Assembly: GCF_945882965.1 (NCBI RefSeq)
Contig: NZ_CAMCWY010000009.1
Coordinates: 1 to 64,000, forward strand
DNA: 64,000 bases
Direction: 5' to 3'
Source: Sphingorhabdus sp. EL138
Lineage (GTDB): Bacteria; Pseudomonadota; Alphaproteobacteria; Sphingomonadales; Sphingomonadaceae
The translations under genes were made by a program, and so were the position numbers. Positions within the stretch are counted from its first letter, which is position 1. Each line of letters starts with the position of its first letter. Under the pieces are notes generated by a model, which worked only from the letters and a program-made list of their open reading frames with translations, searched no databases and was not told the DNA's origin. Of this stretch, positions 1 to 64,000 are shown piece after piece.

Positions 1-285
1 GGTCTTGGAGGGGCTGAACTAGGATCGACGTGCGTTGAAAAGCATTGTTTTTGCCCGGCATGAATAAGCCGTGAAATGGTTCATAACCAATAGGTGCAAA
101 CGATAACTCAGCACTTGCTCTCGCAGCGTAATTTTGGGCCTCACGGTCTGAATTTACACTAAAAGAACGCGGCCGAACCTGCCGGGCAACAGAAAGGTTA
201 CTGCGGCCCCCGGGAGCCGAGCAACAGAATCCCGGGACCCTTTTAATATGCGCGTGCCGGGCAACAGAAGCCCCCACCTCTCCAT
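1..285 (+). ncRNA. ssrA: tmRNA (ssrA), permuted alphaproteobacterial type, coding piece; left part outside window
   Basis: tmRNA rescues stalled ribosomes together with SmpB, which is encoded at 23547-24029. The stretch from position 10, GGGGCTGAACTAGGATCGAC, matches the conserved 5' tRNA-like half of tmRNA. The tag reading frame starts at the GCA at 96 and ends with TAA at 129-131, giving ANDNSALALAA, a typical alphaproteobacterial degradation tag with the hydrophobic LAA end. No 3' half with a CCA end follows the tag. In alphaproteobacteria the gene is permuted and the acceptor half lies upstream, so it should lie left of position 1 and the first bases here are probably the removed spacer. 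After the tag come three hairpin-like units that share one loop sequence (see separate entry). The exact 3' end is not visible. Confidence 0.9.
171..273 (+). repeat. Three copies of a GCCGRGCAACAGAA loop in the tmRNA coding piece
   Basis: The 14-mer GCCGGGCAACAGAA occurs at 181-194 and 256-269, and GCCGAGCAACAGAA at 216-229. Copy 1 is closed by AACCT/AGGTT (176-180 with 195-199), extended by GGCCG/CGGCC (171-175 with 204-208). Copy 2 is closed by CCCGGGA/TCCCGGG (209-215 with 230-236). Copy 3 can fold only internally as GGGC/GCCC. The loops are conserved while the stems differ, which points to RNA structure. They probably stand in the place where one-piece tmRNA has its pseudoknots. Confidence 0.7.
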
Positions 286-355
286 CAATGCAAGGGGCAG
301 CGATGCTCTGGCCTAAATGGTCCAAGCCGCGGCGCGTTGTTAAAGATCTTGGCCG

Positions 356-1609
356 TCAGGCGAGCGCAACGAGATCGGTGGCCTCCAGCAACACCAACCG
401 CGCCAACCGGACTTTATCTAGCAAATCGGGGTCGCCAAGCTGGTCCGGCGTGATGGTTTCGGGCCAATGCGTGGCAACGACTTCGGCGATCACGTCCAAC
501 TTTGCCGCATCGGCGATAAAGCGTGGGTCAACCGTCGCAGGATCGGCAACAACGCGCAGGCGCAAGCAGGCTGGGCCGCCGCCATTTGCCATCGATTGGC
601 GCACGTCCACAGGTACAAGCTTGCGGATGGGGCCATTGCCGTCGATCATTTCGGTCAGCCAGCCCCAAACCCGCGCATTTTCTTGCGCTTCGTTGGGTAA
701 AATAAGCGCCATGCCGCCGTCAGGCAAGGTGACCAACTGCGCATTGAACACATAGCTTTGAATGGCGTCTGCGAGGCTAACGCGGTCCGCTGGAACGATG
801 ATGACCTCTGCCTCAGGCATAAGCCGTTTAACATCGGCATAGGTCTGTTCTGGGTGCTCGAACGCGTGCTCATGCGTGAAAAGCACGCGTTCATTTGCTA
901 CGGCGACAACATCATTATGAAACGCGCCAGCGGCGATGGCAGCTTCGGATTGCTGCACGAATAAAGTTTTAGCCGGGTCAAGCCGGTGCGCGCGCGCTAT
1001 GGCCTTTGACGCCTCAATATGCTGCCGCGCAGGGAAGGGGCCGCCGGTTTTTCCATAGACAAATATTTCGACACCCGCTGCATCATGCGATGCGCATAAG
1101 CGCATGAAATTGGCCGCACCTTCGTCGCCAAACGGCGCTGGAACCGGGCCATGCACCGCAAAATGCCGTTCATTAGCAAAGGCCAATTGCAACTGCGCCA
1201 GCGTCCCTGTCCACTCATGGCTTCGGTGCGCCATGGTGAGCAGATTTGCCGCCGACAGATGGCATTTGCCGTCCGCCGTGTCTGGCCCGGGCGAAACAGT
1301 CGCCGCATTGGCCGCCCACATCGCAGAAGCCGAAAAAGCGGCTGCGCGGATATGTGGCTCGGCCGATTGCATGTCGGTTGCAAGTCCGGTGAGCCAGTTC
1401 TGGTTTGGCCGATCAAGCGGCATGAAAAACCCTTGCGCCAGACCAAGGCCAATGTTGGCGCGCATCTTCTCAATGCCCTGCAACGCCGCGGCTCTGGGAT
1501 AAGATGCCGCGCCAGCGTTGTTTGACGATGCCAAATTGCCAAGGCTTAGCCCGGCATAATTATGGCTTGGACCTATGATTCCGTCAAAATTGATTTCGAC
1601 CAAAGTCAT
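356..1609 (-). CDS. astB: N-succinylarginine dihydrolase
   Basis: Second step of the arginine succinyltransferase (AST) pathway: N2-succinylarginine is hydrolysed to N2-succinylornithine, ammonia and CO2 in the cytoplasm. About 417 residues, near the usual length. The start of the protein, VEINFDGIIGPSHNYAGL, is the family's hallmark. The amidinotransferase-fold catalytic residues are visible: GDEGAANF (Glu near 163), the His in AFHNDVVAV near 231, and the nucleophilic Cys in GGGPACLRL near 348. I chose the ATG at 1609 because it overlaps the astA stop by one base (TAATG); a GTG six bases upstream would add two residues. It is the last gene of an M20-astA-astB run on the minus strand. Confidence 0.95.
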   Translation of the reverse strand: MTLVEINFDGIIGPSHNYAGLSLGNLASSNNAGAASYPRAAALQGIEKMRANIGLGLAQGFFMPLDRPNQNWLTGLATDMQSAEPHIRAAAFSASAMWAANAATVSPGPDTADGKCHLSAANLLTMAHRSHEWTGTLAQLQLAFANERHFAVHGPVPAPFGDEGAANFMRLCASHDAAGVEIFVYGKTGGPFPARQHIEASKAIARAHRLDPAKTLFVQQSEAAIAAGAFHNDVVAVANERVLFTHEHAFEHPEQTYADVKRLMPEAEVIIVPADRVSLADAIQSYVFNAQLVTLPDGGMALILPNEAQENARVWGWLTEMIDGNGPIRKLVPVDVRQSMANGGGPACLRLRVVADPATVDPRFIADAAKLDVIAEVVATHWPETITPDQLGDPDLLDKVRLARLVLLEATDLVALA

Positions 1610-2640
1610 TACCACCGCTCCACATAAGTCACTTCATCGCCAACCGAAATATTCAGCGCCCGCGCACATTCGCAGTCGATTATGACGTCATCGCCGCGAT
1701 CATCAATCCAGCCATAAGCGGCCTTAAATGCGTGCAAGCGCCCTATTGTAAGCAACTTCTTTTGGTCGCTCTTCTGCTCGTGTACGAAGTGGCTTATCTT
1801 TGTTATCGTCACATCCTTTGCCTCCCGGATACTCCGGATCTGGTCAGTGCGGGCGTTCATGGTTGGGCCACCGTCAAAAATGTCGATATAATTTTCCCAC
1901 CCGAAACCTTCATTCTCCAGCATACGCATGGCCGCACGGCCAGAAGGGTGCGGCACGCCAATAACGGTTTTTGCGTTTTCCGGAAGCATGGCGATATATA
2001 CGGGGTGCTTAGGCATGAGGTCAGCGATGAATTGGTTGCCGAATTTCGCGTTGAATTCGTCCGCCTCTTGAAAGGTCATCCCGAAAAAGCGTCTGGCCAC
2101 GCCATCCCAGAAAGGAGAGCCGCCGGCCTCGTCGATCACGCCGCGCAACTCGGCAATAGTTCTGTCCGCGAACCTTTGGCGGTGATTGCGAATGAAAAGA
2201 TAACGGCTGCGCGCAATCAACAGGCCAAGCCCGCCAGCGCGTTCGCCGGGGTGCAGGAACAAACCGCCGACTTCCGTGGTGCCCTCCAAATCGGTCGAGA
2301 GGTTTAAGATGTCCGCACGGAATGTGCGTTCCAATTCCACGCTATGCTGAGTTAACGCGCCAATGCGATAGCTGTAAAATGGCCATGTCTGTCCCACCTT
2401 GCCAAAGATTTGGCAGGTGCCGCGCACCTCGCCGGTGAGACTGTTCTGCAGCACGAACACATATAGGTCGTCGGCAACATCATCCCCCACACGGTCAAAT
2501 CCAGCGGCAGACCGTTCCAGCTTTGCGGACAGCGCCTCCTTGTCCGGTGGCAAGTTGGTGAAACCACCGCCAGTGCGTTTCGCCATTTCGTAAATGGGTT
2601 GTAAATCACCTATATTCGCCGGACGGATCAGGAAAGTCAT
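1609..2640 (-). CDS. astA: Arginine N-succinyltransferase
   Basis: First step of the AST pathway: it transfers succinyl from succinyl-CoA to the alpha-amino group of arginine. 343 residues, the normal length. The protein opens with FLIRPANIGDLQPIYEMA and carries the GNAT-like acyltransferase core, including EVGGLFLHPGERAGGLG and, further on, PSGRAAMRMLENEGF. The ATG at 2640 overlaps the stop of the M20 hydrolase gene (ATGA), and its own stop overlaps the astB start, so the three genes should be translationally coupled. No astC, astD or astE is in the window. Confidence 0.95.
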   Translation of the reverse strand: MTFLIRPANIGDLQPIYEMAKRTGGGFTNLPPDKEALSAKLERSAAGFDRVGDDVADDLYVFVLQNSLTGEVRGTCQIFGKVGQTWPFYSYRIGALTQHSVELERTFRADILNLSTDLEGTTEVGGLFLHPGERAGGLGLLIARSRYLFIRNHRQRFADRTIAELRGVIDEAGGSPFWDGVARRFFGMTFQEADEFNAKFGNQFIADLMPKHPVYIAMLPENAKTVIGVPHPSGRAAMRMLENEGFGWENYIDIFDGGPTMNARTDQIRSIREAKDVTITKISHFVHEQKSDQKKLLTIGRLHAFKAAYGWIDDRGDDVIIDCECARALNISVGDEVTYVERW

Positions 2641-3848
2641 AATGCGCCTTTTTCTGATAAACGCATAATGGTTAGTGCGGACAATTGCGCGCGCTCGGTT
2701 AGGCTTTCGACGATGAGGAATTCATCGTTGCTGTGAATGTTACCACCGCGAACGCCCATCGTATCGACGACCGGGACGCCGCACGCCGCGATGTTATTAC
2801 CATCACACACGCCGCCGCTTGAACGCCACGCGATGGATAGGCCAAGATCAGCGCCAGTTTGCTTTACAAGGGCAAATAGCTTGGCGGCCCTGTCGTCGAT
2901 TGGCTTGGGTGGGCGGCCAAAACTGCCATGCAGATGGGCACGCACGTCATGTTCGCGTTCGATGTCGGCGATGATCCGGCGCAAATCTGCCTCGGTTTGT
3001 GTCACGATCTCCGGGGTGCGTGGCCGGAAGTTAACGCGCAGTATTGCGTGATCGGGCACTACATTATTTGGACCGCCACCGTCAATTTTGGCTGGGTTAA
3101 CCGATAGCCCTTCGCGCGAGAGCCGCTTGAGCCGAAGCGCGAGATCCGCCGCCGCCAATACAGCATTGCGGCCAACATCGGGGTTGCGCCCGGCATGCGC
3201 TGACAACCCTGAAAAAATAACCGAGAAATTACCACTCCCGCCACGTGCCCCGGCCAGCGTTCCGTCGGGCAGTGCAGGTTCATAGGTCAACGCCGCCAAC
3301 TTGTTCCGCGCAAGTTCGGCAATAAGCTTTGCTGATGAAGGTGAGCCAACTTCCTCATCGCTGTTGATAAGGATTTGATACCCCGTACGCGAGATGCTTG
3401 CCGAAAGTTCAACCGCGCGCAACGCAGCGAGCAGGACGGAAACGCCGCCTTTCATGTCGGCAACCCCGGGTCCATTGAGCACCCCGTCATCCAACCAGCG
3501 CAGCTTCTGAAATTCATGGTCCGCAGGAAAAACCGTGTCCATATGGCCTGTAAACAACAATTGTGTTGGCGCATCAGGGCGCACTGTGACCAAAAGATGT
3601 TGGCCATGCGCAGCAGCTTTGATGGATCCGTCGGCCAGCACGCGGTCGACCGGTTCGGGGTTAACCAAGGCAACTTCGCCAGGAAGAACTGAAAACGCAT
3701 CGGCCAACATTTTTGCGGTCGTCGCCAAGCCATCAAGATTGCCGGAACCGCTGTTTACCGCAGACCAGCTTTGCACCTCGTCAAGCATGGACTGCTGTTG
3801 TATCGTTTCAAGAACCTGTCGTTCGTTGTCGGTGAGTGTATGCATCAC
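2637..3848 (-). CDS. M20 family metallohydrolase (carboxypeptidase G2/ArgE-DapE-like), first gene of the ast run
   Basis: Zinc-dependent amidohydrolase of the M20 peptidase family, 403 residues. The metal ligands are in place: His102 and Asp104 in GHMDTVFP, Asp131 in GPGVADMKGG and Glu165-Glu166 in DEEVGSP. A dimerisation insert occupies the middle of the chain and a late His sits in GGNIHSNDEF. No signal peptide is visible. The substrate is unknown. Its position ahead of astA and astB suggests it deacylates an intermediate of the same route, for example succinylglutamate in place of AstE, but that is inference; an ArgE-like acetylornithine deacylase or a dipeptidase is equally possible from sequence alone. 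It starts at ATG 3848, and the gap back to ksgA is only 49 bases, all on one strand. Confidence 0.85.
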   Translation of the reverse strand: MMHTLTDNERQVLETIQQQSMLDEVQSWSAVNSGSGNLDGLATTAKMLADAFSVLPGEVALVNPEPVDRVLADGSIKAAAHGQHLLVTVRPDAPTQLLFTGHMDTVFPADHEFQKLRWLDDGVLNGPGVADMKGGVSVLLAALRAVELSASISRTGYQILINSDEEVGSPSSAKLIAELARNKLAALTYEPALPDGTLAGARGGSGNFSVIFSGLSAHAGRNPDVGRNAVLAAADLALRLKRLSREGLSVNPAKIDGGGPNNVVPDHAILRVNFRPRTPEIVTQTEADLRRIIADIEREHDVRAHLHGSFGRPPKPIDDRAAKLFALVKQTGADLGLSIAWRSSGGVCDGNNIAACGVPVVDTMGVRGGNIHSNDEFLIVESLTERAQLSALTIMRLSEKGAL

Positions 3849-3897
3849 ATGATCTTAGCTTTGGTCGGTTAAAAGGACCACCCCTAGCGTGTTTGGG

Positions 3898-4722
3898 TTA
3901 TCCAACCTCTCGTGCAAGCCCGCACCATTCAGCAATGCTTAAGGTTTCAGGACGACGGTCTTCGGCAATGCCGGTTCTGTGGAGTGCCTCCAAAGCGCCG
4001 GGAACGCCTTTGAGACTTTGCCGGAGCATTTTGCGCCTCTGCCCGAAGGCGGCACCCGTCAGATTTTCCAACACGGACATTTTAACTCCGTTTGCCGCTT
4101 CCTTGGGCGTGATGTGCACTACGGCGGACATCACCTTTGGCGGCGGGGTAAAAGCGGAGCGATGGACTGGCATTGCAATTGCCGCATTCGAGCGCCACTG
4201 CGCCAATATGGCCAAGCGGCCAAAAGCGCCGGTGCCAGGAGAGGATACTATCCTGTCAGCAACTTCGCGCTGGAACATAAGCGTCAGGCTTTTCCATGTT
4301 GGTGGCCATGCATTGCCGCCAAGCCAGCCAACCGCCAGCGCCGTGCCCACATTATAGGGCAGGTTGGAAACGATGTGAAATGGTGCGCCGATTTCGGTAA
4401 AAGGATTGATCTTCAGGGCATCGCCTTCAATCACGCGCAATTGGCCGGGAAATGCCTCAGCCAGCTCGGCGAGCGCTGGTAAGCAGCGATGGTCGCGCTC
4501 TACGGCAACAACATGTGCGCCGGCGCGTAACAGCGCGCGTGTGAGGCCACCAGGGCCGGGGCCCACCTCATACACCACTTCGCCCGCCAATGGGCCGGGA
4601 ATCGCGGCGATACGATCAAGCAGCTTTTCATCGAAAAGGAAGTTTTGGCCAAGCGCCTTGCTGGCGGACAGGCCATGGCGGGCAATGACTTCCCTAAGCG
4701 GGGGCAGTGAAACCGTCATCAA
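3898..4722 (-). CDS. rsmA: 16S rRNA (adenine1518-N6/adenine1519-N6)-dimethyltransferase
   Basis: KsgA/RsmA dimethylates two adjacent adenines near the 3' end of 16S rRNA late in small-subunit assembly. 274 residues. Residues 10-30 carry the family opening (VIARHGLSASKALGQNFLFD). The SAM-binding motif VVYEVGPGPGGLTRALL is near 50-65 and the catalytic NLPYNVGT near 115-122. The ATG at 4722 overlaps the pdxA stop (ATGA). It is the last gene of the classic lptD-surA-pdxA-ksgA order. Confidence 0.96.
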   Translation of the reverse strand: MMTVSLPPLREVIARHGLSASKALGQNFLFDEKLLDRIAAIPGPLAGEVVYEVGPGPGGLTRALLRAGAHVVAVERDHRCLPALAELAEAFPGQLRVIEGDALKINPFTEIGAPFHIVSNLPYNVGTALAVGWLGGNAWPPTWKSLTLMFQREVADRIVSSPGTGAFGRLAILAQWRSNAAIAMPVHRSAFTPPPKVMSAVVHITPKEAANGVKMSVLENLTGAAFGQRRKMLRQSLKGVPGALEALHRTGIAEDRRPETLSIAEWCGLAREVG

Positions 4723-5735
4723 CCAGCATCGGCGGCAGCAAGGCGGTATAATGCCGCTGACTCCGCCATTTTGATTGCTGCTATCATGGAATATGGCAGC
4801 GCCTTATTTTGGCCAGCTATATCAAAAGCTGTGCCATGGTCCGGCGATGTCCTGACCACGGGCAACCCAAGAGTTATGTTTACGGCATCGTGGAAATACA
4901 GTGTTTTTAACGGAATAAGTGCTTGGTCATGATACGCGCACAAGGCGGCGTCATATTGCGCCCGTGCCTCGGCATGAAACATCGTGTCGGCGGGCAGAGG
5001 GCCAATGACGTTGAATCCTTCGCTCCTGATCTGTGCAATGGCGGGTTCAAATATTTCCAGCTCTTCGCGTCCCATATTCCCCGATTCCCCGGCATGGGGG
5101 TTGAAACCAGCGACCGCGAGCCGCGGATTTTCAATACCAAAATTGCGCTGCAAGCCCTTTGCCGTGGCGCGCAGGCGTTGACGGATCAACCCTCCGTCCA
5201 GCTTTGCCGCTACTTCGGCAAGCGGAATATGCGTCGTCATCGGGACCACGCGCAGGTCCGGGCCAGCGAGCATCATGACCGCATTATTCTTCGCTACGCC
5301 GCAGCGTTCGGCAATGAATTCGGTCTGGCCGGGGTGCGTAAACCCAACGGCATAAAGCTGCGATTTGGAAACAGGACCAGTGACCAAAGCGGCGGCACTC
5401 CCCGCCCGGACAAAGCCAATCGCCATTTCCAACGCCTGATACGCACAATGCGCGCCGTCCAAGTCCGGGATGCCTGGTACGACCGAAAGGCAGTTGTGCA
5501 GTTGAATCACAGGCAGGGCTGTGTCGAAATGCTTGAAGGTATCTGCCGGGTCTTCAATGCGGACAACCGGTCCGTGCCAATGCGGCGCGAAACTTCCAAT
5601 GTCACCAATGGCAAAGAAAGGCGCCAAGCCAGAAGCGTTGCGGGCCTCCCATGCTTTTCCAATTATTTCCGGCCCGATACCAGCCGGATCACCGACCGAA
5701 ACGGCCAGCGGCAGTTCCAGTCGGCCCGTCGGCAT
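4719..5735 (-). CDS. pdxA: 4-hydroxythreonine-4-phosphate dehydrogenase
   Basis: NAD-dependent oxidation of 4-phosphohydroxy-L-threonine in the DXP-dependent pyridoxal 5'-phosphate pathway. 338 residues. The N-terminal AVSVGDPAGIGPEI is diagnostic. VTGPVSKSQLY, the substrate and metal site TPGHTEFL-like segment (here HPGQTEFIAERCG), and the late CAYHDQALIPLKTL and RTSPDHGTAFDIAG segments are all present. HPGQ replaces the more common PGHT order, a minor variation. It starts at ATG 5735, which overlaps the surA stop by one base (TGATG). Confidence 0.96.
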   Translation of the reverse strand: MPTGRLELPLAVSVGDPAGIGPEIIGKAWEARNASGLAPFFAIGDIGSFAPHWHGPVVRIEDPADTFKHFDTALPVIQLHNCLSVVPGIPDLDGAHCAYQALEMAIGFVRAGSAAALVTGPVSKSQLYAVGFTHPGQTEFIAERCGVAKNNAVMMLAGPDLRVVPMTTHIPLAEVAAKLDGGLIRQRLRATAKGLQRNFGIENPRLAVAGFNPHAGESGNMGREELEIFEPAIAQIRSEGFNVIGPLPADTMFHAEARAQYDAALCAYHDQALIPLKTLYFHDAVNITLGLPVVRTSPDHGTAFDIAGQNKALPYSMIAAIKMAESAALYRLAAADAG

Positions 5736-7075
5736 CAGTTATATTCAATAACAGCGTCGCGGCGTAAATCGCGCAGGTAAATGCGGGCGCGCTTGTTTAC
5801 GCGCTCTTCTTCCAATCGCGACATGATTTCGTCAAAACTCTCGGATGCGGCCTCTTGTGGTGCGTCGCGACCACACAGGACGAATACGCGAACGCCATCG
5901 TCCAAAGAACCATAAGGCGGCGTTGATTGGCCAACTTTTAAATCAAGCATAACCTGCTGCAAAGGAGCGGGTAACTCGCGGATTTTGATACCGTCTCGGT
6001 TAACCACATCGGCGCCAAGTTTGCGCGCCATCTCGTCCGCGACACCGCAGCCGGAGATTTGTTGCGTTTCCTCGCTGAATCTATTGATCAATGGTGTCAC
6101 CTGCGCTTCAGTTGTGCCCTTAGGAAAGTTGATTGCAATTTGCTTCAAGCTTAACACGGAGTCTCGTGGATCAGAGGTAGCCACCTGACGTTTATCGATC
6201 AGCAACAGGATAGAGATACCGCCAGGCGATGCCACGGCTTTAACCTCGTTACTGTTCATACTTGCTGCTGCCGTGGCCAGCGATTGTGGCAATTGCGCGA
6301 GTGACAACCAACCCAGGTCACCACCGACGGACGCAGTAGATGCTTCAGAAAACTGCCGCGCATAAGCTACAAAGTTGCCGCCTTGGCGCAATTGATCGAT
6401 TACTTTTCCAACGCTTTCCTGCACAGCCGGCAAGGTTTCAGGCGTCGCCGCCAGGTAAATTTCGCCCAAGCGATATTCAGTCGTGCCCTTGGTTGCCTTA
6501 ATGCGTTCAATGATAGCGTTAACTTCGTCGTCGCTTACATTCGCAGAGGGACGTACATTGCGCGAAAGCAGTCGGCTCCACGAAAGTTCGCCCTTAATTT
6601 GGCGCTTGAGTGTTGCGATCGACGCACCAATGGAGGCCAGATATTTTTCAACCTCATTTGCTGGGCGGTTGAAGTTCTGTTGCGCAACACGGTCGAAATA
6701 TTGGTTTACTTCAGCCTCAGTGACTTCGATTTCATTGGCCGCCGCCTCTTGGATCTGCAGTGTTTCATCGATCAAATTGGTCAGGATTTGTGCGCGAAAA
6801 CGGGCGAGTTCTTCTGGCGGTAATTTGTTGTCATTTGCGGCGACGATGAGCGCAAGGCGGTGATCAATGTCCGTGCCTGTGATGATTTCACCATTCACTT
6901 GCGCAGTTGCACGACGCACATTGGGGTCGTTTTTGCCGAACAGCTGCTGTCCCTCGGGTATATTCAAATTGGACTCCGGGGCGATAGTATCGGAGGCCGC
7001 TTGCGCAATTAAAGGTGTTAGTGCCGAGGCAGAAACGAGCAAGGCAGCTAAGGACAGGCGCGTGAATAACTTCAT
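5735..7075 (-). CDS. surA: Periplasmic chaperone/peptidyl-prolyl isomerase SurA
   Basis: SurA escorts unfolded outer-membrane proteins, including LptD, across the periplasm. 446 residues. A Sec signal peptide is clear: LFTRLSLAALLVSASALTPL followed by an IAQAA-S cleavage site near 27. The SurA N-terminal domain (VNGEIITGTDIDHRLALIVA) is at about 60-180, and a parvulin domain (EYRLGEIYLAA to GGDLGWLSLAQLP) at about 200-300. The region after that has only a weak second parvulin repeat. A 106-base gap separates it from lptD upstream on the same strand. The genes downstream are overlapped, so this looks like one operon. Confidence 0.93.
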   Translation of the reverse strand: MKLFTRLSLAALLVSASALTPLIAQAASDTIAPESNLNIPEGQQLFGKNDPNVRRATAQVNGEIITGTDIDHRLALIVAANDNKLPPEELARFRAQILTNLIDETLQIQEAAANEIEVTEAEVNQYFDRVAQQNFNRPANEVEKYLASIGASIATLKRQIKGELSWSRLLSRNVRPSANVSDDEVNAIIERIKATKGTTEYRLGEIYLAATPETLPAVQESVGKVIDQLRQGGNFVAYARQFSEASTASVGGDLGWLSLAQLPQSLATAAASMNSNEVKAVASPGGISILLLIDKRQVATSDPRDSVLSLKQIAINFPKGTTEAQVTPLINRFSEETQQISGCGVADEMARKLGADVVNRDGIKIRELPAPLQQVMLDLKVGQSTPPYGSLDDGVRVFVLCGRDAPQEAASESFDEIMSRLEEERVNKRARIYLRDLRRDAVIEYN

Positions 7076-7181
7076 TGATATTGATCCAATACAGTATCAT
7101 CTTCAGACGGCCAAATAGCCAACGCCTGCTGAACAGCAGATGAGCGGCCAGAAACCCGTCAGAATATTTCTTAACGACGCC

Positions 7182-9413
7182 TTACACACCCAGATTGCGA
7201 AATGCCAGACGGAACAGGAAGCTGTTGCCGCTCTGGGAATCGCCCACAGGCTGATAGTCGCGCCGCCACGTCAGGCTTAATGATAAGCAGTCGTCATCAT
7301 AGGAGATGCCAAGCCTATGCCGGATGGGATCGAAACCATCTGAGAGGATTGTAGGGTCTTCCTTGGCATCGGTAAGGTCAAGAATGGTCGATCCAAAAAC
7401 CGACCAGTAGCGCGCCACACGGACACGCCCAGCGAGACGAATTTCTTCGCGGTCCTTCAAATCTTCTAGCGTCGGACCAATGTTGCGGTTCAACTTAAGG
7501 TAGCCCGCCTGCAAATAGGTTCCGCGCGAGCCGACAGTGGCGTCGACTTCGTTACGCCGGATGGACAAATTGTCCTTATCCAATCTGAAACGGTGCGTTA
7601 GTTTTAAGATATTTTTGTATTGAAATTCTGAACGGCCAACAATGTCTGATGCTTTATCCGAAAGTCCTGTTCCGTCGGGGAAAATCGAAGCCTGGTTGGA
7701 TAGGCGGTAGCTTTGGCCCAAATTGACAACTGCCGTAAAATTAGTCTTCCGCAAGGCCCAGTCAAAGCCATAGGTTATGCGATAATCATCTTCAAACCTG
7801 TCATAGCCTGGAAACCGGTTCAACGCGAAAAGATTGCTATCCTCAAGGTCGACAGCCCGCGAATCTTCGTTTGGAATCTTTAGATTGCTAATGGCCGGCG
7901 CTGCCACGACCTGAACGCGCGGCGTGAAAATCTGCGTACCGCCAAAGGCCTGTCCTACAAAAGGCCATTTAACGTCTGCTGCCGCTGCAAATATGCCGCG
8001 CGTTTGCCAGCCGGTTTCACCGCGGTAAATTGCGGTAAGCGTGCTTGCATTATCGTTGCTGTGATAGACATCTCCACGTGCAAGCATATTAAAGCTCACT
8101 TCTTGACCAAGGCCAGTAATGGTCCGCAAGTCCCACTTGGCAGAAGCAAAGGCCCGTTGCGTGTCTTGCCCCTCCGTGCGGGCAATGGCTAGGCTGTTGG
8201 CCTGAAGCTGCAAAGTTCCCCCAACCACTGGGGCATTCATACGCAAGCGGTAATCTATTTCGGGCAGCGCGATGGGCGCAAGCCCTTGCGGGTCGCCTGT
8301 ACGCAAGGTCTGCACAGCCCAGCCTGCCAAGGAAAAATAGCTTTTGTCCCCGATGCGCTCCGCCGAAAAAGTCGAACGCAGCCTGTCGTCGCGGCTTATG
8401 TCATAGCGCCGAAGGAATGTTCGGTCAGATGCATAGCGGCCGGATGCGGAAAATGACCAATATGGGTCGAATTGAAACCGGCCAGCGCCCTCCAGATATC
8501 CCCGAAACACATTTGACCCAACAGCGCTTACAACGCCGCTCGTACTAATGCGGTCGCTATATGTGCCATATGCCGTCAGGTCGACCGCGCCATATTTTTC
8601 CAATGACCGAAAATTTACGCGGCCCAAAGGTGCCGCATCGGAAAATGCCGTGACTGATCCGGTTAAATCCCGATTTTGGGAAATGCGCCAATAATAAGAT
8701 TGCTCCAGCTCAACGCCGTTGTTGCGCGAGAAACCGATGCTTGGAACGAGAAAGCCGCTGCCCGCTTTTATACCGACAGGGTGCGATAATAGCGGTAATG
8801 GTATGATGGGTAAACCAAAGAGCTCAATACGCGCGCCTTCGTAATGAACACGTTTCTTGGCGGGGTCATAGACGACTTTGACGGCCTTTACCTCCCAGCT
8901 TGGCTTTTTCGGGCAGCCATCTGCGGTTTTCACCGCACACGCCGTGTAAGCTGCATAGTTTAGCGTGTAGACGCCATCTGTGCGTGCACCACGATTGGCG
9001 GCGAGGCGGCTCTTGTCGGCGAGTACCACCAGCATATTGTTGATAACGCCGTCTTTTAGGGCGTCTGTAAGCTCGACTTTGTCGCCATAAGCCACGTCGC
9101 CTTCTGGTCCGACCGTCCGGATATTTCCCTCGGCCACAACTTGGCCCGTCGTGCGGTTCCAAAGGATGGTATCTGCGCGCACGAAATAACCTTCGCGATT
9201 TGCAATTACGTCGCCTCTGGCCGTTACAATTTCGGTATTCGAGTCAAATTCGACAACCGCAGCGGAAAACCCGATCTGGTCGCTGGTCTGTTGTGTTTTT
9301 TCGGCTGATGCTGCGGTTTGAGCCATCGCGACTGCCGGCAACGCGCTGCATCCGAGCAATATCGGCATAAGCAAAGCACGAAAAGGGGTAGGCCGAGGGG
9401 CAGAAATAATCAT
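7182..9413 (-). CDS. lptD: LPS-assembly protein LptD
   Basis: LptD is the outer-membrane beta-barrel that inserts lipopolysaccharide, together with LptE. The N-terminal OstA/LptA-like periplasmic domain covers roughly residues 45-200 of the chosen form (SNTEIVTARGDVIANREGY, then LADKSRLAANRGARTDG), followed by a long barrel of alternating aromatic strands that ends in SFLFRLAFRNLGV. I chose the ATG at 9413 because it begins MIISAPRPTPFRALLMPILL, a plausible signal peptide with cleavage after AVAMA. Longer in-frame starts up to 9512 add a segment that does not look like a leader. It heads the lptD-surA-pdxA-ksgA group and is divergent from pepA. Confidence 0.93.
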   Translation of the reverse strand: MIISAPRPTPFRALLMPILLGCSALPAVAMAQTAASAEKTQQTSDQIGFSAAVVEFDSNTEIVTARGDVIANREGYFVRADTILWNRTTGQVVAEGNIRTVGPEGDVAYGDKVELTDALKDGVINNMLVVLADKSRLAANRGARTDGVYTLNYAAYTACAVKTADGCPKKPSWEVKAVKVVYDPAKKRVHYEGARIELFGLPIIPLPLLSHPVGIKAGSGFLVPSIGFSRNNGVELEQSYYWRISQNRDLTGSVTAFSDAAPLGRVNFRSLEKYGAVDLTAYGTYSDRISTSGVVSAVGSNVFRGYLEGAGRFQFDPYWSFSASGRYASDRTFLRRYDISRDDRLRSTFSAERIGDKSYFSLAGWAVQTLRTGDPQGLAPIALPEIDYRLRMNAPVVGGTLQLQANSLAIARTEGQDTQRAFASAKWDLRTITGLGQEVSFNMLARGDVYHSNDNASTLTAIYRGETGWQTRGIFAAAADVKWPFVGQAFGGTQIFTPRVQVVAAPAISNLKIPNEDSRAVDLEDSNLFALNRFPGYDRFEDDYRITYGFDWALRKTNFTAVVNLGQSYRLSNQASIFPDGTGLSDKASDIVGRSEFQYKNILKLTHRFRLDKDNLSIRRNEVDATVGSRGTYLQAGYLKLNRNIGPTLEDLKDREEIRLAGRVRVARYWSVFGSTILDLTDAKEDPTILSDGFDPIRHRLGISYDDDCLSLSLTWRRDYQPVGDSQSGNSFLFRLAFRNLGV

Positions 9414-9590
9414 AAAAACCGATATGCCCTTTATCGCCGCTATTGCCGTGGGTCCACCCATGTTGCCGTGCATGGCAATATTTGGGTTAAAGCGCTGGCA
9501 CATTGATACCATCTTTTGCTTTAATCGGAACGGATAATAGGCCTATAGAAAAGTTAAACATGACACCCAGCGGAAAGGCTGTTCATTTCC

Positions 9591-11048
9591 ATGATCATCA
9601 ATTTTAACGATGCGCGCCCCCAAGATGCCGACGTGCTCGCATTTATCGTTACCAAAAGTACTTTTGCCGATTTCGAGTTTCTCTTGGAAAAAACGGACAT
9701 TATTCAAGCAACCGCAAAGCTTGCACGGTTTGAGGGTGCTGCTGGACAAAATTTTCTGTTTATCAACGAACAAGACGGCAAGTTGGTGCGTATTGTTCTG
9801 CTTGGTGTGGCGGAAGGTGAGGCGGCTGATTACCAGAAAGTTGGCGGCGACATTATCGCCAAGGTGCAGACATCGGGCGCAAAGCACATTGCCGTTCATG
9901 GGGCTAATTTGACCGCGCAACACGCAGCAGAGGTTGCTTTTGGCGCAACGCTGCGCAACTGGCGGATGGACAAATATCGCACCAAATTGCCCGAAACGTC
10001 AAAGCCGACCGTGGAATCGTTCACCGTCGTTGCTGCGCCTGCACAGGCCAGCGCACACTGGACAAGTTACCATGCAGTGGCCGAAGGCGTTGCCTTGACT
10101 AAGGAATTGGTAACTGAACCTGCAAATATCATTTATCCCGAAAGCTTTGTTGAGCGTTGCCAGCATTTAAAAGAACTGGGCGTGGAAATTAGCGTCCTAG
10201 ATGATCAGGATATGGCAGCGCTTGGCATGGGGGCGCTGTTGGGCGTGGCGCAAGGCTCTCGTCGCCCTGCGCGCCTGCTGGTAATGAAATGGGACGGCAC
10301 TGGCGGCGCCCAGCAGCGGCCAGTCGCTTTGGTCGGCAAGGGTGTGACGTTCGATACAGGTGGTATCTCCATCAAGCCAGCGGCAGGCATGGAAGATATG
10401 AAATGGGATATGGGCGGTGCGGGCGCGGTCGCAGGTGCCATGAAGGCATTGGCGGGACGCAAGGCTAAGGCGTATGTCGTGGGCGTCTGCGGCCTTGTGG
10501 AGAATATGCCGGACGGTAATGCGCAACGTCCCGGTGATGTCGTTACGTCAATGTCGGGCCAAACGATTGAGGTGCTGAACACCGACGCAGAAGGCCGCCT
10601 TGTATTGTGCGACGCGCTCCATTGGGTACAGGAGAATTATAACCCAGAATATATCGTCGATTTGGCGACACTGACAGGCGCGATCATTGTGTCGCTTGGC
10701 AGTGAATATGCAGGGCTATTCTCGAACAGTGATGAACTTGCCGATAAGCTCACGGCGGCGGGTAAGGCATCAGGTGACCCTTTATGGCGTTTCCCCTTGT
10801 CGAAGGCTTATGACAAGATGATCGACAGCCCGATTGCCGATATGAAGAATATCGGCGGGAAAGGCGCAGGCTCCATTACCGCCGCGCAATTCTTGGGCCG
10901 CTTTATTAAGGACGGCGTGAAATGGGCGCATCTTGATATTGCCGGGACAGTGTGGGCCGACAAGCCGGGTACGGTATGGGACAAGGGCGCAACCGGATAT
11001 GGCGTGCGTTTGCTTGATCGCTTCGTCGCCGACAATTTCGAAGGCTGA
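9591..11048 (+). CDS. pepA: Leucyl (cytosol) aminopeptidase, M17
   Basis: Dinuclear metal aminopeptidase that removes N-terminal residues from peptides in the cytoplasm. 485 residues. The M17 signature NTDAEGRL lies at 330-337, preceded by the catalytic and metal-binding segments GKGVTFDTGGISIK (about 250-262) and MKWDMGGAGAV (about 270-280). The N-terminal macro-like domain is more divergent. Starts at ATG 9591. It faces away from lptD across 177 bases, and holC follows after 12 bases, so pepA-holC are probably cotranscribed, a known arrangement in proteobacteria. Confidence 0.95.
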   Translation: MIINFNDARPQDADVLAFIVTKSTFADFEFLLEKTDIIQATAKLARFEGAAGQNFLFINEQDGKLVRIVLLGVAEGEAADYQKVGGDIIAKVQTSGAKHIAVHGANLTAQHAAEVAFGATLRNWRMDKYRTKLPETSKPTVESFTVVAAPAQASAHWTSYHAVAEGVALTKELVTEPANIIYPESFVERCQHLKELGVEISVLDDQDMAALGMGALLGVAQGSRRPARLLVMKWDGTGGAQQRPVALVGKGVTFDTGGISIKPAAGMEDMKWDMGGAGAVAGAMKALAGRKAKAYVVGVCGLVENMPDGNAQRPGDVVTSMSGQTIEVLNTDAEGRLVLCDALHWVQENYNPEYIVDLATLTGAIIVSLGSEYAGLFSNSDELADKLTAAGKASGDPLWRFPLSKAYDKMIDSPIADMKNIGGKGAGSITAAQFLGRFIKDGVKWAHLDIAGTVWADKPGTVWDKGATGYGVRLLDRFVADNFEG

Positions 11049-11060
11049 TGTAGCCGCATC

Positions 11061-11492
11061 ATGCAGGTCGATTTCTACCAGCTCACCCGCGATCCTGCTG
11101 AAAAAATACTCTCAGTCATTGCCCAGCGTATATTGGACGATGGCGGGCGGTTATTGATCGTCAGTGACGACAGCCTGCAATTGGACGCCATATCGTCCGC
11201 GCTTTGGACGGCAAAGGCGAACAGCTTTCTCGCGCATGCCAAAGCAGGCGAGGGGGAGGATGCCCTGCAACCCATATTGCTGTCGGATAATACCGACGCT
11301 GCAAATAAAGCGCGTTTTGTTGCCGTTGCCGATGGAAATTGGCGTCCGATTGAAAAAGAGTTCGATCGCATTTTTTATCTCTTTCCGCCCAGCCATATCG
11401 ACAACGCACGCGCGGCATGGCGCAGCTTAAGCGATGGTGTAGAACGGCGTTACTGGAAACAGGATGGCGGCAAATGGGTGCAAGGCCCATAA
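11061..11492 (+). CDS. holC: DNA polymerase III subunit chi
   Basis: Chi links the clamp loader to SSB on the lagging strand. 143 residues. MQVDFYQLTRDPAEKILSVI is the family opening; the Rossmann-like core (RLLIVSDDSLQLDAIS) and the late segment FDRIFYLFPPS are present. The gene starts 12 bases after pepA, which supports the call. Sequence conservation in this family is low, so the assignment rests on the opening motif, length and neighbourhood. Confidence 0.88.
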   Translation: MQVDFYQLTRDPAEKILSVIAQRILDDGGRLLIVSDDSLQLDAISSALWTAKANSFLAHAKAGEGEDALQPILLSDNTDAANKARFVAVADGNWRPIEKEFDRIFYLFPPSHIDNARAAWRSLSDGVERRYWKQDGGKWVQGP

Positions 11493-11560
11493 AGCTTGCA
11501 AAAAAGGCCAAGCGTCGTTAGACGCGCGCCAAATTCACCCCTATATTTTTGGAGCATCTC

Positions 11561-11983
11561 ATGGCGGTTACGCGCACATTTTCGATCATTAAGCCCGACG
11601 CAACACGCCGCAACCTGACAGGTGCCGTGACCAAAATGCTTGAAGAAGCTGGCCTGCGCATTGTGGCTTCAAAGCGCATCCACATGTCGCGCGAACAAGC
11701 CGAAGGCTTTTATGCTGTGCACAAAGAGCGTCCCTTCTTTGGCGAGCTCGTTGAATTCATGATCAGCGGACCAGTCGTCGTGCAAGTGCTTGAAGGCGAT
11801 AACGCCATGCAGCGCAACCGCGACATCATGGGCGCGACCAACCCTGAAAATGCCGAACCCGGCACCATCCGCAAGGAACTCGCCGAAAGCATCGAAGCCA
11901 ACACCGTGCATGGTTCGGACAGCTATGAAAACGCCGCCATCGAAATCGCCTATTTCTTCAAGCCTGAAGAGATTGTTGGGTAA
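11561..11983 (+). CDS. ndk: Nucleoside diphosphate kinase
   Basis: Transfers gamma-phosphate between nucleoside triphosphates and diphosphates by way of a phosphohistidine. 140 residues. [17 protein letters not shown] is the N-terminal signature. The active-site His is in NTVHGSDS near 117, followed by the usual [11 protein letters not shown] end. ATG 11561 is preceded by GGAG at good spacing (TTTTTGGAGCATCTC). A TTG start 12 bases further upstream would overrun that ribosome binding site and is rejected. Confidence 0.97.
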
Positions 11984-11984
11984 T

Positions 11985-12299
11985 TTATCCTCGAAAAGGC
12001 GATTTTTTCCATAAATCGTCGAGTACGTGCAGTTTATCTTCACTGACCCGCTCGGCAGGCGGCCAAGGGCCGTCTGCCGACATGGAGCGAAACGCTTTTT
12101 CGCGTGCAGATTCCGAAGGCCAAAGCGCAACTGCGACTAATTCTTCATTTGCACCACGACCAAGGCATGAGCCAAAAGACCCATACTCGGAGCCTTGGCG
12201 CGTTAAATCGCGCCAGCGATTTCGAAAATCTGCCTCATGTTCAGGAGCCACACGCCACCGATAAATGGCAATAAATCCGGTGGTAGCGTTAGAATTCAT
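11985..12299 (-). CDS. Small antibiotic biosynthesis monooxygenase-like (dimeric alpha/beta barrel) protein
   Basis: 104 residues that fit the ABM/dimeric ferredoxin-like fold: FIAIYRWRVAPEHEADFRNR is the typical first strand and helix, followed by a SCLGR strand and VAVALWPSESARE. Such proteins range from true monooxygenases to enzymes of unknown role, so no reaction is assigned. Its start overlaps the end of purN by 11 bases, so it is probably the last gene of a purM-purN transcript. Its end converges on ndk with one base between the two stop codons. Confidence 0.75.
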   Translation of the reverse strand: MNSNATTGFIAIYRWRVAPEHEADFRNRWRDLTRQGSEYGSFGSCLGRGANEELVAVALWPSESAREKAFRSMSADGPWPPAERVSEDKLHVLDDLWKKSPFRG

Positions 12300-13236
12300 T
12301 GGCTAAGTCCATGAACCTAGTCAGCTTCTTCGGTGCCACCGCGCGCCAGCTTTTGGCGATCCAGTCGCCGATATGGTCCCAATCGGTGTCGCCAAGGTCT
12401 AGCCGGATGCCGACCCACCCATCCCCGAAATAGGCAGGGCGATAATAACGCTCCGCGTTGCTGTCGATCAGCATAGCTTGCTCCTCCGCACCGCTGATTT
12501 TCACCAATAGCGCGGTTTTGCCGTCGCCGTGATGGTCGATAGACACATAAGCGAATTTCTTGCCACCAACGATGCCGAAGCACGGCATGCCATGGGATGA
12601 TACTTCGTCGGCTTCAGGTTGGGCGAGGGCAAGGGTACGGACTTGCGCCGTCAGATATTCCGGGTTGGTATCGCGCGCGACAAAATTGGCCAGCGTCTTG
12701 GGGTATAATTGATACTCCGCCATTTTAACGCGGTCGGCGAGCGTATCTGCGGTGTCGCCGGGCAAAATCGCCACCTCGATTTGGCCAAGCACGGGGCCAT
12801 CGTCCAATTCCGCCGTGACCAAATGCACGCTGGTCCCCGCGACTGTGTCTTTGGCCTGTATGGCCCTTTGATGTGTATGTAGCCCCTTATATTTCGGCAG
12901 CAAAGACGGGTGGATATTGAGCATGCGCCCATACCATTTTGCGACGAATTCTGTGGACAATATCCGCATATACCCCGCCAAAGCGATATAGGCCGCGCCT
13001 GCCTCGATGATCGCGTCGTGCATGAGCGCGTCATGCGCGGCACGGTCAAGGCCGATATGTGACACCACAAAGGTTGGAATGCCCTCTGTTGCGGCGATTT
13101 TTAGTCCTTCTGCATCTGGGTTGTTGCTGGCGACCAGAATGATTTCATAGGGGCAGCTTGGCAATTTAGAGGCGAACAACAAGGCGGCCATATTGGTGCC
13201 CGCGCCGGAGATTAGGACGGCGACTTTAGCTTTCAT
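12289..13236 (-). CDS. purN: Phosphoribosylglycinamide formyltransferase fused to a C-terminal MmcQ/YjbR-like domain
   Basis: Residues 1 to about 190 are a complete GAR transformylase (purine pathway; uses 10-formyltetrahydrofolate). KVAVLISGAGTNMAALL binds phosphate, and the catalytic triad is Asn107 and His109 (MLNIHPSLLP) with the late Asp at 145-146 in ELDDGPV. Residues from about 199 to 305 are a second domain absent from ordinary PurN of about 190-220 residues. It carries HGMPCFGIVGGKKFAYVSI, LVKISGAEEQAMLI and YFGDGWVGIRLD, and ends in a tryptophan-containing helix, the pattern of the small YjbR/MmcQ DNA-binding-like fold. The frame is continuous from 13236 to the stop. The start is ATG 13236, right after a GGGAGGGGAG ribosome binding site. 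Upstream codons belong to a GC-rich palindrome. Confidence 0.92.
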   Translation of the reverse strand: MKAKVAVLISGAGTNMAALLFASKLPSCPYEIILVASNNPDAEGLKIAATEGIPTFVVSHIGLDRAAHDALMHDAIIEAGAAYIALAGYMRILSTEFVAKWYGRMLNIHPSLLPKYKGLHTHQRAIQAKDTVAGTSVHLVTAELDDGPVLGQIEVAILPGDTADTLADRVKMAEYQLYPKTLANFVARDTNPEYLTAQVRTLALAQPEADEVSSHGMPCFGIVGGKKFAYVSIDHHGDGKTALLVKISGAEEQAMLIDSNAERYYRPAYFGDGWVGIRLDLGDTDWDHIGDWIAKSWRAVAPKKLTRFMDLANEF

Positions 13237-13243
13237 TTGCACT

Positions 13244-13266
13244 CCCCTCCCACAGGCGGGAGGGGG
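13244..13266. repeat. REP-like GC-rich palindrome between purM and purN
   Basis: CCCCTCCC (13244-13251) pairs with GGGAGGGG (13258-13265) around the six-base loop ACAGGC. It has the look of a short extragenic palindrome (the spurious translation reads PPPACGRG, a common REP artefact). On the minus strand the right-hand arm of the stem is the GGGAGGGG that would serve as the ribosome binding site of purN, so a folded stem would hide it. Confidence 0.75.
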
Positions 13267-13277
13267 ATAAAGGCAGT

Positions 13278-14384
13278 TTAGCCCACATAAGTCGCAGTCC
13301 AATCAGATTTCGCGCTCCATGTTTCGACAGAGCCCGTGACGGTGCAGCCTTTGTCGCCATCTGCAATGTGACCGATGTTGAACACCGTCTCACCAGCGGC
13401 CTCCAGGGTAGCTGTCACATCCGCTACATCCGCCTGCGCCACAACAACAGCCATGCCGACGCCACAGTTAAATGTGCGCGCCATTTCCTCTGGCTCAATA
13501 TTGCCCTGTGCCTGCAAAAACGCCATCAGGTGCGGTTGCATCCAAGCGTCCGCGTTGACATGCGCGTGAAGTCCAACTGGCAAAATACGCGGAATATTCT
13601 CAAGCAAACCGCCGCCCGTGATATGCGCCATTGCGTGGATTTTCCCAGTGCGCACCAGTGGCAGCAAGGACTTCACATAGATCCGTGTGGGCGCCATCAG
13701 CGCGTCGATCAGGATGACATTCTGGTCGAACAGAGCGGGACGATCAAGCTTCCAGCGCTTGTCCGCCGCAAGCCTGCGCACCAAGGAAAAGCCGTTGGAA
13801 TGCACGCCCGAAGACGCGAGGCCCAAGATGACATCGCCCGCCTCAATTTTGTCGGCGGTCAGGACTTGGTCGCGCTCCACTGCGCCGACACAAAAGCCAG
13901 CAAGGTCATAATCGCCGTCGTAATACATCCCGGGCATTTCCGCGGTCTCGCCGCCGATCAGCGCGCATCCAGCCAGTTTGCAGCCCTCAGCGATGCTGGC
14001 CACGACTGACGTCGCTATAGCATTGTCCAGCTTGCCGGTCGCATAATAATCAAGGAAAAACAACGGCTCTGCGCCTTGCACGATCAGGTCATTTGCGCAC
14101 ATCGCAACGAGGTCGATGCCGACGCCTTCATGCCGTCCGGACTCTATTGCTAGCTTCAGCTTTGTGCCCACACCGTCATTGGCCGCGACCAGTAACGGGT
14201 CATGAAACCCTGCCGCTTTCAAATCGAAGAACCCGGCAAATCCGCCAAGGTCGGCGTCGGCACCTGCACGACGCGTTGCTTTGGCCAGCGGCGCAATGGC
14301 GCGTACCAGGGCATTGCCAGTTTCGATGGAAACACCCGCCTTGGCATAAGTGTAGGATTCTGAGCTGTGATCTTTTGCGTCCAT
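13278..14384 (-). CDS. purM: Phosphoribosylformylglycinamidine cyclo-ligase (AIR synthetase)
   Basis: ATP-dependent closure of the imidazole ring in purine synthesis. 368 residues. The N-terminal [20 protein letters not shown], then [35 protein letters not shown] and [11 protein letters not shown], are the family's ATP and phosphate-site motifs. [16 protein letters not shown] lies in the C-terminal domain. Starts at ATG 14384. It leads the purM-purN pair, from which it is separated by a REP-like hairpin, and is divergent from the DUF2066-like gene across about 60 bases. Confidence 0.97.
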
Positions 14385-14445
14385 TTGTCGCCGTTAGCGA
14401 GAACAGGCTTGGAATTCCACGTCTATGTCGCCTAAAGGTGCGGAG

Positions 14446-15501
14446 ATGACAAATTTGCGCAAGAATTGGTTCCGCATATCAGCGATCGGCTTGCCTTTGG
14501 CGCTGGTTGGCGGCGGCATCGTGGTTGCGCAGATTGACGGGCCAAAGCGCGGTATTGCGCCGATTGCGAGCGCCGGCGACTTTGAAGTTACGGGCGTTTC
14601 GGTCAACGTGGTTGGCGACAACGCCTTTGAAGCACGAAAAAAGGGGTGGGAGCAGGCGCAGCGTATCGCTTGGGCGGCATTGTGGCGCAAAACCCATAAT
14701 GAAGCAGGGGCCGGTCTGTCCGATTCGACATTGGACGGCATCACTGCCGCCATTGTGGTGGAACAGGAACAAATTGGTCCACGTCGTTATGTTGCAAAAC
14801 TGGGCGTCTTGTTTGACCGTGCGCGCGCGGGTCAGTTGCTGGGCGTCAGCAGTGTTGCAAGGCGTTCTGCGCCTTTGATGTTGTTGCCCGTCACTTACTC
14901 TGCAGGTGCACCCACCGTGTTTGAACAGCGCACATCATGGCAACGGAGCTGGGCCAAATTTCGTACCGCAGACAGCACGATCGATTATGTTCGCCCAAGC
15001 GGGGCAGGCGGCGAGTCGCTTTTGTTGAATGCTGGCCAAGCGGAACGCCGCAGCCGCATTTGGTGGCGCACGATCCTTGACCAGTTCGGTGCGGCGGACG
15101 TTATCATTCCCATCGCGCGGATTGAACGGCAATGGCCCGGTGGTCCAGTCATAGGACGTTTCTCGGCGCGTTATGGTCCGGATAACAAGTTTCTGGGTGC
15201 ATTCACGCTGCGCACATCGAATAGCGCGGGCATTCCTGCGATGATGGATCAAGCCGTATTGCGGATGGATCAATTGTTCCAATCGGCCCTCTCCTCGGGA
15301 CGCCTGCGGGCTGATGCATCTTTGGTCCTAGAACCCGACGTGGTCGAGGGCGAGGATTTGGAGAGCGAAGTCGAAGACACCGCGGCTTTAAATGAAACTG
15401 GCACACCATTGCAGGAACCGGCCGCGCCATCGCTTGACGACGTTGTCAAATCCATCGTGCCAGAGTCGCAGCTTCCTTCCGCGCCTCAACCCCGGCCATA
15501 A
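14446..15501 (+). CDS. Exported DUF2066-like protein of unknown function
   Basis: About 351 residues. The N-terminus TNLRKNWFRISAIGLPLALV is a signal peptide or anchor, followed by a compact domain with alternating strands and helices (GDFEVTGVSVNVVGDNAFEA, WEQAQRIAWAALWRK, RRYVAKLGVLFDRARA). The C-terminal 60 residues are acidic and then Pro/Ala-rich, and look disordered. I assign it to DUF2066 mainly from position: as I recall, the order purN-purM-DUF2066-hda is conserved in several proteobacteria. No reaction is known. ATG 14446 is chosen because AAAGGTG lies 8 bases upstream; the ATG at 14425 has no such site. hda follows after 17 bases. Confidence 0.6.
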   Translation: MTNLRKNWFRISAIGLPLALVGGGIVVAQIDGPKRGIAPIASAGDFEVTGVSVNVVGDNAFEARKKGWEQAQRIAWAALWRKTHNEAGAGLSDSTLDGITAAIVVEQEQIGPRRYVAKLGVLFDRARAGQLLGVSSVARRSAPLMLLPVTYSAGAPTVFEQRTSWQRSWAKFRTADSTIDYVRPSGAGGESLLLNAGQAERRSRIWWRTILDQFGAADVIIPIARIERQWPGGPVIGRFSARYGPDNKFLGAFTLRTSNSAGIPAMMDQAVLRMDQLFQSALSSGRLRADASLVLEPDVVEGEDLESEVEDTAALNETGTPLQEPAAPSLDDVVKSIVPESQLPSAPQPRP

Positions 15502-15518
15502 GGGCATTTAGCGGGTCG

Positions 15519-16103
15519 ATGCGTCAAATTGCCTTGCCCTTGGACGAGTTGCGCAGTGGCGCGTCGTCCAGCCTCATCATCACGGAATCAAACGCAGCGG
15601 CCTTTGCCGGGCTGTCCAGTGCGGCGGCCTGGGCAAAGGGCTGTGCAATTCTTACAGGGCCGGCGCGCTCCGGAAAAACACTGATGGCGCGCTATTTCTC
15701 GGGAAAGAATGGCACCGTCATTGATGAAGCCGAGGCGAGCGCTGACGAAACAATTTTCAATGCGTGGAACCGTTCGCAAGAAAGCGGCGTGCCGTTATTG
15801 CTGATATCGCGTTGGCAACCTGCGGAATGGAGTGTTGCACTGCCCGATTTGCAGTCGCGATTAGGCGCGGCAATGTTGCTCGAAATCGCGCCGCCGGATG
15901 ACGAGATGATTGAACAATTACTGCAAAAACAGCTTTCCGACCGAGGCGCAGCGATTAGCATCGATGTCTTAAGCTATGTGAAGCGGCGTATCGAACGCAG
16001 CTATGTTGCCATTGAAAAATTTGCGCGATCCGCAAACGCCATGGCGCTCTCGGAAAATGCGCCCGTAAATTTGACCTTGGTAAAAAAAGTTCTCGAAGAC
16101 TGA
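15519..16103 (+). CDS. hda: DnaA-homologous regulatory inactivator Hda-like protein
   Basis: AAA+ protein related to DnaA domain III; Hda with the sliding clamp stimulates ATP hydrolysis by DnaA after initiation. 194 residues. The first residues RQIALPLDEL contain a QxxLPL-type clamp-binding motif. Walker A is GPARSGKT (47-54), Walker B is around TVIDEAEA, and a sensor-II-like helix (SYVKRRIERSYVAIEKFARS) lies near the end. No DNA-binding domain IV is present, which separates it from DnaA. It follows the DUF2066-like gene closely and converges on rnd. Confidence 0.85.
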   Translation: MRQIALPLDELRSGASSSLIITESNAAAFAGLSSAAAWAKGCAILTGPARSGKTLMARYFSGKNGTVIDEAEASADETIFNAWNRSQESGVPLLLISRWQPAEWSVALPDLQSRLGAAMLLEIAPPDDEMIEQLLQKQLSDRGAAISIDVLSYVKRRIERSYVAIEKFARSANAMALSENAPVNLTLVKKVLED

Positions 16104-16120
16104 TTTAAGTGGGCCTGACC

Positions 16121-17317
16121 CTAAGCCGGTGTTTCCCGCACCATGTCTTCTTCATGCGTGAGGGTCATCTTGAGCTTGCCATTGACCACGGCAAAGGCCA
16201 ACCGTCCTTCGACAAGGTCAAGTGCATCGCGCCCGAATTGGTCAAAACGCCATCCCGTTAACACTTCAAGGTCGTCGCGCTCGCCAGCGGCCAAGCGCTC
16301 AAGCTCTTCTGTCCGCACAATCAAGCGCGGGGCCACGTTAATTTCGCGGGACCGGATTTTGAGCAATAGCTTCAGCAGATCGGCGACTAGCGAACCGTCT
16401 TTGCCACCGCCGGGAGATGATCGGGCACGGTCTGGCAAATTGTCACGCGCCATGGGCTGGCTCGCCTCAATCACCCCGATCAGGCGCGCACCAATTTCAT
16501 TGTCGCGCCATGCGGGCGATAGGCCGCGCACTTTGGGCAGGTCGGCCTGACTTTTGGGTGGATGCGCGGCGATATCGGCCAGCGTTTCATCCTTCATAAT
16601 CCGTCCACGTGGGATGTTTTTGCGCTGCGCCTCTTTTTCGCGCCAGGCTGCCATCGCTTGAAGGCGACCAAGCACTTCGGGTTTGCGCGATTGCACTTTA
16701 ATCCGTGCCCACGCGTTTTCGGGGTCATTGCGATAATTGGCGGCGTTGGAAATCCGCTCCATTTCGTCATTCAGCCACGCGCCCCGCCCCGTTATCTTAA
16801 GCTTTTCAAGCATCATCGGAAAGATGACGGACAAATGCGTCACATCGGCAATGGCATAATCAATTTGGCGTTTATCCAACGGACGCCGTGACCAATCGGT
16901 AAAACGCGCCCCCTTGTCCAACTGGATACCCATCCACAGTTCGACGAGGTTTGAGTAACCGACTTGCTCACCCTGACCTAGCGCCATGGCGGCAATTTGC
17001 GTGTCGAACATGGGGTAGGGGGTTTTGCCGGTCAGGTTGAAGAATATCTCGATATCCTGCCCACCCGCGTGGAAAACCTTCAACACATCCTCATTTTCGC
17101 ACAACAGCTCAAGCATTGGCGTCAGGTCAAGACCCTCGGCCTTGGGGTCAATTGCGGCTGCCTCATTGGCGTCGGCCAGTTGAACCAAACATAAGTCGGG
17201 ATAATACGTGTTTTCCCGCATAAATTCGGTGTCGACCGCAACAAATGGCGATTGTGCAAGGCGTGCGCACAATTCGGCGAGGCGTTTGCTGTCAGTGATG
17301 AGTGGATGAATCTGCAT
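16121..17317 (-). CDS. rnd: Ribonuclease D
   Basis: 3'-5' exoribonuclease for tRNA and small RNA trimming. About 398 residues. The DEDD exonuclease domain shows FVAVDTEFMRENTYYPDLCL (first acidic pair), KVFHAGGQDIEIFF and QIDYAIADVTHL; an HRDC domain follows (VLGRLQAMAAWREKEAQRKN to VRGLSPAWRDNEIG). ATG 17317 (MQIHPLITDSKRLAELC) is the natural start; the 12 codons upstream run into the space shared with aspS, which is divergent. Confidence 0.94.
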   Translation of the reverse strand: MQIHPLITDSKRLAELCARLAQSPFVAVDTEFMRENTYYPDLCLVQLADANEAAAIDPKAEGLDLTPMLELLCENEDVLKVFHAGGQDIEIFFNLTGKTPYPMFDTQIAAMALGQGEQVGYSNLVELWMGIQLDKGARFTDWSRRPLDKRQIDYAIADVTHLSVIFPMMLEKLKITGRGAWLNDEMERISNAANYRNDPENAWARIKVQSRKPEVLGRLQAMAAWREKEAQRKNIPRGRIMKDETLADIAAHPPKSQADLPKVRGLSPAWRDNEIGARLIGVIEASQPMARDNLPDRARSSPGGGKDGSLVADLLKLLLKIRSREINVAPRLIVRTEELERLAAGERDDLEVLTGWRFDQFGRDALDLVEGRLAFAVVNGKLKMTLTHEEDMVRETPA

Positions 17318-17411
17318 TGGGCATCGCCCTAGCACCCATTCACGACTTGACAAAGTGCCGCTGCACTGTTGACAGGCCCGCTTTCCACAGCTTTTTTGAA
17401 TTGAGCCAACA

Positions 17412-19196
17412 ATGCACGCTTATCGTACGCACAAATGCGCTGAACTCCGCGATTCCCATGTGGGCGAAACCGTCCGCCTGTCGGGCTGGGTCCACCGTAA
17501 GCGCGACCATGGCGGCGTGTTGTTCGTCGACCTGCGCGACCATTATGGCATGACGCAGATCGTGGCCGATACCGATAGCCCCGCTTTGCCGATATTGGAG
17601 GCTTTGCGCCTCGAAAGCGTCATCACCATTGACGGTGACGTGAAGGCCCGCAGTGCAAGCTCGGTCAATGCCCATCTACCGACCGGGCAGATTGAAGTCT
17701 TCGCCCGCAGCGTCACGGTGCTGAGCAAGTCGGAAGAACTGCCATTGCCGGTCGCCGGTGAGCAAGAATATCCTGAAGAAACGCGGCTGAAATACCGCTT
17801 TCTTGATTTGCGCCGCGAAACGCTCCACGCCAACATTGTTAAGCGCACGCAGATCATTCGCGAAACGCGCCGCCGGATGGAAGATATCGGCTTCACCGAA
17901 TATTCAACGCCCATCCTTACGGCATCCAGCCCAGAGGGCGCGCGCGACTTTCTTGTACCAAGCCGCATCCACGCCGGAAAATTCTTTGCACTGCCGCAAG
18001 CGCCACAGCAGTATAAGCAACTGTTGATGGTCGCCGGTTTCGACCGATATTTCCAAATCGCACCATGCTTCCGCGATGAAGACCCGCGCGCCGACCGTTT
18101 GCCGGGCGAGTTTTACCAGCTTGATCTGGAAATGAGCTTTGTCACGCAAGAAGAAATCTGGGACACGATGGAGCCAGTGATGGCAGGTGTGTTCGAAGCA
18201 TTTGCCGACGGCAAAAAAGTGACACCAGCAGGACAGTTCCCGCGCATCCCGCATTCAAAGTCGATGTTAGATTACGGCACTGACAAGCCCGATTTGCGCA
18301 ACCCGCTGATCATCCACGATGTTACCGATCATTTCAAAACCTCGGGCTTTGGCTTGTTTGAACGCGTTGTTGAAGGCGGCGGCGTTGTCCGTGCCATTCC
18401 TGCGCCAAAGACTGCGGACAAGAGCCGTAAATTCTTCGACGATATGAACGAATGGGCGCGCAGCGAAGGCCATGCCGGACTTGGTTATGTCACCCGCAAG
18501 GGTGGCGAGTTTGGCGGTCCAATCGCCAAGAACCATGGCGAAGAGGGGATGCGCGCTTTATATGACGCGATCGGCCTTGGACCCGACGATGGTTGCTTCT
18601 TTGCCGCTGGCAAGGAAGAGCAAGCGGCAAAGCTGGCTGGCGCGGCGCGCACGCGGACGGGCGAGCAGCTTGACCTGATTGAAAAGGACGCGTTCCGTTT
18701 TTGCTGGATCATCGACTTCCCCTTCTACGAATGGAGTGAGGAGGACAAAAAGGTCGACTTTGCGCACAACCCCTTCTCAATGCCACAGGGCGGGCTACAG
18801 GCGCTCGAAACGCAGGACCCGCTCACAATCAAGGCGTATCAATATGACATGGTCTGTAACGGCTATGAGCTTGCCTCAGGCTCGATCCGGAACCAGCACC
18901 CAGATTTGATGGTCAAGGCGTTTGAACTCACGGGTCTGACGCAGGCGGATGTTGAAGATCGCTTTGGCGGCATGTATCGCGCTTTCCAATTTGGTGCGCC
19001 ACCGCATGGCGGCATGGCTGCAGGGGTGGACCGGATGGTCATGCTCTTGTGCGGCGTGCAGAATTTGCGCGAAATCACGCTTTTCCCGATGAACCAGAGG
19101 GCCGAGGACCTTTTGATGGGCGCGCCGTCGCCTGCGATGGCTAAGCAGTTGCGCGAATTGCACATTCGCGTTGTGGAACAACCGCCCAAGGCCTGA
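17412..19196 (+). CDS. aspS: Aspartyl-tRNA synthetase
   Basis: Class IIb synthetase, 594 residues, the normal bacterial length with GAD insert. The N-terminal anticodon-binding OB fold includes [20 protein letters not shown]. Motif 2 is [19 protein letters not shown], and motif 3 is [19 protein letters not shown] near the C-terminus. The His-Gly pair in RKRDHGG is what I recall from non-discriminating AspRS enzymes, which also charge tRNA-Asn when GatCAB is present; that is inference. Starts at ATG 17412. A hairpin followed by Ts ends the transcript at about 19235. Confidence 0.97.
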
Positions 19197-19200
19197 TATC

Positions 19201-19235
19201 AGGGACAAAATCAGCAGCAGGATCTGTCCCTTTTG
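19201..19235 (+). terminator. Rho-independent terminator-like hairpin after aspS
   Basis: AGGGACA (19201-19207) pairs with TGTCCCT (19225-19231), with ATC/GAT continuing inside the loop, followed by TTTT. It lies just past the aspS stop at 19196 and before the PPK2 gene. Confidence 0.6.
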
Positions 19236-19291
19236 GGGACTGAGCTGCGCTTTCGCTTGTTTGTCTGTGCAATAGATGCTCGAACGCGGGC

Positions 19292-20083
19292 ATGTCCATT
19301 GACCTTTCCAAGTTTGAAGCCGGCAAAATATATATATATGACGGCACATATGACAAGGACCTGAAAAGGCTTCAGGATCGCTTGTCCAAGCTACAAGCAT
19401 TGCACATCCTGCATGATGCGCGCACTTTGATCATCTTCGAAGGCTGGGATGCCGCTGGCAAGGGCGGCGCAATCAAGCGCATGACCTCTTCGCTTGACCC
19501 GCGCTTTTATAAGGTATTCCCTATTTCTGCGCCGACCTCAGAAGAAAAGGACAAGCATTTCCTGTGGCGCTTCTGGAACAAATTGCCGGGTAAACGAGAG
19601 ATCAGCATTTGGGACAGAAGTCACTATGGCCGCGTGCTGGTTGAGCGTATCGAGGGATTTTGCACCGAAGCCGAATGGCGGCGCGGTTATGACGAAATCA
19701 ACGAATTTGAATCGCGTCAAGGCGAGATTGGCACGAAGATTATCAAGATATTCCTGCATGTGACCTCCGAAACACAAGACAAGGTTCTGACGGAAAGGCT
19801 GGATGATCCAACCAAAAGATGGAAAGTCACTGCAGAAGATTTTCGCAATCGCGAAAAGCGAGACGACTATCTCGACGCGCTAAAGGATATGTTCAAGCGC
19901 ACGCATACGCATTGGGCACCCTGGACCGTTATCGACGGCAATAATCAAAAGGCGGCCCGGATTGCGGTCCTTTCGCATGTTATCGCAGAATTAGAGAAGA
20001 GCGTACCGCAGGAGTTTCCGGAGGCCGATCCAGCGGTTGTAGCGTTGGCGCAGCGGACGATTGGCTATTCCCCCAAGGGATAG
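19292..20083 (+). CDS. ppk2: Polyphosphate kinase 2 family protein
   Basis: PPK2 enzymes use polyphosphate to phosphorylate nucleotides, or run the reverse reaction. 263 residues, a single-domain form. Walker A is FEGWDAAGKGGAIKRM; the lid and Walker B region is KREISIWDRSHYGRVLVER; and GFCTEAEWRRGYDEINEFE is typical. The class (AMP-, ADP- or GDP-preferring) cannot be fixed from motifs alone. ATG 19292 opens MSIDLSKFEAGK. Its 3' end overlaps greB by 19 bases, tail to tail. Confidence 0.92.
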   Translation: MSIDLSKFEAGKIYIYDGTYDKDLKRLQDRLSKLQALHILHDARTLIIFEGWDAAGKGGAIKRMTSSLDPRFYKVFPISAPTSEEKDKHFLWRFWNKLPGKREISIWDRSHYGRVLVERIEGFCTEAEWRRGYDEINEFESRQGEIGTKIIKIFLHVTSETQDKVLTERLDDPTKRWKVTAEDFRNREKRDDYLDALKDMFKRTHTHWAPWTVIDGNNQKAARIAVLSHVIAELEKSVPQEFPEADPAVVALAQRTIGYSPKG

Positions 20084-20553
20084 TCTATCCGTAGTATTTC
20101 CCATTCTTTGGGCCCTGTGGGCAAATTCACGGTTTTGACATCACCCACGCGCGCGCCGCGTAGGGCACGGGAAAGGGGTGCGTTCCAGCCTATGCGACCG
20201 TTGCTGGCATCGGCTTCATCGTCGCCAAGGATTGTGATCGTGCGTTCAACATCATCGACATCCGCAATCGTGACGCACGCGCCAAAGAATATGCGGCTTC
20301 GGTCTTCTTGCTTAGATGGGTCGAGTATTTGCGCGACCTTCATCTTTTTGGACAACTGACCCAATTCCTGGTCAATCGCGCGGAGCTTTTGGCGGCCATA
20401 GATATAATCGCCATTCTCGCTTCGGTCGCCATTGCCTGCGGCCCAATGGACGATTTCAACCACTGTGGGGCGGTCGATGGCGAACAGCTGTTCATAGCGT
20501 TCGCGTAAGGCCGCGAATCCGGCTGGGGTAATCGGGTTGGTGCGCTCGGCCAT
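20065..20553 (-). CDS. greB: Transcription elongation factor GreB/GreA family
   Basis: Gre factors enter the RNA polymerase secondary channel and stimulate cleavage of backtracked RNA. 162 residues. The N-terminal coiled coil runs through about residue 80, with the acidic tip GDRSENGDYIYGRQKL; a C-terminal FKBP-like domain (SRIFFGACVTIADVD to PLSRALRGARVGD) follows. The tip and the Tyr-rich GDYIYG are closer to GreB than GreA. The 5' end is three bases from the slt stop codon, so it may be cotranscribed with slt. Confidence 0.88.
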   Translation of the reverse strand: MAERTNPITPAGFAALRERYEQLFAIDRPTVVEIVHWAAGNGDRSENGDYIYGRQKLRAIDQELGQLSKKMKVAQILDPSKQEDRSRIFFGACVTIADVDDVERTITILGDDEADASNGRIGWNAPLSRALRGARVGDVKTVNLPTGPKEWEILRIDYPLGE

Positions 20554-20556
20554 GCA

Positions 20557-22584
20557 TTAACCCGGTGTCGATTTACCCAAATAGGTGCCGAGCGGCGTTG
20601 CCGAGCGCACGCGCGCCTTTTCGGGGTGGAGATGGTCATACATCACCGCGTTTTCCAAAACGCGGTAGACATAATCGCGGGTTTCGCTGAGCGGGATTTT
20701 CTCAATCCAATCCAACATGTCGATGCTGCCTGTGCGCGGGTCGCCATAGGTGCTGAGCCATTTGTTCACGTTACCCGGACCGCCGTTATAGGCGGCGATG
20801 GCGAGCGGATAACTTCCGTCATAATAATCGAGCATGCGTTCAATATAGGTGGCGCCCAAGGCGATGTTGTAATCGGTATCAATGGTCAGCGCATCCGGAC
20901 GATAGGCCATTGAGATTTTGCCCGATGTTTCCCGGGCTGTTCCGGGCATCAACTGCATCAGGCCGCGTGCTCCTGCGTGGCTGACGGCGGCGCGGTCAAA
21001 CTGGCTTTCCTGACGCATGATCGCATGGGCGAGCGTCCAGGTCTGGCTATGCGCCGCTGGAACATTGACGGTGGGGTAGCTGTTGCCCAGCAAATCGGGG
21101 ATGCCATCGGTGCGCGCTGCACGACCCGCCATCACTGCCAGATCCGGACGGGCAAGCGCTTGCGACAGGCCGATAGCAGCCGTATATGCGTCACGGTCAT
21201 CCGCGTGGCGGGCAATGGCCCTGAAAAAGTTACTCTGGTCACGCCAGCTGCCATATTTTGCGGCCAACGCCGCTGCCAGATGCACAGGGGGGACATTCCC
21301 GTCTGTCAGAACTGGCGGGGTAGCTGCCACGTGCGGAACTTGCGGTAAGGGATGACGCAGCTGCTCCAAAGACAACTGGCCAAAAAAGCTCTCATAATAT
21401 GCCGCTGCTTGCTCATAATAGCGTGTCGCGCTTAAAGGGTCTCCAGCCTTCGCAGCGGCCTTGCCCGCCCAATAAAAACCCTTTGATCGGGTTTGTGGGG
21501 TTTTTGCGGCAGTCGCATAGCGTTCGAACATGTTTACGGCATCACGAGGGCGGCCCAAACGGTCCATAGCCAACGATCCGGCCAGCCAAGTGAGGCTGGT
21601 ATATCGATCCCGCGTCGGCAGATCCTGATCCGCCATTACAAGGCCAGCCGGGACGGCATCGTCCACACGCGATGCGATGCGATATGCCACGTCATATTGG
21701 CCGTCAATTTCGGCAGCGCGTGCATGCGTGAGTAGCAATTGGTACCAATCCTTAGGGACAGGCACCGGTGCGACCAGATTCCCTCGGTTTGCAAGCAATT
21801 CGCGCACTGCAAAGCTGTCACCAGCAGCACGCATCGCGTCCGCCCGCGCCGCCAGCAGACTGGCTTCGGTGTTCGCTAATGCGCCTGCTTCTTGCACCTT
21901 TAACGCGGCATCGGGTGATTTCATTCGCGTTGCAAGCGCAGCCGCAAACGCAGGGCGACGCTGCGGTGAGGTAAATGCGACCCAGCGTTCGGAACTGCGC
22001 GTCGATCCTGACCATAACAGCCGGTCAACTCGTGCATCATGGTCGGCGGATGTCAGCGTGCCGCTGGCGATGCGGAAAACCCGACCTTCATCTTCGTCGC
22101 TTAGTGCGCCACCGCGCCAAGCTTCGCGCGCTTGCGCTTGGGCACGCGCCTTATCGCCAACAGAATCCAGCGCTAACGCAAATTTTGCGCGACCTTCATT
22201 GGTGACTGGCGGCAAGCGGTCAAAATAAGCCACTAATTGGTTTGGAGAGTAAGATAGGGGATTGATCGCCCGTTCCGCTTTCTGCCGCATGTCGTCAGTA
22301 TTTGGCCAGTCCGGGTACAGCATGAGGAATGATGCATAATCGTTAAAGCTGAAATTGCCGGGTGCGCCTAACATTTTCCATCGCTGCAGCGCGGCGGAGA
22401 TTTTGCCCTCGCTTGGGTCGTAAATGACCGGTGAAGACATTGGTTGTCCGGATGGCGCAGACGTTTGTCCGCTGCCAGTGCCGGGTTTCCATATGATCCC
22501 GTCGGATTGCTGCGCGGAGGCGAGTGTAGCGCATGAAATAATGAGTGCCGTTGCTGAAAGAAGGTGCTTTACCATGCCGGACAT
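20557..22584 (-). CDS. slt: Soluble lytic murein transglycosylase
   Basis: Periplasmic enzyme that cleaves the MurNAc-GlcNAc bond with formation of 1,6-anhydro ends. About 675 residues: signal peptide (MVKHLLSATALIISCATLAS, cleaved near AQQ), a long alpha-helical superhelical domain rich in Ala and Arg, and a C-terminal SLT domain with the catalytic Glu in IMRQESQFD and the GARGLMQLMPGTA and AIAAYNGGPGNV motifs. I chose the ATG at 22584 because GGGG lies 8 bases upstream; ATG 22575 would also serve. Longer frames upstream run across the promoter shared with dapA. It is divergent from dapA. Confidence 0.92.
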   Translation of the reverse strand: MSGMVKHLLSATALIISCATLASAQQSDGIIWKPGTGSGQTSAPSGQPMSSPVIYDPSEGKISAALQRWKMLGAPGNFSFNDYASFLMLYPDWPNTDDMRQKAERAINPLSYSPNQLVAYFDRLPPVTNEGRAKFALALDSVGDKARAQAQAREAWRGGALSDEDEGRVFRIASGTLTSADHDARVDRLLWSGSTRSSERWVAFTSPQRRPAFAAALATRMKSPDAALKVQEAGALANTEASLLAARADAMRAAGDSFAVRELLANRGNLVAPVPVPKDWYQLLLTHARAAEIDGQYDVAYRIASRVDDAVPAGLVMADQDLPTRDRYTSLTWLAGSLAMDRLGRPRDAVNMFERYATAAKTPQTRSKGFYWAGKAAAKAGDPLSATRYYEQAAAYYESFFGQLSLEQLRHPLPQVPHVAATPPVLTDGNVPPVHLAAALAAKYGSWRDQSNFFRAIARHADDRDAYTAAIGLSQALARPDLAVMAGRAARTDGIPDLLGNSYPTVNVPAAHSQTWTLAHAIMRQESQFDRAAVSHAGARGLMQLMPGTARETSGKISMAYRPDALTIDTDYNIALGATYIERMLDYYDGSYPLAIAAYNGGPGNVNKWLSTYGDPRTGSIDMLDWIEKIPLSETRDYVYRVLENAVMYDHLHPEKARVRSATPLGTYLGKSTPG

Positions 22585-22671
22585 ATTATGGACCCCAACC
22601 TTATCAATCGCTGAACAAGCGACTATGATAAGCTTAGCGTTCAATTTGGATCAGAATGAAAGTCGTATAAT

Positions 22672-23547
22672 ATGTTTTCCGGATCAATACCGGCTCTAGT
22701 GACTCCTTTTTGCGACGGAGCGTTTAGCGAAAAGCATTTTCGTGCGTTAATCGATTGGCAAATCGAGCAAGGCTCAAGCGCGCTTGTGCCCGCAGGAACC
22801 ACAGGAGAGGCGTCGACACTGTCTAACGCGGAGCATCATCGTGTCATTGAGATATGCATCGAGCAAGCCGCTGGGCGCGTGCCTGTCATCGCTGGTTGCG
22901 GTTCAAACGACACAAATAACGCTGTCTTGCACCTCAACTTTTCCAAAAAAAGCGGGGCCGCCGCTGGGCTTGTGGTTGCGCCTTATTATAACCGGCCAAA
23001 TCAAGAGGGCATATACGCGCATTTCGAACATATGACGAAAAAGAACGATTTGCCTATACTGCTATACAATGTGCCGGCGCGTACGGTGACGGATATCAAG
23101 CCGGAAACCGTCGCCCGTCTGGCAAAGTTGCCAACCGTAATCGGCATTAAGGATGCCAGTGGCGATATGCCGCGTGTCACCGACCACCGTTTGGCGTGTG
23201 GGCCGGACTTCTGTCTGTTGTCAGGCGTCGATGAACAGTCGCTCGCTTTCAACGCGGCGGGCGGCAAAGGCTGTATTTCGGTGACGGCAAATGTCGCGCC
23301 GAAGCTATGCGCGCAGTTTCAGGCGGCTTGTGCCTCAGGCGACTATGATTTGGCGCGTCAACTGAACGACAAGCTTTATCCCCTCCATTTGGCATTGTTT
23401 TCTGATGCGTCCCCCGGTCCAATCAAATATGCTTTGTCGAGGGTAATCGAAGGTTTCCCGACGGAGTTGCGTTTGCCAATGACGCCGCCGAGTGAGGCGA
23501 GCCGTCGTCAGGTAGATGCCGCTTTGGAGAATGCAGGTCTCATCTAA
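22672..23547 (+). CDS. dapA: 4-hydroxy-tetrahydrodipicolinate synthase
   Basis: Condenses pyruvate with aspartate semialdehyde, the first step to lysine and meso-diaminopimelate for peptidoglycan. 291 residues. The Schiff-base Lys160 is in [10 protein letters not shown], the catalytic Tyr132 in [10 protein letters not shown] and the Thr pair 43-44 in [10 protein letters not shown]. Starts at ATG 22672. The stop TAA shares its last base with the smpB start (TAATG). Confidence 0.96.
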
Positions 23548-24029
23548 TGACTCGTCCAAAGCCGGAAGCATTTAACAAGGTCAAAACTGTCGCCGAGAAC
23601 CGGCGGGCGCGCTATGACTTTCATATTGATGACAAATATGAAGCTGGCATTGTCCTGACCGGTACCGAGGTAAAATCCTTACGCTTTGGTGAGGGTTCAA
23701 TTGCCGAGAGTTACGCCGAAGTTCGTGATGATCAAATATGGCTGATTAATGCTAATATTCCTGAATTCAGTCATGGCAACCGTTTCAATCACGAACCGAA
23801 GCGCCCGCGCAAATTACTCCTTAACGAACGTGAAATAAACAAGCTGCATGGAGCGGTCATGCGTCAAGGTATGACGCTCGTTCCGCTGTCGATTTACTTC
23901 AACGGCCGGGGTAGGGCGAAAGTGGAACTGGCGTTGGCAAAGGGTAAAAAGGCCCCAGACAAGCGTGCGACGGAAAAAGAGCGCGACTGGAAACGGGAAC
24001 AAGGACGAATTATGCGGGATCGCGGATGA
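23547..24029 (+). CDS. smpB: SsrA-binding protein SmpB
   Basis: Binds the tRNA-like part of tmRNA and carries it to stalled ribosomes; its RNA partner is at the left edge of this window. 160 residues. [20 protein letters not shown] and [12 protein letters not shown] are the core motifs. [15 protein letters not shown] leads into the basic tail ([19 protein letters not shown]) that enters the decoding centre. Coupled to dapA upstream and overlapping the DUF2062 gene downstream by ATGA. Confidence 0.96.
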
Positions 24030-24583
24030 GCAAATTCAACGCCTGGTTACATAAGCAAGCGCCGACTCGCGACAGCTTTGAACGCAGCCGTTTTCTGCGT
24101 CCTTTTGCCCAACGCGTATTCCACCCGGCATTGTGGCGATTTACGCGCCGTTCGGTGCCGCGCGGCGTCGCGCTTGGCCTGCTCGTCGGCATCTTCCTGC
24201 TGGTACCCGGTGTTCAAATTGCTGGCGTAGCGTTATTGGCGCTGCCGCTGCGTGCCAATATTCCGATCGGCGCGGCAATGACTTTTCTCAGCATGCCAGC
24301 GACCACGCCATTTATCCTCTTCGGGTCAATCTATGTCGGTGAATCCGTTTTGCGGTTAAACAATGGTTCCGGGCGCTTTTATGAACTTGTTGAAACGGCT
24401 GCGCCCTTATCCGCTTGGGTTGATTATGTCTGGAATGAAGCGCCACTTGCACTCGTTCAGGGGTTAGCTGGCCTAGCAATTATTTCGATTGTGATGGCCG
24501 CCATTGGCTATTTCCTCTCCGCCTGGTTTTGGCGGTGGCGTGTAAGTGCCAAATGGCGTCGGCGGTCGAAGTCACTTCGGTAG
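24026..24583 (+). CDS. DUF2062 membrane protein
   Basis: 185 residues. After a basic N-terminus with the Arg-rich [19 protein letters not shown], there are two or three hydrophobic segments: [20 protein letters not shown] (about 52-72), a second containing [16 protein letters not shown], and a C-terminal one at about 150-172 ([18 protein letters not shown]). This layout and the MPATTPFI stretch fit the DUF2062 family. The function is unknown. It starts inside the smpB stop (ATGA). Confidence 0.82.
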
Positions 24584-24703
24584 GGCAGATGAAGTTTCGG
24601 CGGGTTCGAGGCAGAACCTGAATGGCAATCACGAAGTTTTGACAAATATTCCGTTGCGTTCCAGCCCAAGGCTATGGTCAGCTGCGCCTTAACTCTGCGT
24701 AGC

Positions 24704-24868
24704 AGGATTTTATCGGGTAACGGGCCGTTTTGAACAAGATATAGCCGCCGATTGCGCGAACAGATCAGCCTCGACAATGTCGCTTTCTTGGCTAAGCCAT
24801 TTTCTGTTAAGCGCATTACAGAAGCGGTTCACGACGCGCTTGCGAAAGATGATTGGGTTAGGTACTGA
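24704..24868 (+). pseudogene. Remnant of a response-regulator receiver domain (hybrid histidine kinase C-terminus, possibly CckA-like)
   Basis: The 400 bases between the DUF2062 gene and recA hold no intact gene. One plus-strand frame reads RILSGNGPF, a stop at 24731-24733, then TRYSRRLREQISLDNVAFLA KPFSVKRITEAVHDALAKDD with a stop at 24866-24868. The ILSG, RRLREQI, FLAKPFS and AVHDAL elements match, in order, the fourth and fifth strands and final helix of a receiver domain, with the conserved Lys-Pro in KPFS. No start, no phospho-acceptor Asp and no kinase domain are left. I infer that a hybrid kinase gene was deleted here. 24584-24703 shows nothing else I can support. Confidence 0.55.
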
Positions 24869-24888
24869 AATAAAAGATGTAAATTTAC

Positions 24889-24916
24889 TTGTTCCACTCT
24901 TGTTCTTTTAGAACAT
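24889..24916 (+). promoter_or_regulatory. LexA (SOS) box overlapping the recA promoter
   Basis: GTTCCACTCTTGTTC at 24891-24905 is an exact GTTC-N7-GTTC, the established alphaproteobacterial LexA box. It sits between and over a plausible -35 (TTGTTC, 24889-24894) and -10 (AACATA, about 24912-24917), so bound LexA would block recA transcription. The adjoining GTTCTTTTAGAAC (24902-24914) is also palindromic. Confidence 0.85.
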
Positions 24917-24982
24917 AAAGCGTACATATCAGGTGTTCCGGGGAAGTCTTTCGGAATAGGCGTGACGCTAAGGAGTGGAAAA

Positions 24983-26062
24983 ATGGCAGCTAGTCTCAAG
25001 ATAATTGATGGGAATCAGGCAAACGGTATGAAAAATTCGGAACGTGAAAAGGCCCTAGAAGCAGCATTGGCGCAGATTGATCGCGCATTCGGCAAGGGTT
25101 CGGCGATGAAGCTTGGCAGTCGTGAGGCGATTAGCATCGATGCTGTGTCGACGGGTTCGCTTGGGTTGGACATCGCACTTGGCATTGGTGGATTGCCCAA
25201 GGGACGCGTGATTGAAATTTATGGCCCTGAAAGTTCGGGTAAGACGACACTGACCCTGCACGTGATTGCAGAGGCGCAAAAGGCAGGCGGCACGGCGGCA
25301 TTCATCGACGCAGAGCATGCGCTTGATCCCGGCTATGCCAAGAAGCTTGGCGTCGACGTGGACAATTTGATCGTGTCGCAACCAGATACTGGCGAACAAG
25401 CGCTTGAGATTGCCGACACTTTGGTGCGTTCAAACGCCGTGGACATCATCGTCATCGACTCGGTTGCGGCACTTGTTCCGCGCGCGGAAATCGAAGGCGA
25501 AATGGGCGATAGCCATGTGGGTTTGCAGGCGCGGTTGATGAGCCAAGCGCTGCGCAAGATTACAGGTTCGATTAGCCGATCAAACTGCATGGTCATCTTC
25601 ATCAACCAGATTCGTATGAAGATTGGGGTGATGTATGGTTCGCCAGAAACCACAACGGGCGGCAATGCGCTGAAATTCTACGCATCGGTGCGTTTGGACA
25701 TTCGCCGCACAGGCCAGATCAAGGCAGGCGAAGATATTGTTGGCAATGCGACCCGTGTGAAGGTTGTAAAGAATAAGGTCGCGCCGCCATTCAAACAGGT
25801 CGAATTTGACATCATGTATGGCGAAGGCATTTCCAAAACGGGTGAGCTGCTCGATCTGGGTGTGAAGGCGGGGTTGGTAGAAAAATCGGGTAGTTGGTTT
25901 AGCTATGACTCGATTCGTATTGGCCAAGGTCGTGAGAATTCGAAAAGCTATCTGACCGAAAATCCGGAGGTTGCGGCTCGGTTGGAAGCAGCCATTCGCG
26001 GAAAGACAAAAGAAGTCGCTGAGGTCCTGATGACCGGGCCAGACGCGGAAGACGATGCTTAA
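24983..26062 (+). CDS. recA: Recombinase RecA
   Basis: Strand-exchange ATPase and co-protease for LexA. 359 residues. Walker A is GPESSGKT (81-88), with [33 protein letters not shown] and [12 protein letters not shown] all standard. ATG 24983 ([10 protein letters not shown]) has AAGGAG seven bases upstream; a GTG at 24962 lies before that site and is rejected. Controlled by the SOS box at 24891-24905 and followed by a strong hairpin terminator. Confidence 0.98.
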
Positions 26063-26106
26063 GGTTTTTAAGAACAAGCGCGGCCTTGCCTGAGTCCGCT
26101 GCTTTC

Positions 26107-26140
26107 GACCCGCCCTGGTCCACCCCGGGGCGGGTCATTT
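26107..26140 (+). terminator. Rho-independent terminator after recA
   Basis: GACCCGCCC (26107-26115) pairs with GGGCGGGTC (26128-26136), a 9-bp GC-rich stem with a 12-base loop, followed by ATTT. It lies 45 bases past the recA stop. Confidence 0.7.
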
Positions 26141-26244
26141 GCGTGAAGGTCGGTAGATACGTCCCCGTGCTGTCTTTACGGCATAGGCGGACGCACGGGC
26201 GCTAAGTTCTTGACAGGCACAATGGGTGGGGCACAACGATCGGC

Positions 26245-27063
26245 ATGGGGCCCATCATTCATCTTATCGGCTTGCCGACTGATCAGAACAGCTCATTTGA
26301 GCGCGGTGCAGCATTGGCCCCCCCGGCCATCCGCGCGGCATTATGGAGCGACCGGGGCAATCTATTCGCGCAATCCGGCCTTGAGATTGGCACTGACGTT
26401 ATACTCAAGGACCTCGGCGATTTGCCGTTATCGGACGTTGACTGCGCTGCCGATGACGCATTGATTTTGCAGGCGGTGACCAAAAGCGTGGAGGCAGATG
26501 CTATTCCGCTGTTGCTTGGCGGTGATCATGCGGTGACATACCCCATCGTTGCAGCGCTGGCTGCGCGGCATGGACCGCTGAACATCCTGCATTTTGATGC
26601 GCATCCCGATCTATATGCCGATTTCGAAGGCAATCCGCGCAGCCATGCCTCGCCCTTCGCGCGCATAATGGAAGGGGGGCATGCAAAGCATATCGTACAG
26701 GTGGGTGTTCGCACGTTGAATACGCACTGCCGCGAACAAGCCGACCGTTTCAATGTCGAAATTCTGCCGATAGGTAATTTCGAAGCCGCGATGGTGCCCA
26801 TCCTTGACGGCCCATTGTATATCAGCGTTGATCTTGACGGCATTGACCCGTCCGAAGCGCCCGGCGTGGCGCATCCCGAACCCGGCGGCCTAACGGTCCG
26901 CGAAGTCCTGTCCATTATCGCCAAACAACGCGCGCGAATTGTCGGCGCGGACATCGTCGAACTTAACCCTGCGCGTGACGTGAACGACATTACCGCCATA
27001 GTCGCCGCCAAGCTGGTGCGCGAAATCGCCGTGCAAATGCATCAAAATTACGACCATATTTAA
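26245..27063 (+). CDS. Arginase/agmatinase family ureohydrolase
   Basis: Dinuclear manganese hydrolase that releases urea from a guanidino compound. 272 residues. All metal ligands are present: His95 (GGDHAVTYP), Asp118, His120 and Asp122 (HFDAHPDLY) and Asp196 and Asp198 (SVDLDGIDP). RSHASPFARIME resembles the agmatinase substrate loop more than that of arginase, but substrate cannot be settled by eye; arginine, agmatine and guanidinobutyrate are all possible. GST follows after ten bases. This gives the genome a second guanidino-nitrogen route besides astAB. Confidence 0.82.
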   Translation: MGPIIHLIGLPTDQNSSFERGAALAPPAIRAALWSDRGNLFAQSGLEIGTDVILKDLGDLPLSDVDCAADDALILQAVTKSVEADAIPLLLGGDHAVTYPIVAALAARHGPLNILHFDAHPDLYADFEGNPRSHASPFARIMEGGHAKHIVQVGVRTLNTHCREQADRFNVEILPIGNFEAAMVPILDGPLYISVDLDGIDPSEAPGVAHPEPGGLTVREVLSIIAKQRARIVGADIVELNPARDVNDITAIVAAKLVREIAVQMHQNYDHI

Positions 27064-27073
27064 GGAAGCAGCT

Positions 27074-27700
27074 ATGACTATCATCTTACACCATCTCAAC
27101 AATTCGCGTTCACAACGTATCTTGTGGTTGCTCGAAGAATTGAACATTCCTTATGAAATCCGCCAGCATGCCCGTGATGCTGTGACCAATCTTGCGCCCG
27201 AAGCGCTTTTGAATGTCCATCCCTTGGGTAAATCGCCGTTGATTGAAGATGATGGCAATGTGATTTTCGAATCCGGCGCAATCGTGGAATATCTGTGCGA
27301 ACGGCATAATGGCGGCCACCTTGTCCCTACACGCGGCACTGACGCGCACATCCGCTATCTGGAGTTCATGCATTTTGCCGAAGGTTCGGCGATGACGCCG
27401 ATCTTGTTGAACCTGTATACGGCGCGGTTGGGCGATGCTGCTGCACCCTTGCATCCGCGCATTAACGAGCAGCTTGAAAGCCATTTTGCGTTCATGGAAG
27501 AAAATTTGAAAGCGACGGGCTGGTTTGTTGGCGATACCCTCACTGGCGCTGACATTATGATGAGTTTTCCGGCCGAAGCAGCAGTCAAGATGGGCCGGGC
27601 TGCAAACCTGCCAAACCTCACTGCTTTCGTCGAAAAAATCCATGCCCGCCCAGCGTATCAGACCGCCCTGCAAAAGGGCGGACCTTATGCCTATGCGTGA
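27074..27700 (+). CDS. Glutathione S-transferase family protein
   Basis: 208 residues. N-terminal thioredoxin-like domain (ILHHLNNSRSQRILWLLEEL) with the Ser-Arg of the SRSQR active-site turn and the cis-Pro and ESGA motif in LGKSPLIEDDGNVIFESGAI. The all-helical C-terminal domain includes GWFVGDTLTGADIMMSFPAE. The substrate is unknown. Ten bases after the ureohydrolase and on the same strand, so probably one transcript. Confidence 0.9.
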   Translation: MTIILHHLNNSRSQRILWLLEELNIPYEIRQHARDAVTNLAPEALLNVHPLGKSPLIEDDGNVIFESGAIVEYLCERHNGGHLVPTRGTDAHIRYLEFMHFAEGSAMTPILLNLYTARLGDAAAPLHPRINEQLESHFAFMEENLKATGWFVGDTLTGADIMMSFPAEAAVKMGRAANLPNLTAFVEKIHARPAYQTALQKGGPYAYA

Positions 27701-27764
27701 TGGCCGCCGCAAACTGCATATCCGGCTTGCAGCGCGGCGAGTCGTTCCCTAAGTCGCAGTCATT

Positions 27765-30407
27765 ATGACATCGACCAATGACATTCGCCGCGGCTTCCTC
27801 GATTATTTCGGTGGTGCCAATCATGACATAGTGCAGTCTGCACCGCTCGTGCCCTATAATGACCCGACATTGATGTTCGTCAATGCCGGGATGGTGCCGT
27901 TCAAGAACGTGTTTACCGGCCTTGAAAGTCGCGAAACGCCGCGTGCTGCCTCTAGCCAGAAATGCGTGCGGGCAGGGGGTAAGCATAACGACCTCGACAA
28001 TGTGGGCTATACCGCGCGGCACCACACGTTTTTTGAAATGCTCGGCAATTTTTCGTTTGGCGATTATTTCAAAGAGCAGGCGATTACCCATGCATGGAAC
28101 TTGTTGACGAAGGAATGGGGGCTTGACCCAGCACGGTTAACGACCACCGTCTATCACACCGATGATGAGGCGTTTGACCTGTGGCGCAAGATTGCCGGCC
28201 TGCCTGAAGAGCGGATTATCCGCATTTCAACCAACGACAATTTCTGGTCGATGGGCGACACTGGGCCGTGCGGACCGTGCAGCGAGATATTCTACGACCA
28301 TGGCGACCATATTTTCGGTGGCCCTCCGGGAAGCCCGGATGAAGATGGCGACCGTTTTGTAGAAATCTGGAACCTCGTGTTCATGCAGTTTGAACGGCAG
28401 GACGACTGCACCGACGTGCCATTGCCCAAGCCGTCTATTGATACGGGCATGGGGCTGGAACGGATCGCTGCGGTCATGCAAGGCGTGCCGGACAATTACG
28501 ACACCGATACGTTCAAGGCATTGATCAACGCCTCTGAGGAGCTGACGAGTACAAAGGCGGTTGGCGATCAAAAGGCCAGTCATCGCGTCATTGCGGACCA
28601 TTTACGCTCGACCAGTTTCCTTCTGGCCGATGGCGTGATGCCGTCGAATGAAGGTCGCGGCTATGTCCTGCGGCGGATCATGCGCCGCGCCATGCGCCAT
28701 GCGCATATTCTTGGTGCAAAAGAGCCATTGATGCATCGTCTGGTCGGAAGCCTTGCCGCCGAAATGGGTGCGGCTTACCCCGAACTATTGCGTGCGCAGC
28801 CCATGATTGAGGCGACGTTGAAGCAGGAGGAAACGCAGTTCCGCCGGACACTTGATAAGGGCATTAAGCTGCTCGACGAAGCGACCGCTGGCATGACGCC
28901 GGGCGATATTTTGGCAGGCGACACGGCTTTCAAGCTGTATGACACTTATGGTTTTCCTTATGACCTGACCGAAGACGCTTTGCGTGCGCAAGGCTTTGGT
29001 ATTGATCAGGCGGGTTTTGAAACCGCGATGAATAGTCAAAAAGCCATGGCGCGGGCTGCGTGGAAGGGCTCCGGCGCGAAGGCGTCGGACGATGTCTGGT
29101 TTGACATTGCCGAACGCGTCGGCAGCACGGAGTTTACAGGCTATGCCGCAAACGAAGGCGAGGGGCAGGTTGTGGCTCTCGTCAATGACGGCATTGAGGT
29201 GCAGTCGGCGGTCGCCAATGACACAGTCACGGTTATCACTAACCAGACACCATTTTACGGCGAGAGCGGCGGCCAAATGGGTGATGCAGGCGTTATTTCC
29301 AGCAGCAATATGCGCGGCGAAGTGACGGACACGGCACAGCCCTTGGGCCGACTGCATGCGCATCAGGTCACGATTGGCACAGGCGAGATCAAAGTCGGCG
29401 ATTTCGTGACGCTGAAAATCGACACTGCGCGCCGCAACGCATTGCGCGCCAACCATAGCGCCACGCACTTACTGCATGCGTCGTTGCGCCACCGCTTGGG
29501 CGAACATGTGAGCCAAAAGGGCAGCATGGTGGCACCGGATCGCCTGCGGTTCGACTTTTCGCATAACCAGGCGGTGACGTTGCAAGAAATTGCGATGATC
29601 GAGGCCGATGTAAACGCGCAAATCCGCGGCAACGACGCGGTGACAACACGGTTGATGACTCCCGATGACGCCGTAGCCGCTGGCGCACTTGCCTTGTTTG
29701 GCGAAAAATATGGCGAAGAAGTGCGCGTTTTGACGATGGGCAAGAGCGAGGACACGCATTATTCGTTGGAACTGTGCGGTGGCACGCATGTCAACGCATT
29801 GGGCGACATCGCCTTGTTCACGATCATTTCCGAAGGCGCAGTTGCAAGCGGCATTAGGCGCATCGAGGCGCTAACGGGTGAGGCGGCGCGCTTATGGCTT
29901 GTTGGCCGCGAGGCACAGTTGAAGAATGTGGCCGCAATGTTGAAGACTGCGCCGGACGAAGTAAGCGTGCGTATCGAAACGCTGATCAACGAACGCAAGC
30001 GGATGGAGAAGGAACTGTCCGAAGCAAAGACTGCGCTCGCGCTGTCCGGTGGCGGTGGTCCAAAGGTAGAGGCCGAACACATCGGTGATATCACCTTCAT
30101 GGGGCAAGTTATCGCGGGCATTGAACCAAAAATGCTGCGCGGCCTGGCGGATGACCAGATGAAGGCCATTGGCAGTGGCATCGTCGCCATCATCGCCGCG
30201 AATGAAAACAGCAACACGGTTGTGGTTGCCGTCTCACCTGCCTTGCATGGCACTGTGACCGCGCCTGACCTTGTGCGTGTGGCGACCGAGGCCATGGGCG
30301 CGCAAGGCGGCGGCGGACGCCCCGACATGGCGCAAGGCGGCGGTCCAGCAGGCGCTGAATTGGCGCAAGCGGCGTTGGATGCGATTAAGGCAAAAATCGT
30401 TGGTTAA
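27765..30407 (+). CDS. alaS: Alanyl-tRNA synthetase
   Basis: Class IIc synthetase with editing domain, 880 residues, full length. The aminoacylation core begins [20 protein letters not shown]. The editing and zinc-binding site is in [17 protein letters not shown] and later [16 protein letters not shown] coiled segment ([20 protein letters not shown]) and a Gly-rich C-Ala domain ([20 protein letters not shown]) finish the chain. Its last four bases overlap the 3' end of the antiporter gene tail to tail. Confidence 0.98.
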
Positions 30408-32173
30408 GAGGTAAGTTTTAGCTTGGGGGTCTCTTCAAGGCCCCCGGCTTCCTTTATCTGCCGCCGGAATTCATCGCGCTTTTCGTGGATCGACGCGATG
30501 ACGGGGCCCATGGCAACGCCCAGATCGACGAGAACGGCTTCCGTTAGCTGAAGCGAGCTTTCCAGCGTTTCGGGCACGGCGTCGGTTGCGCCCGCTTGAT
30601 AGAGCCGCGCGGCATGGTCCGGATCACGGGCGCGCGCGACAATCGTTATATCGGGCAACCATTGACGGACGCGCTTGACGATATGTTCGGCCAATACCGG
30701 CTGGTCCATTGTCAGGATAAGTGCCTTGGCATGGCCCAATCCCAATTTATCCAGCGTTTCGGGCCGTGATATGTCGCCATAAACAACCTTATAACCCCCG
30801 CGCCGCGCGGCGGTTACGGCGTCGACATTGGATTCCACGGCAACATAAGGCTGCCCGTGGGTGGTCAGCATGTCGGCCACCAGCTTTCCGACTCGGCCAA
30901 AGCCGATCACGACCGTTCGCGGCTCTTGCGTTGGGTCTTGTTCGTGCACCTCATCATCGCTCTCGCGCAATTCCAGACGGCGGGCCATATCATGACCGAT
31001 CCGCGCCAATATGGGCGTGATCGTCAGGCCAATCGCGGTTGCCACTTGCCAGAAATTGATTGCGGCAGCGTCAATAATCTGAGCGGCGCCTGCGGCACCT
31101 AGCACGATCAAAGTTGTTTCCGACGGACTGCCCATAAGAACGCCGGTTTCTGTCGCTGTGCCCGTGCGCGCGCCATTCAGCTTTAACAAAGCTGCGGTGA
31201 CACTTGCCTTGATGAACACCACCGCCGACACCGCACCCACCAAAGCCACCCAATTGGCCCCCACAAAGCTCAGATCAACCTGCATACCGATGCTGATCAG
31301 GAACACGCCCAGTGCCAGCCCTTTGAATGGTGCGGTCATCGCTTCGACTTCGCTATGGTAATCGGTTTCGGCAATTAACAGGCCAGCGATCATTGCGCCG
31401 ACGATAGGCGAAAGGCCAACCGCGCCCGTCGCCAGACTTGCGACAATGACAACGAGCAAGCTGACCGATACAAATAACTCCGGGCTTTTTGTGCGCGCGG
31501 CTTGTCCGAACAGGCGGGGCAAGAAAAAGCGACCAAGCACAAGCATGCCGACAATGACCAGCGTTCCCTGCCACAATATAGTGACGAGACCTGACCATGA
31601 ATCCGCCCCGGCTTGTGGCGCCAATGCACCCAAAACGAATAATATCGGGACGATGGCCAAATCTTCGAACAGCAACATTGCCAAAGCTGACTTCCCAACG
31701 GCGGAATGCGTACCCGATATGGGAAGCACCAACGCTGTGGAAGAGAGCGCTAATGCAATTCCAATGCCGATGGCGGCGGTCACGCCATATCCGAACAGAT
31801 ACAGACCAGCCGCGATAGCTAGGCCAGCGCCAAATAATTGCGCTGCACCGACACCGAACACCAAGCGCCGCATTTTCCATAATCTGCGGAAAGATAGCTC
31901 AAGACCAATGGAGAACATCAATAAAATAATGCCATATTCGCCAATGGGATGAATAGCCTCTGCATTGGTGATGGTGACCCATTCGAGCATGGGATAACGT
32001 TGCACTAAGGATCCAAGTCCCATTGGACCAACCATTATCCCGACCAATATAAAACCAATTATGGGCGTGATGCGAAGCCGGGCAAAAGCGGGGATCACTA
32101 TTCCCGCTGCACCCAATATGACGAGCAGATCGCTAATGCCTTCGGTTTGTAGTTCACCTGCCATGGCTTGCAT
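30404..32173 (-). CDS. CPA2-family monovalent cation:proton antiporter (KefB/YbaL-like)
   Basis: Inner-membrane exchanger, 589 residues. About a dozen hydrophobic segments fill residues 10-390, with typical stretches such as [31 protein letters not shown] and [14 protein letters not shown] cytoplasmic TrkA-N (Rossmann) domain starts at [20 protein letters not shown] and runs to about 530; there is no TrkA-C domain. Whether it moves K+ or Na+, and whether glutathione adducts gate it, cannot be read here. The start is ATG 32173 or ATG 32164. Confidence 0.88.
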
Positions 32174-32210
32174 TTACGCACAGGCGACAGGAGAAAGAAA
32201 GGGCAGGGCA

Positions 32211-32241
32211 ATAAAAAAGCGCGGGAGTTGTCCCCCGCGCT
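32211..32241 (-). terminator. Rho-independent terminator after icd
   Basis: On the minus strand AGCGCGGG (from 32241) pairs with CCCGCGCT (ending 32218) around an 8-base loop and runs into TTTTTTAT. It lies 25 bases past the icd stop. Confidence 0.8.
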
Positions 32242-32265
32242 CTTACATATTCAAACGCGCTGGAG

Positions 32266-33486
32266 TTACGTCCATCTGCCCATTTTGATTTCGAGATTGG
32301 CACGAACCTGCTCAAAAAACTGTTCTGTGGTCATCCAAGCCTGATCCGGGCCGATGAGGATCGCGAGGTCCTTGGTCATATGGCCATCTTCAACGGTCTG
32401 AATGCAGACTTCTTCCAGTGTTTCGGCAAAGCGCGTTACATCCGGCGTTTCGTCGAACTTGCCGCGGAATTTGAGACCGCCCGTCCATGCGAAAATCGAC
32501 GCAATCGGGTTGGTTGAGGTTGCCTTACCTTGCTGATGCTGACGATAATGGCGCGTAACCGTGCCGTGCGCGGCCTCGGCCTCAACCGTCTTGCCATCTG
32601 GTGTCATCAGGATGGAGGTCATCAGGCCAAGCGAGCCAAAACCTTGCGCAACCTGATCGGACTGCACGTCACCATCATAATTCTTACATGCCCAGATGAA
32701 CTTGCCCGACCATTTCAGCGCCGATGCGACCATATCGTCGATCAAACGATGCTCATAGACAATGCCCAGTTCCTTAAACTTTGCTGCGAATTCGGCTTCG
32801 TAAACTTCTTGGAATAGATCCTTGAAACGACCATCATAATATTTGAGGATCGTGTTCTTGGTCGACAGATAGACTGGCCATTCCCGAGTTACGCCATAGT
32901 TCAACGACGCACGCGCAAAGTCGCGGATGGAATCGTCGAGATTGTACATCGCAAGCGCCACGCCAGGCGACGGGTAACGGAAAACCTCTTCATCAATTTT
33001 TTGCCCATCATCTCCATCCCATACGAGACGTAGCGTTCCGGGACCGGGAACCAAGAAATCCGTAGCGCGATATTGGTCACCGAAAGCATGACGACCAATG
33101 ACGATTGGGTCAGTCCAGCCCGGAATCAAGCGCGGAACGTTGTCGATGACGATTGGTTCGCGGAAGACCACGCCGCCCAAAATATTGCGAATGGTGCCAT
33201 TGGGCGACTTCCACATTTTTTGAAGACCGAATTCTTCAACGCGTGCTTCATCTGGCGTAATCGTGGCGCACTTTACGCCGACACCGAATTCGCGGATTGC
33301 GTTGGCGGAATCGACGGTGACCTTATCATTGGTCTTGTCGCGATACTCCATGCCAAGGTCGTAATATTTCAGATCGATATCAAGATATGGCAAAATGAGT
33401 CGCTCACGGATCCATTCCCAGATGATCCGTGTCATTTCGTCGCCATCAAGCTCAACGACTGGGTTTTTGACCTTAATTTTTGCCAT
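32266..33486 (-). CDS. icd: NADP-dependent isocitrate dehydrogenase
   Basis: Oxidative decarboxylation of isocitrate to 2-oxoglutarate in the citric acid cycle. 406 residues, the homodimeric eukaryote-like type. [20 protein letters not shown] at the N-terminus, the substrate loop [13 protein letters not shown], the metal-binding [20 protein letters not shown] and [15 protein letters not shown] are all typical. Starts at ATG 33486; ends at a clear terminator. Confidence 0.97.
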
Positions 33487-33638
33487 GGCAGAACGCGCTT
33501 TCCATTAGGGAGATAGGAACTTTAGCGGTGCCATAGCAAAGTCTGCCATATGTTCAACTGCATCGCCAACATTGTCTGAAAATGGCTGAAATTGTATCTT
33601 TGGTTGTAAGATGGCGGCGCATCCCCTAGCTAAGTTTA

Positions 33639-34373
33639 ATGAGCAGACAAGAATTGACAAACCGCGGTGCCGGGGTTGCGAAATGGTCGTTTCCACCCAT
33701 CCATCCTGAGGGCCGCAAGTTCGGACTTATCGCCGCGGGTATAACCCTATTTTTTGCCCTTATGGCATGGGAAACGCTTGCTTGGCCGATGGCGGCAGTC
33801 ACCGTGTGGACACTGGCCTTCTTTCGCGACCCTGCGCGTGCGACGCCAATCGACGACCGATTTATCGTGGCACCCGCCGATGGGCTTATCACGCTGATCG
33901 AACAAGTCCTTCCGCCAGTTGAACTGCGCGGGCCTGAAGGTCTAGGTGATCAACCGATGACGCGGGTGTCGATTTTCATGAGCGTGTTTGACGTGCACAT
34001 CAACCGGACACCCATTCGCGGCACCATCAAGCGTGTTGTCTATATCGCGGGCAAATTTCTCAACGCCGACCTTGATAAGGCGAGCGAAGAAAATGAACGC
34101 CAACATTTCCTCTTGGAACGCGGCGATGGCGTTCGCATCGGCTTCACCCAAATCGCTGGCTTGATCGCCCGTCGCATCGTTGCTTTTGTCAAGGAAGGCG
34201 ACAGTGTTGCCAATGGGCAGCGTGTTGGCTTGATCCGCTTTGGCAGCCGCGTTGATGTGTATTTGCCGCATGGCACGTCGTCGCGAGCCATCAAGGGGCA
34301 GCGTTGCGTTGCAGGGGAAACAGTTCTTGGCGAAATCGGTGTTGACCAAGACCTGATTGCCGTGGCGCATTGA
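33639..34373 (+). CDS. psd: Phosphatidylserine decarboxylase
   Basis: Makes phosphatidylethanolamine from phosphatidylserine at the inner membrane. 244 residues, the short proteobacterial form. A membrane segment ([20 protein letters not shown]) is followed by [10 protein letters not shown] and [16 protein letters not shown]. The self-cleavage site that yields the pyruvoyl group is Gly-Ser in [13 protein letters not shown], where most families have LGST. The stop codon overlaps the TTG start of pssA. Confidence 0.93.
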
Positions 34374-35140
34374 CGGACGTGGTTTCCTCCCGTCCGGGAT
34401 TACCCTTACGGGCGCTTGCGCCGAATGCGGTCACCGCCCTTGCGCTGTGTACGGGATTGTCGGGTGCATGGTTCGCGATGCAGGGCCGTTGGGAAAATGC
34501 CGTTGCCGCAATCGTGATTGCTGGCGTGCTTGACGCCATGGATGGCCGTATCGCCCGGATGCTGAAGGGAGAAAGCCGTTTTGGTGCTGAACTGGATTCG
34601 CTCTCTGATGTGATTGCCTTCGGGGCCACGCCTGCTTTGGTCATATATATGTGGGTGATGCAGGATATGCCGCGCTTTGGCTGGACCATATCGGTATTCT
34701 TTGTGCTGTGCGCGGCATTACGTCTGGCAAGGTTTAACGCACAGATTGATACTGAGAACCAACCGCACAAGTCCGCTGGGTTTAATACAGGCGTGCCGTC
34801 GCCACCGGGCGCGGCCTTAGCTTTATTGCCCATGATGATCTGGTTTGAAACCGGCGCGGATTGGGTGCGCGATTACCGCTTCATTGCGCCATGGTTGCTG
34901 CTTTGCGCGCTGTTGATGATTTCCAATGTCGCGACCTTTAGCTGGTCGTCGATTAAAGTGCGGCGCAGCCTGCGTTTCATGACGCTGGCGGGCGTTGGCC
35001 TGTTTACCGCAACCTTGGTCGCGGCGCCATGGGTTGCGCTCATCGGTGTCGGCGTCTTTTACGTCGCCCTGCTGCCGCTGAGCGTGATGAGCTACGCACG
35101 GGTTAAGAAGTCGCGACGGGACTTCGCCGAAGCCACTTGA
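34370..35140 (+). CDS. pssA: CDP-diacylglycerol--serine O-phosphatidyltransferase
   Basis: Supplies the phosphatidylserine that Psd decarboxylates. 256 residues from a TTG start at 34370 that overlaps the psd stop (TTGA), so translation is probably coupled; GTG 34379 is an alternative. The CDP-alcohol phosphotransferase motif DG-x2-AR-x8-G-x3-D-x3-D is complete in the stretch from [10 protein letters not shown] to ELDSLSD. Six or so membrane segments, including [17 protein letters not shown] and [13 protein letters not shown]. Confidence 0.93.
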
Positions 35141-35205
35141 CCTCCGCCCCGCACGGTCTATGTTCCGCGTTCGTTCTATTTTGGTGCTAATTTGGGAGGT
35201 GGCCC

Positions 35206-36549
35206 TTGGAGCCGTTAATCGTTATTGTCGTGGTGATTTTCGCTTTGTTGGGCGGACTGCTGCTTGGCTGGTTTGCAGGCAGTCGCACGGGCAAAGCAGG
35301 GCTTGAAACGACCACGCAGTTGCGGATTATGCTCGATCAGGTGGTCGTCGAACGTGATAGTGCCAAGGACCGCCTGGCGCGGCTTGAAACCAGTTTGGAA
35401 GAACGCGAGCGGAGTTTTGAAGAACAAATCGCGGCGCTTGGCGAGGCGAAGGAAAACCTGTCCGCACAATTTGTCGAGATTGGGCAGAAATTGTTGGGCG
35501 AGGCGCAGGCGGCGTTCCTGCAACGCGCCGATGAACGCTTCCATCAGGCCGGCGAAAAGAATGAGGAGCGGCTGAAGCAATTGCTTGGCCCTGTAGGCGA
35601 AAAGCTGAAGGCATATGAAGAGCAGGTCGGCAAGATCGAGAAGGACCGGACCGAGGCCTATGGCGATCTGAAGGGGTTAATCGGCGAAATGCGATTGGGT
35701 CAGGAACGCGTGTCGAGCGTCGCGTCGGGACTCATGAATTCGTTACGAAACGCGCCCAAAGCACGTGGTCGCTGGGGTGAGCAGCAGTTGAAAAATGTGC
35801 TCGAAAGCTGCGGCTTGTCCGAACATGTCGATTTTGACCTCGAAACCAGCATTGACGTTGGCGATGGTTTACGACTGCGGCCCGACGCCGTCATCCATGT
35901 CCCCGGCGGCAGGACGTTAGTGATCGACGCGAAAGTGTCGTTGAATGATTATCAGGATGCTTTTGACTCAGTGGATGACGATGTCCGCGCTGTAGCCATG
36001 ACGCGCCACACGCAATCGATGAAAAACCACATCGATGGGCTATCGCGCAAAGCCTATTGGGATCAGTTTTCCGACGCGCCCGATTATGTCATCATGTTCG
36101 TGCCGGGTGAGCATTTCCTCGCGGCCGCGCTGGAGCATGAGCCGCAATTGTGGGACTTCGCCTTTGATAAGAAAGTGCTGCTGGCGACGCCGACAAACCT
36201 TGTCGCAATCGCCCGCACCGTTGCCAGCGTCTGGCGGCAAGAGGGGCTCGCGCGCGAGGCAAAGCAAATCGGGGCGCTTGGCAAGGAAATGTATGACCGC
36301 ATTGCGGTGGCTGCACAGCATCTGAAATCAGTCGGCAGCGGGCTGTCGTCGGCGGTGAATAACTACAATAAATTCGTCGGCAGCTTCGAACGCAATGTCA
36401 TTTCAACGGGCCGAAAATTTGCCGATCTGAACATCGAAACCGGTAAGCGTGAATTGGAAGATATTCCGATGGTCGAGGCTTTACCCCGTTATGGCGAAGC
36501 TGAGGCGCCGTCGCCACCGATTGAGGACCAACGCGAAGCTGCTGTCTGA
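35206..36549 (+). CDS. rmuC: DNA recombination protein RmuC
   Basis: RmuC limits inversion between short inverted repeats, probably as a nuclease. 447 residues. One N-terminal membrane anchor (IVIVVVIFALLGGLLLGWFA), a long coiled coil from about 40 to 160 (RDSAKDRLARLETSLEERER), then the PD-(D/E)XK-like domain with RGRWGEQQLKNVLE, LRPDAVIHVPGGRTLVIDAK and MFVPGEHFLAAAL. The start is a TTG at 35206 preceded by GGGAGGTGG. Confidence 0.93.
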   Translation: MEPLIVIVVVIFALLGGLLLGWFAGSRTGKAGLETTTQLRIMLDQVVVERDSAKDRLARLETSLEERERSFEEQIAALGEAKENLSAQFVEIGQKLLGEAQAAFLQRADERFHQAGEKNEERLKQLLGPVGEKLKAYEEQVGKIEKDRTEAYGDLKGLIGEMRLGQERVSSVASGLMNSLRNAPKARGRWGEQQLKNVLESCGLSEHVDFDLETSIDVGDGLRLRPDAVIHVPGGRTLVIDAKVSLNDYQDAFDSVDDDVRAVAMTRHTQSMKNHIDGLSRKAYWDQFSDAPDYVIMFVPGEHFLAAALEHEPQLWDFAFDKKVLLATPTNLVAIARTVASVWRQEGLAREAKQIGALGKEMYDRIAVAAQHLKSVGSGLSSAVNNYNKFVGSFERNVISTGRKFADLNIETGKRELEDIPMVEALPRYGEAEAPSPPIEDQREAAV

Positions 36550-36563
36550 GGCCTAACTGACCT

Positions 36564-37370
36564 TTAGGCGTGCCGAAACTGGTTCAGGACCTCATAGGCC
36601 ATCACTGCGGTCGCGACAGCCGCGTTTAAGCTGTCCGCCTTGCCACGCATCGGCATTTTGACGCGCAGGTCGCATTCGGCTTCATAATCGTCGGGCAAGC
36701 CCTGCGCCTCATTACCCGTCAGGATGAAGCATGGTGCGTGGTAGCGTGCGGCTTGGTAGTCGGTGTCGGTTTGCAGGCTGGTGCCGACCAATTGGCCTTC
36801 GCCCGCACGCAACCATGCGGTGAATTCCTCCCACCGGCATTGCACCACCTTTTGCGTGAAAATGGCGCCCATGCTGGCGCGGACGGACTCAACAGAAAAT
36901 GGGTCCGTGCAATCATCAATCAGGATGAGTCCGCCAGCCCCCACCGCATCGCCGGTACGCAACATCGTGCCTAGATTACCCGGATCACGCATCGATTGCG
37001 CCACAAGCCAGATCGGCGCTGCCGTGCGGTCCACGTCCACCAAAGCAGTTCCATGGTCCCGATAGACGCCAACTACGGCCTGGGCGTTGTTCTTGCCCGA
37101 CAGTTTGGCCATGATCTCGGCGCTGGTTTCGATAACGTCGCCTTTGTTGGCCAGCACATCGGCCTCTAAAGCCACCTCAAGCGTGTGTACGGGCCGGTCT
37201 TTAACGCGAAACAGCATTTTGGGAAGAAATCCCGCCGCGCGCGCTTCGGTCATAATGCGCAGCCCTTCAGCAAGGAACAGCCCAGCGCGTTTACGAAGCT
37301 TCTTTTCACGAAGTCCGCGTATTTCCTTTAGCAGCGGATTGGAAAATCCGGTAATTTCACGGCGCATCAA
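36564..37370 (-). CDS. SpoU/TrmH-family RNA 2'-O-methyltransferase
   Basis: SPOUT-fold methyltransferase for tRNA or rRNA ribose, 268 residues. N-terminal substrate-binding domain (EITGFSNPLLKEIRGLREKK, LFLAEGLRIMTEA), then knot motifs 1-3: AQSMRDPGNLGTMLRTGDAV, LTGNEAQGLPDD and MPMRGKADSLNAAVATAVMA. The target is not known. Its start overlaps the HPr stop, making it the last gene of the chvI-to-HPr run. Confidence 0.9.
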   Translation of the reverse strand: MMRREITGFSNPLLKEIRGLREKKLRKRAGLFLAEGLRIMTEARAAGFLPKMLFRVKDRPVHTLEVALEADVLANKGDVIETSAEIMAKLSGKNNAQAVVGVYRDHGTALVDVDRTAAPIWLVAQSMRDPGNLGTMLRTGDAVGAGGLILIDDCTDPFSVESVRASMGAIFTQKVVQCRWEEFTAWLRAGEGQLVGTSLQTDTDYQAARYHAPCFILTGNEAQGLPDDYEAECDLRVKMPMRGKADSLNAAVATAVMAYEVLNQFRHA

Positions 37371-37645
37371 TCTTCGCCAAAACCGTCGACAATCAACCCG
37401 ACCAGCTTTTCAATGGCAAGCTCGGCCTGCTCGCCTTCGACATGAATGATGATTTCGCTACCCTTGGCCGCGCCCAACATCATTAAGCCCATGATGGATG
37501 TGCCCGTCACTGATTGCCCATCTTTTTCGACTTCAACTTTGATGCCTTCGGGCAAGCGGGACACGAATGTCACGAATTTGGCACTGGCGCGGGCGTGGAG
37601 GCCCTTTACGTTAACGATAGTGACGGGGCGGCTAATCCGCGTCAT
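37367..37645 (-). CDS. ptsH: HPr phosphocarrier protein
   Basis: Phosphoryl carrier of the PTS, 92 residues. His17 in VKGLHARASAKF is the phosphorylation site from Enzyme I. Ser50 in VTGTSIMGLMML is the regulatory site for HPr kinase, whose gene lies three genes upstream. With an EIIA but no sugar permease nearby, it is probably part of a regulatory PTS and not sugar uptake. Overlaps both neighbours. Confidence 0.95.
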   Translation of the reverse strand: MTRISRPVTIVNVKGLHARASAKFVTFVSRLPEGIKVEVEKDGQSVTGTSIMGLMMLGAAKGSEIIIHVEGEQAELAIEKLVGLIVDGFGED

Positions 37646-38046
37646 CGTGAAGCTTCAAGCACTTCAGAGGCGACGCTGATATATTTGCGTCCCGCTTCAC
37701 GTGCGGCAGCAACCGCCTCTTTCACGTCCAAGTTTTTGCGCGCGCTATCCAAGCGGATCAGCATGGGCAGGTTCACGCCAGCGATGACTTCGACGCGTCC
37801 GCTATCCAGCAAGGAAATCGAGAGATTTGATGGCGTTCCGCCGAACAGATCGGACAGGATGATGACGCCCTTGCCGGTATCAACCTTTTTAATGGCAGCC
37901 GCGATTTCATTGCGTCGCGCTTCCATGTCATCATGCGGGCCGATGCAGATGGTCGCAACGTCCTTTTGTGACCCCACAACATGTTCAAGCGCGACAAGAA
38001 ACTCATTCGCCAGTTTCCCATGCGTGACTAAAATCAAACCGATCAT
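37642..38046 (-). CDS. PTS EIIA component, mannose (EIIA-Man) family
   Basis: 134 residues. His9 in LILVTHGKLANEF is the phosphorylated residue; VIILSDLFGGTPSNLSISLL is the family core. No EIIB, EIIC or EIID is present, so it probably acts in regulation, as in other alphaproteobacteria with HprK. It overlaps rapZ upstream and ptsH downstream by four bases each. Confidence 0.93.
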   Translation of the reverse strand: MIGLILVTHGKLANEFLVALEHVVGSQKDVATICIGPHDDMEARRNEIAAAIKKVDTGKGVIILSDLFGGTPSNLSISLLDSGRVEVIAGVNLPMLIRLDSARKNLDVKEAVAAAREAGRKYISVASEVLEASR

Positions 38047-39008
38047 GTGATGTTGCTGCCTTGTCGCGACGTTAATCTATCTGCGCCGTTAGCAGGCTGT
38101 TCCAGCGCGTCAATCGGTCTTGATGTCAGATCGCGATGTGCCACCGTCAAGGCAAAGCCATCCGCACGCAACCAAGCGCCAAAGGTTTCGGCAACATGCA
38201 CAGACCGATGACGTCCACCCGTGCACCCAAAGGCGATATTTACATAAGCCTTGCCCTGCGCGTCGTAGAGCGGCAGCAGGAACCGCAGAAGGTCAAGGAT
38301 TTTCTGCATCGCTTCATCATATTTCGGGTCGGCGGCAACATAATCGGCAACCGCCGCATCCAACCCCGTCATGGGTCGCAAATTGCCGTCCCAGTGCGGG
38401 TTCCGCAAAAAACGCAAATCGAATACCAAGTCGGCATTGTGCGGGACTCCGCGCGAAAAGCCAAAGCTTGATATAGTGATATTAGAGTGCAGTGACGTAT
38501 CGCTGCTAAACCGTTCGCGGATGACCACTTGCAAGTCATGCGCCGATAGTTTGCTTGTATCAATGACGGCCTCCGCCCATCGGCGAAACGGTTCCATCAC
38601 GGCCCGGTCAATGGCGATGCCGTCCATCGCAGGCCGGTCTTGCGCCATCGGATGACGGCGGCGGGTTTCGGCGTAGCGGCGCTCGATCTCAACGCCCGCA
38701 CAATCCAAAAATAGCATCATTATTTCGAGGTCAGCTTGCGCCTGCAGCTTCCTGATTTGCCCAATCAACGCCTCGGCATCAAAACCGCGTGTCCGGCTAT
38801 CAAAGCCCAGCGCCAGCGGAACATTTGGTCCATTCTCACCGCCCGGCACGGGAATTTTAAGCAATTGACCTGCCAGCTTGATCGGGAAATTGTCCACTGT
38901 TTCCCAGCCTAAGTCTTCCAGCGTTTTCAGCGCGGTTGTCTTACCGGCACCCGACACACCAGTAATTAGCAGGATTTTCTGCGGTTCAGAGGCTGTGTTC
39001 GGGGTCAC
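38043..39008 (-). CDS. rapZ: RNase adapter protein RapZ (YvcJ/YhbJ family)
   Basis: Nucleotide-binding regulator; in enterobacteria RapZ guides RNase E to GlmZ. 321 residues, slightly longer than usual. P-loop GVSGAGKT at 17-24; NPHWDGNLRPMTGLDAAVAD and IAFGCTGGRHRSVHVAETFG are the family's C-terminal signatures. Its role in alphaproteobacteria is less clear. Sits between hprK and EIIA with four-base overlaps on both sides. Confidence 0.94.
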   Translation of the reverse strand: MTPNTASEPQKILLITGVSGAGKTTALKTLEDLGWETVDNFPIKLAGQLLKIPVPGGENGPNVPLALGFDSRTRGFDAEALIGQIRKLQAQADLEIMMLFLDCAGVEIERRYAETRRRHPMAQDRPAMDGIAIDRAVMEPFRRWAEAVIDTSKLSAHDLQVVIRERFSSDTSLHSNITISSFGFSRGVPHNADLVFDLRFLRNPHWDGNLRPMTGLDAAVADYVAADPKYDEAMQKILDLLRFLLPLYDAQGKAYVNIAFGCTGGRHRSVHVAETFGAWLRADGFALTVAHRDLTSRPIDALEQPANGADRLTSRQGSNIT

Positions 39009-39478
39009 ATTTTTACGCTTTCGTTGGACGCGGCATCCGCACTTGCCACCGGGTGCAACCCAGCGTCAATGGCTGACCGGAGCGCCCATTCCACCTTTAA
39101 TGCACTGCTCGCCTGAAATGGGTCCAGCTTGCACATGGGCACCGCGTAACCGGCTATGGTTATGCTCTGATGCTCCGGCGGCATGCGGTCCACGTCCTGC
39201 GCGAATTGCACGATCAGGCGCAGTGGCGCGCGATGGACGAAATCCATGGGGCATATTCCGATGCCACGCACTTCTATTTTACCAGCTATATTCGGCGCGC
39301 AGGTCAGTTGTGGCACACCGTTGCTGCTTTCAATGTGTAATATGTCGTCGCAGATCAGCTTTGCCCCGCGGTCAATCAGGCGAAGCGCCAGGTCTGATTT
39401 TCCGCTGCCGGACGGCCCAAGCAGCAGCACCCCGTTCCCGTCAATGGCGACTGCGCTACCATGCACCATGTCGGACAT
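39005..39478 (-). CDS. hprK: HPr kinase/phosphorylase, short form
   Basis: Phosphorylates or dephosphorylates HPr on the regulatory Ser. 157 residues, only the C-terminal kinase domain, as is usual in alphaproteobacteria. P-loop GPSGSGKS at 21-28, then LALRLIDRGAKLICDDILHI and the signature VRGIGICPMDFVHRAPLRL. Starts at ATG 39478, which overlaps the chvG stop by one base. Confidence 0.93.
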   Translation of the reverse strand: MSDMVHGSAVAIDGNGVLLLGPSGSGKSDLALRLIDRGAKLICDDILHIESSNGVPQLTCAPNIAGKIEVRGIGICPMDFVHRAPLRLIVQFAQDVDRMPPEHQSITIAGYAVPMCKLDPFQASSALKVEWALRSAIDAGLHPVASADAASNESVKM

Positions 39479-41058
39479 TAGCGTGTTGCCGCAGCCGCGC
39501 AGGGCAAGGCGATTTCGAAGCAGGCCCCGCCTTTGCCATCAACCCGGTCGCGTACCCCAATGCGTCCATGATGCCCCTCGATAATTGTCCGCGCAATGGC
39601 GAGGCCAAGTCCGCTATGCTTGCCAAAATTCTCGGTCGCTGGCCTTTCGCTGTGGAACCGTCGGAAAATGGCCTCGCGCTCTTGTGGTGGCACCCCTGGG
39701 CCTTCATCGCTAATCCGGATGATAACGTCTTCATCGGCAAGCGTCGCAGATATTTCCACGACTGCTCCTGGCGGCGAGAAGGACACGGCATTGTCGATCA
39801 AGTTGGTCAACATGCGTTCAAGACGGACATCTTCACCCATCACGGTAGCGATTTTCCGGCGTGGTCGTGCAAAGGCGATGTCGACGTCTTTGTCGCTGTC
39901 CCGGTCTTCGCGTGCCTGAAGCAATTGTTCGATCATGTCGCCAAGGTCGATAGGCTCAAACTTTGCTTTGGCCAGTTGCGAATCCACACGGCTGGCGTCG
40001 GAAATATCGCTGATCAGGCGGTCCATTCGAAGCACATCAGCTTTTGCAACGTCCATCAATTGTTCACGCAATTTTGGGTCTTCAACCCGTTCTGCGCCAT
40101 CAAGTGCAGAGCGCAGAGACGCAAGCGGATTTTTAATTTCATGCGCGACATCGGCGGCAAAGGCTTCGGTGGCATCAATCCGTTGGCGCAGCGCGATGCT
40201 CATATCCGAAAGCGCACGTGCCAACATACCAATTTCGTCGCGGCGCGAGGGCAGGCGGGGAACGGTAACCTCTTGCGCGCGACCAAGCCGAACCTTTACG
40301 GCGGCGCGGGCCAGGTGGCGCAACGGACGGACTATCGTGCGGGCGAGAAATATGGAAAGCAGAACGCCGATGCCAAGCACCAAAAGGAAAAACATGCCGA
40401 CGTTGAACCGCTCTGCCCGGACGAACAAGCGGATGTCCCGTTCATTGGCGGTTGTCAGCACCGTAAAGCGTCCGTCGCGCGCAGTTGAGGCTGCGCTAAT
40501 CATGTGCGTGAGGTCAGGCGCAAAGCGCACCATCGACGCGGCTTTGGAAGGCGTTGCCGCGCGAATTTCCGGCCATGCTGAAGGGATATCTTCTACAGGC
40601 TCAACAAAGCGGTCCAGCTTGGCCGCGCCGACGAGGAAATCGAATAGGACGTCAATCCAGCGTGCTATAATTTTCGGCCAAGGTTCGCTGTCGGGGTCGC
40701 GAAAGACATAAGTGGGTTGTTGGCCCGCAAAGCTGTCTAATATTTTCGCTCCATCTTGGTCGTAAACCCGGATCCGCGACAGGTTCAATTGCCCGAATTT
40801 GGCGACATAATCGTCCCGCTTTTCCGTGGTGATAAGTGGCAGGCTGGATACCAGGAAGCTGGCCTGAACGCGGGCTGCGTTCTCGCGATCTGCAATTAAC
40901 CGGACGCGATAGCTGTCGAGGTAGAACAGACCGGCGCCCAGCAGAGCAAGTACGAAGATGTTTAGGGCAAGTATACGGGCGGTCAGCGATAACCCCCGGC
41001 TCCATCCCAGCTGGAGATTAGCGGGCTCAGCTGTCTGCAAAGCGATATCCGGCCCCAT
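39478..41058 (-). CDS. chvG: Envelope-stress/acid-sensing histidine kinase ChvG (ExoS family)
   Basis: Inner-membrane sensor kinase, about 526 residues. One transmembrane helix near 25-45 ([19 protein letters not shown]), a periplasmic domain, a second helix ([19 protein letters not shown]), HAMP, then an H-box [20 protein letters not shown] with the phospho-His and an ATPase domain with N, G1 and G2 boxes ([35 protein letters not shown]). I chose the ATG at 41058, which overlaps the chvI 3' end by 32 bases; a TTG at 41040 is another option. Upstream codons lie deep inside chvI. Confidence 0.9.
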
Positions 41059-41734
41059 AAAGCGTATCAATGGCGGTGAATTCAGGGTCAATTTCACGGA
41101 ACTTGCGCCGGAGCCTTTTGATATGGCTGTCAATGGTCCGGTCATCCACATAGACGTCGTCCTGATACGCAGCGTCCATCAGTTGATCGCGGGTGCGCAC
41201 GACGCCCGGTCGATTGGCCAGCGCCTCAAGGATCATGAACTCTGTCACCGTAAGCGTCAGCGACCGACCGTCCCATTTTACGTTATGCCGTGCCGGGTCC
41301 ATTTCCAGCTTGCCGCGTACCATGGGTTCTGGTTCGGGCTCCGCCTCGCCATTGCCAGCGACCTTGTCATAAGTTGCGCGTCGCAATATGGCTTTCATTC
41401 GCGCAATCAACAGACGTTGCGAAAATGGCTTGGTTATATAGTCATCGGCGCCCATAGCGAGGCCAAGTGCCTCGTCCAGTTCCTCATCTTTTGACGTCAA
41501 GAAGATAACGGGCATATCGCTTTTTTCGCGCAACCGACGAAGCAATTCAAGCCCGTCCATACGCGGCATTTTAATGTCAAAAATACCAAGGTCTGCCGGA
41601 TTTTCGATCAGCGCCTTTAACGCGGTTTCGCCGTCCGAATATATCCGCGTCACATATCCTTCGGCCTGCATCGCAATCGATACGGAGGTCAGGATGTTCC
41701 GGTCGTCATCAACCAAGGCGATGTTCGCATTCAT
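41027..41734 (-). CDS. chvI: Response regulator ChvI
   Basis: OmpR/PhoB-type regulator paired with ChvG, 235 residues. Receiver domain at 1-120 with the phospho-acceptor Asp53 in [11 protein letters not shown] and the Lys of [12 protein letters not shown]. The winged-helix DNA-binding domain includes [20 protein letters not shown] and [17 protein letters not shown] and ends with GAGYRFADS. It leads the operon that continues to the SpoU gene. It is divergent from pckA, a neighbour and known target of ChvGI in Agrobacterium. Confidence 0.95.
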
Positions 41735-41844
41735 CGGCTAACTATAGAGGGGCAAGTGTGATGGTTCAATCTATTGCTCATTTCATGCAAAGTCTGCCGT
41801 GGATAACCTTTTTCCCGTAAATTGATACGCCCCCTATTTGACCT

Positions 41845-41862
41845 TATACGATGCATCGTATA
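41845..41862. promoter_or_regulatory. 18-bp perfect palindrome between chvI and pckA, candidate operator
   Basis: TATACGATGCATCGTATA at 41845-41862 equals its own reverse complement over all 18 bases. It lies 62 bases before the pckA start codon. The even, loop-free symmetry fits a dimeric repressor site (GntR- or LacI-like), not an RNA hairpin. The regulator is unknown. Confidence 0.65.
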
Positions 41863-41881
41863 CCGGCGGCGACTTCACAGT

Positions 41882-41893
41882 GCATACGTATGC
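41882..41893. promoter_or_regulatory. Second palindrome before pckA
   Basis: GCATACGTATGC at 41882-41893 is a perfect 12-bp palindrome whose centre is 34 bases from that of the first one, about three helical turns away. It shares the ATAC/GTAT half-site with the first palindrome, which suggests one protein could bind both. Confidence 0.55.
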
Positions 41894-41923
41894 CCTAGAT
41901 TCGCAATTTTGCCGGAGCATTTA

Positions 41924-43525
41924 ATGTCGACACCACTGAATATCTCACTTTCGCAACAGGGTTTCGGCACCGATGCGACACTGTTTTGCAACCTCGGCAC
42001 GGCGCCGTTGGTGGAGGCCGCTTTGGCCAATTCAGAAGGCATACTGGCCAAGGATGGCCCGCTTGTTGTCAAAACCGGCACGCATACTGGCCGCTCGGCG
42101 AGGGATAAATATATCGTTCGCGATGCCGAGACCGATAACAGCATCTGGTGGGGCAAGTCCAACGTCGCCATGGCTCCTGCGCATTTTGAAGCTTTGAAGG
42201 CAGATTTTATTGCGGCGCTTGGCGGTAAAGACAAATTATACGTCGCTGACCTGTTCGGCGGGTCGCAGCCTGAGCATCGCGTCAATGTCCGCGTCATCAA
42301 CGAATTTGCGTGGCATAACTTGTTCATCCGGACGCTGCTGGTGCGCCCGGCGCCGCATGAATTGGCAAGCTTCGAACCCGAATACACCATTATCGATTTG
42401 CCAAGTTTCCGCGCGGACCCGGCGCGCCATGGTTGCCGCAGTGAGACGGTGATTGCGGTCAACTTTACCGAAAAGCTGATCTTGATTGGCGGCACCGCTT
42501 ATGCTGGCGAAATGAAGAAGTCGGTGTTCGGCATCCTCAATTATCTGCTGCCGGTAAAGGGCGTTATGCCGATGCATTGTTCGGCGAATATTGGTGCCGA
42601 CGGTCACACTGCGGTGTTTTTTGGCTTGTCAGGCACCGGGAAGACCACCTTGTCCGCCGACGCAAGCCGCACTTTGATTGGCGATGATGAACATGGCTGG
42701 TCCGACACCGCCGTTTTCAACTTTGAAGGTGGTTGCTACGCCAAGATGATCCGCCTTTCGGCTGAAGCCGAGCCAGAGATTTTCGCCACAACCAAGCGTT
42801 TTGGCACCGTGCTCGAAAATGTGGTCATTGACCCGGAAACGCGCGAATTGGATTTCGACGATAACAGCCTCGCCGAAAACAGCCGTGGTTCGTACCCCAT
42901 CGAATTTATTCCGAACACCTCGGAAAAGAATATGGGCCCAGTGCCCAATACGATCATTTTCCTGACCGCTGACGCGTATGGCGTGTTGCCGCCCATCGCG
43001 CGGTTAACGCCCGATCAGGCGATGTATCACTTCCTTTCGGGTTACACTGCGCGGGTTGCCGGGACCGAAATTGGCGTGACGGAGCCGGAGGCGACGTTCT
43101 CTACCTGCTTTGGCGCGCCATTCATGCCGCGTCACCCCAGCGTCTATGGCAATTTATTGAAAGAGCGCATTGCCAAGGGCAATGTCCAATGCTGGCTGGT
43201 CAACACCGGCTGGACCGGTGGCAAGGCAACTATGCCCGGCATCAGCCGCATGCCGATCAAGGCCACGCGCGCACTTTTGAACGCGGCGTTGGATGGCAGC
43301 CTGAACAATGCCGAATTCCGCAAGGATGCAAATTTTGGCTTTGAATTCCCGGTTGCAGTTCCAGGCGTTGACAGTGGCATCCTTGACCCACGTGCGGCAT
43401 GGGCCGACGGCGCGGAATATGATGTGACCGCGCAAAAGCTGGCGCAACAATTCATTGATAATTTCGCGCAATTTGCCGATCATGTTGACGAAGGGGTAAG
43501 GCAATCTGCGCCAAAAGCGGCTTAG
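41924..43525 (+). CDS. pckA: Phosphoenolpyruvate carboxykinase (ATP)
   Basis: First committed step of gluconeogenesis: oxaloacetate plus ATP to PEP. 533 residues. The P-loop [14 protein letters not shown], the metal site [20 protein letters not shown] and [12 protein letters not shown] are characteristic. ATG 41924 has GGAG seven bases upstream; the longer frame from 41822 runs through the palindromic regulatory region and is rejected. Divergent from chvI; ends at a compact hairpin. Confidence 0.97.
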
Positions 43526-43559
43526 GTCCTGACGCTAACGCGTCCGGACATGATCGGAC

Positions 43560-43582
43560 AACGGACAAGGTCCGTTTATTTC
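43560..43582 (+). terminator. Terminator-like hairpin after pckA
   Basis: AACGGAC (43560-43566) pairs with GTCCGTT (43570-43576) around a three-base loop and is followed by TATTTCT. It lies 35 bases past the pckA stop. Confidence 0.6.
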
Positions 43583-43586
43583 TGAT

Positions 43587-44027
43587 GTTTCGATACGCCT
43601 GTTTGACGATGATGCATCGATAGTCGCTATTGGAGAAGGCTTGCTTGCCGCCACTTTGCCGCGTGACGCATGGACGCATGAGGCGCATTTGGCGGCGTAC
43701 AGCTGGCTACTGCGTGATAAGCCCACATCGATATTCAGCGCGCGCTACCGGCGATTATTTCGGCGTACAACGTCGCCAGCGGCGGCGTGAATGACGATGC
43801 ACACGGCTATCACGAAACGATTACGCAGGTGTATATTGCGGGGGTGAGGGCGCATCTCGCGGAGGTCGCGACCGACCTGTCGCTTTATGAGGCGGTCAAT
43901 AGCCTGTAGCTGTCCGCAAGGGGACGTCGCGATTTACCGCTTCTTTTTTTCGAAAGAGCTGTTGTTCTCGGTGCCCGCGCGGCGGACCTTTGTGCCGCCA
44001 GACCTCGTTGACCTCGACCAGATATGA
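43587..44027 (+). pseudogene. Frameshifted remnant of an uncharacterised protein gene
   Basis: Three plus-strand frames join into one protein-like sequence. Frame A carries SIRLFDDDASIVAIGEGLLA and WTHEAHLAAYSWLLRDKPTS up to the GC repeat at 43739-43746. Frame B continues ALPAIISAYNVASGGVNDDA and GYHETITQVYIAGVRAHLAE to a TAG at 43907. Frame C continues QGDVAIYRFFFSKELLFSVP and ARRTFVPPDLVDLDQI to a TGA at 44025-44027. There is no start codon in frame A. The THEAH and GYHET motifs suggest a small conserved family I know only as uncharacterised. At least two frameshifts make it non-functional unless these are sequencing errors. Confidence 0.6.
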
Positions 44028-44267
44028 ATGCCCGCTAAATGCCTTACAAACCCCCAGGAATACTGACAAGTTCACACTGAAATAAGTCCTAAACGGCACT
44101 GCGGATAGGGCCGTATGTCTGAAGAAAAATTGGTCACCGCGAGCAAGGACACTGCTAACGACACAGCCGATATCACGATGTCAAAGAACCCCCGATGCCG
44201 AAAAAAGACAGCAGCGCATCAAAGCCTGACAAAACAAATCCTACATTGCAAGTGCGGCAATATCAGC

Positions 44268-44657
44268 TCAGATGCCCTCAACCAAAAACACAGCGCCGTC
44301 CGCTCCGATGACTCGCACGCTGACTCCAATATCTGCATTCATGCCGCACGCCCCGATCATTCAATTTGGCATCTCCGGTTTCAATGGGTCTTTACGGCTG
44401 AATTTTTTTCCGGCAAAGACCGACAAGACGGACAATATGACGAACATTGCGACTTGATAGGCAAGGGTGATCGGCAGGAAATAGTCCGCTACGCCTATTA
44501 TCAACGCTGCAAAACCTACCCACATCAGGTAGCGACCCCGCGCAACAAATTCGGCCACCACACAGACGAACCCAAGCGCGAGCCAGAACCAATGCGTTGA
44601 TATTGTGTCGAGCCATGCAGCCATTTTGTCATTCCCAAAGCTAAGATGCGTTATCAT
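44268..44657 (-). pseudogene. Decayed NfeD-family membrane protein gene
   Basis: The minus frame from about 44657 reads AAWLDTISTHWFWLALGFVC, VVAEFVARGRYLMWVGFAAL and IIGVADYFLPITLAYQVAMF, the membrane half of an NfeD protein, and stops after DPLKPEMPN at 44361. In a shifted frame just beyond, NADIGVSVRVIGADGAVFLV and EGI with a stop at 44268-44270 match the end of the NfeD OB-fold domain. About 35-40 residues that should join the halves are missing, so a deletion plus frameshift is likely. The usual SPFH/stomatin partner is absent. 44028-44267 and 44658-44863 hold nothing else I can support. Confidence 0.6.
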
Positions 44658-44863
44658 AGTCATTTGTGACTCCCGCGAAAGCCGCAATCTGCGGTTTTGC
44701 ACGTCTGTCTTGACTTATTCGCAAAAATTGCGGCGAGTTGAGGCGCGTGTTGTTCAATTAAGGGTCGCATGAATGTTTTGATGGATGTAGGGCTTGCGGT
44801 TGACGACAGAGCGTTCCCGACATGCGATGGGTGACGATTATTCTTAGTCTGGAGCAAACCCAC

Positions 44864-46348
44864 ATGCGTCTTGTCCATTCGCCAATTTTCCTTGGTCTTG
44901 TAGTTTTGGCGGCAAGCCCATCTTTTTCCAAGGCGGTGACAGAAGCAGATTTGCGCAGTCATATCGGGATACTGGCCAGTGATGCATTTGAAGGCCGCAA
45001 ACCTGGCACAGCCGGCGAGGCAAAGACGGTTAAATATATTGCCAAAGCATGGGCCAAGGCGGGACTGAAGCCTGCGGCCGCCGACGGTAGCTGGTTTGAC
45101 CCCGTGCCCCTCATTCAACGCGGGCAGTGCATTTCTAAACATGCTTTCACGGCGAAAGGCCGGCCGTTACGGATCGGTTCTGATGACATTATTCTCATCG
45201 GCAAGCAGGCGTCTTATATACGCGGCGATCTGCCATTGGTGTTCGTCGGACGAGGTGTAACAACGCAAGGAAACGTCGCCGCTGATGTCAAAGGTAAGGC
45301 GGCGATTATTCTGTTTGATGCCGAAAATGTGGCAGAAGGCATGAAATCACCCCGCGCGCGGCGCGAAGCCTTGATTGCGGCGGGTGCAGAGGCCGTGATT
45401 TTTGTGGCAGATAGCCGAGGCAATTGGCCGACATTGCGCCGTCAGCTGTTGTCGCGACCCATCACGCTTGAGGGCCGAGAAAAGCGTGCACCGTTGGAGG
45501 GCGCCATCAGCACGGAGTTCGCGGTCGGGCTGGTCACAGCGGCGGGGCAAGATTGGGACAAATTGCGCGCCAACGCCAAACAAGCGGATTATGCAGGCGA
45601 AGCGCTTGGCATTGACGCGGATCTGGACGTGAAAACCGACCTATATCGTTTCAACAGTTCAAATGTCATCGGCAAGATTGCTGGACGCAAAAAGAACAGC
45701 GGTGCGTTGGTGTTCATGGGGCACTGGGACCATCTGGGCATCTGTGCGCCAGAAGGCGCGCCCGACCGTATTTGTAACGGCGCAGTTGATAACGCCAGCG
45801 GCATTGCGGTGATGAACGAAGTTGCCAAAGCCTTGGCAAAGAAAAAGCATGACCGCGATATCTATTTTCTGGCGACCACAGCAGAGGAAAGCGGTTTGCT
45901 GGGCGCATATGCTTTTGCGGATAAACCTGTGCTGCCTTTGGACCAGATCATTCTGACGTTAAATATCGACACCATTGCGATTGCGCCGCGCGGGTCGAAG
46001 GTGGCGATTATTGGTCGGGGAACAACGCCGCTGGATGCTGTGGTTGAAACTGTGGCAAAGAAGGCGGGCCGTACAATTGAAGAATCAACCGACGCCAATG
46101 CCTTCATTGAACGGCAGGACGGGTGGGCGCTAGCGAAAAAGGGTGTGCCTGCGTTGATGGTGGGCGGATCATTCGCCGACTTGAACCTCTTGCAGAAATT
46201 TTTGGGTAGTGACTATCATGGCCCAAATGACGCGTTGACCGACAGGACCGAATTGGGCGGTGCAGCCGAAGATGCCGACCTGCACATTGCGCTTGGCCGC
46301 CACTTTGCCGACACGCGAAAATATAAATCGAAGAAGGCTGGCGAATAA
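44864..46348 (+). CDS. Exported M28 family metallopeptidase
   Basis: Zinc aminopeptidase-like protein, 494 residues. Signal peptide RLVHSPIFLGLVVLAASPSF, then a PA-like insert (GDLPLVFVGRGVTTQGNVAA, VKGKAAIILFDAENV) and the M28 catalytic domain: FMGHWDHLGI (His, Asp), NGAVDNASGIAV (bridging Asp), TTAEESGLLGA (catalytic Glu pair) and a late Asp and His. The substrate is unknown. ATG 44864 has GGAG nine bases upstream; the first 14 codons of the longer frame are rejected. Confidence 0.88.
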   Translation: MRLVHSPIFLGLVVLAASPSFSKAVTEADLRSHIGILASDAFEGRKPGTAGEAKTVKYIAKAWAKAGLKPAAADGSWFDPVPLIQRGQCISKHAFTAKGRPLRIGSDDIILIGKQASYIRGDLPLVFVGRGVTTQGNVAADVKGKAAIILFDAENVAEGMKSPRARREALIAAGAEAVIFVADSRGNWPTLRRQLLSRPITLEGREKRAPLEGAISTEFAVGLVTAAGQDWDKLRANAKQADYAGEALGIDADLDVKTDLYRFNSSNVIGKIAGRKKNSGALVFMGHWDHLGICAPEGAPDRICNGAVDNASGIAVMNEVAKALAKKKHDRDIYFLATTAEESGLLGAYAFADKPVLPLDQIILTLNIDTIAIAPRGSKVAIIGRGTTPLDAVVETVAKKAGRTIEESTDANAFIERQDGWALAKKGVPALMVGGSFADLNLLQKFLGSDYHGPNDALTDRTELGGAAEDADLHIALGRHFADTRKYKSKKAGE

Positions 46349-46390
46349 TAGGGTTACTGTTTACATGGGCCGCCACGAATCAAAGCTTAA

Positions 46391-47863
<1,473 letters not shown>

Positions 47864-47866
47864 GTC

Positions 47867-49048
47867 ATGAGGCCCGCTGCGCGCCTGCAATCGGCCATTG
47901 AGCTGGTTGACCACATCATCCTTGCGGCCCGCGATGGCGGTGCATCTGCGGACCAGATTGCCAAACGCTTTTTTGCCGAGCGCCGCTACGCGGGATCGAA
48001 GGACCGCCGCGCTGTGCGTGATTTGGCGTGGGGTGTTATCCGGCGGTTTGGCAAGCGACCGGCAACCGCGCGCTCGGCCTTTGCCGCGATGGCGGATGCG
48101 GACCCGGAATTGGCCGCTTTATTCGACGGCAGCGATTATGGCCCGGCGGTCATTGACCCGGCAGAGGCTCGGTCAACGGGCGGCGCTTTGCCCAAATGGA
48201 TAAAGCCTTTATTTTCCGCACTTGTGGATGAAACGGAGCAGGCGTCGTTGCTGGACCGCGCGCCGATGGACCTGCGCGTCAATCCGTTAAAGGCCCGCCG
48301 GGACGAAGTTGCCGCTTTGATGCCGGAAGCAGAAATATTGCCAGCGCTCGATTTTGCGCTGCGCTTGCCTGGCGGCACCGCGATCGACAGCCATACTGCG
48401 GTTGAAAATGGGCAGGTTGAAATTCAGGATTTGGGTAGCCAGCTCATCGTCGAGGCGTGTCAGGCCAAGGGGCTTAATACTGTACTTGACCTATGCGCTG
48501 GTGCAGGCGGCAAGACGCTTGCCTTGGCTGCGGCGATGCGCAACACTGGACGCTTGATTGCCACTGACACGAACCGTAACCGACTTGACCAGCTAAAACC
48601 AAGGGCCGCACGGGCAGGGGCGACAAATGTCGAAACACGTTTGCTGAACCCAAATAAAGAGAAGGACATGCTGTCTGACCTTAAGGGCGGCTGCGACCTT
48701 GTGCTGATCGACGCACCTTGTTCTGGCAGTGGGACGTGGCGGCGGAACCCCGAAACGCGCTGGCGTTTGGACGCTGCACGGTTGAAGCGTGTGGTCGATG
48801 AACAGGCCAAGCTGCTGGATATTGGTTCGGAAATGGTCGCGCGTGGCGGGCATTTGGTATATGCGGTATGCTCACTCATCGAAAATGAGGGCAATGGGCA
48901 AGTGGCAGCGTTTTTGAAATCGCATAATGGCTGGCGCGCGGTGAAAACGGGCGTTTCTATGGGCCGTGCAGATGGCGATGGTGTGCTGCTGACGCCTTTA
49001 CATGATAACAGCGATGGATTTTTCTTCGCGAGGCTCCAAAAGCTGTGA
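47867..49048 (+). CDS. rsmB: RsmB/NOP-family RNA (cytosine-C5)-methyltransferase
   Basis: 393 residues. The N-terminal NusB-like region (AIELVDHIILAARDGGASAD, YAGSKDRRAVRDLAWGVIRR) is followed by a SAM-binding domain with DLCAGAGGKTLALAAAM. The two catalytic cysteines are in motif IV, LIDAPCSGSGTWRRNP, and motif VI, VYAVCSLIENEGNGQVAAFL. Most likely modifies 16S rRNA, as RsmB does, but a different target cannot be excluded. Three bases after guaB. Confidence 0.88.
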   Translation: MRPAARLQSAIELVDHIILAARDGGASADQIAKRFFAERRYAGSKDRRAVRDLAWGVIRRFGKRPATARSAFAAMADADPELAALFDGSDYGPAVIDPAEARSTGGALPKWIKPLFSALVDETEQASLLDRAPMDLRVNPLKARRDEVAALMPEAEILPALDFALRLPGGTAIDSHTAVENGQVEIQDLGSQLIVEACQAKGLNTVLDLCAGAGGKTLALAAAMRNTGRLIATDTNRNRLDQLKPRAARAGATNVETRLLNPNKEKDMLSDLKGGCDLVLIDAPCSGSGTWRRNPETRWRLDAARLKRVVDEQAKLLDIGSEMVARGGHLVYAVCSLIENEGNGQVAAFLKSHNGWRAVKTGVSMGRADGDGVLLTPLHDNSDGFFFARLQKL

Positions 49049-49083
49049 TAGCAACGCGAGTGAAAAATATTTGGATACTGATT

Positions 49084-49611
49084 ATGCGTTTTTCTCCCGC
49101 GGCCATTGCCCTGTCACTCACCTTGGCCATTATGTCGAGCGCCAGCATTAGTGGGCGGGCGGACAATGATGTTGATGCGCGCTCAATCGCTTTGGTAAAA
49201 ACCGGTGACGAAGAAGCCAGCGCTGGCCGCATCGATAGCGCAATTGGCTGGTATGAAACTGCGCTCGCGGTCGACCCGCGCAACCGTGCCGCTTATGTTG
49301 CCATGGCGCGCGCCGTAAAGTCCCAAGGGTTAAACGGTAAGGCCATCGGTCTCTACAAAGAAGCGCTTGAGATTGATCCCAACGATCAGATAGCATTGGC
49401 CGGGCAAGCCGATGCCTTTATTGCAAAAGGCGCGCTTGAGCAGGCACGCAAGAATATTGCCCGTCTGACCAATGTGTGCCGCGCCGATTGTGGTGCTGTA
49501 GACAGGCTTTCCCTCGCCATCGACGCGGCGTCACGCAAAGAACAGGCGCAGGCCAGTGCGGTTGACCTGAAGGCGACATTGGGCGCAACGCCGGAGCCAA
49601 AGGCGAATTGA
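49084..49611 (+). CDS. Exported tetratricopeptide-repeat protein
   Basis: About 175 residues. Signal peptide RFSPAAIALSLTLAIMSSAS, then about three TPR units: IDSAIGWYETALAVDPRNRA, GLNGKAIGLYKEALEIDPND and KGALEQARKNIARLTN, with two Cys (CRADC) after the last. Likely a periplasmic scaffold, partner unknown. ATG 49084 gives a clean signal peptide; an upstream GTG at 49045 that overlaps the rsmB stop would add 13 residues. Confidence 0.75.
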   Translation: MRFSPAAIALSLTLAIMSSASISGRADNDVDARSIALVKTGDEEASAGRIDSAIGWYETALAVDPRNRAAYVAMARAVKSQGLNGKAIGLYKEALEIDPNDQIALAGQADAFIAKGALEQARKNIARLTNVCRADCGAVDRLSLAIDAASRKEQAQASAVDLKATLGATPEPKAN

Positions 49612-49615
49612 TCGC

Positions 49616-49633
49616 TTAGGGTCCTGACCCTAA
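49616..49633. terminator. Palindrome between convergent TPR gene and rppH
   Basis: TTAGGGTC (49616-49623) and GACCCTAA (49626-49633) form an 8-bp inverted repeat with two bases between the arms. It sits between two converging genes and covers the rppH stop codon. Related copies occur at 16114-16124 and 43522-43538, also at gene ends. No T run follows, so termination is only a guess. Confidence 0.4.
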
Positions 49634-50115
49634 ATCAGGTCGGCAAATTCAGCGAGGATGTTTTCATATAGCCGCTTTTTAAACGGCACGATAAGCTGCG
49701 GCAATCGGGGGGCATCCACCCATTGCCAGCTTGTGAACTCCTGATGCTCGGTTTCAATGTTGATATCGGCATCCGTGCCCTTGAACCGCATGAGAAACCA
49801 CATTTGCCGCTGCCCGCGATATTTGCCCTTCCAGATCTGCCCAATCATATCGTCGGGTAGATCGTAGAAATGCTCTTCCTTGCTGCGGGCGAGAATGTCC
49901 ACAAGGTCAGCGCGGACGCCGGTTTCTTCGAACAATTCGCGTAAAGCAGCGGCCTCCGCTTCTTCGCCGTCGTCAATACCGCCCTGCGGCATCTGCCATG
50001 CGTCGGAGCCGTCGGGCCTGTCCATGCGTTGACCCACGAATATTTTGCCTTGCATATTGGCAAGCATAATACCGGCGCAGGGGCGGTACGGGAGGTCGTC
50101 AAACGAAGCGGTCAT
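49630..50115 (-). CDS. rppH: RNA pyrophosphohydrolase
   Basis: Nudix enzyme that removes pyrophosphate from the 5' end of mRNA and triggers decay. 161 residues. The Nudix box runs from Gly45 to about residue 67 (GGIDDGEEAEAAALRELFEE then TGV). PYRPCAGIMLANMQGKIFVG and AWQMPQGGID are typical of RppH/IalA. Its start overlaps the stop of the upstream esterase gene (ATGA). Confidence 0.94.
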   Translation of the reverse strand: MTASFDDLPYRPCAGIMLANMQGKIFVGQRMDRPDGSDAWQMPQGGIDDGEEAEAAALRELFEETGVRADLVDILARSKEEHFYDLPDDMIGQIWKGKYRGQRQMWFLMRFKGTDADINIETEHQEFTSWQWVDAPRLPQLIVPFKKRLYENILAEFADLI

Positions 50116-51071
50116 GTAGCGGACATCACTTTGGCGAGCATACTTTTGAGAGCCTTGATATAGCCTTCGACATCGGCCTGAACTGACGGAATGGCTTGGC
50201 GAATGTTGATATGGCCGTGGATATTGCCATCGGCGCTGATATGTTGAACATGCACGCCTGTTTGCTTAAGCTTTTCCACATAAGCAAGGCCCTGATCACG
50301 CAAAGGGTCTAGGCTGGCGGTGGTCACAAGGCTGGGCGGCATGCCTTCTTGTGGGAAGTTAAGTGGTTCCGAGCGATAGTCACCTGCCACCGCTGCATGG
50401 CCTTGGCCGAAATAGGTCATGGCTTCTTCGGTCAGCAAATAGCCATTGGAAAAATCGCGCATGCTTGGCCAATCGGAGTCAAGCGTGACAACAGGGTAAA
50501 TGGGAAACTGCACCAGCACTGGGACGGCAGCGGGCTTGTCGCGCAGTGCCATGGTGGTCACAATGGTCAGGTTGCCGCCCGCGCTATCGCCCGATGTGAT
50601 GAGACCAGTTACCGTCAAGCCCAATTCTGCCGGGCTAGACGCGATCCACCGGGTAGCCGCTTCGCAATCTTCCGCAGGCGCGGGGAAGGGATATTCCGGC
50701 GATAGACGATAATCGATGGAGATAACTGGCAGGTCGAGCAATCGCGCGACTTCGGCGCAATAAGGCTCATATGTATACAGGCTACCAATCACGAAGCCGC
50801 CGCCATGGTAAAACACCATGACAGGGCCAGGGCCACGATCGGCGCGGCTGTCATACACCCGTGCCGGGATTGTTCCTGCGGGACCGGGAATGTCTATATC
50901 GCGCAAGACGGCAAGTTCACCCACGGGCGCATCGGCAACATCGCGCATCGCCGACGTCATCGCGCGCGCTTCATCTGCGGCAACCTCCCAAAATTTAGGA
51001 CCGGGGACCGCGTTCAAAAATTGCAGGAATAAGGCCACATCAGGGCGGACCAACGGTGTGGTTTCAGTCAT
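50112..51071 (-). CDS. Alpha/beta hydrolase of the hormone-sensitive lipase (HSL) family
   Basis: Carboxylesterase-like, 319 residues. The oxyanion motif is FYHGGGFVIGS, the nucleophile Ser is in SGDSAGGNLT, the Asp in TASLDPLRDQG and the His in DGNIHGHINI. Natural substrate unknown. ATG 51071 is chosen because GGAG precedes it by six bases; two in-frame ATGs lie 12 and 18 bases upstream. The 226 bases between this gene and the next one hold only a candidate SOS-like box. Confidence 0.88.
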   Translation of the reverse strand: MTETTPLVRPDVALFLQFLNAVPGPKFWEVAADEARAMTSAMRDVADAPVGELAVLRDIDIPGPAGTIPARVYDSRADRGPGPVMVFYHGGGFVIGSLYTYEPYCAEVARLLDLPVISIDYRLSPEYPFPAPAEDCEAATRWIASSPAELGLTVTGLITSGDSAGGNLTIVTTMALRDKPAAVPVLVQFPIYPVVTLDSDWPSMRDFSNGYLLTEEAMTYFGQGHAAVAGDYRSEPLNFPQEGMPPSLVTTASLDPLRDQGLAYVEKLKQTGVHVQHISADGNIHGHINIRQAIPSVQADVEGYIKALKSMLAKVMSAT

Positions 51072-51212
51072 TTGTATCTCCATGTTCAAAGCCTAATAGG
51101 TCGGCTGGCGAAGCAGGTCCAGCATATTGGGTCGTGAGGCGATTTGGCGCGCATGAAGATACGAAAGAGGCAGACATTACCGGCTGGTTTAAACCCGCGA
51201 GCGCCGTTGCAC

Positions 51213-51227
51213 GTTCACCGCCAGTTT
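51213..51227 (+). promoter_or_regulatory. Near-match to a LexA box before the YdjM-like gene
   Basis: GTTCACCGCCAGTTT at 51213-51227 fits GTTC-N7-GTTC except for the last base. It lies 70 bases before the start of the YdjM-like gene; E. coli ydjM is in the LexA regulon. One mismatch makes chance a real alternative. Confidence 0.3.
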
Positions 51228-51297
51228 GTGTGCACAAAATCTGCATAGCGATAACGCCGTATTGCCATTTTGGCCCTAATCCGTCAGCAGTTGCTAT

Positions 51298-52257
51298 ATG
51301 GATAATCTCACACATAGCCTCGTTGGCGCGCTCATTGGGCAGATGGGTTTGAAGCGTAAAACCGGGCTTGCGATGCCGACGCTGATTGTCGCGGCGAACA
51401 TCCCAGATATTGACGCTGTGGCTGCATTGCTTGGCGGGCAACAGCATCTCGCGCTGCGGCGTGGGCTGACGCATGGGCCAATTGCGATGCTGGTCTTGCC
51501 ATTGTTGCTGTGGGGAATCATGCTCTGGTTTGACCAGTGGCAGGCAAAACGCGGCAAGCGACCCGAAAAACGATTGCCGGTGCATAAGGGCTGGTTGCTG
51601 GCGCTTGCCTATACTGGATGCTTGAGTCACCCGCTGTTCGACTGGTTCAACAGCTATGGCATTCGTTTGCTTGAGCCATTTTCAAGCCAGTGGTTCTATG
51701 GCGACACTTTATTCATTATTGATATCTGGCTTTGGGCTGCGCTGATCGCTGGTGTCTGGATTTCGCAACGTCGTGAACGTCATGGTACAAGCTGGCGTAT
51801 GCCGGCGTTGGTGAGCTTCACGGCCATCTGCGCATATATTCTGGCCAATGGCCTGATAACCGGCCGTGCGGAGCAATTGATGGCGGAGGCGGTGCGGCAA
51901 AAGCATGATCTTGTTCCCGCTTTGGTGGTCGCAAACCCAGTGCCAGTGTTATTCTGGAAACGTGAAATGCTGTGGCGCGACGACAGATATTATGGGCAGG
52001 GCAGCTACAGCGCGTTCGATAATGTGCGCGTCGATGATAGTGCGCGCGCGCATTATATGGGCGTGCAGGATAAAAAGGCGTTTGCAGCAAATGTCGTTGC
52101 GCAGTCACCTCTATTGTTCTGGTCACGCATGCCCGTCGCAGTGATTGTCAGCAAGGGCGATAAGAAGACGCTGAAAGTGTCCGACCAACGCTTTGTCGAT
52201 CCCATGGTTAGTGACCGATTTTCTGTGTCCTTTCCAATTGTAGATGAGGGCAAATGA
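51298..52257 (+). CDS. YdjM-like membrane-bound metal-dependent hydrolase (DUF457)
   Basis: 319 residues. The N-terminus DNLTHSLVGALIGQMGLKRK and ANIPDIDAVAALLGGQQHLA, then LRRGLTHGPI, carry the His/Asp residues of this family. Four or more hydrophobic segments follow (AMLVLPLLLWGIMLWF, WLALAYTGCLSHPLFDWFNS, IIDIWLWAALIAGVWI). Reaction unknown. Its last codon overlaps the photolyase start (ATGA), so the two are cotranscribed. Confidence 0.85.
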   Translation: MDNLTHSLVGALIGQMGLKRKTGLAMPTLIVAANIPDIDAVAALLGGQQHLALRRGLTHGPIAMLVLPLLLWGIMLWFDQWQAKRGKRPEKRLPVHKGWLLALAYTGCLSHPLFDWFNSYGIRLLEPFSSQWFYGDTLFIIDIWLWAALIAGVWISQRRERHGTSWRMPALVSFTAICAYILANGLITGRAEQLMAEAVRQKHDLVPALVVANPVPVLFWKREMLWRDDRYYGQGSYSAFDNVRVDDSARAHYMGVQDKKAFAANVVAQSPLLFWSRMPVAVIVSKGDKKTLKVSDQRFVDPMVSDRFSVSFPIVDEGK

Positions 52258-53651
52258 CCGCACCCGTGATCCTCTGGTTCCGTCGCGATCTGCGCCTTGC
52301 GGACCAGCCAGCATTGGCGGCTGCGGTTGCTAGTGGCGCGCCGGTTATTCCGCTCTATATCCTCGACGACGACACGCCAAAACATCGCAAGATGGGCGCT
52401 GCTTCGCGCTGGTGGCTGCACCATAGCCTGACAGCGCTTGATAGCGACCTGCGCGCGCTTGGTTCACGGCTAACATTGCGGACGGGACAATCCGACGAGA
52501 TTTTGTGCGCCTTGGCCGCAGAGACAAATGCTTCGGCCATTCATTGCATTCGCCATTATGAACCCTGGTGGCGCAATGCCGAGAAGGCTGTTGCCAATGG
52601 CTTGGGCGAAGGTTGTTCTCTCATCTGCCATAATGGCAATTATCTGCTTCCCGCAGGCAGCGTGACCACAGGCAGCGGCGGGCAGTATAAAATTTACACG
52701 CCGTTCATGCGCGCTTTGTGGCAGCATATGCCCCCACCAGCGCCATTGGCAGCGCCCACGCAACTGGCTGTGCCGCAGAACTGGCCAGCGAGCGAGGATA
52801 TCGCTGCATGGGGCTTGCTACCGACAAAGCCCGATTGGTCGAGCGACATATTGAGCATGTGGACCCCCGGTGCGGCGGGGGCCAAAAAGCGTCTGGCGGA
52901 TTTTGTCGACAAGGCAAAATTCTATGACGAAAAACGCAACCTGCCGTCCGTAGAAGGCTCCTCCTTTCTGTCTGCGCATTTGCACTTTGGCGAGATTTCG
53001 CCTGCTGCATGCTGGCATGCAACCATGCAGGCGGGCGGCTCGGTGGATGTGTTCTTAAAAGAACTGGTATGGCGGGATTATGCGCAGAATGTCATTGTCC
53101 AGATGCCGGAATATGGCGCAAAGACCGCGCGCGATGCATTCGACAAGCTGCCGTGGCGCGATCTATCCGATCCATCTGTAAAGGCCGATTTTGTGGCATG
53201 GACGAAGGGCAAAACGGGCTATCCCATTGTCGATGCCGGAATGCGGCAATTATGGGCGACAGGATGGATGCACAACCGCGTACGCATGATTACAGCATCA
53301 TTCTTGGTTAAACATCTGCTGATTGACTGGCGCGAAGGCGAGAAGTGGTTTTGGGATACTTTGGTCGATGCCGATTATGGCAGCAACAGCGTCAATTGGC
53401 AGTGGACCGCTGGCACGGGTGTTGACAGCAACATGTTCGTGCGGATCATGGCGCCATTATCGCAATCGGAGAAATTCGATGCTGCTCGGTATATTCGTGA
53501 ATGGGTGCCCGAACTTGCGGCGTTGCAGGAGCCCTATATCCACGATCCCGATGAATATGGCGCGCGCCCGAAAAGCTATCCGCGAAAGATTATTGGTCAT
53601 AAAGCCGGGCGCGAACGGGCTTTGGCGGCATTTGTTGCAACAAAAAGTTAA
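52254..53651 (+). CDS. phr: Deoxyribodipyrimidine photolyase
   Basis: Light-driven repair of cyclobutane pyrimidine dimers with FAD. 465 residues. The N-terminal domain opens APVILWFRRDLRLADQPALA. The FAD-binding C-terminal half shows FLSAHLHFGEISP, FLKELVWRDYAQNV, YPIVDAGMRQLWATGWMHNR and the conserved WQWTAGTGVDSNMFVRI. Class I CPD photolyase is most likely. Overlaps the YdjM-like gene; followed by a REPIN-like element. Confidence 0.95.
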   Translation: MTAPVILWFRRDLRLADQPALAAAVASGAPVIPLYILDDDTPKHRKMGAASRWWLHHSLTALDSDLRALGSRLTLRTGQSDEILCALAAETNASAIHCIRHYEPWWRNAEKAVANGLGEGCSLICHNGNYLLPAGSVTTGSGGQYKIYTPFMRALWQHMPPPAPLAAPTQLAVPQNWPASEDIAAWGLLPTKPDWSSDILSMWTPGAAGAKKRLADFVDKAKFYDEKRNLPSVEGSSFLSAHLHFGEISPAACWHATMQAGGSVDVFLKELVWRDYAQNVIVQMPEYGAKTARDAFDKLPWRDLSDPSVKADFVAWTKGKTGYPIVDAGMRQLWATGWMHNRVRMITASFLVKHLLIDWREGEKWFWDTLVDADYGSNSVNWQWTAGTGVDSNMFVRIMAPLSQSEKFDAARYIREWVPELAALQEPYIHDPDEYGARPKSYPRKIIGHKAGRERALAAFVATKS

Positions 53652-53670
53652 TCGACCAACAAAGCTTATC

Positions 53671-53772
53671 ATTCCCGCGTAAGCGGGAATCCATGACCGA
53701 AGCTGTGCGCGAAAACGGCACACTTAGTGTAAACTGGATCGTCAACTTATGGATTCCCGCTTTTGCGGGAAT
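53671..53772. repeat. REPIN-like inverted pair of palindromes (family 1)
   Basis: Two 24-base palindromic units face each other: ATTCCCGC-GTAA-GCGGGAAT-CCAT (53671-53694) and ATGG-ATTCCCGC-TTTT-GCGGGAAT (53749-53772). One is the reverse complement of the other except for two loop bases, and 54 bases lie between them. Each unit also folds alone. The element sits between the converging phr and SDR genes. Confidence 0.8.
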
Positions 53773-53794
53773 GACAAATTTTGATTTGGTGCGG

Positions 53795-54505
53795 CTATCC
53801 CTCAACCACCAACCTGTGCCCGGTCTCAAACTCGCTTGCTAGCAACGCGCAAATCGCATTGGCCACAACCGATGGCTCTTTAACCGTTGACGGGTCTTCG
53901 CCGGGATAGGCCGAAGCGCGCATTTTGGTACGCGTGCGGCCGGGATCGACGATTGCGGTGCGGACGGGTGACAGGTTTTTAATCTCATCGCCATAGCACT
54001 CGACCAAATTTTCCAATGCTGCCTTTGACGCGCCATATGCGCCCCAAAACGCACGCGGGTGTGCGCCAACGGAGGATGTGAGCGCCAATAATCGGCCTGC
54101 GTCACTTTTGCGTAACAAGGCATCAAATGATGCGATCATTACTTGCTGTGCCGTTACGTTCAATGTGAATAATCGCGCAAATTCTGCGCCATCAATCGCG
54201 GGCACTGGGCTTAATGTGCCAAGCATCGCAGCGTTCAAGACAAGGATATCGAGCTTGCCCCAACGCTCCGTCACGGCGACAGCGAGGCGCGCTATACTGT
54301 CGCCATCGGTTAAATCGAGCGGGGCGATGGTCGCGCTACCGCCGGCGTCAAAAATCGCGTCTTCGACAGCCTCAAGGTCTTTTGCCGTCCGCGCGGTCAA
54401 AATCACATGTGCGCCTTGTGCCGCCAGTGCCGTCGCGGTTGCCGCGCCAATCCCGCGACTTGCACCAGTTACCAGCGCAATTTTGCCTTCAAATGCGTTC
54501 GTCAT
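53795..54505 (-). CDS. Short-chain dehydrogenase/reductase
   Basis: Classical SDR, 236 residues. Nucleotide-binding TGASRGIG near 14-21, the NAAM segment (LVLNAAMLG), catalytic Ser in LTSSVGAHP, and Tyr and Lys in YGASKAAL. Substrate unknown. Three bases after the purF stop and on the same strand, so probably cotranscribed with purF. Confidence 0.9.
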   Translation of the reverse strand: MTNAFEGKIALVTGASRGIGAATATALAAQGAHVILTARTAKDLEAVEDAIFDAGGSATIAPLDLTDGDSIARLAVAVTERWGKLDILVLNAAMLGTLSPVPAIDGAEFARLFTLNVTAQQVMIASFDALLRKSDAGRLLALTSSVGAHPRAFWGAYGASKAALENLVECYGDEIKNLSPVRTAIVDPGRTRTKMRASAYPGEDPSTVKEPSVVANAICALLASEFETGHRLVVEG

Positions 54506-54507
54506 GC

Positions 54508-55965
54508 TTATACCCGTTTTTGGCCGCCAAGCATCATGAGGTCACTTGCCTCATGCTCTTCATGGTCGGTCAGGGTGGTGGGATAATCGCCCGTGAAGCA
54601 CGCGTCGCAATATTGCGGTCTGTCCGCATGGCGCGAATCTTCGCCAAGCGCGCGATAGAGGCCGTCGATCGACAGGAAGGCAAGGCTGTCCGCCTGAATA
54701 AACTGTCGCATTTCTTCGACATCCATGCGGCTGGCGAGCAGCTTGGAGCGTTCGGGCGTATCCACGCCGTAAAAGCAGCTGTTCATTGTTGGCGGGCTTG
54801 CAATGCGCATATGCACTTCAGCAGCGCCTGCTTCGCGCATCATCTGCACGATTTTGAGCGAAGTTGTGCCACGGACGATGGAATCGTCGATCAGGACGAT
54901 GCGTTTGCCGGCAACCAAGTTTCTATTTGCATTATGCTTTAACTTCACCCCCAAATGGCGGACGCCGTCGCCAGGTTGAATGAAGGTGCGGCCGACATAA
55001 TGCGAACGGATGATGCCCAGTTCAAACGGGATTTTTGCAGCTTCGGCATAACCGATGGCCGCTGGCGTGCCGCTATCGGGCACTGGAATGACATAATCGA
55101 CATCAACGCCATTTTCACGCGCCAGTTCAGCGCCAATCGCCTTGCGCACTGAATATACGCTGATGCCTTCGACGATAGAGTCGGGTCGTGAGAAATAGAC
55201 ATGCTCAAAAATGCAGGGCCGTTGCGAAATTGGAATGAACGGCTTGTGCGACTGGATTTCCGTTCCACGCACCACAACCAATTCGCCGGGCTCGACTGAC
55301 CGGATATATTCTGCGCCCACAATATCAAGCGCGACGGTTTCCGATGCAAAGATGATGGTGTCACCAAGCTTGCCCATGACCAATGGCCGAATGCCCAACG
55401 GGTCGCGGCAGGCAATCATGCCCTCTGTCGTCAGGCACAGGAGCGAATAGGCGCCCTCAACGCGCTTCAACGCGTCAATCAAACGATCAAGCAACGTCCG
55501 GTAGCCGGAGGTCGCGACCAGATGGATGATTACTTCGGTGTCCGATGTGGACTGGAAAATCGACCCACGACGCACAAGGTCACGGCGCACGGTCATCGCG
55601 TTCGAGATATTGCCATTATGCGCAATAGCAAAGCCACCTGTGGCAAGATCGGCATATAAAGGCTGCACATTGCGCAATGATGTTTCGCCAGTGGTGGAAT
55701 AGCGCACATGGCCAATGGCGCATCGTCCAACCAAGCCGCCAATGATTTCTTCACGGTCAAAATTGCCCGCGACATGGCCCATTGCGCGGTGCGTGTGGAA
55801 ATCATGATCATCAAAGCTGGTGATGCCTGCTGCCTCTTGCCCGCGATGTTGCAGGGCATGGAGGCCAAGCGCCACCATAGCAGAAGCGCCTTCTGTATCG
55901 TAGACACCGAAAATCCCGCACTCCTCGCGAAGTTTGTCGTCATCAAAAGGGTCCGTGGTCAGCAT
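54508..55965 (-). CDS. purF: Amidophosphoribosyltransferase
   Basis: First committed step of purine synthesis: PRPP plus glutamine to phosphoribosylamine. 485 residues. The propeptide ends at LREE and the nucleophile is Cys16 in ECGIFGVYD. The phosphoribosyltransferase site is VLIDDSIVRGTTSLKIVQ. Cysteines in RPCIFEHVYF, NSCFYGVD and YCDACFTGDYPT sit where the Bacillus-type enzyme binds its [4Fe-4S] cluster, so this is the oxygen-sensitive cluster-bearing type. Confidence 0.96.
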   Translation of the reverse strand: MLTTDPFDDDKLREECGIFGVYDTEGASAMVALGLHALQHRGQEAAGITSFDDHDFHTHRAMGHVAGNFDREEIIGGLVGRCAIGHVRYSTTGETSLRNVQPLYADLATGGFAIAHNGNISNAMTVRRDLVRRGSIFQSTSDTEVIIHLVATSGYRTLLDRLIDALKRVEGAYSLLCLTTEGMIACRDPLGIRPLVMGKLGDTIIFASETVALDIVGAEYIRSVEPGELVVVRGTEIQSHKPFIPISQRPCIFEHVYFSRPDSIVEGISVYSVRKAIGAELARENGVDVDYVIPVPDSGTPAAIGYAEAAKIPFELGIIRSHYVGRTFIQPGDGVRHLGVKLKHNANRNLVAGKRIVLIDDSIVRGTTSLKIVQMMREAGAAEVHMRIASPPTMNSCFYGVDTPERSKLLASRMDVEEMRQFIQADSLAFLSIDGLYRALGEDSRHADRPQYCDACFTGDYPTTLTDHEEHEASDLMMLGGQKRV

Positions 55966-56093
55966 ATATCAAATCCCGCTACGCTTCGCTGCGTCGCCTA
56001 TAGGCATGGCCGTTACAATTGTCTCCCCCTTGTCGTGTGATTATCACAAAGAAAATGTTGGCGGGGCGAAGATGGTTGGGTTACGCAGCCAGC

Positions 56094-56453
56094 ATGACCG
56101 ACGAACGAGAAAGCGGATGGACGCTTGACCCCAAATATGACGCCAATGGATTGGTGACTGCCGTAATCACGGATGAAGCCGACGGCACAGTGTTGATGGT
56201 GGGGCATATGAACGCAGAGGCGCTTGCGCAAAGTATCGAAAGCCGCCGTGCCACATTTTTCTCGCGCAGCCGCCAGCGGCTTTGGCAAAAGGGCGAAAGC
56301 AGCGGCAATGTCTTGCATATCGTTGAAATGCGCATCGACTGCGATCAAGACGCCATATGGATCATAGCCCGGCCGCAAGGTCCGACCTGCCATACCGGCG
56401 CAAGAAGCTGTTTTTATCGCAAGGTGACTGATGGGGGCTTAGAACCCGTTTGA
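56094..56453 (+). CDS. hisI: Phosphoribosyl-AMP cyclohydrolase
   Basis: Third step of histidine synthesis, stand-alone HisI without the HisE domain. 119 residues. VLMVGHMNAEALAQSIESRR and RQRLWQKGESSGN are the signature; metal ligands are in DCDQDA and TCHTGARSCFY. ATG 56094 (MTDERESGW) is the natural start; the 25 codons upstream have no family similarity. Confidence 0.94.
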   Translation: MTDERESGWTLDPKYDANGLVTAVITDEADGTVLMVGHMNAEALAQSIESRRATFFSRSRQRLWQKGESSGNVLHIVEMRIDCDQDAIWIIARPQGPTCHTGARSCFYRKVTDGGLEPV

Positions 56454-56502
56454 AAGCGTCGGCGATGATGTAGAGGGAATGCCAAGCAATATCTGCCTAA
56501 CC

Positions 56503-57720
56503 CTAAATAACCTTGCCGCCCTTTAACATCTGCCGAACGCGGCCCTGAACGGGCAAGCGGTCAAAGGGTGTGTTGCCTGCCAACGCGGCCATGCGGTCAC
56601 CATCGACTTGCCACGGCGCATCAGGGTCGATCAAGATCAAGTCGGCCTCTTGCCCTTCTACAATTTGGCCTGCGTTTAATCCTAATATCTTTGCTGGGTT
56701 TGACGCGAGCAGTTCAAACATGCGGCCAGTTGATATCACATTATCGCGCACGAGGTTCAGCGCTAGCGCTAGCAATGTTTCTGCCCCCGCCATGCCGGGT
56801 TCGCTCTCGGAAAAAGGCAGGCGCTTGTCTTCTGGCCCGCGCGGGTCATGGCCTGATGCGATGACGTCAATCGTGCCATCGGCAAGTGCCGCGATGCATG
56901 CCAGCCGGTCGCTTTCGGACCGCAATGGCGGTGAAAGCCGCGCAAAGGTGCGGAAATCCGAAATGGCGTTGTCTGAAAGGAAAATATGCGCTGGCGTGAT
57001 TCCGCACGTAACGCGCAGGCCCTTTGTCTTTGCCGCACGGATCAGGTCAAGGCCGCGTGCGGTGGTGACTTGCCGGAAATGCGCATGCGCGCCGCTTTCT
57101 TCCGCCAACATCAGGTCGCGGGCGATAGCGAGTGTTTCGGCAATGATTGGCGCGCTTGAAAGGCCAAGCAAAGTGGCGGTTTCGCCGGCCGTTGCTACGG
57201 CATGGCCGGTTACCCCTGAATCTTCATTATGCAGGATGACGGGAAGGTCTAAAGCTGCGCAATAATGCATAATGCGGAGCATGACGCCGCTGTCGGATAT
57301 CCATTTGCGGCCAGTCGCCACACCCAGTGCTCCGGCCTCTTTCATCAGCGCAATTTCCGCCATACGAAGCCCATCAAGGCCTTGAGTTGCGGCGGCAAGG
57401 GGGTGAACCCACAAATCGGGCTTACCCTTCAACGCGGCAAAGCGGACGGTTGCTGGATCGTCATGCACAGGCGACTGATCGGGCATCAATGCCGCACGGG
57501 TTATGCCGCCAAATCTGAACGCAGGTTTGTCGGTTTTGAAAACACCCAAATCAATTATGCCCGGCGCAACGATAAACCCGCTCGCGTCGATATGTTCGGC
57601 AATCGTGGCTGCCTTGCCAACCGAGGCAATTTTGCCGTCCTCGATATGCAGATGCAATGGTTCTGCCTTATCCGCGCCGGGCAGGATGATATGGCCGTGA
57701 ATGATGTTCACACTGGTCAT
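56503..57720 (-). CDS. pyrC: Dihydroorotase-like protein PyrC', probably catalytically inactive
   Basis: Amidohydrolase-fold protein, about 405 residues, start ATG 57720 overlapping the pyrB stop (ATGA). The overall layout is class I dihydroorotase ([36 protein letters not shown]). However, the metal-binding HxH that should follow PGxxD is replaced by LGV (about 58-60), and the late metal Asp in the usual TDHAPH is lost in ASGHDPRG. In Pseudomonas such pyrBC' pairs encode an inactive PyrC' that holds together the PyrB dodecamer; I infer the same here. A separate active dihydroorotase must then be encoded elsewhere. Confidence 0.88.
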
Positions 57721-58712
57721 GCCCACCCCTCCTGACCACGGGCCTTGCGAGTCAATATGTCGAGGCAAGCCATCCGCACCGCAACGCCCATTTCTACCTG
57801 CTCAGTAATGGCCGAGCGATCAACATGATCAGCGATGCTGCTGGCAATTTCCACGCCTCGGTTCATGGGGCCGGGGTGCATGACAAGCGCGTCGGGCTTG
57901 GCCAACGCCAACCGTCGTTCGTCGAGGCCATATAAATGGAAATATTCACGCGGCGATGGGATGAAATCGCCCTGCATCCGTTCGCTTTGCAGACGAAGCA
58001 TCATAATCACATCGGCCCCGTTCAATGCGGCATCGAAATTGCTAAAGGGAACGGCGCCAAAGCCTTCAATCCCGCTTGGCATAAGGGCAGGGGGGGCAAC
58101 CACGCGCACCTCTGCGCCCAGCGATTTAAGGCAAAACAGATTGGATCTTGCCACCCGGCTGTGCAGAACGTCGCCGCAAATGACCACGGTTTGACCTTCA
58201 ACCTTGCCCTTGCGGCGCATGATGGTCAGCGCATCAAGCAAGGCTTGAGTCGGGTGCTCGTGGCTACCGTCACCTGCATTCATCACGGGACAGTCGACTT
58301 TGCCGGATATGAGCTGCACCGCGCCAGAACTGCCGTGGCGAATCACAATGGCGTCCGCGCGCATGGCGTTGAGCGTCATTGCCGTGTCGATAAGGGTTTC
58401 GCCCTTTTTCACGCTCGACTGCGCCGCGTGCATATTGACAACGTCCGCGCCGAGCCGCTTTCCAGCTATTTCGAACGATAACAAAGTGCGCGTTGAATTT
58501 TCAAAAAAGGCGTTGATGATTGTTAGGCCGGAAAGCGTATCAACGTGTTTCGCAGCGCCAGAGCGGTTTAGCGCAACCCATTGCTCCGCCTCTTTAAGGA
58601 TGTAGAGAATTTCCCAGGTCTGAAGTCCGGCGATGCCAAGCAAATGCTTTTGCGGAAAGGCATCCGACCCGCTTGGAAAGCTGTCGGCTGCGAAGGGTTT
58701 TGTCCATGTCAT
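57717..58712 (-). CDS. pyrB: Aspartate carbamoyltransferase catalytic subunit
   Basis: Pyrimidine synthesis: carbamoyl phosphate plus aspartate to carbamoyl aspartate. About 331 residues. Carbamoyl-phosphate site [13 protein letters not shown], then [23 protein letters not shown] and the C-terminal [15 protein letters not shown] 58712 has AAGGA ten bases upstream; ATG 58751 would add 13 residues. No PyrI regulatory subunit is nearby, which fits a PyrB-PyrC' complex. Confidence 0.95.
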
Positions 58713-58808
58713 TAAAGCGAGGTCCTTAATAGGGATTTGGGTGAGACTCAAATGATTTGTCAGGTTGGGGGCTTGGGCGCGCCGTGCAGCGCGGTTCTAC
58801 AAAAATTA

Positions 58809-58899
58809 TCCGTCACCCTGAACTTGTTTCAGGGTCCATTTAGCTTTTCTAGCTCTGGGCTTGCTGCGCGATAAACCCTGAACCAAGTTCAGGGTGACG
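58809..58899. repeat. REPIN-like inverted pair of palindromes (family 2)
   Basis: CCGTCACCCTGAACTTGTTT with CAGGGTCCAT (58809-58838) is matched by a near reverse complement at 58870-58899, ending AAGTTCAGGGTGACGG. Four or so bases differ. Each unit is itself palindromic (CCCTGAA...TTCAGGG), and 31 bases separate them. The sequence differs from the element at 53671 but the design is the same. It lies between pyrB and ruvX on the side upstream of pyrB. Confidence 0.8.
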
Positions 58900-58958
58900 G
58901 GGTGATTTAAGGGAAGTGGGAGAAATTATGGCGCGTAACAGTGCCTTTTATAACAACA

Positions 58959-59420
58959 TCACCCACTTGTCAGCGCATCAATCGCGCCTTGCAGGATGAA
59001 CGCTGCAGCGCCGCTGTCGATTTTTTCGGCGCGTTTGGCGCGGCTCATGTCGGCGGCGATCATGTCGCGTTCGACGGCTTGAGTCGACCAACGTTCGTCA
59101 CGCAGCAAAATCGGAAGGCCCAGATCTTCGATATTTTTTGCAAAGGCGCGGCTGGACTGGCTCCGCGGGCTTTCGCTGCCATCCATGTTTAACGGCAAGC
59201 CAATCACAATGCCGCGCGTTGGCCGCGTCGCGATTGCGGCCTGCAATTCGAATTTATCCTTGGTAAACTTGGCGCGTTTGATGAGGTCAGCTGGCGAGGC
59301 GAAGGTCCAGCCAGCATCACAAAACGCCGTGCCAATGGTTTTGCTGCCGACATCTAACCCAATTAAAACCCCGCCGTCAGGCAGTTGATCGCGGAATCTG
59401 GCAACCGATTCAAAAATCAT
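58959..59420 (-). CDS. ruvX: Holliday junction resolvase RuvX/YqgF family
   Basis: RNase H-fold nuclease family; YqgF has been linked to 16S rRNA 5' maturation. 153 residues. [20 protein letters not shown] carries the first catalytic Asp; [15 protein letters not shown] and [16 protein letters not shown] carry the others. ATG 59420 overlaps the stop of the DUF3089 gene (ATGA); the longer frame to 59474 lies inside that gene. Confidence 0.94.
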
Positions 59421-60526
59421 TTCTGCAGATATTTCTGCAAACGCCGTGTCGCATCCGCCCGAACATTGGCCCAAAATAAGGGGAAATCATACACATGGTA
59501 ATTGTTGCCGGGCAGGACATAAGAGCCAATCTCTGGCGGATCGCCAATCAGCAGGAACCCCTTGCCATCGCATCGGGCCGGCACCGCACCAACAATCAAT
59601 TCGCCAGTTTTCAATTCATCATCGGGCTTTAACGTGCCCAGATTCGCCTCCATCAACGCAGCAGGCTCCGCTCCGCCATTTAGCGGGTTGGTGCATAAAA
59701 TCGGCGTGTCCTTGCGCGGCCTGCCGTCTAATCCGGTTGTGGCGTTATAGGCTTTGACGATCCGGTCATATTCGGCCGGCTCGGCAAAGCTTTGCCACGC
59801 CATGATGCAGCCGGTGTCATCGGGCCCCGTGCAAGCAGGGAAGCCCAGTTTTGGTAAATCAGCGGTTATCGATATCGGCCAACCAGCGGCATAGACGGCG
59901 ACAATGCGTTTGGCGAATGGCTTGCCCACCACGCGGTCCTTCAGCAAATTTGTGAGGTGCAGCGCGCCTTGGCTATGCCCGGCCAATATGATCGGGCGGT
60001 CTTTTTGGACCGTTGCCGCAAATTCATCAAAGGCCAAGAGCACATCTTGATACGCGGCATTCAGCGCTTGCTGGCCCTCTGGCTTATTGGTCAGAAACGC
60101 GCCAATTGCTGCTTGCCGGTAACGTGGTGCCCACATCTCGCCTGCGCTGGCGAGCGGTGACGCAAGGCCGCGCAGGAACATCCGCGCGCGGTCTTGCGAT
60201 TCTGCATCATGCAGGGGCGCGTTCCAATAATCCCGGCCGATATAGGAAGTGGGATGCACAAAAAATATCGCAGCAGAACCGCGTATTTCCGGCTTCGCTG
60301 CACCCATCGGCAACCAGTCCGCAGGATTGCCTGCCTTGCCGGGACGCGCAAACCACATATCGTTGCCCGCATATTTGCTGGGTTCAAAGGCCGGTTGCGG
60401 TTCAAACTTGGCCGTCGGAACAAAAGCAAGCTCAGTCAGCTCGCTTTCGTAAATACGAATGACAATGCCACCTGCAATGACAAGGATGATAAGCGCTGCG
60501 AAGATATAGAGAAATTTACGTGCCAA
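59417..60526 (-). CDS. DUF3089 alpha/beta hydrolase
   Basis: 369 residues with one N-terminal membrane anchor or uncleaved signal ([20 protein letters not shown]). The core has [19 protein letters not shown], the nucleophile elbow [16 protein letters not shown] and a C-terminal [16 protein letters not shown] with a likely catalytic His. DUF3089 proteins are predicted serine hydrolases of unknown substrate. Upstream, 60527-60760 holds nothing I can support as a gene. Confidence 0.85.
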
Positions 60527-60760
60527 TTTTATGTCCTGAGATTTTGTTGCAATTTACCCAATTGGATAAAAATAGCATGGGAAAATTGAATGGGGGCTGA
60601 AAGATTAGGATCAGGAACAATGTAATCCGCCATTTTGCCTATACCGTCTTTGGCAAGCTTCAATGGAAAAGCGCGCGCGGGATATTCGGCGGCATTGCGG
60701 CACGTGCCAAAACCGACAGCCGGTCTTGCAATTCGATAAGGTCGCGGCCATATGCGGCGT

Positions 60761-60848
60761 GGGAGTCGGATGGACGTGGCACTCGCCAATCTGGTCAGGT
60801 CCTGACGGAAGCAGCCACAACGAATTCGCTGCGGGTCATTCGGCTCCT
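60761..60848 (+). ncRNA. ffs: Signal recognition particle RNA (4.5S, small bacterial type)
   Basis: The universal SRP domain IV core is present: GGTCAGGTCCTGACGGAAGC (60793-60812) then AGCC. The ends pair over at least 12 bases: GGAGTCGGATGG (60762-60773) with the 3' arm that ends in TTCGGCTCC (to 60847), allowing G-U pairs. A TACTTTT run follows and may end the transcript. The apical tetraloop is TGAC (URRC type), not the usual GGAA. A position just before dnaX is a known location for ffs. Confidence 0.92.
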
Positions 60849-60905
60849 ACTTTTCCCCGTGTTTAGGTGGAGAAGACTTCGACAAAGGTCGGTGATGCTT
60901 CTAAT

Positions 60906-62663
60906 ATGATGATAATGCCCGACTCCGACAGCCCAGATTTCGCAATGCGCGACCCGGATATGCCCGATGACGCATTGGGGCTGGGGTTGGATTTGCCACT
61001 AGCCGCTCTGTCGCCAGTGGCCCCACCGCCCCCTGCGCCTGTCCCAACCGGCGGCGCGGCCTACCGCGTTCTGGCACGCAAATACCGGCCACAGACTTTT
61101 TCCGAGCTTATCGGGCAGGATGCCATGGTGCAGACGCTTGGCAACGCCATTAAGCGTGACCGGCTGGCGCACGCGTTCCTGATGACTGGCGTGCGCGGGG
61201 TGGGCAAGACATCGACGGCGCGGCTGATTGCCAAGGCGCTGAACTGCATTGGCACTGACGGGCAGGGCGGGCCAACCATTTACCCGTGCGGCCATTGCGA
61301 GCCTTGCGTTGCTATTGCCGAAGGTCGCCATATCGACGTCATCGAAATGGATGCCGCAAGCCACACCGGCGTTGACGATGTGCGTGAGATTATTGAGGCA
61401 GTGCGCTATTCTGGGGTATCCGCGCGCTATAAAATTTACATTATCGACGAAGTGCACATGCTGTCGAAAAACGCGTTCAATGCGCTGTTGAAGACGCTTG
61501 AAGAACCGCCGGGCCATGTGAAGTTCCTGTTCGCGACTACTGAAGTAAACAAGGTTCCAATCACCGTATTGTCGCGGTGCCAGCGTTTTGATTTGAAGCG
61601 GATTTCGACCGAGAAGCTTTCGGCGCACTTTGCCGAAATAGCCGCCAAAGAATCCGTTGCGGCTGAGGTGGAGGCACTGACCCTCATTGCGCAAGCGGCC
61701 GAAGGGTCAGTGCGCGATGGCCTCTCGATCCTCGACCAAGCCATTGCCCATGCCGATATGGAGGGCGACGGAAAGGTAACCGCCGCGCAGGTGCGCGACA
61801 TGTTGGGGCTTTCCGACCGGGGCGCAATTCGCCGTCTGTTCGGGCTGATACTTACCGGCGATGCGCAGGCGATGTTGGCGGAGGCGAAGAACCAGTATAA
61901 TTTGGGCGTTGAACCGCTGGCGATGTTTGCCGGGCTTTTGTCCGAGGTCCATCGGCTCACGCTCGCAAAGGTTGGCGCGCCGCGTGATGGGGCTTTGGAT
62001 GCCGAGGCTGCTTCTGTAGTCGAGGATCATGCCGATCGTCTATCCTTCCCTGTTTTGCACCGCCTTTGGCAGTTGTTGCTAAAGGGGCAGGAAGAGGTCA
62101 CCCGCGCAGCAATCCCGCTTGATGCGGCGGACATGGCACTGCTGCGTGTGGTCCACGCCGCAACGCTGCCTGATCCCGGGGAGTTGGCCAAGATGATTGG
62201 CGAAGGGGCGTTCACGGCGCCTCCGCCAGCTTCGGCGCTCACTGCGCGCGATGTTCCACCACCGGCCAATGTGCAGTCATTGATGCCAGCGGATTTCAAT
62301 GCCCTGCTGGAACGATTATCGCGCGATGGTTTTGTCAGCCTTGAAATGACCATGCGCGATGTAATTCGCCTTGTGGATTATGCGCCGCCTTTCCTGGCGT
62401 ACCAGTTGTCCGGGCCCGTTGCGCCGACCTTTATGGCCGAATTGCGGGATGCCCTGGCCAAGGTCACTGGCATCCGATGGAACCTAGAAGAACGCGCAGG
62501 CGAAGCGCAGCCAAGCCTGTTGGAGCAAGAGCAAGCCGCAGCCGAAGTTGATAAACATATAATATTGGAGTCACCTTTGGTCAAAGCTGCTTTTGCAGCG
62601 TTTCCAGAGGCGGAGCTACTCGACAGCGACGAAAATGACATGAAATGGAGCAAGAGCGGATGA
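60906..62663 (+). CDS. dnaX: DNA polymerase III subunit gamma/tau
   Basis: Clamp-loader ATPase, about 585 residues. After a variable acidic N-terminus comes YRVLARKYRPQTFSELIGQD, Walker A GVRGVGKTSTARLIAK, a zinc site CGHCEPC, Walker B IIDEVHMLSKNAFNALLKTL and the sensor EPPGHVKFLFATTEVNKVPI. The C-terminal tau region is short. The start is uncertain: ATG 60906 is chosen, but GTG 60867 and ATG 60909 or 60915 are possible and none has a strong ribosome binding site. Its stop overlaps ybaB. Confidence 0.94.
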   Translation: MMIMPDSDSPDFAMRDPDMPDDALGLGLDLPLAALSPVAPPPPAPVPTGGAAYRVLARKYRPQTFSELIGQDAMVQTLGNAIKRDRLAHAFLMTGVRGVGKTSTARLIAKALNCIGTDGQGGPTIYPCGHCEPCVAIAEGRHIDVIEMDAASHTGVDDVREIIEAVRYSGVSARYKIYIIDEVHMLSKNAFNALLKTLEEPPGHVKFLFATTEVNKVPITVLSRCQRFDLKRISTEKLSAHFAEIAAKESVAAEVEALTLIAQAAEGSVRDGLSILDQAIAHADMEGDGKVTAAQVRDMLGLSDRGAIRRLFGLILTGDAQAMLAEAKNQYNLGVEPLAMFAGLLSEVHRLTLAKVGAPRDGALDAEAASVVEDHADRLSFPVLHRLWQLLLKGQEEVTRAAIPLDAADMALLRVVHAATLPDPGELAKMIGEGAFTAPPPASALTARDVPPPANVQSLMPADFNALLERLSRDGFVSLEMTMRDVIRLVDYAPPFLAYQLSGPVAPTFMAELRDALAKVTGIRWNLEERAGEAQPSLLEQEQAAAEVDKHIILESPLVKAAFAAFPEAELLDSDENDMKWSKSG

Positions 62664-62995
62664 AAAGCATGGAAGAGATGATCAAGGCCGCGCAGGAAGC
62701 CGCCCAAAACATCCAACAGCAGATGGAACAAGCGCAGGCGACGCTCGACGTTATTCAAGTTGAAGGCGTCTCTGGAGGCGGTCTCGTTAAAGTCCGCGCG
62801 ACCGCAAAGGGCCGCATTTTGAACGTTGCGCTGGATGACAGCCTGATCGTGCCAGCGGACAAGGGCATGTTGGAAGACCTGATCACAGCAGCCCTAAACG
62901 ATGCCCGCGAAAAAGCGGATGCCGCCAGCAACGCAGAAATGAGCAAGATGTCCAGCGGCATGGCATTGCCGCCCGGGTTCAAACTGCCGTTTTAA
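62660..62995 (+). CDS. YbaB/EbfC family nucleoid-associated protein
   Basis: Small dimeric DNA-binding protein, 111 residues. SMEEMIKAAQEAAQNIQQQM is the first helix; VEGVSGGGLVKVRATAKGRI is the strand core; KMSSGMALPPGFKLPF is the typical end. ATG 62660 overlaps the dnaX stop (ATGA) and has GGAG nine bases upstream; ATG 62645 is less likely. The dnaX-ybaB pair is widely conserved. Confidence 0.94.
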   Translation: MKSMEEMIKAAQEAAQNIQQQMEQAQATLDVIQVEGVSGGGLVKVRATAKGRILNVALDDSLIVPADKGMLEDLITAALNDAREKADAASNAEMSKMSSGMALPPGFKLPF

Positions 62996-63070
62996 TAAAC
63001 AGAACGGCTTTGATGCCGCATTCCGATATGGCTTTTCCCCAATTAAATGCGCTCTACCGAAGCACATGCA

Positions 63071-63098
63071 TTGAAAGCGCGTGCAAAGCGCTCATATT
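63071..63098 (+). promoter_or_regulatory. Candidate promoter for lon
   Basis: TTGAAA (63071-63076) and CATATT (63093-63098) are 16 bases apart, a fair -35/-10 pair placed 50 bases before the lon start. lon is often heat-shock controlled; the elements would also be acceptable to sigma-32, but I cannot tell which factor is used. Confidence 0.4.
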
Positions 63099-63149
63099 GA
63101 GGGAGAACCGGCGGGGCACCATTTTGGGTGATCGCCAATTGGAGTATCT

Positions 63150-64000
63150 ATGGACCTGAACCTTCCATTATTGCCGTTACGCGATATCGTTGTTTTTCCT
63201 GGCATGATTGTGCCTTTGTTTGTCGGTCGCGACAAATCGGTGGTTGCACTCGAAAAGGCGATGGCCGCCAACAAAGAAATTTTTCTGGTGGCCCAGCTTG
63301 ACCCTGCCGAGGATGATCCTGACAAGGATGATCTGTATAATATCGGGGTAACTGCCACTATCATGCAATTGTTGAAACTGCCCGATGGCACCGTGCGCGT
63401 GCTGGTTGAGGGCAAGCAGCGCGCCGAATTGCGCGACTTGCTGGAGCGCGGTAACGATCATGTCGAAGCCAGTATCAGCCTAATCACCGAACAGAATGTC
63501 GAAGGTCCGGAGGCCACTGCGTTAATGCGGTCGGTTACTGAGCAATTTGAGAATTATTCGAAGCTGAATAAGAAAATGCCCACCGAAACGGCGGTGCAGC
63601 TGACTGAGATTAAAACACCCTCTGCGCTTGCAGATGCGGTGGCGGCGAACATGCAATTGAAAGTGGCCGAGAAGCAGTCCTTGTTGGTCGAATCCAATCC
63701 ACTGCGCCGCCTTGAGATGGCCTTTGCCTTCATGGAGGGCGAGCTTGGCGTTTTGCAGGTGGAGAAGAAAATTCGTGGCCGCGTGAAGCGCCAGATGGAG
63801 AAGACTCAGCGCGAATATTATCTGAATGAGCAGATGAAGGCCATTCAGCGCGAGCTTGGCAATGATGATGGCGAAGGCGGCGACGAGATTGCCGAGCTTC
63901 AATCCAAGATCGATACGATGAAGCTGTCCAAGGAAGCAAAGGCGAAGGCCAATGCGGAATTGAAAAAGCTGCGTGGTATGGCGCCTATGTCAGCAGAAGC
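63150..64000 (+). CDS. lon: ATP-dependent protease Lon, 5' part (cut by window end)
   Basis: The frame is open from ATG 63150 to the window edge (283 complete codons). DLNLPLLPLRDIVVFPGMIV opens the N-terminal substrate-binding domain, and VKRQMEKTQREYYLNEQMKA IQRELG is the Lon helical hallmark before the AAA+ domain. The ATPase and Ser-Lys protease parts lie beyond position 64000. GGAG sits five bases before the ATG. Confidence 0.97.
   Translation, partial: MDLNLPLLPLRDIVVFPGMIVPLFVGRDKSVVALEKAMAANKEIFLVAQLDPAEDDPDKDDLYNIGVTATIMQLLKLPDGTVRVLVEGKQRAELRDLLERGNDHVEASISLITEQNVEGPEATALMRSVTEQFENYSKLNKKMPTETAVQLTEIKTPSALADAVAANMQLKVAEKQSLLVESNPLRRLEMAFAFMEGELGVLQVEKKIRGRVKRQMEKTQREYYLNEQMKAIQRELGNDDGEGGDEIAELQSKIDTMKLSKEAKAKANAELKKLRGMAPMSAE

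Follow-up and report, generated by a model that had tools for sequence, protein, structure and literature searches.

A probable dead cckA locus before recA and an orphan ChpT in Sphingorhabdus sp. EL138

Introduction

What occupies the roughly 400 bases (about 24584–24982) that separate a DUF2062 gene from recA in Sphingorhabdus sp. EL138, and where did they come from? The interval lies in a stretch of 64,000 nucleotides, here called the window, and contains no supportable gene. An initial annotation, made from the letters alone, read it as the end of a receiver domain left behind by a hybrid histidine kinase of the CckA type, and the question therefore extends to the circuit in which this kinase works. 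CckA, ChpT, and CtrA form the textbook cell-cycle control circuit of alphaproteobacteria, and the known partners of ChpT are CckA, CtrA, and CpdR.

According to Brilli et al. (2010; PMC2877005), Sphingomonadales keep CckA, ChpT, and CtrA, Pelagibacter and Granulibacter are without ctrA orthologs, and part of the Rickettsiales has CckA and CtrA without ChpT (for Wolbachia, see also PMC4426382). For Sphingomonas melonis, PMC8116508 describes the loss of CtrA as not harmful to growth. PMC8921679 states that CtrA governs motility, EPS, and c-di-GMP and, with reference to Francez-Charlot et al. (2015), that CtrA activity is raised in a cckA deletion mutant; a deletion of cckA is therefore possible in this species. 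The initial annotation had called the kinase usually essential; this does not carry over across the order, because ctrA and cckA mutants of S. melonis are viable or have been studied as such.

Results

Remnants of two genes before recA

Features of the interval and its borders are listed in Table 1. The frame from 24584 ends in RRLREQISLDNVAFLAKPFSVKRITEAVHDALAKDDWVRY followed by a stop and also has internal stops, and no frame of at least 60 aa is found on the plus strand of the remnant. Its peptide is 85.7% identical to residues 768–802 of the intact CckA of a near relative, G021 (E = 9.4e-13, tblastn, 64-kb window), which, as a comparison of sequences, is far beyond chance. The receiver-domain end proposed for the gap is thus real, but it begins only at about LREQ; the ILSG that had been counted with it falls in the last codons of the M13 peptidase gene, at its stop, and is a coincidence.

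Table 1. Features between the DUF2062 gene and recA in the window
Feature	Position	Strand	Basis
DUF2062 gene, 185 aa, left border	24026..24583	+	80-96% identity in 18 closest genus genomes (L002-L019)
M13-family peptidase gene, C-terminal end remnant	24611..24720	+	DNA match to G006, E=1.6e-9; weak peptide match, E=0.001
cckA start region, TTG AAC AAG ATA then TAG	24730..24754	+	cckA nt 1-25 aligned to G052/G021
cckA last ~35 codons (receiver domain end)	24749..24853	+	tblastn E=9.4e-13 to CckA 768-802; alignment
GTTC-N7-GTTC, presumed LexA operator of recA	24891..24905	+	position before recA and conservation
recA, right border	24983..26062	+	

Alignments at the DNA level place both ends of the deleted gene. 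Bases 24751–24982 match the last bases of cckA and the region upstream of recA in G052 (87.5% identity, 232 bases, E = 2e-81), while 24583–24754 align with the same genome up to cckA base 25 (84% identity); the deletion junction lies within 24751–24754. Further left, 24639–24749 match the end of the M13 gene and the start of cckA in G006 (70.5% over 112 columns, E = 1.6e-9), and a weak peptide match to the M13 protein covers 24611–24673 (E = 0.001); an intact M13 protein from a relative (L033) matches PF05649 and PF01431. At the old cckA start a stop follows after 4 codons, and the original stop of the gene is gone, with TGG in EL138 against TAG in G021 and G052. What the window retains is only CckA residues ~768–802, i.e. 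a fragment without the kinase core and without a complete open receiver.

The motif before recA, GTTC-N7-GTTC, is presumably the alphaproteobacterial form of the SOS box. It has 3 matches in the window against 1.8 expected by chance, and for this reason the case for an operator is one of position and conservation, the motif being present before recA in 10 of 10 aligned genomes.

The locus in relatives and CckA across the genus

The DUF2062 gene is present in all 25 genus genomes searched. We compared the stretch from this gene to recA in 23 relatives, 21 of which extend to recA: 11 carry an M13 peptidase and a hybrid kinase of ~800 aa (gap ~4.7 kb), seven the kinase alone (gap ~2.7 kb; one, G008, with a stop), and three remnants only (L029, L034, and L037). 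In Pfam searches the kinases of two loci (L030 and L033) match PAS families, PF00512, PF02518, and PF00072, i.e. PAS, HisKA, HATPase_c, and receiver, and the intact relatives combine this set in one protein with the receiver at the C-terminus, as in a CckA hybrid kinase. Among NCBIfam models the top two for the proteins of L030 and L050 are CckA models, with 433–572 bits under cut-offs of 1000 bits. The order DUF2062, CckA, recA also occurs in distant sphingomonads, e.g. Chakrabartia godavariana (42 loci, named genomes). This synteny agrees with what the initial annotation had said of related sphingomonads.

A profile built from 18 CckA proteins and searched over 45 genus genomes finds a full-length open CckA in 33 and one with a stop in G008. 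In five the gene is interrupted or incomplete: G002, G041, G044, and G057, for the most part where a contig ends, and G015, where cckA has a 323-base frameshifting deletion. CckA is absent from six, namely EL138 (G000), G007, and G017, together with G024, G055, and G058, in which only remnants are left. All of these other than EL138 are MAGs; EL138 itself is 99.85% complete in 38 contigs. The profile finds no CckA anywhere in EL138, which bears out the suspected loss of this copy and excludes a transposed or second cckA.

As a control, CckA was sought across the order at a strict cut-off of 1e-150 (weakest match 6e-151), with at most 8 candidates scored per genome. It is found in 62 of 65 genomes from other genera of the family (at least 95% complete). 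Misses number 10 of 118, comprising EL138, these 3 of 65, and 6 of 48 from other families, and are unproven as losses.

ChpT remains while CckA, CtrA, CpdR, and RcdA are not found

ChpT (PF10090) is present in 43 of the 45 genomes, missing from G010 and the 78%-complete G044, and its frame is open in all six CckA-less genomes. The EL138 protein scores 105 bits with PF10090, above the cut-off, and 189 bits with NF046018, below the 240-bit cut-off. It contains CHDLLSP, found in 22 of 22 aligned proteins, which we take to be the helix with the phosphorylated His of ChpT, and it matches the structures 4qpj (E = 1.7e-30) and 4fmt/4fpp, presumably the Brucella and Caulobacter ChpT. An AmpD-like gene (labelled by eye) follows chpT in G007, G017, and G020 and is not seen downstream of chpT in EL138 (L137 6292–7584).

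CtrA (NF045991, E ≤ 1e-56) is found in 37 of 45 genomes and missing in EL138, G007, G017, G018, G024, G052, G058, and the 63%-complete G059. Accepted CtrAs score 285–424 bits; the best of eight scanned EL138 regulators reaches 186. It is lacking in 5 of 6 CckA-less genomes against 3 of the 39 others (Fisher P = 2.6e-4, without correction for ancestry). The genome-wide search for cckA, chpT, and ctrA that had been suggested thus recovers an intact chpT and neither of the other two, the two proteins that the phosphorelay requires besides ChpT.

Other parts of the circuit vary more widely. CpdR, sought in 20 of the 45 genomes, is found in 11 (six above the curated cut-off and five at 151–179 bits, the next best being 82 bits). 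It is missing in EL138, whose best score is 46 bits against at least 151 for those counted, in G007, and in all 7 searched genomes of a 10-genome subclade, and is present in G017, G024, G055, and G058. RcdA (PF07323) is found in 30 of 45 genomes, in one (G017) under the cut-off; every one of the 15 genomes in the supported clade of EL138 either lacks it or scores below threshold, EL138 itself giving no RcdA, and G013 lacks it too. GcrA is present in all 45, EL138 included. FlhA occurs in 20 of 45 and is absent in EL138. Loss of flagella was rejected as the driver, since FlhA is kept in G007 and G058 and absent in several genomes with CckA and CtrA. The FlhA of G007 (G007:C1:145944-147911) has the highest FlhA score, 820 bits against 790 for the next, and its flagellar set may be of outside origin.

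The empty ctrA site

In EL138 the genes for an M28 peptidase and a pirin are adjacent, with no ctrA residue between them at E 0.05. The same interval in G007 is likewise without ctrA residue, nor does the M28 side of the site hold any in G017 and G024. The last ~15 ctrA codons remain just after the M28 gene in G018 (L145) and G058 (L146; E = 1e-5 to 5e-7), where the flanks are very similar, and these two genomes probably share one ctrA deletion. CckA is present in G018 and missing in G058, so in this line the loss of CtrA came before that of CckA. By contrast, G055, G015, and G008 keep CtrA with CckA lost or damaged, so the order of loss is variable. In G052 the gene adjoining ctrA is also not found, and the absence of ctrA may be an assembly gap.

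Two observations concern the M28 gene itself. In EL138 (L148, G000:C8:94161-95486) it has one internal TAG. At the ctrA deletion of G007 (L144) a 23-base piece from the end of the M28 gene recurs in inverted form, which may be a mark left by the deletion event.

Other receivers and kinases

We translated 14 receiver matches in EL138, scanning eight with NCBIfam and labelling the others by eye. None of the 14 resembles CtrA and none is on a histidine kinase; the canonical input of ChpT is therefore missing besides its output. The 16 HATPase matches are all in frames without a receiver match, and no hybrid kinase was found among them. A receiver on contig C12, labelled DivK-like by eye, has no NCBIfam match at 1e-20. 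G007 has kinase frames of 930 and 959 aa.

Several signalling genes were recorded alongside. The window contains, at about 39500–41730 on the minus strand, a response regulator and histidine kinase pair resembling, by eye, ChvI/ChvG. A truncated response-regulator gene on C1 (L067 about 1017–1295, minus strand; G000:C1:105416-105694) matches the receiver profile only to position 92 of 111 and is possibly a further case of two-component signalling decay. A histidine-kinase type ATPase domain at G000:C4:31076-31414, in a frame of 137 aa that contains one TAG, is probably another dead kinase.

Deletion junctions and their history

The six CckA-less genomes have five different large-deletion junctions. 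A cckA 3' end is left in five of them; G017 is without any cckA end and keeps the GTTC-N7-GTTC site. Overlaps at the junctions measure 10 bases in G017, 11 in G024, 4 in EL138, and 0–2 in G007, and those of 10 and 11 bases point to recombination at short repeats. EL138 and G007 (L083) have a common junction, which joins cckA base ~25 to ~2304 and differs by one C/T. In trees of eight flanking genes, G021 and G052, both with intact cckA, are nearer to EL138 than G007 is (support 1.0).

This shared junction does not fit a single, simple loss in each clade. The same site may have been deleted more than once, lineages may have exchanged the region, or cckA may have been lost and later regained. 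That the deletion passed between the lineages of G007 and EL138 was rejected, as EL138 is nearer to G021 and G052 than to G007 beside the gap; towards the 3' end of recA (alignment columns 900–1350) it is nearer to G007, and some exchange near the locus, short of the gap, is possible. A recent re-gain of cckA in G021 and G052 has left no sign, given that 4-fold distances of CckA match those of the flanking genes (0.341 vs 0.326 for G021–G003; 0.457 vs 0.409 for G021–G020); re-gain from an unsampled donor is possible. A single old deletion common to EL138 and G007 was also rejected. The remnant of G007 has 8 private changes in 106 sites, against ~0.18 on a branch estimate if it had been neutral throughout, and this speaks for a younger, separate deletion in G007. 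For the remnant of EL138 the corresponding count is 11 private changes in 106 sites, with a rough neutral estimate for the branch of 0.084 (4-fold sites).

Selection on CckA and ChpT

In the 10-genome subclade, dN/dS of CckA is 0.14–0.27 in 7 of 7 pairs (drawn from G021, G052, G020, G003, G051, G004, G054, and G010), against 0.04–0.08 in 6 of 6 pairs outside it. Flanking genes, computed within the subclade only, give 0.05–0.10. Part of the rise in CckA may be general, because ChpT is also raised in the subclade and the flanking genes were compared inside it only.

ChpT sequences of 22 genomes, out of the 43 with the gene, were aligned; each is open throughout the alignment, and dN/dS lies at 0.03–0.17 in all 22 pairs computed. 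It is somewhat higher in CckA keepers of the subclade (0.11–0.14) than in most outside pairs (0.03–0.12). EL138 and G007, both without CckA, CtrA, and CpdR, give 0.081 at a dS of 0.54, and four pairs among G017, G018, G058, and G059, all without a CtrA match, give 0.115–0.130; CckA is kept in G018 and G059. These ratios support, rather than prove, continued constraint on ChpT, and the low values may partly predate the losses.

Discussion

The gap before recA is very probably a dead cckA locus, in a genome that has lost CckA and CtrA and has kept ChpT. The ancestral row would have been smpB, DUF2062, M13 peptidase, cckA, and recA, from which the peptidase gene would have decayed first in the subclade of EL138. 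A deletion of ~2.28 kb would then have brought codons ~8 and ~768 of cckA together, so that no frame could be used, with retention of the observed motif that is likely the SOS operator of recA. Replication and division would run without CtrA, and GcrA, which is present, may take part. Because ChpT is conserved though CckA, CtrA, and CpdR are not found, its most likely use is with a different response regulator or in some other role.

Four other readings bear on the persistence of ChpT and on the state of the locus. CckA and CtrA may have been lost so recently that chpT, the next to go, has had too little time to decay, which we consider a serious possibility somewhat short of an even chance. 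No task for ChpT is evident in EL138; none of the 14 receivers is on a histidine kinase. ChpT may also be losable, since the search finds it neither in G010, where CckA and CtrA are kept, nor in the 78%-complete G044. However, ChpT is open in every CckA-less genome, its dN/dS is low in the EL138–G007 pair and in the four CtrA-less pairs, and the cckA remnant of EL138 has meanwhile diverged at close to the neutral estimate. It is very unlikely that the relay works without CckA because ChpT receives its phosphate from a different hybrid kinase, e.g. one like CcsA of S. melonis: a branched CcsA/CckA–ChpT–CtrA relay is described for S. melonis (reference cited in PMC8921679) and G007 has its two long kinase frames, but EL138 has no receiver on any kinase found and no CtrA to accept the phosphate.

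The remaining two readings concern the locus itself. The 38 contigs of EL138, the MAG origin of the other five CckA-less genomes, and the possible gap in G052 would fit an assembly or binning artefact in which cckA and ctrA exist and were dropped; yet both loci are contiguous across the deletions in EL138 (C9 and C8), and decayed remnants with five different junctions in six genomes mark real deletions, which makes an artefact scarcely credible. Nearly as improbable is a remnant that still functions as a short protein or a regulatory leader of recA. A cckA 3' end does persist in 5 of 6 CckA-less genomes, with the SOS-box form kept downstream, but the stop after 4 codons, the lost original stop, the want of a plus-strand frame of at least 60 aa, and the near-neutral changes all argue against it, as does G017, where the cckA end is gone entirely and the GTTC-N7-GTTC site is still there.

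As for the role that a retained ChpT would have, one candidate is rather doubtful in our judgement. Spo0B of Bacillus, which links a stand-alone receiver to a transcription factor, is a phosphotransferase that forms dimers and resembles a kinase, and so is ChpT. Freed from CckA, CtrA, and CpdR, ChpT might act as a Spo0B-like hub from a stand-alone receiver (e.g. the DivK-like one on C12) to another transcription factor; such a use is a model only. If true, a conserved phosphotransferase would have outlived the cell-cycle circuit that gave it its name.

Compared with the CckA–ChpT–CtrA phosphorelay of Caulobacter and Brucella, dispensable in S. melonis, relatives of EL138 in the genus have all three proteins, whereas in EL138 ChpT alone is found. 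Relay parts are also missing in reduced or specialised lineages (PMC2877005 and, for Wolbachia, PMC4426382). In contrast to the part of the Rickettsiales where, in the same papers, ChpT is gone and CckA and CtrA are kept, here ChpT stays and its partners go, and the other members of Sphingorhabdus mostly keep the whole relay, the cultured S. wooponensis among them. Among the matches listed in a search of open-access literature (titles and abstract starts), no report deals with an orphan ChpT or with the CtrA pathway in Sphingorhabdus. The loss is of a familiar kind, in a form that seems new, the new point being that the circuit is taken apart in steps and a conserved ChpT is left behind as an orphan. 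Within one free-living freshwater genus, related species have the whole circuit, a weakened one, or ChpT only, i.e. a natural series for following in what order a master circuit is dismantled, what replaces it, and what ChpT does alone.
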